DNA of 32,324 nucleotides. Origin: Bacteroidales bacterium. Lineage in GTDB: Bacteria; Bacteroidota; Bacteroidia; Bacteroidales; Bacteroidaceae. Under the pieces are notes generated by a model, which saw only the letters and a list, made by a program, of their open reading frames with translations, searched no databases and had not been told where the DNA came from. The number at the start of each line of letters is the position of its first letter. The first letter of the stretch is position 1. Positions 1 to 32,324 of the stretch are shown here, in pieces. The stretch covers positions 1-32,324 of the forward strand of contig JAQXRG010000093.1 of the NCBI GenBank assembly GCA_029218405.1. Reading direction: 5' to 3'. Made by a program: the position numbers and the translations under genes.

Positions 1-1200
1 GCGGGCGCTGATGAACGCCTCCACCTCGGACAAGGAGGTGCGGCGGCCCGAGGGACCGGCACCGGCAGCCACCTTCGCCGGGAGCCGGCACGTGGCGTGC
101 TCGTGGGTCAGGGCATAGCAGCTGCGCAGGGTGGCGGCGATGCTGCCAGGGTGCGTGGCCTCGTAGTCGGCGAAGGTGGTGAGCGCCCAGCGCAGCGCGT
201 CGTCGGCCTCCACCCCGAAGCGGTTCATCTGGTAAAGGCAGCGAGAAATATAAGAATTATGGGTATGCGGCCCGTAGCTGCCGCCTTCCAGCTCCACGAG
301 ACGGCGCACCTCCGCCTCGGCCCTGGCCGCCGTGGGCTTGCGTCCCGTCTTCTTCAAGGCACGGGCGGTCTTGCTCCCGGGACTGAAGGGAACGGGCTGC
401 GCGTCGGGATGAAAGACGGCACGGGGCGCGTGGCAGAGGGCGGACATGCGGGTGGCGTTGCTACACTGGCGGTCGTAGTCCAGGCCGGTGAGACGGGCAA
501 AGTATTCGTTCACCGTCCGCCACGCCACCGTGAAGGTACGCGCGTCCACCTGACCCTCCACCCAGGCCACCACGCGGATGCCGCGGCCCGACACGGTGGG
601 ATAGGCCAACAGGGTGTGGGGGTCGGCGGCGATGCTGGCATAGGCCTCGTCGAAGCGGGCGGGCGGCACGTGGTCGAAGTCGGCCATGAAGCAGCCGGTG
701 TAGGCGCGGATGTGGCGGTTGGTGCGTCCGCCCTCTACGGTCACGCCGCAGATGAAGGCGGGCAGGTTCATCTTGAGCTGGCGCAGCTCCTGCTGCAGGT
801 TCCGCACGCGGACGGAGGCGGAGCTCCCCTCCGGGGCGGTCGTTCCCCCTGGAGCGGCTGTGCCCTCCGAAGCAGACGTTCCCCCTGAAGCGGCTGTCGT
901 GGAAGCCCTCCCTTCCGGGGCGTCCTTCCCTTCCGGAGCGGCCGTTCCTTCCGGAGCGGCTGTTCCTTCCGGAGCGGCCGTTCCTTCCGGGGCGGCTGTT
1001 CCTTCCGGAGCGGCCGTTCCCTCCAAAAGCGCTGCCGCTTGTGCGGCCTCCAGCCGGTCCAGTGTCAGTTGGTAACGGGCGGTGATAGGAGCCAGCACCC
1101 CGTTCCGCAGTTCCTCGTACAGGGCCTCGATGTCCACCGCCTGCGGCCGGCAGGCAGTGAGGCTGACGAAGCGCGAGAAGATTCTTTTCTGTCTTTCCAT
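1..1200 (-). CDS. BT4734/VirE_N-type primase-like protein, 3' end beyond window
   Basis: An open frame of 400 codons starts at the ATG complementary to 1198-1200 and runs off the left edge without a stop, so the protein is incomplete. Residues 1-58 are ordinary sequence. Residues about 60-92 are a near-perfect T-A-A-P-E-G hexapeptide repeat that decays to about residue 126. Residues about 140-260 resemble the BT4734-like/VirE N-terminal domain. They hold an acidic hhhDhD-like pair (D174, D176), an S-G-R-G motif (204-207) followed by beta-strand residues, and a D-x-D-R...T-R stretch (241-251). These recall the catalytic motifs of archaeo-eukaryotic primases, with Arg where many have His; that reading is inference. 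Residues about 300-370 form a helical region like those that follow such domains. Proteins of this family are common in Bacteroides accessory DNA. The missing C-terminus could be a VirE/helicase-type domain. Confidence 0.75.
   Translation of the reverse strand, partial: MERQKRIFSRFVSLTACRPQAVDIEALYEELRNGVLAPITARYQLTLDRLEAAQAAALLEGTAAPEGTAAPEGTAAPEGTAAPEGTAAPEGKDAPEGRASTTAASGGTSASEGTAAPGGTTAPEGSSASVRVRNLQQELRQLKMNLPAFICGVTVEGGRTNRHIRAYTGCFMADFDHVPPARFDEAYASIAADPHTLLAYPTVSGRGIRVVAWVEGQVDARTFTVAWRTVNEYFARLTGLDYDRQCSNATRMSALCHAPRAVFHPDAQPVPFSPGSKTARALKKTGRKPTAARAEAEVRRLVELEGGSYGPHTHNSYISRCLYQMNRFGVEADDALRWALTTFADYEATHPGSIAATLRSCYALTHEHATCRLPAKVAAGAGPSGRRTSLSEVEAFISAR
926..1024 (-). repeat. 18-bp tandem repeat coding for T-A-A-P-E-G
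   Basis: About five and a half 18-bp units (plus-strand form gttccttccggagcggcc) stand head to tail at 926-943, 944-961, 962-979, 980-997, 998-1015 and 1016-1024. Degenerate copies continue down to about 825. Complete units alternate between ending in gcc and gct, giving a 36-bp higher-order period. The unit length is a multiple of three, so copy-number changes keep the primase-like gene in frame. Confidence 0.9.
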
Positions 1201-1287
1201 GTTTTTTTTCCTCCTACATATTTGGTTCGTAATAAAAGTATTTGTAACTTTACCCCCGATGGCGGTCTTCCGGCCCCACCGGTTTTG

Positions 1288-1295
1288 CAAATGTA
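1288..1295 (-). promoter_or_regulatory. Candidate -7 box for the primase-like gene
   Basis: On the minus strand this reads TACATTTG, an exact match to the Bacteroidetes TAnnTTTG -7 element, about 90 nt from the start codon. No clear TTG -33 element lies at the usual distance; that position coincides with the left edge of the 20-bp palindrome at 1316-1335. A bound repressor could therefore block this promoter. Confidence 0.45.
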
Positions 1296-1315
1296 GTTCA
1301 TTGAAAATTGCGGAC

Positions 1316-1335
1316 TGTACATCCATGGATGTACA
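1316..1335. promoter_or_regulatory. Perfect 20-bp palindrome, likely operator
   Basis: The half-site TGTACATCCA is followed directly by its exact reverse complement. A short CGGAC direct repeat flanks it on both sides (1311-1315 and 1337-1341). It sits in the interval between two divergent genes, over the expected -33 region of the minus-strand promoter, which suits a dimeric repressor. The binding protein is unknown; the HTH-like product of 1416-1817 is the nearest candidate. Confidence 0.65.
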
Positions 1336-1349
1336 ACGGACCATGTCTG

Positions 1350-1380
1350 TTAGAAAGAATTAACGTTAATTGGCTTCTAA
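1350..1380. promoter_or_regulatory. Second inverted repeat in the divergent interval
   Basis: A perfect 14-bp AT-rich palindrome, AATTAACGTTAATT, lies at 1358-1371. It is flanked by a second pair of inverted arms, TTAGAA at 1350-1355 and TTCTAA at 1375-1380. It lies 36-66 bp before the start codon of the small HTH-like gene, so it could be that gene's own operator. Role inferred from position only. Confidence 0.5.
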
Positions 1381-1383
1381 TGC

Positions 1384-1400
1384 ATCGGGTAGTAACCGAT
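1384..1400. promoter_or_regulatory. Third inverted repeat, ATCGG-N7-CCGAT
   Basis: ATCGG at 1384-1388 is mirrored by CCGAT at 1396-1400, with one further inner pair. It ends 15 bp before the ATG at 1416, so it could act as an operator or as a hairpin in the leader of the HTH-like gene. Five-base arms are short and could arise by chance. Confidence 0.3.
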
Positions 1401-1415
1401 TTAATCCTCAGCGTT

Positions 1416-1817
1416 ATGAAGCATCCCCATTCCCATCTTTCTACCGACAAGTCATGGGTTTATGCGGCGGCTCATGAGTTCCAGTCCATTCTGGAAGGAA
1501 TCGGCTGGAAGCGTTCCTGGTCCGAGGCGTCCAGGCTGCTGGGGATTGACCGGCGCACGCTGCGGAAGCTGGACCCCAAGCGGGTCGATACTTCCCTGTC
1601 GCTGGAAACGCTCGATGTCATTTTCCGGGCCGCATACCGATGCATGCTGGCTGATGCCGAAGGTAATGAGGAACCGAAGGAGATATTCAGACGGCTGGCC
1701 GACGCGCGCATGCGCATCCTGCTGGCACAGCCGACCAGTCCTGCACTCGAAGCGAAATTTGTCGATGAGATGAACCAGCCCCGTTTTGGAACGCCTGCTA
1801 CTGACAAGACAGGGTGA
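1416..1817 (+). CDS. Small HTH-like protein, 133 aa
   Basis: Not recognised as a named family. The frame is open from 1308, but the ATG at 1416 is preferred because everything upstream is AT-rich and palindromic and the upstream residues are not protein-like. The middle, W-S-E-A-S-R-L-L-G-I-D-R-R-T-L-R-K-L, has the spacing of a helix-turn-helix in which the second helix would read I-D-R-R-T-L-R-K. This is followed by S-L-E-T-L-D-V-I-F-R-A-A, as in Xre-like regulators. The rest is charged and helical; no membrane or signal segment is seen. It diverges from the primase-like gene across an interval with three inverted repeats and lies 108 bp before the ATPase gene. A DNA-binding regulator of one or both neighbours is the simplest reading, inferred from motif and position. 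Confidence 0.6.
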   Translation: MKHPHSHLSTDKSWVYAAAHEFQSILEGIGWKRSWSEASRLLGIDRRTLRKLDPKRVDTSLSLETLDVIFRAAYRCMLADAEGNEEPKEIFRRLADARMRILLAQPTSPALEAKFVDEMNQPRFGTPATDKTG

Positions 1818-1848
1818 GGGCCGGAAGCCACTGTCCGTCATGAGGTCC

Positions 1849-1869
1849 CGAAAATATCCCTGATTTTCG
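1849..1869. other. Small hairpin upstream of the ATPase gene
   Basis: CGAAAAT and ATTTTCG form a 7-bp stem with a 7-nt loop in the 108-bp gap between the HTH-like gene and the ATPase gene. No T-run follows, so it is not a standard terminator. It could attenuate read-through or be an operator; nothing else is recognised in this gap. Confidence 0.25.
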
Positions 1870-1925
1870 AGGCATCATGCCCGACAGCCAAGAATTATTC
1901 TGACGAATAAAGAAAGAAGAAGCGT

Positions 1926-3653
1926 ATGTTGAACGGAATCAAGAAACTGCCCTACGGGGTGTCCGACTTCGTGTCGGTGAGGGAACGTAACCTCTACTAT
2001 GTGGACAAGACCATGTACTTGCCGGAACTGGAGGACCAGCCCGACACACTCATATACATCCGTCCCCGAAGGTTCGGGAAGAGCCTGTTCATCAGCATGA
2101 TGGAGGCGTACTACGACAAGCGGATGGCGGACCGCTTCGATGAGTTGTTCGGCGACTTGTGGATCGGCAGCCACCCTACCCCCATCCGCAACCGCTACCA
2201 GGTGCTGCACCTGGACTTCTCACAGATAGGGGGCACGACGGCGCAACTGGAGGAGAAGTTCAACCTCTACTGCCGCCGCGAGCTGGACTTTTTCCTCGAC
2301 CGCTATGCCGACGAATACCCGGAGCGGTTCAAGCGGGAGTTCTACGCCTCGCAGGACGCGTCGGACAAGCTGAACCTGCTGACCAGCCAGGCGAAGATTC
2401 TCCGCATCCCGCTCTACCTCATCATCGACGAGTACGACAACTTCACGAACGTGGTGCTCAACGAAGAAGGCGAGGCGGTCTATCACGCCATCACGCACGC
2501 CGACGGCTTCTACCGCTACATTTTCAAGAAATTCAAAGGAAACTTCGAGCGCATCTTCCTCACAGGAGTGAGTCCGGTGACGCTGGATGACCTGACGAGT
2601 GGCTTCAACATCGGCTGGAATATCTCCATCAGCCCGCTGTTCGACAAGATGCTGGGATTCAGCACGGCAGACGTAAGGGGGATGCTCGACTACTACCGTG
2701 AGGCGGGCGTGCTGCGACCGGACTGTGACACGGAGGCGGTCATCGAGGAGATGAAGCCGTGGTACGACAACTACTGCTTCGCAGCGGAATGCTTAGCGGA
2801 TGACAACCGGGTGTTCAACTCGGACATGGTGCTCTATTACCTGACCCACTATTTGCGGAACGGAGAGTCGCCGCAGCGGATGATGGACCCGAACACGAAG
2901 ACGGACTACAACAAGCTGCGGAAGCTGTTGCAGTTTGACAAGCTGGACGGAGACCGCAAGGGACTGCTGCGGCGCATCATCGACGACGGACAGATACTGG
3001 GTACCGTGGCGGAGTCGTTCCCCGCCATCGAGATGGTGAAGCCGGAGATGTTCGCCAGCCTCCTCTTCTACTACGGCATGCTGACCATCCAAGGAATACG
3101 GGGAATCCAGTTAGTGCTGGGCATCCCGAACAACAACGTGCGCGTGCAGTACTACAACTACCTGTTGGAGAACTACAGGCCCTACATTGACATCTCCGAG
3201 TCCCGTTTCAAGGAGCTGTTCAATGACATGGCCTTCAGGGGCGAGTGGCGACCCGTCTTAGTGTACATGGCGGAAGCCTATGGCAACCTGTCGTCAGTGA
3301 GAGACCAGATAGAAGGCGAGCGCAACATACAGGGATTCTTCATGGCCTACCTGAGCCTGAACGACTACTACCTCGTGGCACCGGAGCTGGAGATGAAACA
3401 CGGCTACTGTGACTTCTTCCTGCTGCCCAACCTGACGCACTACCAGGCGGCGCACAGCTACATCCTGGAGCTGAAGTACCTGGCTAAGGGCGCTCCGGCA
3501 GAAGAGGCGGACAGGCAGTGGGACGAGGCGGTGGAGCAGGTGAAAGGTTATGCCGCCGCCCCGCGCGTGGAGGCCCTGCGACAAGGCACAAGGCTCCACC
3601 GCATCGTGGTACAGTTCAGGGGCTGGAAGGCGGAACGCATGGAGGAGGTGTGA
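1926..3653 (+). CDS. AAA-ATPase-like protein with C-terminal PDDEXK nuclease-like domain
   Basis: 575 residues, the usual length of the AAA-ATPase_like (PF09820) plus PDDEXK_9 (PF08011, formerly DUF1703) family that is multi-copy in Bacteroides. The N-terminus has the family opening G-I-K-K-L-P-Y-G-V-S-D-F and the Y-V-D-K-T motif. A shortened P-loop R-P-R-R-F-G-K-S lies at 46-53 and a Walker B-type I-I-D-E-Y-D at 166-171. The C-terminus carries nuclease-like acidic residues: G-E-R-N at 464-467, D496, and E-L-K at 515-517. No signal peptide is seen, so the protein is cytosolic. The biological role of the family is not settled; many copies sit in variable genome regions. It may be co-transcribed with the HTH-like gene upstream. 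It converges on maf with only 10 bp between the two stops. Confidence 0.88.
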   Translation: MLNGIKKLPYGVSDFVSVRERNLYYVDKTMYLPELEDQPDTLIYIRPRRFGKSLFISMMEAYYDKRMADRFDELFGDLWIGSHPTPIRNRYQVLHLDFSQIGGTTAQLEEKFNLYCRRELDFFLDRYADEYPERFKREFYASQDASDKLNLLTSQAKILRIPLYLIIDEYDNFTNVVLNEEGEAVYHAITHADGFYRYIFKKFKGNFERIFLTGVSPVTLDDLTSGFNIGWNISISPLFDKMLGFSTADVRGMLDYYREAGVLRPDCDTEAVIEEMKPWYDNYCFAAECLADDNRVFNSDMVLYYLTHYLRNGESPQRMMDPNTKTDYNKLRKLLQFDKLDGDRKGLLRRIIDDGQILGTVAESFPAIEMVKPEMFASLLFYYGMLTIQGIRGIQLVLGIPNNNVRVQYYNYLLENYRPYIDISESRFKELFNDMAFRGEWRPVLVYMAEAYGNLSSVRDQIEGERNIQGFFMAYLSLNDYYLVAPELEMKHGYCDFFLLPNLTHYQAAHSYILELKYLAKGAPAEEADRQWDEAVEQVKGYAAAPRVEALRQGTRLHRIVVQFRGWKAERMEEV

Positions 3654-3667
3654 GGCTGCGGCCTCAC
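3650..3667. terminator. Hairpin across two convergent stop codons
   Basis: GTGAGGC, a TGCG tetraloop and GCCTCAC form a perfect 7-bp stem that includes the TGA of the ATPase gene (3651-3653) and the stop codon of maf on the other strand (3664-3666). No T-run follows on either strand, so it is at best a weak bidirectional terminator. Confidence 0.4.
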
Positions 3668-4251
3668 TCCGGGAACCGAGACAGCTCCTTGTAGAGCCGC
3701 TGAACGGGCAGGCCCATCACGTTGAAATACGAGCCTTTGAGGCCGGTCACGCCGATGAACCCAATCCACTCCTGCACGCCATAGGCTCCTGCCTTGTCCA
3801 AGGGGCGGTAACGCTCTACGTAGTAGGCGATTTCCTCGTCGGTGAGCGTGTCGAACGTCACCTCGGTCACGGCGGCAAAGGTGCGCTGCAGGCGTGTGGT
3901 GGTGAGGCAGACCCCGGTAATGACCTCGTGGGTGCGACCCGACAGCTTGCGGAGCATCGCGGCTGCCTCGGCTCCGTCGGAGGGCTTGCCCAACACCTCG
4001 CCGTCGATGCAGACAATGGTGTCGGCCGTGATGATGAGCTCGTCGGCCTGCATCAGCGGCCGGTAGGCATCCGCCTTCTCGCGGGCGATGTACATGGGAA
4101 TGTCCTCCCCTTTCAACGTGTCGGGATAGGACTCGTCGATGCCGGGCAGGAGCTTGACCTCGTAGTCAATGCCCAGCCCTGACAGCAGTTCGCGCCGGCG
4201 CGGTGAGTTGGACGCCAGCTTAATCTTGTAATGCTTCAGATTCTCTAACAT
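3664..4251 (-). CDS. maf: Maf-like nucleoside triphosphate pyrophosphatase
   Basis: 195 residues, normal Maf length. The family signature L-A-S-N-S-P-R-R-R-E-L-L is near the N-terminus, followed by the conserved A-D-T-I-V (around residue 76), G-K-P (substrate loop) and the Y-G-V-Q-E-W / G-S-Y-F-N-V-M-G-L-P segments near the C-terminus. Maf proteins hydrolyse non-canonical or modified dTTP/UTP-type nucleotides to the monophosphate and pyrophosphate, acting as house-cleaning enzymes in the cytosol. It follows kdsC by 46 bp on the same strand, so co-transcription is likely. Confidence 0.93.
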   Translation of the reverse strand: MLENLKHYKIKLASNSPRRRELLSGLGIDYEVKLLPGIDESYPDTLKGEDIPMYIAREKADAYRPLMQADELIITADTIVCIDGEVLGKPSDGAEAAAMLRKLSGRTHEVITGVCLTTTRLQRTFAAVTEVTFDTLTDEEIAYYVERYRPLDKAGAYGVQEWIGFIGVTGLKGSYFNVMGLPVQRLYKELSRFPE

Positions 4252-4297
4252 AACTTATTTCAGCTGCTTGTTGTTGGTTCTGTTCTTCCGATAGGGT

Positions 4298-4816
4298 TCA
4301 CCAGCCAAAGGCTTTCTCGTCGGACATCCATTTCCCCTGCGCGCGGAGCACCTGCTCCACCACATCGCGTCCGCAGCCGTAGCCGCCGTTGCGGTGGGAG
4401 ATGTAACGGCATACTTGCTTGATTTCAGGGGCGGCATCGGCCGGACAGCAGGGCAGGCCGACGAGCCGCAGGACCTCGTAGTCGGGGATGTCATCACCCA
4501 TGTAGAGGACTTCGTCGGGCTGGAGGCCGTACTTGGCGCGGAACGCTTCATAGACGGTGATCTTCACGGACGCTCCGAGGTGGACATCGGGAATGCCCAG
4601 TCCTTCGTAGCGCTTGCGCACGGCCTCGGTGCGGCCGCCGGTGATGATGGCGACATGGAGGCCGCGCTTCACGGCCAGCTGCAGGGCGTAGCCGTCCTTG
4701 ATGTTGACGGTCCGCATCGGTTCTCCGTTGGGGTGCAGTGGAATGGTTTCGGCACTCAGGACTCCGTCCACATCGAAGACCAGGGCTTTAATCTTTGTCA
4801 AATCGTAATCTATCAT
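4298..4816 (-). CDS. kdsC: 3-deoxy-D-manno-octulosonate 8-phosphate phosphatase, HAD family
   Basis: 172 residues from the ATG at 4816, matching KdsC length. The longer open frame to 4891 adds residues read through a hairpin repeat and is rejected. The HAD nucleophile motif V-F-D-V-D-G-V-L holds D15 and D17. T-G-G is motif II, and M-G-D-D-I-P-D is the motif III/IV metal site. The R-H-N-G-G-Y-G tail is typical of the small tetrameric C0-type KdsC without a cap domain. It removes phosphate from KDO-8-P in lipid A/LPS core synthesis. The order nitroreductase, DUF2520, kdsC, maf is one I recall as recurring in Bacteroides; here a repeat-rich 602-bp insertion separates kdsC from the DUF2520 gene. 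Confidence 0.9.
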
Positions 4817-4857
4817 TGGTTTATAGGTTTTTAGTATTATGTCGTCTGTTCTTTCTG

Positions 4858-4887
4858 TTCTTTCTTTGCCTTGATGCAAAGAAAGAA
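4858..4887. repeat. Perfect 12-bp-stem hairpin (TTCTTTCTTTGC type)
   Basis: TTCTTTCTTTGC is followed by a CTTGAT loop and the exact complement GCAAAGAAAGAA. It lies 42 bp before the kdsC start on that gene's non-template side. Similar pyrimidine/purine hairpins (a run like ctttctttgc...gcaaagaaag) are familiar as dispersed extragenic elements in many bacteria. It could also fold in the kdsC leader RNA. Confidence 0.6.
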
Positions 4888-5196
4888 CCAAAGAAAAATC
4901 AAGGCTGCACTTCCAGGGCTACTCCGAAGGCGGGCCAGGCTAAAGGGCTCCAACTCGCTTCGCTCAGACAGTCGCCCTTCTTCACGCCCGGCCTGCCTTC
5001 TCCGCTTCACGCCCTTCCAGTGAGGCCTATCCCACAACGCCGAAACGCTTCGCTCTCGGCAATTGAGGGGATGTTTTCACTGACTGGGGCCGGCTCTTCT
5101 TTCTGCTCTACTTCCTCTCTTTTTTATTGCTTTTCTATTCACAACGGGTCTCTCACTAACAGCTCACCACTCCTTTATATATGAATGCTGACCCAA

Positions 5197-5295
5197 CCAG
5201 CCCCAATGGAATCCAACGCAGTTCTTTTTCGCAAAAGTAGCGGTCACTCCATCCACGTCGGGGCTTCCAGCCCCAATGGAACCAATCGCAGCTCT
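5197..5295. repeat. Two imperfect 28-bp direct repeats, 70-bp period
   Basis: Both copies begin ccagccccaatggaa and continue with nearly the same bases through cgcag and tct: copy 1 from 5197, copy 2 from 5267. The spacer holds a gcaaaagtagcggtc stretch. Two copies only and no regular spacers, so this is not a CRISPR array. Confidence 0.65.
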
Positions 5296-5310
5296 GCTGC
5301 GTAGTGACCA

Positions 5311-5400
5311 AGGGCAGCCCCTTTAGGGGCGAAAGCTTCGCTGCCCTTACCGGAAAAAGCTGGGCGAAGCCCAGTTAAGCCCGCCCCTGGAAGGGGAGGG
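5311..5400. repeat. REP-like cluster of GC-rich hairpins
   Basis: AGGGCAGC (5311-5318) pairs with GCTGCCCT (5340-5347) around an inner CCCC-TTTA-GGGG hairpin. CTGGGC-GAA-GCCCAG follows at 5360-5374, then CCCCT-GGA-AGGGG at about 5385-5397, then more GGGAGGG-type sequence. Successive hairpins of this kind resemble extragenic palindromic elements. Confidence 0.55.
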
Positions 5401-5418
5401 TTTGGGAGGGGAAGGTTC

Positions 5419-6219
5419 TCACCTTGGCGAAGGAGGGGACAGGGTGGATCGAAAAATATCCTTACTCAACAGTTCGTACAGCTTTGCCAGGTCCGGACGG
5501 TCCGCTAACAGCTGCAGGTGATGGGAAATGACGTTCTCATCGTAACGGACGGCTGGACCGGTCTGCGCCTCGGCGGGCGAGAGTTCGTGTACCTTCCGCG
5601 CCGTCTCGTCAATGAGCGGCAGCATCACCTCGAAGGGGAGGTCGTGCTTCGCCAACAGCTCCTGGCAGAGGGCGTAAAGATGGTTGGTGAAGTTGCACGC
5701 GAAGACCGCCGCGATGTGCAGGTAACCGCGCTGCTCCGTGGAAGCCATGAACACCCGCTTACTCAGTTCCCGCGCCAGTCGGCACAACAGGCCGGTGTCC
5801 TCCGCCGAGTTCGCCTCGACAAAGAAAGGCACCTCAGAGCAGTCCACCTCGCGCCGTCGGCTGAAGGTCTGCAGCGGGTAGAGCACCCCGTAGCGGTCTG
5901 CCAGCCCCTCCCAGACACTGAGGGGCATGCTGCCCGCCGTATGCACGTACAGGGCCGACGCGTTGCGGCGGGTCAGCTGCGGCAGCACCTCGCCGAAGGC
6001 GGAATCCTTGATGGAGACGATGTAGAGGCCGGCATCGGCCCGCACCTCGTCCAAGCAGGTGGTCCACGCTGTGTCCAACCGCTCCGCCAGGGTGCGGGCC
6101 GACGCTTCCGTGCGGCTATAGACCTGCTTCACATCGTATCCCGCCCGCCGCAACGCCGCACCCAAATGGGTCGCCACGTTGCCGGCTCCGATGAGCACGA
6201 TACCCTCACTGACCACCAT
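5419..6219 (-). CDS. Rossmann-fold DUF2520 oxidoreductase-like protein
   Basis: 266 residues from the ATG at 6219. A longer frame to 6357 lies inside the nitroreductase gene and is rejected. The N-terminus is a dinucleotide-binding Rossmann fold (I-V-L-I-G-A-G-N-V-A-T-H-L), and the C-terminal half is the all-helical DUF2520 domain (H-I-A-A-V-F-A-C-N-F-T-N-H-L-Y). The fold is like ketopantoate or pyrroline-5-carboxylate reductases; the substrate is unknown. It overlaps the nitroreductase gene by 14 bp, so the two are probably translated from one mRNA. The last nine or so residues (S-T-L-S-P-P-S-P-R) are coded by DNA that looks like the adjacent GC-rich repeat, so the native C-terminus may have been replaced. 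Confidence 0.85.
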   Translation of the reverse strand: MVVSEGIVLIGAGNVATHLGAALRRAGYDVKQVYSRTEASARTLAERLDTAWTTCLDEVRADAGLYIVSIKDSAFGEVLPQLTRRNASALYVHTAGSMPLSVWEGLADRYGVLYPLQTFSRRREVDCSEVPFFVEANSAEDTGLLCRLARELSKRVFMASTEQRGYLHIAAVFACNFTNHLYALCQELLAKHDLPFEVMLPLIDETARKVHELSPAEAQTGPAVRYDENVISHHLQLLADRPDLAKLYELLSKDIFRSTLSPPSPR

Positions 6220-6742
6220 ACTGATTGATATGTATTTTCTCCCACAACAGGTGGTCCTCGTTGAACGGCTTGCGCTCCATGCCCTTGCGGCCCACGGCGA
6301 TGACGGACAGCACCTGGAGCTGCAAGGGGATGCCGAGCACCTCGCGCACGTACTCATCGGAGGGACGGCCGTCGGCGGTGTGACGCTCGCGCACCTGAAT
6401 CCAGCAGCTGCCCAGTCCCAGGTCCTCGGCCTGCAGCTGCACGTAGATGGAAGCCACGGAAGCGTCCTCTATCCACACGTCGCTGGCCAAGGGGTCACCC
6501 AGTACCACGATGCCGAGCGCCGCGTCCTTGAGGAACGCCGCCCCCGCCTCCTTGCAGCCGGAGAGCCGCTCCAGCGTGGGCTTGTCATCGACCACAATGA
6601 ACTGCCACGAGTTGCTCCGTTTCGAGGTGGGGGCCATCAGTGCCGCCCGCAGCAGCAGGGTCACCTCGTCCTGCGTCAGCTCCTCGTCCGTAAACTTGCG
6701 CATGCTGCGCCTCTGTTGTATCAAATCGCTGAAATCTTTCAT
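6206..6742 (-). CDS. Nitroreductase-family flavoprotein
   Basis: 178 residues, normal for the family. The N-terminal R-R-S-M-R-K-F is the FMN-phosphate-binding R-R-S-x-R-x-F motif, followed by A-P-T-S-K-R-S-N-S-W-Q-F and the G-L-G-S-C-W-I-Q-V segment near the flavin. Such proteins use NAD(P)H to reduce nitro, quinone or other acceptors in the cytosol; the natural substrate cannot be told from sequence. First gene of the minus-strand pair with the DUF2520 gene. It diverges from the DUF4925 lipoprotein gene. Confidence 0.9.
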   Translation of the reverse strand: MKDFSDLIQQRRSMRKFTDEELTQDEVTLLLRAALMAPTSKRSNSWQFIVVDDKPTLERLSGCKEAGAAFLKDAALGIVVLGDPLASDVWIEDASVASIYVQLQAEDLGLGSCWIQVRERHTADGRPSDEYVREVLGIPLQLQVLSVIAVGRKGMERKPFNEDHLLWEKIHINQYGGQ

Positions 6743-6768
6743 AGGCTATTATATGTATTTGTCGGGCG

Positions 6769-6776
6769 CAAATGTA
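6769..6776 (-). promoter_or_regulatory. -7 box for the nitroreductase-DUF2520 pair
   Basis: Reads TACATTTG on the minus strand, 27 bp before the nitroreductase ATG. A TTTG lies at 6800-6803 on the same strand, 23 nt away, slightly more than the usual spacing. The interval also holds A-rich DNA typical of promoters. Confidence 0.5.
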
Positions 6777-6849
6777 CGCAAAAAAAGGAGAAAATCGTTC
6801 AAAAAATGGTCTAAAGGATGTATAAATCCTAATTTATCGCCCAAAAGGC

Positions 6850-6880
6850 TTGCACCGATTGAACAAAATCAGTTACTTTG
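6850..6880 (+). promoter_or_regulatory. Promoter of the DUF4925-PCMD-barrel unit
   Basis: TTGC at 6850-6853 and TACTTTG at 6874-6880 are separated by 20 nt, close to the Bacteroidetes TTG/TAnnTTTG pattern with one n missing. The predicted start leaves a leader of about 65 nt before the ATG at 6951. The same TTACTTTGT form precedes the methylmalonyl-CoA operon. Confidence 0.5.
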
Positions 6881-6950
6881 TCCTTAGAAATGTAAAGCAT
6901 ACGAACGACATTCACTGAATAACACAATTGTTAAACTAAAATTTGGAAAC

Positions 6951-8567
6951 ATGAAAAAGAAGTATCTCTATCCGCTGGCCCTCGCCTGCACGCTCTGTCT
7001 GTTCACCGCTTGTAGCGATGACGATGACGTAAACGCTTGGGAACAGCTTCCCCAGACTGAAATCAGCGGCGCGAAGGCCAACCTGACCCTGAACGGAACC
7101 ACCCTAAGCGAGGGCAGCGTGCAACTGACCGTCAACAATGCCACGGCAGGCGTGCTGACCCTGAAGAACGTGGTGCCGGGCTATCCCTCCATTCCTGTCA
7201 ACGTGAGCTTGGAAGAGCAGACCGACGGCAGCTTCCGCTTCTCGGGACAGGCCGACGTGAACGCGCTCCCCGAAGGAGCCACGGAACGCAACCAGGCCAC
7301 CGTAGCATTACTGAAGGTAACGGCCAACGGTACCATCACTCAGGACGGCACGGTGAAGGCAGACATCTCCGCCGACGGTGCGGCCTTCCACCTCGGTGCC
7401 TACTCGGGCAGCACCCTGAGCCTGAACTACAGCGGCGTGCCGATGCTGGGTAAGACGGTGGCCTACAGCGTAGCGCAGAACGTACCGGTGCTGACCCTCG
7501 CGGGCGTGGTACCCGGTGAACCGGCGCTGAGCGTGCCGGGTGTCTATCCGCAGAAAGGGGCCTTCACCTTCGAGACCACTACTGCCGCCGGCACGACCGT
7601 GAAGGGCAACGGACAGTTCCAGAACGGCGCGTTGTCCCTGGAGGTCACCGTGAAACTGGGTGTGGAAGCCCAGGGCGGACTGACGGGCGAATGGCCATTG
7701 GCGACCACCATCGGCACACCGGTGGGATGGTCGGATGTCAACTACTCCGACTATGCTCCCGTGCGCATCGTCTGGACGGCTGTGAACGACCAGGCAACCA
7801 ACGGCGGCAACATCTCCAAGCTGGGCACCCTGTTAGGCTCGCACCTGATGGCGGAAGTGCTGAACGGCATCACCCTGACCGAAGACGGTAACCTGACCGC
7901 CCGCTACTATCCGGACATCGTGACCGGCGCGGACAGCGAAGAGGAGGAGGACATGCTGCAGTGGATGATGGGCAAGCTGGAAGCCTATCAGACCGCACCG
8001 GCAACCCGGGAATGGCTCACCTCGCCGAAGAACCTGATGCAGTGGTACGCCAAGGACGGACAGATTTACCTCGTACCGAACCTCGTGCAAATCCTGCAGC
8101 AGGCCGCCACGGACCAGAACGACCCCTCCCTGACCGAGAACATCGACGCCATCATGGGTGTGCTCCAGGCCTTGAACGGACTGAGCGACGAAGAGCTGAA
8201 GGGGTTGCTGGCCGGCTTCGGACAACAGGCCGGCATCGACCTGAGCGTCATTGACCCGCAGCTCATCCGTCAGGTGGCCGGCTGGATGACCAACGGCGTG
8301 CCCTTGAAATACACCTTAGACGGCAACGGCGGCCTGCGACTCTATGCCGACAAGGGCATGGTGAGCCCCTTCATGCCCCTCCTGCTCACCTTCCTGCCCC
8401 AGCTCCAGGCGAAGTATGACGAGCTGCTGAAAGAGGCCGACGCAGAGACAGCCATGTATTTGCAGATAGCGATGGGCATTCTCGGCTTAGAGAAGTTCAC
8501 CGATCTCGAGACAGTGTGGAACGAGAATACGGCTGAGTTCGCCGTCGGACTGGGCTTCCAAAAGTAA
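6951..8567 (+). CDS. DUF4925 surface lipoprotein
   Basis: 538 residues. A type II signal peptide ends at the lipobox F-T-A-C with lipidated C21. The next residues, S-D-D-D-D, match the acidic lipoprotein export signal that sends Bacteroides lipoproteins to the cell surface. The body resembles DUF4925. Two similar beta-rich units are visible: one around V-L-T-L-K-N-V-V-P-G-Y-P and another around V-L-T-L-A-G-V-V-P-G-E-P, about 115 residues apart, so the N-terminal half is an internal duplication. The C-terminal half is helical and Leu/Gln rich. Function unknown. It begins a tight three-gene unit: the next start is 5 bp after its stop. Confidence 0.85.
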   Translation: MKKKYLYPLALACTLCLFTACSDDDDVNAWEQLPQTEISGAKANLTLNGTTLSEGSVQLTVNNATAGVLTLKNVVPGYPSIPVNVSLEEQTDGSFRFSGQADVNALPEGATERNQATVALLKVTANGTITQDGTVKADISADGAAFHLGAYSGSTLSLNYSGVPMLGKTVAYSVAQNVPVLTLAGVVPGEPALSVPGVYPQKGAFTFETTTAAGTTVKGNGQFQNGALSLEVTVKLGVEAQGGLTGEWPLATTIGTPVGWSDVNYSDYAPVRIVWTAVNDQATNGGNISKLGTLLGSHLMAEVLNGITLTEDGNLTARYYPDIVTGADSEEEEDMLQWMMGKLEAYQTAPATREWLTSPKNLMQWYAKDGQIYLVPNLVQILQQAATDQNDPSLTENIDAIMGVLQALNGLSDEELKGLLAGFGQQAGIDLSVIDPQLIRQVAGWMTNGVPLKYTLDGNGGLRLYADKGMVSPFMPLLLTFLPQLQAKYDELLKEADAETAMYLQIAMGILGLEKFTDLETVWNENTAEFAVGLGFQK

Positions 8568-8572
8568 GGCGT

Positions 8573-9739
8573 ATGAGCAGACTTCAACGATGGATGGACT
8601 ACCGGCTCCTCGTCCTGCCCCTGGCCCTTGCGGGGGCCTCGTGCATCCAGGACGAGGCGCTGAACACCGAAGCGGACATTGAGCGCGTCACCCTGCAGGG
8701 GGACGCGCTGAACCGTGAGGCGGAGTTCGGCGACGCGGTGTACGGCACCGACGGGACGGCCTTCTACCCCATCACGCTCTACGTGAAGAAGGGCACGGAC
8801 ATCACCCGGCTGGCACCGGAGCTGGAACTGACCGCAGGCGCCACCGTGGAACCGCCCAGCGGCACGCCGCGCAACTTCCGCACGCCGCAGCTCTACACCG
8901 TCACCTCCGAGGACGGGCAGTGGCAGCGCCGCTACCGCATCGAGGTGAGCAGCACGAGCGCCATCGGCACGTTCTACCATTTCGAGGATGTCCGCCTGGG
9001 CGGCAACGGCAAGTACCACATCTTCTACGAGACGGACGACGAAGGCAAGGAGCGGCTGGCCTGGGCCAGCGCCAACCCGGGCTACGCGCTGACGGACTAC
9101 ACCATCCAGACTCCCGAGCTGTTCCCCACCTACCAGTGGGCGGAGGGCAAGAGCGGCAAGTGCGTGAAGTTGGTCACCCGCAAGACCGGCTCGTTGGGCA
9201 GCAGCGTGAACATGCCCATCGCCTCGGGGAACCTCTTCCTCGGCACCTTCAACGTGGGCAACGCGCTGAAGAACGCACTGACGGCCACACAGTTCGGCCT
9301 GCAGTACGAGAAGGTGCCCACCTACCTGCACGGCTGGTACAAGTACCGCTCCGGCGAGACGTTCTACGAGCTGGACAAGACGGCCAAGGACAAGCTGAAG
9401 CCCATCCCCGGAAGGAAGGACATCTTTAATATCTACGCCGTGCTCTACGAGAACACCGAGGACAACCGCCTGCTGGACGGCACCAACGTGCTGGACGAGG
9501 ATAACGAGCAGATTGTCTCGACGGCGGTCATCAGCGACGCGCACGAGACCGACGAGTGGACGGAGTTCGACCTGCCCTTCGTCTATCGGCCGGGCAAGAC
9601 CATCGACCCGGTGAAGCTGGCCGCCGGCGGCTACAACCTGACCATCGTCTTCGCGTCGAGCCTGCGCGGCGACTACTTCGAGGGCGCGCCGGGCAGCACG
9701 CTGCTGGTCGATGAAGTGGAACTGGGTTACGAACCATGA
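8573..9739 (+). CDS. PCMD-domain lipoprotein
   Basis: 388 residues. A signal peptide with a lipobox-like G-A-S-C puts the lipidated Cys at C24; I-Q-D-E follows, again acidic. The N-terminal 100 residues form a small Ig-like domain (Y-P-I-T-L-Y-V-K-K-G-T-D-I-T). The rest resembles the PCMD domain ('putative carbohydrate metabolism'), with G-T-F-Y-H-F-E-D and the late D-E-W-T-E-F-D-L-P-F block followed by L-L-V-D-E-V-E-L. Likely a beta-sandwich that binds a surface ligand; no catalytic residues can be named. Its TGA overlaps the next ATG by 4 bp, implying translational coupling with the outer-membrane barrel protein. Confidence 0.85.
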   Translation: MSRLQRWMDYRLLVLPLALAGASCIQDEALNTEADIERVTLQGDALNREAEFGDAVYGTDGTAFYPITLYVKKGTDITRLAPELELTAGATVEPPSGTPRNFRTPQLYTVTSEDGQWQRRYRIEVSSTSAIGTFYHFEDVRLGGNGKYHIFYETDDEGKERLAWASANPGYALTDYTIQTPELFPTYQWAEGKSGKCVKLVTRKTGSLGSSVNMPIASGNLFLGTFNVGNALKNALTATQFGLQYEKVPTYLHGWYKYRSGETFYELDKTAKDKLKPIPGRKDIFNIYAVLYENTEDNRLLDGTNVLDEDNEQIVSTAVISDAHETDEWTEFDLPFVYRPGKTIDPVKLAAGGYNLTIVFASSLRGDYFEGAPGSTLLVDEVELGYEP

Positions 9740-10554
9740 AACGGGACACCATGAACAAGACAAGGAACATGAAAAGACGCATAGCGACGGCCTTCCTGCT
9801 GGCCGTCACCGGAGCGGGCACTGCCCTCCACGCCCAGCAGGACCGCAACCAGACCCTCGTACGCTCCGAAGCCTACGGGCTGGAGTACGAGATAAAGGCC
9901 GGCATCAACGTGGGCGGCGCCAGCCCCCTGCCGCTCCCCGAGGAGATACGCGCCCTGACGGGCTACTCGCCGAACATCAACCTGGCCATCGAGGGCGACC
10001 TCGTGAAGTGGTGGGGCGAACGGCGGAAGTGGGGCGTCATCGTGGGCGTGCGCTTGGAGAACAAGGGCATGGAGGCCAAGGCACGCACCAAGAACTACAG
10101 CATGGAAATCATCGGCGACGGCGGCGAGCGCATGAAGGGCAACTGGACCGGCCGGGTGCAGACCAAGTACCGGTCCTCGCTCGTCAGCGTGCCCCTGCTG
10201 GCCGCCTGGCGGGCCAGCGACCGGGTGCGCGTGAGCGCGGGACCCTACCTCTCCATCCAGACGAGCGGCGACTTCTCAGGCTACGTCTATGACGGCTACC
10301 TGCGCGAGGGGGACCCCACGGGCAACAAGGTGAACTTCGAGGGCGAAAGCACCGCCCCCTACGACTTCTCCGACGACCTGCGCACCCTGCAGTGGGGCGT
10401 GCAGGCAGGGGTGACGTGGCGGGCGTTCAAGCACCTCAACGTTCACGCCGACCTGAGCTGGGGCCTGAACGACATCTTCCAGAAAGACTTCCAGACCATC
10501 ACCTTCGCGATGTATCCCATTTACGTGAACATCGGGTTCGGCTACGCGTTCTGA
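9736..10554 (+). CDS. Outer-membrane beta-barrel protein
   Basis: 272 residues from the ATG that overlaps the previous stop; ATGs at codons 6 and 12 are alternatives, and the signal peptide proper begins near M12 (R-R-I-A-T-A-F-L-L-A-V-T-G-A-G-T-A-L-H-A-Q). The mature part alternates short polar and aromatic strands (W-G-V-I-V-G-V-R-L-E; V-S-A-G-P-Y-L-S-I; Y-V-N-I-G-F-G-Y-A-F) and ends in Phe, the usual barrel-insertion signal. It resembles the PorT/outer-membrane beta-barrel (PF13568-like) families. Together with the two lipoproteins upstream it may make one surface complex; that is inference from gene order. Confidence 0.82.
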   Translation: MKRDTMNKTRNMKRRIATAFLLAVTGAGTALHAQQDRNQTLVRSEAYGLEYEIKAGINVGGASPLPLPEEIRALTGYSPNINLAIEGDLVKWWGERRKWGVIVGVRLENKGMEAKARTKNYSMEIIGDGGERMKGNWTGRVQTKYRSSLVSVPLLAAWRASDRVRVSAGPYLSIQTSGDFSGYVYDGYLREGDPTGNKVNFEGESTAPYDFSDDLRTLQWGVQAGVTWRAFKHLNVHADLSWGLNDIFQKDFQTITFAMYPIYVNIGFGYAF

Positions 10555-10596
10555 GCCCGCCCACAGCAAGCACTTGAAGGAAGGAGGAGACAAGAC

Positions 10597-11574
10597 ATGG
10601 CAATACGGCTGACCACTTACGAGCGTTCGGAAGACATCCCGCCCCTGCCGGGCACCAATGTCTTCCATTCCACGGAGCTGTTCCAGGTGCTGGAACAGAC
10701 ACCGGGCTACCGTCCTGTGCTGATTGTCGCCAGCGAGAACGGCCAGGTCATCGGCAAGCTGCTCTGCATCACCCGCCCCACCTTCCGGCTGCTGCCCTTC
10801 GTGACCACGACCACCTACCTCTACGGCACGGGCGAGTACTTCCCCTCGCCCCACCGCCGGGAGGACATCTTCAGCGAGCTCCTCGCCTACTTCACCCGCA
10901 TCTTCACCGAACGGTCGTTCCTGCTGGAGTTCCGCAACCTGGAGGAGCCGCTCTTCGGCTACCGCTACTTCCGCCAGAACGGCTACTTCGCCATCAAATG
11001 GCTGCGCGTGCAGAACACGCTGCGACCGGAAAAGCTGCAGGAGTGGATGAGCAACTCGCGCAAGCGGCAGATCGCCCGCGGACTCCGGAAAGGGGCTGTG
11101 ATGGAGGTGGCGGACAACGAGGAGGACATCCACACCTTCTTCGCCCTGCTGAAGCACTACTACTCGCCCAAGCTGCACCGGCACCTGCCGGAGGAGGACT
11201 TCTTCCTCGCCCTGCAGCGGCATCCCTCGGGCCAGCGGCTGAGCCGCATCTTCTTAGTGCGCTACCGGGGACGCATCATCGGCGGGTCCGTCTGCCTGTT
11301 CTCGGGCCAGAAGGCCTACCTGATGTTCTCCGGCGGACTGCGCAAGTCGTTCCCCCTCCACTATCCCGGCGTGCTGGCGGTGTGGAAAGCCATCACCTGG
11401 TCAATGGAGCAGGGCTACGAACGGTTCGAGTTCATCAACGCGGGCCTCCCCTTCCGGCAGTTCGGCTACCGCGACTTCATCCTGCGCTTCGGCGGCAAGC
11501 AGCTCAGCAGCCGCCGCTGGTTCAAGCTCCGCTGGGACTGGCTCAACCGGCTCCTCATCCGCATTTATCTGTAA
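10597..11574 (+). CDS. FemAB/GNAT-like acyltransferase
   Basis: 325 residues with no signal peptide. The sequence fits the double-GNAT layout of FemAB-like and BioF2-like (acetyltransferase 6) proteins. It has an N-terminal half with T-N-V-F-H-S-T-E-L-F and V-A-S-E-N-G-Q-V-I-G-K-L. The C-terminal half has R-I-F-L-V-R-Y-R-G-R-I-I-G-G-S-V-C-L-F, G-L-R-K-S-F-P-L-H-Y-P and F-E-F-I-N-A-G-L-P. Such proteins transfer aminoacyl or acyl groups to sugars, lipids or peptidoglycan precursors; the substrate here is not evident. It lies 42 bp after the barrel gene on the same strand, so it may share that transcript, but no shared function is evident. Confidence 0.75.
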   Translation: MAIRLTTYERSEDIPPLPGTNVFHSTELFQVLEQTPGYRPVLIVASENGQVIGKLLCITRPTFRLLPFVTTTTYLYGTGEYFPSPHRREDIFSELLAYFTRIFTERSFLLEFRNLEEPLFGYRYFRQNGYFAIKWLRVQNTLRPEKLQEWMSNSRKRQIARGLRKGAVMEVADNEEDIHTFFALLKHYYSPKLHRHLPEEDFFLALQRHPSGQRLSRIFLVRYRGRIIGGSVCLFSGQKAYLMFSGGLRKSFPLHYPGVLAVWKAITWSMEQGYERFEFINAGLPFRQFGYRDFILRFGGKQLSSRRWFKLRWDWLNRLLIRIYL

Positions 11575-11592
11575 GCCCCCTTCCCCTCTCCC

Positions 11593-11608
11593 GCTCCGGG
11601 CGCGGAGC
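11593..11608. other. GC hairpin after the acyltransferase gene
   Basis: GCTCCG-GGCG-CGGAGC forms a 6-bp stem 18 bp after the stop codon. There is no T-run, so it is a poor terminator. The surrounding ccccttcccctctcccgc stretch weakly resembles the GC-rich repeat near 5390-5450. Confidence 0.3.
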
Positions 11609-11711
11609 CGGCAAAATGGCAACAGCACTGCCCAAAGACAGGTCCACGGCACTGCCTGAGCCGAAAAAACGGGCCTACACGCCTTTCCGACCGAAAAAAA
11701 AGCCGAAAATG

Positions 11712-11743
11712 TTTCGCCCTTCCGCCCAAATTCACTTACTTTG
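11712..11743 (+). promoter_or_regulatory. Promoter of the methylmalonyl-CoA operon
   Basis: TTTCG at 11712-11716 and TACTTTG at 11737-11743 have Bacteroidetes-promoter spacing. The leader to the mce ATG would be about 50 nt and is very AT-rich. The -7 form equals that before the DUF4925 gene. Confidence 0.45.
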
Positions 11744-11800
11744 TGCAGTTGAGTTTTTCAGCGAACTAAATTATAATACCATTTTTAAAACATTATTGAT

Positions 11801-12205
11801 ATGAAGATTTCTCACATCGAACACTTGGGCATTGCCGTCAAGAGCATTGAGGAGGCCTTGCCCTACTATGAAAACGTACTCGGACTGACCTGTTACAATA
11901 TCGAGACCGTGGAAGACCAGAAGGTACGCACCGCCTTCCTGCGTTGCGGCGAGACGAAGATCGAGCTGCTGGAGGCCACCTGTCCGGAAAGCACCATCGC
12001 CAAGTTCATCGAAAACCGGGGAGCGGGCGTGCACCATGTGGCCTTCGCCGTCGAGGACGGAGTGGCCAACGCACTGGCCGAAGCGGAAGAGAAGGGCGTG
12101 CGGCTCATCGACAAGGCCCCGCGCAAAGGCGCCGAAGCGCTGAACATCGCCTTCCTGCACCCCAAATCGACCCTCGGCGTACTGACCGAGCTCTGCGAGA
12201 AATAA
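11801..12205 (+). CDS. mce: Methylmalonyl-CoA epimerase
   Basis: 134 residues, the standard length of this glyoxalase-fold enzyme. The start H-I-E-H-L-G-I-A-V, the G-A-G-V-H-H-V-A-F block and the C-terminal G-V-L-T-E-L-C-E are family hallmarks. Probable metal ligands include H8, H78 or H79 and E130. It interconverts (R)- and (S)-methylmalonyl-CoA in the cytosol, supplying the isomer that the decarboxylase downstream uses. First gene of a five-gene operon; mmdA begins 36 bp later. Confidence 0.95.
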   Translation: MKISHIEHLGIAVKSIEEALPYYENVLGLTCYNIETVEDQKVRTAFLRCGETKIELLEATCPESTIAKFIENRGAGVHHVAFAVEDGVANALAEAEEKGVRLIDKAPRKGAEALNIAFLHPKSTLGVLTELCEK

Positions 12206-12241
12206 GGAGAACCCATGAACGACTAAAATCTGAACGACACC

Positions 12242-13795
12242 ATGAGCAAACAACTTGACAAAATAAAGGAACTCATCGCACTCCGCGCCAAGGCCCGCAT
12301 GGGCGGCGGCGAGAAAGCCATCGAGAAACAACACGCCAAGGGCAAATACACCGCCCGCGAACGCATCGCCCTGCTGCTCGACGAAGGCAGCTTCGAGGAA
12401 ATGGACATGTTCGTGGAACACCGCTGCACCAACTTCGGCATGGACAAGAAGCACTACCCCGGCGACGGCGTGGTGACCGGCTGCGGCACCATCGACGGAC
12501 GGCTGGTCTATGTCTTCGCACAGGACTTCACCGTATCGGCCGGCTCGCTCTCTGAGACCATGTCGCTGAAAATCTGCAAGATTATGGACATGGCCATGAA
12601 GATGGGCGCTCCCTGCATCGGCATCAACGACTCGGGCGGCGCACGCATCCAGGAAGGCATCAACGCCCTGGCCGGCTATGCGGAAATCTTCCAGCGCAAC
12701 ATCCTGGCGTCGGGTGTCATCCCGCAGATATCGGGCATCTTCGGCCCCTGCGCCGGAGGAGCGGTCTATTCGCCCGCCCTCACCGACTTCACCCTGATGA
12801 CCGAAGGCACTTCGTACATGTTCCTCACCGGACCGAAGGTGGTGAAGACCGTCACCGGCGAGGACGTGACCCAGGAGGACCTGGGCGGCGCCAGCGTGCA
12901 CTCCACCCGCTCGGGCGTGACCCACTTCACCGCCGCCACGGAGGAGGAAGGACTCACCCTCATCCGCCAGCTCCTGAGCTATATCACGCAGAACAACATG
13001 GAGGAAGCGCCGAGAGTGGAATGCACGGACCCCGTGGACCGCTTGGAGGACGCGCTCAACGACATCATTCCCGACAGTCCCAACAAGGCGTACGACATGT
13101 ACGAGGTCATCGGCGCCATCGTGGACAACGGCGAGTTCCTGGAAATCCAGCGTGACTTCGCGAAGAACATCATCATCGGCTTCGCCCGCATGAACGGACG
13201 CTCGGTGGGCATCGTGGCCAACCAGCCCAAGTTCCTGGCCGGCGTGCTCGACTGCAACGCCTCGCGCAAGGGCGCGCGCTTCGTGCGCTTCTGCGACGCC
13301 TTCAACATCCCCATCGTATCGTTAGTGGATGTGCCGGGCTTCCTGCCGGGTACGGGACAGGAATACAACGCCGTCATCCTGCACGGCGCCAAGCTGCTCT
13401 ACGCCTACGGCGAGGCCACGGTGCCCAAGGTGACCGTCACCCTGCGCAAGTCGTACGGCGGCTCGCACATCGTGATGAGCTGCAAACAGCTGCGGGGCGA
13501 CATGAACTACGCTTGGCCCAGCGCCGAGATTGCCGTGATGGGCGGTGCCGGAGCGGTGGAAGTGCTCTATGCCCGCGAGGCCAAGGAGGCCGCCGACCCG
13601 AAGGCGTTCATGGCCGAGAAGGAGGCAGAGTACACTAAGCTTTTCGCCAATCCCTACAACGCCGCCAAGTATGGCTACATCGACGATGTCATCGAACCGC
13701 GCAACACCCGCTTCCGCGTGATCCGCGCCCTGGAACAGCTGCAGACCAAACGGCTGCTGAACCCGGCGAAGAAGCATGGCAACATTCCGTTGTAA
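12242..13795 (+). CDS. mmdA: Methylmalonyl-CoA decarboxylase alpha subunit (carboxyltransferase)
   Basis: 517 residues, typical of acyl-CoA carboxyltransferase alpha chains. The N-terminal half has the family's [32 protein letters not shown] and [12 protein letters not shown] segments (acyl-CoA site). The C-terminal half has [11 protein letters not shown] and [10 protein letters not shown]. It moves the carboxyl group from methylmalonyl-CoA to biotin on the carrier protein, releasing propionyl-CoA. Propionyl-CoA carboxylase beta subunits look alike, but the adjacent gamma, biotin and beta-subunit genes identify the Na+-pump form. Confidence 0.94.
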
Positions 13796-13846
13796 CCACG
13801 AGTGAGAGGAGTCAAGAACAGTATTCATCAACCAAACATCAGCATC

Positions 13847-14761
13847 ATGAACATACAGAAACTGGGACTGCTGCTCTGTCTCGCCGCGACGTTCGGCCTC
13901 TGTGCCTGCGGAGAACGGGAGTCGAACACCAAGCTCGTCCTCAACGAAGTGCTCGTGACGAACGAGAGCAACTTCCAGGACGACTACGGCTGCCACAGCG
14001 GATGGATCGAGATCTTCAACAAGTCCTATACCTCGGCCGACCTGGCCGGCTGGCTCATCAAGGCCAGCTGCACGCCCGGCGACACCGCGACCTATTTCAT
14101 CCCTAAGGGAGACATCCAGACCAACATCCGCCCGCGCCAGCACGCGCTGTTCTGGGCGGACGGCGCGCCCCGGCGCGGCACCTTCCACACCAACTTCACC
14201 CTGCAGGGGGAACAGTCCACGTGGATAGGGCTCTTCGACTCGGGCAACCGCCTGATGGACCAGATGACCCTGCCCGGAGGCGTGCTGAAGGCCGACCAGT
14301 CGTACGCCCGCGTGAGCGACGCCGCCACGGAATGGGAAGTGAAGGGCGGCTCTGCCGACAGCTACGTCACCCCCAGCACCAACAACAAGACCATCGACGG
14401 CAACCCCAAGAAGGACAAGTTCAGCCAGCACGACCCGGCGGGCATCGGCATGGCCATCTCGGCCATGAGCGTCGTCTTCCTCGGACTGCTGCTGCTCTTC
14501 GCCTGCTTCTACTTCATCGGCCGTGCCTCCATCCGTACGCGCAGCAAGAACAAGGTGAAGCTCAAGGAAGAGCACGCCGCACAGGCGGCAGCCGCCGCCT
14601 TCGTGCCCGATGAGGTGGCCGCCGCCATCGCCCTGGCCCTCCACGAGGAACTGGGCACCGGACACGACGCCGACCCGCGCATCCTGACCATCCGCCACAA
14701 CCCCGGCTCGGCCTGGAGCGGCAAGGAGCAGAACCTGCGCCAAGTACCCCAACGTAAATAA
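13847..14761 (+). CDS. OadG-like gamma subunit fused to a lamin-tail domain
   Basis: 304 residues from the ATG at 13847, preferred over an in-frame ATG at 13802 because it directly opens a signal peptide ending L-C-A-C, giving a probable lipid-modified C21. Residues about 28-165 look like a lamin-tail domain (L-V-L-N-E-V-L-V-T-N-E; G-W-I-E-I-F-N-K-S; D-L-A-G-W-L-I-K), which would lie outside the inner membrane. One transmembrane helix follows at about 205-230 (I-G-M-A-I-S-A-M-S-V-V-F-L-G-L-L-L-L), then a charged, Ala-rich cytosolic tail, as in OadG/MmdD. The membrane helix and tail would hold the decarboxylase together; the role of the outer domain is unknown. Possible double anchoring (lipid plus helix) is unusual. 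Confidence 0.82.
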   Translation: MNIQKLGLLLCLAATFGLCACGERESNTKLVLNEVLVTNESNFQDDYGCHSGWIEIFNKSYTSADLAGWLIKASCTPGDTATYFIPKGDIQTNIRPRQHALFWADGAPRRGTFHTNFTLQGEQSTWIGLFDSGNRLMDQMTLPGGVLKADQSYARVSDAATEWEVKGGSADSYVTPSTNNKTIDGNPKKDKFSQHDPAGIGMAISAMSVVFLGLLLLFACFYFIGRASIRTRSKNKVKLKEEHAAQAAAAAFVPDEVAAAIALALHEELGTGHDADPRILTIRHNPGSAWSGKEQNLRQVPQRK

Positions 14762-14793
14762 CCTCTATTTCAGACACCCAGAAAACAATTGCC

Positions 14794-15219
14794 ATGAAAG
14801 AATATAAGTATAAGATCAACGGCACCGACTTCACGGTGACCGTAGGAGACTTCGAAGAGAACAACGTGCAGGTGACCGTGAACGGCACTGCCTACCACGT
14901 AGAGATGGAAGAGAGCACACGCCCGAAAATCAAGCCCGTGGTGCGTCCCGCATCGGCCGGCGCCGCTCCCGCCGCCCCCATCATGTCGCGTCCGGCCGCC
15001 GGTGCCAAGGGAGGCATCAAGTCGCCCCTGCCCGGTGTCATCCTTGACATCAAGGTACGCGAAGGCGACACCGTGCAGCGCGGACAGACGCTGCTTATCC
15101 TCGAAGCCATGAAGATGGAGAACGACATCAAGGCCGACCACGACGGCAAGGTGACCGCCATCAAGGTGAGCAAGGGAGAATCCATTCTCGAAGGTACTGA
15201 CCTCATAATCATCGAATAG
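14794..15219 (+). CDS. mmdC: Biotin carboxyl carrier subunit of methylmalonyl-CoA decarboxylase
   Basis: 141 residues. The C-terminal 70 form a biotinyl domain with the motif E-A-M-K-M-E-N; the biotin-accepting lysine is K107. A Pro/Ala-rich flexible linker lies at about 48-72, and a short N-terminal beta domain precedes it. It carries the carboxyl group from the alpha subunit to the membrane beta subunit. The beta-subunit gene starts 2 bp after its stop, so the two are surely co-translated. Confidence 0.95.
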   Translation: MKEYKYKINGTDFTVTVGDFEENNVQVTVNGTAYHVEMEESTRPKIKPVVRPASAGAAPAAPIMSRPAAGAKGGIKSPLPGVILDIKVREGDTVQRGQTLLILEAMKMENDIKADHDGKVTAIKVSKGESILEGTDLIIIE

Positions 15220-15221
15220 CC

Positions 15222-16382
15222 ATGGGAGAATTCATCAGTTTCCTGCAGAACAACCTGGCCGACTTCTGGACCTACACCGGCATGCACAACGCCACCGTAG
15301 GCCACCTCGTGATGATACTGGTGGGCATCGTGTTCATCTATCTCGCGGTCGCCAAGGAATTTGAGCCGATGCTGCTCATCCCCATCGGCTTCGGTATGCT
15401 TATCGGCAACATTCCCTTCAACATGGAGGCCGGCCTGAAGGTGGGCATCTACGAGGAGGGCTCGGTGCTCAATATCCTCTACCAGGGCGTGACCTCGGGC
15501 TGGTACCCGCCGCTCATCTTCCTCGGCATCGGGGCGATGACGGACTTCTCCGCCCTGATCTCGAACCCTAAGCTGATGCTCATCGGAGCCGCCGCACAGT
15601 TCGGCATCTTCGGGGCCTACATGATTGCCCTCACCTTGGGCTTCGACCCCATGCAGGCAGGCGCCATCGGCATCATCGGCGGAGCGGACGGCCCCACGGC
15701 CATCTTCCTCTCGTCGAAGCTGGCCCCGAACCTGATGGGTGCCATCGCCGTGTCGGCCTACTCGTACATGGCGCTGGTGCCGGTCATCCAGCCGCCCATC
15801 ATGCGCGCGCTGACCACGAAGAAGGAACGCCTCATCCGCATGAAGGCCCCACGTGCCGTGTCGCACACGGAGAAGGTGATGTTCCCCATCGTGGGCCTGC
15901 TGCTCACCTGCTTCCTCGTTCCTTCCGGCCTGCCGCTGCTGGGGATGCTGTTCTTCGGTAACCTGCTGAAGGAAAGCGGTGTGACCCGCCGTCTGGCCGA
16001 GACCGCCCGTGGCCCGCTGATTGACACCATCACCATCCTGCTGGGATTGACGGTGGGTGCCTCTACCCAGGCTTCGGAGTTCCTGACCTTGGACTCCATC
16101 CTCATCTTCGGTCTGGGTGCGTTGTCGTTTGTCATCGCCACCACCTCGGGCGTGCTCTTCGTGAAGCTGTTCAACCTGGTATTGCCCAAGGACAACCAGA
16201 TTAACCCGCTCATCGGCAATGCCGGCGTATCCGCCGTGCCCGACTCGGCCCGCATCTCGCAGGTGATCGGTCTGGAATACGACCCACGCAACTACCTGCT
16301 CATGCACGCCATGGGTCCGAACGTGGCGGGTGTCATCGGCTCTGCCGTAGCCGCCGGTATCCTGCTGGGCTTCCTGCTGTAA
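15222..16382 (+). CDS. mmdB: Na+-translocating decarboxylase beta subunit
   Basis: 386 residues of mostly hydrophobic sequence with about nine to eleven membrane segments. The family-defining G-G-A-D-G-P-T-A (D156, the Na+/carboxybiotin-coupling Asp by analogy with OadB) and the late G-N-A-G-V-S-A-V-P-D-S-A-R and G-P-N-V-A-G-V motifs are present. It decarboxylates carboxybiotin and pumps Na+ out of the cell. The operon order mce-mmdA-gamma-mmdC-mmdB ends here and is followed by a strong terminator. Confidence 0.95.
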   Translation: MGEFISFLQNNLADFWTYTGMHNATVGHLVMILVGIVFIYLAVAKEFEPMLLIPIGFGMLIGNIPFNMEAGLKVGIYEEGSVLNILYQGVTSGWYPPLIFLGIGAMTDFSALISNPKLMLIGAAAQFGIFGAYMIALTLGFDPMQAGAIGIIGGADGPTAIFLSSKLAPNLMGAIAVSAYSYMALVPVIQPPIMRALTTKKERLIRMKAPRAVSHTEKVMFPIVGLLLTCFLVPSGLPLLGMLFFGNLLKESGVTRRLAETARGPLIDTITILLGLTVGASTQASEFLTLDSILIFGLGALSFVIATTSGVLFVKLFNLVLPKDNQINPLIGNAGVSAVPDSARISQVIGLEYDPRNYLLMHAMGPNVAGVIGSAVAAGILLGFLL

Positions 16383-16410
16383 GCCCACGGACTATAGCTA
16401 TCTCATTATG

Positions 16411-16445
16411 GCCAAGGCTGTCGGAAGACAGCCTTGGCCTTTTTT
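16411..16445 (+). terminator. Strong intrinsic terminator of the methylmalonyl-CoA operon
   Basis: GGCCAAGGCTGTC, a GGAA loop and the exact complement form a 13-bp GC-rich stem, followed at once by five T. It works for the plus strand only, since no T-run exists on the other side; the convergent GH31 gene ends 2 bp further on. Confidence 0.92.
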
Positions 16446-16446
16446 G

Positions 16447-19400
16447 TCACTTCACCTCATCGCAACGCTTCTCGTTCAGGTCCTTGTCCACCAGGATGAT
16501 GTCCTTCACCGGCAGGTTCACCTGCAGCGACTGCCGGGCCTTGAAGCGGATGACCATCAGGTCGGCATCGCCTTCGAGGAACTCCTGCCAGCCGATGTTG
16601 ACGAAGGTAGGATAGAGTGCCTTCTGGCCGTTGGAATGCAGGCGGTCATAGGTCAGGTTGCGCATATACTTCATGCCCTTGGCCTCGATGCCGACATATT
16701 CCAGCTGCTGTGCGTCGTAAGGCAAGGCGAAGCTCAGCGCGTTGACCGAACGGAGTCCCTTGCCGGATACCCGCAACTCGAACTCCTCGCCTGCCTGTAC
16801 GAAGGTCTTCGACACCACCACGGACAACTCACCGTCCACCGTCGGCACCTGACTGCCGCTCACGCCCCCTTCCAGCTCTACCGCTACGGTGGAGATGTCG
16901 TAAGCGTCGATCAGGCCGTTCTCGTTCAGGTCGCCCTTGCTGATATAGCCCTCGAAGTCCTTGTCGCCCCGACGCAGCCCCGTGTAGTTCATGTACGAAG
17001 TGAGGTCGTTCTCATCGACGGCCTTGTCCTGGTTGATGTCGCCGGGGATGAAGCTCTCCGTACCCGGAACACGGAAGACATACAGCTCGCGGCCTGAACC
17101 GTAGCCACCCTTGGCCTCGGTGACAGACAGCTTGACGTAACGGGCCAGCGGACGTTCCTTGAACCAGAAGGTCTTGGGGTCGATGCCCGTCCAGTCGAAG
17201 GTGCCCGCCTCGGTCCAGGTGACCTTGTCGAGACTGTAATAGACGGTTCCCTTGCCCAGCGTGCCGTTGCCACCGTCCAGACGGGGCAGGTACTGGAACT
17301 TGTCGAGCTGGCTGACACACTTGGTATCGACCACCAGGTCGAACGGAACGGCGGTCTTGCCCCACTCGGTGTGCCACATGTCGGTCTCGTCGAAATTGAA
17401 GAAGCGGTTCAGCCGCATGCCACGCTGGTCGGTGCAGGTGGTCATGCCCCGCATGTTGTGGATGGCGAACTCCAAGGGGTCGGACTTGGTCGTGACACGG
17501 ACCTCCGTCCAGTCGGACGCACCGGCGGCATTGACGGCCCGCACCTGCAGGGTGTAGGAGGTTTCGGGCGACAAATCGGGAATCAGCAGACGGGTGTCAC
17601 GGATTGTGCTGTAGGTCATCCCCTGGAAGGCAATCTCATAATAGTCGGCTTCCGGCACTGCCTCCCAGGAAGGGGTGACGGCATACGCCTGGATGTCCTC
17701 GGCGGCCACCTGTGCCTTGGGAGCGGTGAGGGCACCGGTCTTCTGCAGCAAGGCATCGGCAGGAGCGTAGGCGAAGCCGGCCAACTGCAGCCGCACCTCC
17801 TCGGCAGTGATGTCGGTGGCGCCCACCTTGACATGCAGCAAGGGGTTCTTCACCACCTTCAGCGCCGCCATCTCGGTACCGGGAGTCGAGAAGCGGTTCA
17901 GCTCGGGAGCCGCCTCGTAGAAATAGACATTCTCGCCCTGCTTCAGCGCTTCGAGCGAATGGACAGGCGTGAGCTTCACCTTCCTGCCGCCCACCAGCAC
18001 GGTGACTTTCTTGGGTGCCGCCGTGACGTTGACCCGGAAGACCGTGGCCTTGCGGGTCTCCATGCCGGCAAAGGAGCCTTGGGTGGGCTCCACGGTGATG
18101 TCCACCTTGTCGCCTGCCTGCACGGAGGTGATGCGCGTGGTGGCGGACTCGCCCCGCAGGTAGGCCTGCGACACGCCGTCATCGTCGTATTCGGTAAACT
18201 CGGAAACGCCGTAGGGATAGAGCTCGTAACAGCGTGTGCCGCGGTCCCAATCCTTGGGCTGGTTGTGCGCCTTCGTCACTGGGAGGATGGCTCCCTGACG
18301 GATGAAGAAGGGAAGCTTCCAGAGCGGCGCGTCGTAGTTGTTGAGGATGCGGTCTCCCTCATAGACCTGTCCCGTGAAGTAGTCCACCCACTTGCCTTCG
18401 GGCAGGTAGATGTGGTCGCGCACGTCGTTGCCCTGCTCGTCCATGCGCGTGGCCTGGTAGATGGGGGCCACAAGGAGGAACGGGCCGTAGAGGTACTGGT
18501 AGCGCGTGGCGGTGCCAAGGGTGAAGGGGGTGGCCTTGTCGAGGAACATGGCCCGCATCATGGGCTGTCCGTCAATGGCCTCGTGCGCGATGCTGTAGGC
18601 GTAGGGCATGAGCTCAGACTTCAGTTTGAGGTACCAGCGGTTGATGGAGGCGGCGGGCTCGCCGAGGATGTGGGGATACTTGGGATTGGAGCCCCATCCG
18701 TCCATGTTGAGCTGCATCGGCGTAAAGGTCTTCCACTGGAAGTCGCGCACGTTGACAGGCACGTTCTGTCCGCCGAAGATACCGTCCATGTCGGAGGTGA
18801 TGTTCGGCTGTCCGGAAAGTCCGGAACCGATATACGTGGGGATGTGGAAACGAATGTACTCCCACTCGCCGCCGGTCTGGTCGCCCGACCAGATGGTGGC
18901 GTAGCGCTGGGTGCCCGCCCATCCGTCGAGGGAGATGATGAAGGGACGCGCGTCATTGCCATAGTACGGCATGATCTGGGCCACGTCGGCCACCCCGTTC
19001 AGTCCGAAGGAATAGCCGTCGCCCACCCAGGCCACGTCGGTCTTGAGCACCCGCACGCCCGCGTCGCGGACCTCCTTCACGATGTCGCGCTGCAACAGGG
19101 CCTCGATGCCTTTCTTGGGATGAAGGTCCGACTGGGTCCAGAGCCCAATCTCCACGCCGCGCTGCCGGGCATAGTCGCCCAGTTCCTTCAGGTTCTGCAC
19201 GTTGCCATCGAGGGTGGCCATCTGGCCATACCCCGCCCCGTAGCCGTCGTTGGGCAGCAGCCAGCCGAAAGGCATGTCGTGGGCGGCGTAACGGTCGATG
19301 ACGGCGCGGGCGGAGAACTGGTAGTTGTTCTTCTCGCCGTTGAGCGACTCCTTGGTGCCGCCGTTGTCCTTCTGGCTTTCCTTGTATTTCTTGCCGTCCT

Positions 19401-20331
19401 CAAAGAGGATTCCTTTCTCGTCTTCCTTCCAGTAGTCGCGGTTGTAGGCGTTGAGGTGCCCCTCGTAGAACCCGAACTTGGGCAGCAGCACCGGATGACC
19501 GGTGAGCTGGTAGAAGTCGTTGAGCAAGGCCACCGGCGTCTCGTCCACCATGAGGAACACGTCGAGGTACGTGTCGTCGTGCGAGAGGACCACCTCGCCG
19601 GCCCGAGTGGCGCCAAAGTCGTAATGGCCCTGGGCAAAGGTATGCCACATCAATCCGTAACCGGCTGTGGACCAATAGAAAGGCGTGGGCGACGCCACAC
19701 CGCCGTCGGTCCACTGGTTCGTGTTGACAATCTTGATTTTCTTTCCCTTGTGCGAGAAGCGGCCGTTCTGCACACCTCCGCCGTAGAAGTACTCGTCGGT
19801 CTGCTCGGCCAGCCGCAAGGTGACGCGACGCTGGTCGAACTCGGGAGCGGCGGTAGCGGCAGCCACCTCCCGTCCGGTGCGCTTGTCGGTGAGGGCAAAC
19901 CGGGAAGTCCGCTTGTCGATGTCCACCCGCAATACATCAGTCTCGATGGTGATGCGTCCGTCGGTGTCGGTCAGCTGAAGCTGTCCCACCTCCTTACGGG
20001 GTTGGTCCACCAGAATCTGTGCGGGCGGAACAGCCTCCGGATTCCGCACGATGCCTCCCTGGGGGTCCTGGAAGAGGCGGAAGATGTTCTCGCCGTAGAA
20101 GTCGAGCGTGGCCCGCTGCTGGTCGGCGTAAATGAGTTCGATGGTGGTAGGGTTCATGCGCACGGCACCGGTGATGGGTGCCGTGGAACGCTGCGTGTCC
20201 TGCTGCTGGGCGGCAGACAGGGAGGCGGCCTCCGAAGGACCGGCCGCTGTGGTAGGGGTAACTGCCGCAATCGGCATCGCCGCTGTGGCGAGGCAAAGAA
20301 CAGTGGCCCACTGCTGATGGTTCCGTTTCAT
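16447..20331 (-). CDS. Secreted multi-domain GH31 glycosidase with dockerin and cohesin-like modules
   Basis: 1294 residues. A signal peptide (about 1-30, no lipobox) leads to the GH31 N-terminal beta domain (about 55-280). The catalytic barrel (about 285-600) has the nucleophile motif V-L-K-T-D-V-A-W (D432) and acid/base motif W-S-G-D-Q (D484). Next come GH31 C-terminal beta domains (600-830), an FN3 domain (about 880-950) and a discoidin/CBM32-like domain (950-1090). A dockerin with two intact Ca-binding repeats (D-I-N-Q-D-K-A-V-D, D-L-N-E-N-G-L-I-D; 1097-1150) and a cohesin-like C-terminus (1165-1294) complete it. The nucleophile motif lacks the W-x-D-M-N-E of alpha-glucosidases. The motif and module order recall bacterial GH31 alpha-N-acetylgalactosaminidases acting on mucin-type O-glycans; that specificity is inference, and alpha-glucosidase or alpha-xylosidase remains possible. 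Confidence 0.88.
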   Translation of the reverse strand: MKRNHQQWATVLCLATAAMPIAAVTPTTAAGPSEAASLSAAQQQDTQRSTAPITGAVRMNPTTIELIYADQQRATLDFYGENIFRLFQDPQGGIVRNPEAVPPAQILVDQPRKEVGQLQLTDTDGRITIETDVLRVDIDKRTSRFALTDKRTGREVAAATAAPEFDQRRVTLRLAEQTDEYFYGGGVQNGRFSHKGKKIKIVNTNQWTDGGVASPTPFYWSTAGYGLMWHTFAQGHYDFGATRAGEVVLSHDDTYLDVFLMVDETPVALLNDFYQLTGHPVLLPKFGFYEGHLNAYNRDYWKEDEKGILFEDGKKYKESQKDNGGTKESLNGEKNNYQFSARAVIDRYAAHDMPFGWLLPNDGYGAGYGQMATLDGNVQNLKELGDYARQRGVEIGLWTQSDLHPKKGIEALLQRDIVKEVRDAGVRVLKTDVAWVGDGYSFGLNGVADVAQIMPYYGNDARPFIISLDGWAGTQRYATIWSGDQTGGEWEYIRFHIPTYIGSGLSGQPNITSDMDGIFGGQNVPVNVRDFQWKTFTPMQLNMDGWGSNPKYPHILGEPAASINRWYLKLKSELMPYAYSIAHEAIDGQPMMRAMFLDKATPFTLGTATRYQYLYGPFLLVAPIYQATRMDEQGNDVRDHIYLPEGKWVDYFTGQVYEGDRILNNYDAPLWKLPFFIRQGAILPVTKAHNQPKDWDRGTRCYELYPYGVSEFTEYDDDGVSQAYLRGESATTRITSVQAGDKVDITVEPTQGSFAGMETRKATVFRVNVTAAPKKVTVLVGGRKVKLTPVHSLEALKQGENVYFYEAAPELNRFSTPGTEMAALKVVKNPLLHVKVGATDITAEEVRLQLAGFAYAPADALLQKTGALTAPKAQVAAEDIQAYAVTPSWEAVPEADYYEIAFQGMTYSTIRDTRLLIPDLSPETSYTLQVRAVNAAGASDWTEVRVTTKSDPLEFAIHNMRGMTTCTDQRGMRLNRFFNFDETDMWHTEWGKTAVPFDLVVDTKCVSQLDKFQYLPRLDGGNGTLGKGTVYYSLDKVTWTEAGTFDWTGIDPKTFWFKERPLARYVKLSVTEAKGGYGSGRELYVFRVPGTESFIPGDINQDKAVDENDLTSYMNYTGLRRGDKDFEGYISKGDLNENGLIDAYDISTVAVELEGGVSGSQVPTVDGELSVVVSKTFVQAGEEFELRVSGKGLRSVNALSFALPYDAQQLEYVGIEAKGMKYMRNLTYDRLHSNGQKALYPTFVNIGWQEFLEGDADLMVIRFKARQSLQVNLPVKDIILVDKDLNEKRCDEVK

Positions 20332-20365
20332 GGATAAGAATATTTAATTAAGGTACAACTTTAGG

Positions 20366-20396
20366 CAAAAGTAGTGAATTATTCCGAGCTTTCCAA
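20366..20396 (-). promoter_or_regulatory. Promoter of the GH31 gene, inside the queH end
   Basis: On the minus strand TTGG (20393-20396) and TACTTTTG (20366-20373) are exactly 19 nt apart, a close match to the Bacteroidetes promoter. The -33 part lies within the last codons of queH and the -7 box is 5 bp past the queH stop. The predicted leader is about 30 nt. Confidence 0.7.
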
Positions 20397-20972
20397 CTTC
20401 CGGCAGCTGAACTCGCAGCCGCAATACTGCTGGTTGTAGAAGCCATACTCCTTGATGATGGCCACCCGCCGCTCGCTGAGCCCTCCCTTGCGCCAGTTCT
20501 GCTCCCACCACACCACATCGGGGTAAGGCGAAACGGCCTGACGGCCCGCCTCGTTGATCTGCTCTAAGCTCTTCCAGCGCGAAGAGGCCAAGGTCGTGGT
20601 GATGAGGGAGAAGCCGTGCTCGTGGGCGTAGCGGGCCGTAGCTTGCAGACGCATCCGGAAGCACTGCAGGCAGCGTCCTCCCCGTTCCGGCTCGTCCTCC
20701 AGTCCACGCACGGCCTGCAGCCAGGCGGCATGGTCGTAGTCGGCGTCCACGATGTCGAGTCCCAGTGACTGGGCGTAGCGGGTACACTCGTTCTTGCGGA
20801 TGAGGTATTCCTCCTCGGGATAGATGTTGGGATTGCAGTAGTAGATGACGGGACGCACGCCGTGCTGCAGCAGGCACTCGATGATGGCCGACGAGCAGGG
20901 AGCGCAACAGGTGTGGAGCAGCACCTTCTCGGCACCGCCGGGCACTTGGAATTCCCATTTCGGTTTCTTCAT
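20379..20972 (-). CDS. queH: Epoxyqueuosine reductase QueH
   Basis: 197 residues from the ATG at 20972; longer frames run inside the upstream gene. The QueH (former DUF208) cysteine motifs are all present: H-T-C-C-A-P-C-S near the N-terminus, C-L-Q-C-F-R-M-R-L in the middle, and Y-C-G-C-E-F-S-C near the C-terminus, which bind a 4Fe-4S cluster and a second metal site. It reduces epoxyqueuosine to queuosine in tRNAs with a GUN anticodon. It overlaps the GNAT gene by 4 bp (ATGA), so the two are translationally coupled. Confidence 0.94.
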   Translation of the reverse strand: MKKPKWEFQVPGGAEKVLLHTCCAPCSSAIIECLLQHGVRPVIYYCNPNIYPEEEYLIRKNECTRYAQSLGLDIVDADYDHAAWLQAVRGLEDEPERGGRCLQCFRMRLQATARYAHEHGFSLITTTLASSRWKSLEQINEAGRQAVSPYPDVVWWEQNWRKGGLSERRVAIIKEYGFYNQQYCGCEFSCRKLESSE

Positions 20973-21511
20973 CGCGCACCTCCTTCCGTACGGACAGTGT
21001 CCGGCAGCGGACCGGCTTCGGCCACCCGCTGGTAGGCGATGCGGGGAGTGCCGTTGGCCACATACACGATGCCGCAACGGCGGAAACCGCACCGCTCGGC
21101 CAGCCGCTGCATCACGAGGTTGTCGGCATGCGTGTCGATGCGGAGGTTGCCGCAACGCCGGGCGCACCAGTCGATGCAGACCGCTCCGATGCCCTTCACC
21201 GTGCCGTCGGAAGCCAACCGGTGGATGACCCAGTAGGGCTCGTCGTTGAGCCATTGCCCGTCATCGATGCGGTCGTAGAATGGGTCGGGACTGGGCAAGA
21301 AGCAGAAGGTGGCCACTGTCCTGCCCTCAGGGGTGCGGCAGACGTAGCAATGCCCTTCGCGAATCTCGCGCTCGATGTACTCCCGCTGCGGATAGCCGTT
21401 GATCCACTGGTGAGGATTGCCCGATGCAGCCATGAAGCGCCGGGCATGGTCGAATATCTCCATCAGGCGGTCCAGGTCTTGCAGTTCCGCCTTGCGAATT
21501 TCTAATTCCAT
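20969..21511 (-). CDS. GNAT-family N-acetyltransferase
   Basis: 180 residues from the ATG at 21511; the frame extends upstream to a TTG at 21541, but that overlaps the likely promoter. The ATG follows AAGGA by 1-2 nt. The sequence begins I-R-K-A-E-L-Q-D-L-D-R-L-M-E-I and has the GNAT core: V-A-T-F-C-F-L, W-V-I-H-R-L-A-S-D-G-T-V-K-G-I-G, R-I-D-T-H-A-D-N-L-V-M-Q-R-L-A-E-R-C-G-F. The substrate is unknown. It shares a transcript with queH. Confidence 0.88.
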   Translation of the reverse strand: MELEIRKAELQDLDRLMEIFDHARRFMAASGNPHQWINGYPQREYIEREIREGHCYVCRTPEGRTVATFCFLPSPDPFYDRIDDGQWLNDEPYWVIHRLASDGTVKGIGAVCIDWCARRCGNLRIDTHADNLVMQRLAERCGFRRCGIVYVANGTPRIAYQRVAEAGPLPDTVRTEGGAR

Positions 21512-21598
21512 TTCCTTGTTATTTGGGGTTTGCAAGGGCAAAAGTACGGCTTTTCCCAGAAAAATGAAGGATTTTCCGAAAATATTTCGGAAAACGCT

Positions 21599-21629
21599 TG
21601 CGGGATTCGAAAAAAGCCCTTACCTTTGC
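21599..21629 (+). promoter_or_regulatory. Promoter of tRNA-Ala
   Basis: TTGC at 21599-21602 and TACCTTTG at 21622-21629 are 19 nt apart, a textbook Bacteroidetes promoter, 33 bp before the mature 5' end of the tRNA. Confidence 0.75.
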
Positions 21630-21662
21630 AGCGCAATCCTAAAGAAAAGGATACTTGACAAT

Positions 21663-21736
21663 GGGGCATTAGCTCATCTGGCTAGAGCGTTTGACTGGCA
21701 GTCAAGAGGTGGCAGGTTCGAGTCCTGTATGCTCCA
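21663..21736 (+). tRNA. tRNA-Ala(GGC)
   Basis: A 74-nt cloverleaf folds fully. Acceptor GGGGCAT pairs with ATGCTCC, including the G3-U70 wobble that marks alanine tRNAs. The D arm is GCTC/GAGC, the anticodon stem TTTGA/TCAAG carries loop CTGGCAG (anticodon GGC), and the T arm is GCAGG/CCTGT with loop TTCGAGT. The discriminator base is A73; CCA is not encoded. The gene is alone, with its own promoter and terminator. Confidence 0.97.
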
Positions 21737-21749
21737 CACTCCGATTTTA

Positions 21750-21787
21750 AGCGTCTGACATTCCACAATGTCAGACGCTCTTTTTTT
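21750..21787 (+). terminator. Intrinsic terminator of tRNA-Ala
   Basis: AGCGTCTGACATT, a CCAC loop and the exact complement form a 13-bp stem, then C and seven T. It lies 13 bp past the tRNA 3' end. Confidence 0.95.
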
Positions 21788-21901
21788 AGCTGATTATTCC
21801 GGGCGCAACCCCCTTCCGGACTGTCCTTTCGAGGCCCAGTGACAATTGAGCGAGCCCCTTCCGGCCTACCGTCTTCCTCCGAGGGAAAGCGTTTCCTTCC
21901 C

Positions 21902-22762
21902 TCACCTCCAGTGCGCCTCGCGGTACTGTTGTGGGGTCATCCCCGCGTATTTCTTGAACAGTTTGTTGAAGTAAGAGCCGTCCTCGTAGCCCAGCCGGAG
22001 GGCGACCTGCTTGACGGAGCAGTCCGTGGTGACGAGCAGCAGCTCGGCCTCCTCCATCTTGCGGTTGACAAGGAACACGTTCGGGGTCTCCCCCACCTCT
22101 TTCTTGAATGTCCGGATGAAATGGTCCTTCGACATGCAGGCCAGTTCGGCCAACTCGTCCAGGTCGAGGGACTCGCCGATGTGCCGACGGATATGGACCA
22201 GCACCTGGCGGATGCGGCTGTCGGCCACGTCGGCACGCGGCGTGGCGTACTTCAGGAAGCGGGAGAGCAGGATGAAGAGAATGCCCCTCGACTCCACCTT
22301 GTCACAGAACGGACGGCGCACGTTGAGCTGGAAGTTGCTGACCAGCGTCTGCTGGTTGTCGTACGCCTCCGGATTGGAGCGCGGCAGCTTCAGGAAAGGA
22401 TTGAGATGGGCCAGCCGCTGCAGCAGCTCCAGGTCCTGCTGGCACGAAGCGACCTCGAAGGGCAAGTCCCACTCGTCGAGGATGCCCGCCCCCTCGTCCC
22501 GCTTCTCGTAGATGTGCAGGTAGTAGTGGGCGAACGTGGAGCCACAGACATAGTTGTGGGTCGTGAAGGCCGGTATGAAATACAGGTGACCGGGCGTGAC
22601 GGGATACTCGCCCGAAGGGAGCTGTACACTGGCCTCGCCCTCGGTGACTAAGTACAGACGGGCGAAAGGACTGCGCACGTTCTTCCAGTTCCAGTCGGCG
22701 TTGTGGTAGGCAAAGCCGACGTTCAGCGTGAACAGGTGCAGTTCGTCGATGGGGTAGTTCAT
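21902..22762 (-). CDS. AraC-family transcriptional regulator
   Basis: 286 residues. The N-terminal part is an AraC-type cupin-like sensing domain (F-A-R-L-Y-L-V-T-E-G-E-A; G-H-L-Y-F-I-P-A-F-T-T-H-N-Y). The C-terminal 100 residues hold two helix-turn-helix motifs, L-D-L-D-E-L-A-E-L-A-C-M-S-K-D-H-F-I-R-T-F-K and V-K-Q-V-A-L-R-L-G-Y-E-D-G-S-Y-F-N-K-L-F-K-K, ending M-T-P-Q-Q-Y-R. It diverges from the oxidoreductase/amidohydrolase operon, so it most likely senses that pathway's substrate and controls it. The ligand is unknown. Confidence 0.92.
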   Translation of the reverse strand: MNYPIDELHLFTLNVGFAYHNADWNWKNVRSPFARLYLVTEGEASVQLPSGEYPVTPGHLYFIPAFTTHNYVCGSTFAHYYLHIYEKRDEGAGILDEWDLPFEVASCQQDLELLQRLAHLNPFLKLPRSNPEAYDNQQTLVSNFQLNVRRPFCDKVESRGILFILLSRFLKYATPRADVADSRIRQVLVHIRRHIGESLDLDELAELACMSKDHFIRTFKKEVGETPNVFLVNRKMEEAELLLVTTDCSVKQVALRLGYEDGSYFNKLFKKYAGMTPQQYREAHWR

Positions 22763-22787
22763 GTCTTTCTTCGTAATTGGTACGGCG

Positions 22788-22795
22788 CAAAGATA
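22788..22795 (-). promoter_or_regulatory. -7 box of the AraC gene
   Basis: Reads TATCTTTG on the minus strand, 25 bp before the ATG at 22762; the next base is C, as usual for this class. No -33 TTG at standard spacing, which would fit an activated or autoregulated promoter. Confidence 0.5.
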
Positions 22796-22814
22796 GGAAA
22801 AGAAAGCGACAATC

Positions 22815-22878
22815 TACCGATGGTTACCGATTTTTTGTCCTCCTCACCGCCAGAATCCCTGCCAGGCAGGCAATCGGT
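22815..22878. promoter_or_regulatory. Candidate operator cluster between araC-type gene and operon
   Basis: TACCGAT occurs twice in direct order 10 bp apart (22815-22821, 22825-22831), and ATCGGT, its inverse, lies at 22873-22878. Between them is an inverted repeat CCTGCC-A-GGCAGG (22858-22870). The cluster lies upstream of both divergent promoters, where an AraC-type protein would bind. Role inferred from position and repetition. Confidence 0.45.
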
Positions 22879-22934
22879 CGAAATTCTCCCATTCCACGCC
22901 TGTATTTTCACACGCCCGTCCGCCGGAATCGGAC

Positions 22935-22942
22935 TATCTTTG
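22935..22942 (+). promoter_or_regulatory. -7 box of the aldo/keto reductase operon
   Basis: TATCTTTG followed by C, 30 bp before the ATG at 22972. No TTG at -33, again suggesting dependence on an activator. Confidence 0.5.
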
Positions 22943-22971
22943 CACGACAGAACCCATCTAATGAACAGACT

Positions 22972-23907
22972 ATGCTATACAATGAATTAGGAAAAACGGG
23001 CATGCGGATCTCCCAGTTAGGATTCGGCGCATCGTCCCTTGGAGGCGTGTTCCACAGCATCCGCGAGCAGGAAGGCATCGAGGCCGTCTCCGCCGCCCTC
23101 GAAGGAGGCATCAACTTCATCGACGTGTCGCCCTACTACGGACACCTGAAAGCGGAGACCGTACTGGGAAAGGCCCTGAAGGAACTGCCGCGCGACAAGT
23201 ATTACCTTTCGACCAAAGTCGGCCGCTACGGCAAGGACGGCGTGAACCTCTGGGACTACTCGGCCCGCCGTGCCAAGGAGAGTGTGTACGAGAGCATGGA
23301 ACGGCTGCACATCGACCATATCGACCTCATCAACGTGCACGACGTGGAGTTCGCCGACCTGCGGCAGGTCGTGGAAGAGACGCTGCCCGCACTGGTGGAG
23401 CTGCGCCAGGAAGGCGTGGTGGACCACGTGGGCATCACCGACCTGCAGCCGGAGAACCTCCGCTGGGTCATCGAGCACTCGGAAGAGGGCACCGTGGAGA
23501 GCGTGCTGAACTTCTGCCACTACTGCCTCAACGATGACCTGTTGGTGGAGTTCCTGGACTTCTTCGAGGAGCGCGGCATCGGAGTCATCAACGCCTCGCC
23601 GTTCTCCATGGGCCTGCTCTCCACCCGGGGCGCGCCCGACTGGCATCCGGCTCCCGCATCGCTGAAGGAAGCCTGCGCGCGGGCAGCGGCCTACTGCGAG
23701 CAGCAAGGCTACCCCATCGACAAGCTGGCCGTGCAGTACTCCACCTGCCTCAACCCGCGCATCGCCTCCACGCTCTTCAGCAGCGCCAGCCCCGCGAACG
23801 TGCGGAAGAACATCGCCTACGTAAACGAACCCATCGACCCGGAACTGGTGAAGAAGGTGCAGGAAATCATCGGCGACCAGTTGCGCGTAAGATGGAAAAA
23901 CAGCTGA
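22972..23907 (+). CDS. Aldo/keto reductase, sugar (L-galactose/L-fucose) dehydrogenase-like
   Basis: 311 residues from the ATG at 22972; the frame is open further upstream, but those codons cross the promoter. It has the aldo/keto reductase catalytic set D51, Y56, K82 and H123 (N-F-I-D-V-S-P-Y-Y-G; S-T-K-V-G; I-N-V-H-D). The N-terminus L-G-K-T-G-M-R-I-S-Q-L-G-F-G-A-S-S-L-G-G-V-F and the overall layout resemble L-galactose/L-fucose/pyridoxal dehydrogenases that oxidise C1 of a sugar with NAD(P). First gene of a three-gene operon with a lactonase-like amidohydrolase and a zinc dehydrogenase, which supports a sugar-oxidising role; the real substrate is not known. Confidence 0.85.
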   Translation: MLYNELGKTGMRISQLGFGASSLGGVFHSIREQEGIEAVSAALEGGINFIDVSPYYGHLKAETVLGKALKELPRDKYYLSTKVGRYGKDGVNLWDYSARRAKESVYESMERLHIDHIDLINVHDVEFADLRQVVEETLPALVELRQEGVVDHVGITDLQPENLRWVIEHSEEGTVESVLNFCHYCLNDDLLVEFLDFFEERGIGVINASPFSMGLLSTRGAPDWHPAPASLKEACARAAAYCEQQGYPIDKLAVQYSTCLNPRIASTLFSSASPANVRKNIAYVNEPIDPELVKKVQEIIGDQLRVRWKNS

Positions 23908-23920
23908 CACACGTAGCCCT

Positions 23921-24820
23921 ATGGATACACTGAGAATCATTGACGCGCACAGCCACCTGTGGCTGAGGCAGGACACGACCGTGAACGGACAGGCAGTGCG
24001 GACACTGTCGCCCAACGGCTCTCGCTCGCTGTTCCTCGGCGAGGAACGGCAGATGCTGCCCCCGTTCCTGATTGACGGACGGAACACCGCCGAAGTGTTC
24101 CTCTCGAACATGGACTACGCGCAGGTGTCCGCCGCCGTAGTGGTGCAGGAGGTCATCGACGGCAACCAGAACGACTACCTGCAGCAGGTGCAACGGCAAT
24201 GGCCCGACCGCTTCTTCTGCATGGGCATGGCCCTCACGAGGGAAGAGGCGGAAGCGGCACGGAAGGCAGGACTGAAAGGCATCGCCGTGCCCGGCCACCG
24301 GCTGACCCTGCCGCTGACCGACCTGCTGCCGATGTTCCGGCTGATGGAGACAGAAGGCATGGTACTGTCGATGTGCCTGGCCGATGACGAACGGCAGATT
24401 GCCGAGATGGCGGAGGTCATCCGCGAGTGCCCACGGCTGAAAGTCGCCATCGGCCATTTCGGCATGGTGACGACCCCCTCGTTCGAGAGCCAGGTGAAGC
24501 TGGCCCTGCTGGGCGAGAACGTGCGGGTGGAGGCCGGAGGCATCACCTGGCTCTACAACGACGAGTTCTACCCCTTCCCCTCGGCCATCCGCAGCCTGCA
24601 CGAGGCCGCCGGCTGGGTAGGCATGGACAAGCTGATGTGGGGCAGCGACTACCCACGCACCATCACGGCCATCACCTACCGGATGTCGTACGACTTTGTC
24701 CTGAAAAGCCGCGAGCTGAGCGAGGAGGACAAGCGGCTCTTCCTCGGCGAGAACGCCCGCCGCTTCTACGGACTGGACCCCCTGATTGAATTACCTTATA
24801 TAAAAAATATGTCAGAATGA
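23921..24820 (+). CDS. Amidohydrolase-family (lactonase-like) protein
   Basis: 299 residues. D-A-H-S-H at 8-12 supplies the first two metal ligands; K-V-A-I-G-H-F-G and W-G-S-D-Y-P-R supply the later His and the catalytic Asp. This is the amidohydrolase-2 layout shared by sugar lactonases (such as L-fucono- or L-rhamnono-lactonase) and decarboxylases. Following a C1 sugar dehydrogenase, hydrolysis of the lactone product would be the obvious step; this is inference. No signal peptide. It starts 13 bp after the first gene and overlaps the next by 4 bp. Confidence 0.83.
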   Translation: MDTLRIIDAHSHLWLRQDTTVNGQAVRTLSPNGSRSLFLGEERQMLPPFLIDGRNTAEVFLSNMDYAQVSAAVVVQEVIDGNQNDYLQQVQRQWPDRFFCMGMALTREEAEAARKAGLKGIAVPGHRLTLPLTDLLPMFRLMETEGMVLSMCLADDERQIAEMAEVIRECPRLKVAIGHFGMVTTPSFESQVKLALLGENVRVEAGGITWLYNDEFYPFPSAIRSLHEAAGWVGMDKLMWGSDYPRTITAITYRMSYDFVLKSRELSEEDKRLFLGENARRFYGLDPLIELPYIKNMSE

Positions 24821-25839
24821 AAGCGATACAAATCTTAGGCGAGCGCCAGCTGGCGCTCATCGACCTTCCCGCACCCACCGAAGCATTGAGACCGGACGAG
24901 GTACGGGTACGAATGGAATATGTAGGTTTCTGCGGCTCCGACCTGAGCACCTACTTAGGACGGAACCCGATGGTGAAGCTGCCCGTCATCCCCGGACACG
25001 AGGTGGGCGGTGTCATCGAAGAAGTGGGCGCTGACGTGCCCGAAGGGCTGCGTCCCGGCATGACGGTGACAGTGAACCCCTACACCAACTGCGGCAAGTG
25101 CGCCTCGTGCCGCAACGGACGGCCCAACGCCTGCCAGCACAACCAGACCCTGGGCGTGCAACGCGACGGCGCGATGCGGGAGTCGATTGTGCTGCCGTGG
25201 GAGAAGGTGATTCCCGCCGGACTGCTGACCCCACGCACCTGCGCATTGGTGGAGCCGATGAGTGTGGGCTTCCATGCCGTCTCACGGGCCGAGGTGACCG
25301 ACATTGACGTGGTGCTGGTCATCGGCTGCGGCATGGTGGGCATGGGCGCCATCGTCCGCTCGGCCCAGCGGGGCGCCACGGTGGTGGCCGCCGACATCGA
25401 CGACGAGAAGCTGGCCTTGGCCCGCCGTCTCGGAGCCTCGTACACCCTCAACACACGCACGGAAGACGTGCATGCCCGCCTCTTGGAAATGACCTCAGGC
25501 TTCGGGCCGGACGTGGTGATTGAGGCCGTGGGCAGCGCGCCGACCTACCAGATGGCCGTGGACGAAGTGGCCTTCACCGGACGGGTAGTCTGCATCGGCT
25601 ACGCCAAGACGGAGGTGTCGTTCCAGACCAAGTTCTTCGTGCAGAAGGAGCTGGACATCCGTGGCTCGCGCAACGCCCTTCCCTCGGACTTCCGCGCCGT
25701 CATCCATTACCTGGAGCGCGGCACCTGTCCGGTCGATGAGCTGGTGAGCCGCGAGGCGGCCCCCGAAGAGGCGGCCGACGCCATGCGGCAGTGGGCGGAA
25801 GCACCCGGCCAGGTGTTCCGCATCCTGGTGCGGTTCTGA
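24817..25839 (+). CDS. Zinc-dependent alcohol (polyol) dehydrogenase
   Basis: 340 residues, medium-chain dehydrogenase. Catalytic zinc ligands C39 (C-G-S-D) and H61-E62 (P-G-H-E) are present. The structural zinc site is the four-Cys C-x2-C-x2-C-x7-C block in N-C-G-K-C-A-S-C-R-N-G-R-P-N-A-C. The Rossmann motif V-I-G-C-G-M-V-G-M-G binds NAD(P). It is related to sorbitol, threonine and L-galactonate/L-gulonate-type dehydrogenases. Its ATG overlaps the previous stop (ATGA). As last enzyme of the operon it may oxidise the sugar acid; the exact substrate is not determinable. Confidence 0.87.
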   Translation: MKAIQILGERQLALIDLPAPTEALRPDEVRVRMEYVGFCGSDLSTYLGRNPMVKLPVIPGHEVGGVIEEVGADVPEGLRPGMTVTVNPYTNCGKCASCRNGRPNACQHNQTLGVQRDGAMRESIVLPWEKVIPAGLLTPRTCALVEPMSVGFHAVSRAEVTDIDVVLVIGCGMVGMGAIVRSAQRGATVVAADIDDEKLALARRLGASYTLNTRTEDVHARLLEMTSGFGPDVVIEAVGSAPTYQMAVDEVAFTGRVVCIGYAKTEVSFQTKFFVQKELDIRGSRNALPSDFRAVIHYLERGTCPVDELVSREAAPEEAADAMRQWAEAPGQVFRILVRF

Positions 25840-25867
25840 AGGTCCGCACCACCGCCCCACCCTACCG

Positions 25868-26890
25868 TCAGAACCGTGTCATGAACTCGATGACAATCTT
25901 GTCCTGTTCCGACACTTTGGCGACAGCGTTCCGGCGGTAGAAATAGTTCTCGTAGTTGATGCGGATGTCGGAGATGAACGGCTTGGCCAGGCTGAGTGTG
26001 ACGCCCCCCGTCAGGCGGTGGCGCTTGCAGTCAGTCAGCTTCAGCCGTCCTTCCTCGTCCAGCTTACCGTCGTTATGGTCGCCCATGAAGTCATAGCGGG
26101 CCAGGAAGGAGACCTTGCGGAACATCCCCTTGCGCAGGTGATGGTCGTAGTTGATGAAACCGTCGAAGGCGTTCACGGCCCCGAAAGCGCCGTGCGCATA
26201 GTGCTTGCGCAGGTATTCGGCCTCGATGTGCCAGTGATAGCTGTGGTAATAGACACCGGCGTCGTACAGATAGACCGACACGGTGGCCGGATGCACCTTC
26301 TGCACGCCGAGGGTCAGGCAGAAGCCCTGGGGCAGGAAGACCTGCGCCTTGGTGGAGAAGTTGAGCTGCTTCGTCCAGTAGTCCTTCTGGGCCGTCTGTC
26401 CCGAACCGTTGTACAGTCCGGCCTCCAGCTGCACAGGCACCTCGCCGTTGAAACGATAGCCCACCTTCGCGCCCACGTCGCGCACGTTGCCCACCTGCTT
26501 GGCGATGAACGAGCGGTTGGCGAAGTACTGCAGGTGGGGCGAGCGGTGCGCGTCGATGGTGAACGGCACCCGCATCAGGCCGATGGTGAACTGGAACGGC
26601 TTGACGGGCGTGAAGCTCACATAAGCGTCGCGCATCTTGATCGCCCCCTCGTCCGAGATGTCAATCTCGGCCTTGTAGGCGGTGTAAGGCGTCACCTTCC
26701 CGCTCAGGCTGAAGAGCGCGTTGCGCACCTCGAACCGTCCGGTCCCGTTCTCGGGCTGGTATTCATACTTGCCACGGACCGTCCCGTGGATGTCCGGCTG
26801 CCGGACCTCACTCGTTTCCTGCGCCTGCATCGGCTGCATCGCCACAGCGGCCAACAACAGCAGCGGCCATAGCTTTCCTGTCTTCCTCAT
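25868..26890 (-). CDS. Porin O/P-family outer-membrane porin
   Basis: 340 residues from the ATG at 26890, which opens a signal peptide (K-L-W-P-L-L-L-L-A-A-V-A-M-Q-P-M-Q-A-Q); a longer frame to 26938 lacks a reason. The mature chain is a row of amphipathic strands (Y-K-A-E-I-D-I-S; I-K-M-R-D-A-Y-V-S-F; F-Q-F-T-I-G-L-M-R-V-P-F) and ends in F, as in 16-strand phosphate-selective-type porins. Substrate unknown. It diverges from the GH20 gene and converges on the dehydrogenase gene with 28 bp between. Confidence 0.87.
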   Translation of the reverse strand: MRKTGKLWPLLLLAAVAMQPMQAQETSEVRQPDIHGTVRGKYEYQPENGTGRFEVRNALFSLSGKVTPYTAYKAEIDISDEGAIKMRDAYVSFTPVKPFQFTIGLMRVPFTIDAHRSPHLQYFANRSFIAKQVGNVRDVGAKVGYRFNGEVPVQLEAGLYNGSGQTAQKDYWTKQLNFSTKAQVFLPQGFCLTLGVQKVHPATVSVYLYDAGVYYHSYHWHIEAEYLRKHYAHGAFGAVNAFDGFINYDHHLRKGMFRKVSFLARYDFMGDHNDGKLDEEGRLKLTDCKRHRLTGGVTLSLAKPFISDIRINYENYFYRRNAVAKVSEQDKIVIEFMTRF

Positions 26891-26965
26891 GGGTTGTCTA
26901 TATAAATAGGTATCTGTTTCCGGCGCAAAGTTCGCCAAAGCATGTGATAAGGGTGTGTCATAGAT

Positions 26966-26985
26966 GTTACAAACGTGTTACAAAC
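26966..26985. promoter_or_regulatory. Tandem GTTACAAAC repeats between porin and GH20
   Basis: GTTACAAAC occurs at 26966-26974 and again at 26977-26985, an 11-bp (one helical turn) direct repeat. It lies about 32 bp upstream of the GH20 -33 element and 75 bp upstream of the porin start, so it could bind a shared regulator. No regulator gene is next to it. Confidence 0.45.
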
Positions 26986-27017
26986 CCGTTTTGCATGAAA
27001 AAAACAGGAAAGAGTGC

Positions 27018-27047
27018 TTGCACTGTCAGAAAAAAGCCGTACCTTTG
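27018..27047 (+). promoter_or_regulatory. Promoter of the GH20 gene
   Basis: TTG at 27018-27020 and TACCTTTG at 27040-27047 are 19 nt apart, a close Bacteroidetes match, 30 bp before the ATG. Leader about 25 nt. Confidence 0.72.
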
Positions 27048-27077
27048 GAAACTTACTAACTAATAACCTACTATCAG

Positions 27078-29429
27078 ATGAAGAAAAACTTTTTCAGCGC
27101 ACTATGCGCCGGCTTCGCCCTCTGCTTCCTCGCCGGATGCAGCCAGCCCGGCGAAGTGAAGCCTTACAACGAAGGCATCCACATCATCCCGCTCCCACAG
27201 CAGCTCACGCAGCAGGACGGACAGTTCACCTTGACCGGCAGCACCACCCTGGGCGCCACCACGCCCGAGGCCAAGACCATCGCCGAGTTCTTCGCCAACA
27301 AGCTGAAGACCGCCACCGGCTATTCCATCAGCGTGGCCGACCAAGGCAACATCAGCCTCAGCATCGACCCCTCCCTCGACACGAACGATGAAGGCTACAC
27401 CCTCGACGTGAACGCACAGGGAGTGACCGTAACCGGCAAGACCGCACAGGGCCTGTTCTACGGCATGCAGACCTTCCTGCAGCTGCTCCCCGCCGAGGTG
27501 GAAAGCGCGTCGAAGGTCAGCGGCATCGCCTGGACGGCTCCCGCTGTCAGCGTGAAGGACGAACCCCGCTTCGGCTACCGCGGTATGATGATCGACCCGT
27601 GCCGTCATTTCATGCCGGTGGAGAACATCAAGCGCTACATCGACGTGCTGTCCCTCTTCAAGGTAAACCGTCTGCACTGGCATCTCACCGAAGACCAGGG
27701 CTGGCGCATCGAAATCAAGAAATATCCGAAACTGACCGAAATCGGTTCGAAGCGCATCGACGGTGAGGGCACGGAACACGGCGGCTTCTACACCCAGGAA
27801 GAGGTGAAGGACATCGTGAAGTACGCGGCCGACCGCTTCATCACCATCGTTCCCGAACTGGAAATCCCCGGCCACGAGATGGCAGCCATCTCGGCCTACC
27901 CCGAACTCTCGTGCAAGGGCGAGCAGCACGACCCGCGCGTCATCTGGGGCGTGGAGGACATCGTGATGTGTCCGGGTAAGGAAGACATGTTCAAGTTCCT
28001 CGAAGACGTCATCGACGAGATGGTGCCCCTCTTCCCGAGCGAGTACTTCCACATCGGCGGCGACGAATGTCCCAAGAGCAGCTGGAAGGCCTGCCCGCTC
28101 TGCCAGCAGCGCATCCGTCAGGAAGGCCTGAAGGGGGACAAGAAGCACACGGCCGAAGAGCGCCTGCAGAGCTACGTCATCCAGCGCATGGAGAAATACC
28201 TCGCCACGAAGGGCAAGAAGATCATCGGCTGGGACGAAATCCTGGAAGGCGGACTGGCTCCCTCGGCTACCGTGATGTCGTGGAGAGGCGAGGAAGGCGG
28301 TATCGCCGCCGCGCTGATGGACCACAGCGTCATCATGACCCCGGGCGGAAACGGCATGTACCTGGACCACTACCAGGGCGACTCGAAGCTGGAGCCGGTA
28401 TCCATCGGCGGCTACACCACCTTGGAGAAGACCTACAGCTACAACCCGATGCCCGACACCCTGGCCACTATGGGCAAGGCTGAATATGTGCTGGGCGTGC
28501 AGGGCAACTGCTGGGCGGAATACATGTACACGGAAGCCCTCCGCGACTACCGCTCGTTCCCGCGCATCATCGCCATCGCCGAAATCGGCTGGACCCCCGA
28601 CGAACGGAAGGACTACGCCGACTTCGAACGCCGCATCAACAACGCCTACGTCCGTCTGGACCAGTATGGCATCAACTACCACATCCCGCAGCCTGAACAG
28701 CCGAAGGGCTCCTGCAACGTGATTGCCTTCACCGACCAGACATCGCTGGAGTTCAAGACCACACGTCCGGCAAAGATGGTCTATACCCTCGACGGCTCCG
28801 AACCGACCGCCGCTTCCACCGAATACACCGCACCCATCACCTTTACGGAAAGCGGTACGCTGAAGATCGCCACCGCACTGCCTTCGGGCAAGCTCAGCCC
28901 CGTGCGCACCATCACGGTGGAGAAACAGGCACTGGCACCTGCCGAGACCGTGGAAGGCACCGTGCCCGGCCTGAGCATGGACATCTATGACGGCATGTTC
29001 CTGAACGTGGCCGACTTCGAGAAGGCCAACGTGCAGCCGCGCGAGACGAAGCTCATCCAGCAGACCCGCGAGCTGACCAACCAGACCCCGTCGCCCGAGT
29101 CGATGCGGGGCGTGAAGCAGTACGCCGCCATCGCCACCGGCTACGTGAACATCCCCGAGGACGGTGTCTATTACTTCAGCTCCGAGCTGGAAGAAGTGTG
29201 GATTGACGGCAAGCTGCTCATCAACAACGGCGGCGAAGTGAAACGCTTCTCACGCAAGGACGCTTCCGTGGCCCTGGCCAAGGGCCTGCACCCCGTGAAG
29301 GCGGTCTTCCTGGGCCACATCATCGGCGGCTGGCCTTCCAACTGGAACGACGGCGCCATCCGCATCCGCAAGGCCGACCAGGACAAGTTCCAGAAGATCA
29401 CCGGCGACATGCTGTGCGTCAAGAAGTGA
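27078..29429 (+). CDS. GH20 beta-N-acetylhexosaminidase lipoprotein
   Basis: 783 residues. A type II signal peptide ends L-A-G-C with C21; the following S-Q-P-G is not acidic, so periplasmic orientation is more likely than surface exposure. Residues 30-155 form the GH20 N-terminal domain. The catalytic barrel (160-505) has R-G-M-M-I-D, H-W-H-L-T-E-D-Q-G-W-R, P-E-L-E-I-P-G-H and the catalytic pair D329-E330 in H-I-G-G-D-E, where Asp orients the 2-acetamido group for substrate-assisted catalysis. A chitobiase C-terminal-like domain lies at about 555-615, and a PA14-like beta domain follows (630-770). It removes terminal GlcNAc or GalNAc from glycans. Single-gene unit. Confidence 0.95.
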   Translation: MKKNFFSALCAGFALCFLAGCSQPGEVKPYNEGIHIIPLPQQLTQQDGQFTLTGSTTLGATTPEAKTIAEFFANKLKTATGYSISVADQGNISLSIDPSLDTNDEGYTLDVNAQGVTVTGKTAQGLFYGMQTFLQLLPAEVESASKVSGIAWTAPAVSVKDEPRFGYRGMMIDPCRHFMPVENIKRYIDVLSLFKVNRLHWHLTEDQGWRIEIKKYPKLTEIGSKRIDGEGTEHGGFYTQEEVKDIVKYAADRFITIVPELEIPGHEMAAISAYPELSCKGEQHDPRVIWGVEDIVMCPGKEDMFKFLEDVIDEMVPLFPSEYFHIGGDECPKSSWKACPLCQQRIRQEGLKGDKKHTAEERLQSYVIQRMEKYLATKGKKIIGWDEILEGGLAPSATVMSWRGEEGGIAAALMDHSVIMTPGGNGMYLDHYQGDSKLEPVSIGGYTTLEKTYSYNPMPDTLATMGKAEYVLGVQGNCWAEYMYTEALRDYRSFPRIIAIAEIGWTPDERKDYADFERRINNAYVRLDQYGINYHIPQPEQPKGSCNVIAFTDQTSLEFKTTRPAKMVYTLDGSEPTAASTEYTAPITFTESGTLKIATALPSGKLSPVRTITVEKQALAPAETVEGTVPGLSMDIYDGMFLNVADFEKANVQPRETKLIQQTRELTNQTPSPESMRGVKQYAAIATGYVNIPEDGVYYFSSELEEVWIDGKLLINNGGEVKRFSRKDASVALAKGLHPVKAVFLGHIIGGWPSNWNDGAIRIRKADQDKFQKITGDMLCVKK

Positions 29430-29460
29430 CCCTTCACCCAGTGTGATGACTGACTAACCT

Positions 29461-29529
29461 GAACACAAAGGCACCCGGGACAAGGGAACAACTATTTCCT
29501 GCCCGCGTGTCTTTGTGTTCCCTTTTTTT
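29461..29529 (+). terminator. Terminator after GH20
   Basis: GAACACAAAG (29461-29470) pairs with CTTTGTGTTC (29511-29520); inner bases extend the stem imperfectly. The tail is CC and seven T. Total length and loop are larger than for a minimal terminator, but the T-run is clear. Confidence 0.8.
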
Positions 29530-29552
29530 ACATACCCTTTATCCCTCCCCCT

Positions 29553-31544
29553 ATGAAGACAGAAGACAATGAAAAAATGACGGGACTGCCCGAGAACGCG
29601 TTCCGTCCCCTGAAGCCCGGCGAGACCTACCGTCCGCTGATGTCGCCCGACAAGACCTACCCCGAAGTGAACGCCTGGTCCGTGCTGTGGGGCGTGGCCA
29701 TGGCCATCCTGTTCTCGGCGGCCGCCGCCTACCTCGGCCTGAAGGTCGGCCAGGTGTTCGAGGCCGCCATCCCCATCGCCATCATCGCCGTCGGCGTGTC
29801 CAGCGCCGCCAAGCGCAAGAGCGCGCTGGGCGAGAACGTGCTCATCCAGTCCATCGGCGCCTGTTCGGGAGTCATCGTGGCAGGCGCCATCTTCACCCTG
29901 CCCGCCCTCTACATCCTGCAGGCCAAATACCCCGAGATGACCGTCAACTTCCTGCAGATGTTCATCAGCTCCCTGCTGGGCGGCGTGCTGGGCATCCTGT
30001 TCCTGATTCCCTTCCGCAAGTATTTCGTCAGCGAGAAGCACGGCGAGTATCCCTTCCCCGAAGCGACGGCCAGCACCCAGGTGCTCGTGTCGGGCGAGAA
30101 GGGCGGCAGCCAGGCCAAGCCGTTGCTGGTGGCCGGCGTCATCGGCGGACTCTACGACTTCATCGTGGCCACCTTCGGCTGGTGGAACGAGAACTTCACC
30201 ACCCGTGTCTGCGGCTGGGGCGAAACCCTGGCCGACAAGGCGAAGGTGGTGCTGAAGATCAACACCGGCGCCGCCGTGCTGGGACTGGGCTACATCATCG
30301 GCCTGAAGTATGCCGCCATCATCTGCGCCGGCTCGCTGGCCGTGTGGTTGGTCATCGTGCCGGGCATGGCGCTCCTGTGGGGCGACAGCGTGCTGAACGA
30401 CTGGAACCCGGCCCTCACCCAGACCGTGGCCGAGATGGCGCCTGAGCAGATCTTCGCCAACTATGCCAAGAGCATCGGCATCGGCGGCATCGCCATGGCC
30501 GGCATCATCGGCATCTTCCGCTCCTGGAGCATCATCCGGAGCGCCGTGGGACTGGCGGCCAAGGAAATGGGCGGCAAGAAGGCCGACACCCTGGTGGCCC
30601 GCACCCAGAAGGACCTGCCCATGAAGGTCATCGCCATCGGCTCCATCGCGACCCTCGTCCTCATCACCCTCTTCTTCTACTTCGACGTGATGCAGGGCAA
30701 CCTGCTCCACACCGCCGTGGCCATCCTGCTGGTAGCGGTCATCTCCTTCCTCTTCACCACGGTGGCCGCCAACGCCATTGCCATTGTGGGCACCAACCCG
30801 GTGTCGGGCATGACACTGATGACCCTCATCCTCGCCTCCGTGGTGATGGTGGGCGTGGGACTGAAAGGCGCCACCGGCATGGTCGCCTCGTTGGTGATGG
30901 GCGGCGTGGTCTGCACCGCCCTCTCGATGGCCGGCGGCTTCATCACCGACCTGAAGATCGGCTACTGGCTGGGCAGCACCCCCGTGAAGCAGCAGAGCTG
31001 GAAGTTCCTCGGCACCTTGGTGTCGGCCGCCACGGTCGGCGGGGTCATCATGATCCTGAACGACACCTACGGCTTCACCTCCGGCGCGCTGGCCGCCCCG
31101 CAGGCCAATGCCATGGCGGCGGTCATCGACCCGCTGATGAACGGCGTGTCCGCTCCCTGGCTGCTCTACGGCATCGGCGCCGTACTGGCCTTGGCGCTCA
31201 CGTACTTCAAGGTGCCTGCCTTGGCCTTCGCCCTGGGCATGTTCATTCCCTTGGAACTGAACCTGCCGCTGCTGGTAGGCGGTGCGGTGAACTGGTACGT
31301 CACGACGCGCTCTACCGACCCGGCGGTCAACGCGGAACGCGGCGAGAAAGGCACGCTCCTGGCCTCGGGCTTCATTGCCGGCGGCGCCCTGATGGGCGTG
31401 GTCAGCGCCGCCCTACGGTTCGGAGGCATCAACCTGATGAACGACGCCTGGACGGCAAACCCGCTGAGCGAGGTCGTCTCGCTCGTCGCCTACCTGCTGC
31501 TCATCGCCTACTTGGTCAAGGCGAGCCTGCACCTCCGCAAATGA
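29553..31544 (+). CDS. OPT-family oligopeptide/metal-chelate transporter
   Basis: 663 residues with about fourteen to sixteen membrane helices. The opening P-E-V-N-A-W-S-V-L-W-G-V-A-M-A-I-L-F-S-A-A-A-A-Y-L-G-L-K-V-G-Q-V-F-E-A-A-I-P matches bacterial OPT (EspB-like) proteins, as do Y-P-F-P-E-A-T-A-S-T-Q-V-L-V and W-Y-V-T-T-R. OPT transporters import small peptides or their metal complexes using the proton gradient. The start follows the GH20 terminator by about 23 bp. A secreted alpha/beta hydrolase gene follows 33 bp later and may be co-transcribed. Confidence 0.93.
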   Translation: MKTEDNEKMTGLPENAFRPLKPGETYRPLMSPDKTYPEVNAWSVLWGVAMAILFSAAAAYLGLKVGQVFEAAIPIAIIAVGVSSAAKRKSALGENVLIQSIGACSGVIVAGAIFTLPALYILQAKYPEMTVNFLQMFISSLLGGVLGILFLIPFRKYFVSEKHGEYPFPEATASTQVLVSGEKGGSQAKPLLVAGVIGGLYDFIVATFGWWNENFTTRVCGWGETLADKAKVVLKINTGAAVLGLGYIIGLKYAAIICAGSLAVWLVIVPGMALLWGDSVLNDWNPALTQTVAEMAPEQIFANYAKSIGIGGIAMAGIIGIFRSWSIIRSAVGLAAKEMGGKKADTLVARTQKDLPMKVIAIGSIATLVLITLFFYFDVMQGNLLHTAVAILLVAVISFLFTTVAANAIAIVGTNPVSGMTLMTLILASVVMVGVGLKGATGMVASLVMGGVVCTALSMAGGFITDLKIGYWLGSTPVKQQSWKFLGTLVSAATVGGVIMILNDTYGFTSGALAAPQANAMAAVIDPLMNGVSAPWLLYGIGAVLALALTYFKVPALAFALGMFIPLELNLPLLVGGAVNWYVTTRSTDPAVNAERGEKGTLLASGFIAGGALMGVVSAALRFGGINLMNDAWTANPLSEVVSLVAYLLLIAYLVKASLHLRK

Positions 31545-31577
31545 ATCTGAATAGCTGTCACTAAACAACGAATAATC

Positions 31578-32324
31578 ATGAGACGACTGATAACGGCAGG
31601 ACTCCTGCTCATCTCCACCCTGCTGCAGGCGCAACAGCCTGTCATGCTGAACCTCTGGCCGGACGGCGCGCCGAACACCAACGGCATGACCCGCCAGGAA
31701 GAGAACGGCCCGCTCTATGTGGCCGAGCCTACCCTCGAAGTCTATCCGGCCGCACGCCCCAACGGACTTGCCATCGTGGCTTGTCCCGGCGGGGGCTACG
31801 GCCACCTGGCCATGGACCATGAAGGACGCGACATGGCCGCGTGGTTCAACAACCAGGGCATCACCTACGCCGTGCTGAAATACCGCATGCCGAACGGCCA
31901 CAACGACGTGCCGCTGAGCGACGCGCAACAGGCTCTCCGCCTGCTGCGCAGCCACGCCGACGACTGGAAGGTGGCGAAAGTGGGCATCATGGGCTCATCG
32001 GCCGGCGGCCACCTGGCCTGCACCACCGCCACCCACTTCACCGATGCCGCCACCCGCCCCGACTTCCAGATCCTGTTCTACCCCGTGGTGACCATGGACC
32101 CCGCCTACACCCACATGGGGTCGCGCAACGCCCTGCTGGGAGCGCATCCCGACAAGGCGACGGAAGAACGGTTCTCGAACGAGAAGCAGGTGACTCCGCA
32201 GACACCGCCCGCCTTCCTCCTGCACAGCAGCGACGACAAGGCCGTGCCCGTGGCCAACAGCATCAACTACTACCTGGCCTTGGTGCGCAACGGGGTGCCT
32301 GCCTCGCTCCATACCTACCCCGTA
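31578..32324 (+). CDS. Secreted alpha/beta hydrolase (esterase-like), 3' end beyond window
   Basis: 249 codons are present and the frame is open at the right edge. A signal peptide (R-R-L-I-T-A-G-L-L-L-I-S-T-L-L-Q-A-Q) leads to L-W-P-D-G-A-P, then the oxyanion-loop motif C-P-G-G-G-Y-G-H-L-A. The nucleophile elbow is G-S-S-A-G (S141). The acidic residue is in H-S-S-D-D-K (D219 or D220); the catalytic His is past the edge. This layout is that of BD-FAE/acetyl-esterase type enzymes, often acetylxylan or other carbohydrate esterases in Bacteroides. Substrate not determined. Confidence 0.88.
   Translation, partial: MRRLITAGLLLISTLLQAQQPVMLNLWPDGAPNTNGMTRQEENGPLYVAEPTLEVYPAARPNGLAIVACPGGGYGHLAMDHEGRDMAAWFNNQGITYAVLKYRMPNGHNDVPLSDAQQALRLLRSHADDWKVAKVGIMGSSAGGHLACTTATHFTDAATRPDFQILFYPVVTMDPAYTHMGSRNALLGAHPDKATEERFSNEKQVTPQTPPAFLLHSSDDKAVPVANSINYYLALVRNGVPASLHTYPV

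Follow-up and report, generated by a model that had tools for sequence, protein, structure and literature searches.

A recurring dyad between VirE-type primase genes and small divergent HTH genes in Bacteroidales, and its possible role as an operator

The locus and its inverted repeats

The window analysed here, a 32,324-nucleotide stretch of a Bacteroidales contig, begins with the 5' part (400 codons) of a gene of the BT4734-like_N/VirE type, hereafter virE, which occupies positions 1 to 1200 on the minus strand and is truncated by the contig end. BT4734-like (VirE/VapE) primases constitute one archaeo-eukaryotic primase family (PMC5862659), and the product of the window's gene resembles them in matching PF08800 well above the cut-off (E 2.4e-24, 86.4 bits against 22.4). 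Diverging from it on the plus strand, at 1416 to 1817, is a gene for a 133-aa helix-turn-helix (HTH) protein, the presumed regulator, and the next gene downstream of that one is classed as AAA-ATPase_like/PDDEXK_9 on the basis of Pfam. A near-identical locus (L007), differing by one base across the 215-bp interval between the divergent genes, is present in a MAG labelled Phocaeicola plebeius, and because of this near-identity it provides no independent evidence. Its complete virE gene encodes both the PF08800 domain and a VapE-like ATPase domain, PF05272 (102.7 bits against a cut-off of 25), and the cassette there runs in the order Amidase_2, HU-type, VirE (PF05272) and then the divergent HTH gene. 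One locus of genome G013 (L004) matches as the same contig as L007, while a second HTH copy in G013 (L006) is 34% identical and is likewise divergent from a VirE gene with a PF08800 match.

Two features of the flanking coding regions were recorded in passing. The virE coding region carries an 18-bp tandem repeat at 911-1024 (also 824-978) which encodes EGTAAP repeats in an N-terminal linker and which differs in L007. The L007 copy of the AAA-ATPase_like/PDDEXK_9 gene lacks about 0.8 kb in frame (window approximately 2116-2942; L007 5700-5720), giving 301 codons there versus 575 in the window, and a short GACAAG repeat lies at the ends of the missing segment.

The interval between the divergent genes (1201-1415) has a G+C content of 41%, compared with 61% for the window, in agreement with an earlier note on this DNA that had described it as more AT-rich than its surroundings. 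That note had also reported three stacked inverted repeats, and all three are found where it placed them. The first is a perfect 20-bp palindrome, TGTACATCCATGGATGTACA, at 1316-1335. The second is the 14-bp AATTAACGTTAATT at 1358-1371, flanked by a further pair of arms (TTAGAA at 1350, TTCTAA at 1375), and the third is ATCGGGTAGTAACCGAT at 1384-1400, of the form ATCGG-N7-CCGAT. No other perfect palindrome in the whole window is as long as the 20-mer. When the 215-bp interval was shuffled 5000 times with its dinucleotides preserved, a perfect palindrome of at least 20 bp never arose, whereas one of at least 14 bp arose in 2.2% of the shuffles. A perfect 18-bp palindrome, GAGCGCCAGCTGGCGCTC, is also present far from the interval, at 24841-24858. 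A search of the window's own genome for TGTACATCCATGGATGTACA with up to 3 mismatches returned a single 3-mismatch match elsewhere; a reversed control also returned one, so there is no sign of a regulon.

The position of the 20-mer relative to the predicted virE promoter is well defined. The Bacteroidetes promoter consensus is TAnnTTTG at -7 and TTTG at -33 (PMC7366714), and on the minus strand virE is preceded by TACATTTG (1288-1295, read 1295-1288), an exact TAnnTTTG whose TA edge lies 30 bp from the centre of the palindrome between 1325 and 1326. Counting 19-20 bp from this -7 box places the expected -33 region at 1315-1319, at the left edge of the palindrome and overlapping its proximal arm, which upholds the earlier statement that the palindrome covers the -33 region expected for this promoter. 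No TTTG is found at this place in the window. Between the virE start codon and the -7 box, GGCC-type inverted repeats were seen by eye in the window (1260-1285) and in the virE leaders of L042, L043 and L057, and these might form leader hairpins.

The HTH family and the dyad at its VirE loci

On sequence cut-offs, membership of the 133-aa protein in a named HTH family fails. All six of its Pfam hits are below cut-off (the best, HTH_8, scores 18.2 bits against 22), NCBIfam and PHROGs return nothing at E 0.1, and the best E-value of 13 other members of its family against curated families is 0.006. An AlphaFold2 model built from 14 sequences contains a helical HTH domain (pLDDT 78.3, pTM 0.65), with helices at residues 10-28, 35-42, 46-50, 63-80, 87-104 and 109-119. 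Its fold neighbours include the XRE-type controllers and repressors C.Esp1396I, the SaPI repressor 7p4a, pSK41 Cop and HipB. The best E-value is 0.067, and because such values are weak we place the protein tentatively in the XRE/Cro-like fold class and make no claim of kinship. The VIA-align list of neighbours also contains unrelated enzymes with HTH domains, and the absence of a family from it excludes nothing.

HTH profile searches, which overlap one another, gave hits in 10 of 399 genomes of the taxonomic family (the window's own included, and 3 of the 10 spurious), in 1 of 393 genomes of the order (its own) and in 7 of 119, 2 of 18 and 3 of 139 genomes of three genera. Six loci (L005, L044-L046, L121 and L122) were excluded as spurious or as other genes. 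The distinct true loci number 14, namely the window, L006, L038-L043, L050-L054 and L057, with L007 uncounted. A sequence search of plasmids, phages and viral contigs for the 133-aa protein found no match. Apart from the window and L006, VirE neighbours were identified by tblastn with the window's VirE as query, and the HTH gene is divergent from VirE in 13 of the 14 loci, the exception being L051.

At 11 of these 13 VirE-HTH intervals, the window included, there is a dyad at the same place, with other letters but a like layout and a yATrG-like centre. Its halves are CTGTACATCCA|TGGATGTACAA in the window, TTGTACTCTAT|ATAGTGCACAA in L006, TGCTGTACTCA|TGGATACAGCA in L038, GACGCACTCCA|TGGAGTGCAGC in L040, GCTGTACGCTA|TGGCGTGCAGC in L042 and TGGCGCATCCA|TGGATGTACCA in L052. 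In all 11, virE has a minus-strand TAnnTTTG-like box, and the dyad is centred 30 or 31 bp upstream of the TA in it, so that the dyad sits over the -33 region; the box is exact in 8 and has one mismatch in L006, L039 and L050. When dyads were scored at 29-32 bp from the box, none of 500 shuffles reached the observed score in 10 of the 13 loci. The other three comprise L041, where a dyad fits with an odd spacer (7/11, shuffle P 0.022), L053, where it is weak (6/11, P 0.094), and L054, which has a different dyad and no box. Since L042, L043 and L057 are nearly identical and L038, L039 and L050 are close, we count perhaps six or seven independent cases. In L051, the locus with an HTH gene and no VirE, a dyad of this kind is absent from the 341 bp examined.

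Across nine operators, the two halves match at 8.6 of 11 positions within a locus versus 4.5 of 11 between loci, and none of 20,000 re-pairings was as good, a contrast that is partly due to differing spacer lengths (the odd-spacer L041 pairs at just 4 of 11 in this comparison). Outer arms, judged by eye, vary in spacing from locus to locus and are mostly symmetrical. Among the grounds for rejecting a regulatory site, the earlier note had named a palindrome lacking conservation in orthologous loci. That condition has to be rephrased, since the letters do vary and the dyad and its place stay. Across 8 loci, how alike two operators are does not follow how alike the recognition helices are (rho 0.06, P 0.77), while for the rest of the protein the correlation with operator likeness is 0.46 (rho; P 0.014, from non-independent pairs). 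In a single case, the window and L052 agree at 14 of 16 operator letters and both proteins carry DRRT in the helix, with the remaining protein 33% identical.

The picture of three stacked repeats thus holds as a description of the interval, but of the three, only the one at 1316-1335 has dyad counterparts at related loci, and the putative operator is that one alone. From the second repeat, on the plus strand, only a TTAAC/TTAAT-like block recurs; 12 of the 13 loci have it, 24-36 bp to the right of the dyad centre, and in five it is repeated 10 bp further on. No ATCGG-N7-CCGAT was seen when the printed intervals of the relatives were scanned by eye, and on this comparison the third repeat is probably incidental. 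We take the 5-bp-arm repeat and the outer arms of the 14-mer as unremarkable.

Other VirE loci and a candidate facing promoter

PF08800 matches are widespread, occurring in at least 93 of 109 genomes of one genus and in 56 of 100 relatives, and PF08800 is listed among gut-enriched families (PMC2880560). We scanned 120 further VirE loci: 90 control loci, mostly better-scoring, taken from 146 PF08800 matches, and 30 among the matches listed in one genus. These were divided by the presence or absence of an HTH gene, using inspection by eye, an HMM built from the 14 family members and blastp searches with the other small HTH types, a procedure by which some HTH genes may be missed. The distance allowed between box and dyad was wider for these controls (28-33 bp) than for the positives (29-32 bp).

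Eight of the 120 have another small HTH gene, one of them a remnant, divergent from VirE, and three of these eight fit at 28-33 bp. In the three (L032, L083 and L084) the dyad resembles TTTTACC-N8-GGTAAAA and has its centre 32 bp from the box; in L032 and L084 this centre is 15-17 bp before the HTH start codon. Dyads lie 39 bp from a box-like site in L024 and L088; L090 has a similar dyad, at 39 bp by hand count, with its box off pattern, and L016 and L071 fit poorly. A profile made from the HTH proteins of L084 and L032, with the palindrome playing no part in retrieval, returned three hits. Two are not such loci. The other, L120, pairs a gene matching PF08800 (E 1.5e-33) with a divergent gene for a 46-aa HTH protein and has, between the two, a perfect 26-bp palindrome, AATCTTTCTCACA|TGTGAGAAAGATT, exactly 30 bp from CAAAGATA. 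We count L120 as a prospective success.

Among the VirE loci with no recognised HTH gene, 6 of 112 reach a dyad score of 8/11. These are L008-L011, which are 86-99.8% alike, and L142 and L151, which are 93% alike and AT-rich, and they therefore represent two lineages. In L008-L011 the dyad (for example TTAATCAC-N4-GTGATTAA) lies about 358 bp from virE; in L008, L010 and L011 it was seen before a divergent HU-like gene, of which it is perhaps the operator. A perfect 24-bp palindrome, ATTCGCGATTCG/CGAATCGCGAAT, was also noted about 323 bp upstream of virE in L106.

Within the virE leader, a candidate promoter for the HTH gene points toward the virE promoter. In the window it spans 1221-1252 on the plus strand (TTTG at 1221-1224, a 20-bp spacer and TAACTTTA at 1245-1252, with one mismatch) and is weaker than in several relatives. 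A plus-strand TTG-N19/20 followed by a -7 box with at most one mismatch occurs in the virE leader at 6 of the 13 loci versus 2 of 112 controls, the stretches compared being 36-222 bp in the test loci and 120 bp in the controls. The six are the window, L038, L039, L050 and L052, where it lies at -74 from the dyad centre in the last four, and L042, where it lies at -99; shuffle rates for them range from 2 to 16% per locus. The leader holds an exact plus-strand TAnnTTTG at 6 of 13 loci, against 15 of 112 controls; among the loci with other HTH genes the figure is 5 of 8, and L016 has one to the right instead. Neither feature is found in L006, L040, L041, L053 or L054. If the facing promoter is used, transcripts in the window would start near 1258 on the plus strand and near 1281 on the minus strand, leaving no room for two polymerases, so that use of the two promoters would be mutually exclusive. 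This arrangement suggests a phage-like, face-to-face switch.

A putative operator, its rivals and its relation to known switches

The comparative evidence, namely a recurring dyad, its position and its link with HTH genes, fits the earlier proposal of a regulatory site with the HTH-like protein as its likeliest binder. We consider it fairly probable that the dyad at 1316-1335 serves as operator for the product of the HTH gene at 1416-1817, that this protein silences virE and that the two facing promoters are mutually exclusive. A dimer of the XRE/Cro-like protein would place one arm on the virE -33 region and keep RNA polymerase off, so that virE would stay silent for as long as the regulator remained present and active. 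With the HTH promoter inside the virE leader and aimed at the virE promoter (as predicted at 6 of 13 loci, with one mismatch in the window), a bound HTH protein would mean virE off and HTH on, and an active virE would mean HTH off.

The same operator and binder could serve activation instead, with the HTH protein acting in a class II-like manner to replace the -33 contact of virE while shutting its own facing promoter. The missing TTTG at the window's -33 place is what such an activator would be expected to compensate, but the -33 motif is only loosely kept in Bacteroidetes anyway (PMC7366714). A dyad centred at about -43, by counting, suits an activator too, and weak CII-like hits (PHROG 191, PHROG 725 and Pfam CP76) each appear in 1 of the 14 family members. 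Many of the fold neighbours, however, are repressors or controllers, although controllers and the listed ClgR also activate. On balance, activation of virE seems unlikely, and the HTH protein probably represses it.

Palindromes are common at replication origins, and a primase gene adjoins this one, so the dyad might instead be a replication or recombination site on which the VirE primase, or the element's integrase or initiator, acts. Neither the constant spacing from the -7 box nor the association with HTH genes is explained by this reading, and where no HTH gene was recognised beside virE such dyads are few (6 of 112 loci). In addition, the operator letters vary by locus, with VirE proteins 42-51% identical to the window's, and the window's genome holds no convincing second copy. 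We regard it as very improbable. A structured leader RNA or a terminator between the divergent genes can be set aside almost entirely, since, although an inverted repeat this exact might adopt an RNA fold and use of the facing promoter would put the dyad within the HTH transcript, the dyad lies upstream of the predicted virE start, has no T-run beside it, pairs perfectly through its centre with no room for a loop, and gave no match when the interval was searched against Rfam.

Returning to the dyad as an operator through which the HTH protein silences virE, we suggest, as a tentative generalisation that we hold with some doubt, that these loci belong to a class of bistable switch in Bacteroidales. 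In such a class, an uncatalogued small XRE-like protein would be paired with a VirE primase through facing promoters and an operator 30-32 bp from the -7 box, with regulator and operator exchanged time and again (there are several HTH types, and the dyads differ with the type) and the geometry kept. If so, many of the VirE cassettes on chromosomes would be inducible elements lying silent, not debris. The fixed geometry would make it testable when VirE cassettes switch on and by which regulator each copy is controlled, and the loci could potentially supply matched HTH-operator pairs of different specificities for Bacteroidales genetics.

We found no description of the regulation of VirE-type primases in Bacteroidales among the open-access papers that we searched, and the passages of PMC5862659 that were consulted mention no local regulator or operator for the BT4734-like primases, unlike the putative one here. 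By analogy, the site appears to work like the local operator of a mobile-element repressor or of a controller protein. The restriction-modification controllers C.Esp1396I, C.BclI and C.AhdI share approximately 10-16% identity with the 133-aa HTH protein, which differs from them in its longer C-terminal part. The Stl repressors of staphylococcal pathogenicity islands differ in being larger, in having a sensing C-terminal part and in their induction by phage proteins. In phages P2 and 186, the promoters of regulator and effector face each other, with the operator on one of them. The likeness to the VirE loci would lie in this arrangement, if the facing promoter predicted at 6 of 13 loci is used, and the difference lies in the promoters, which here are of the sigma-ABfr type.
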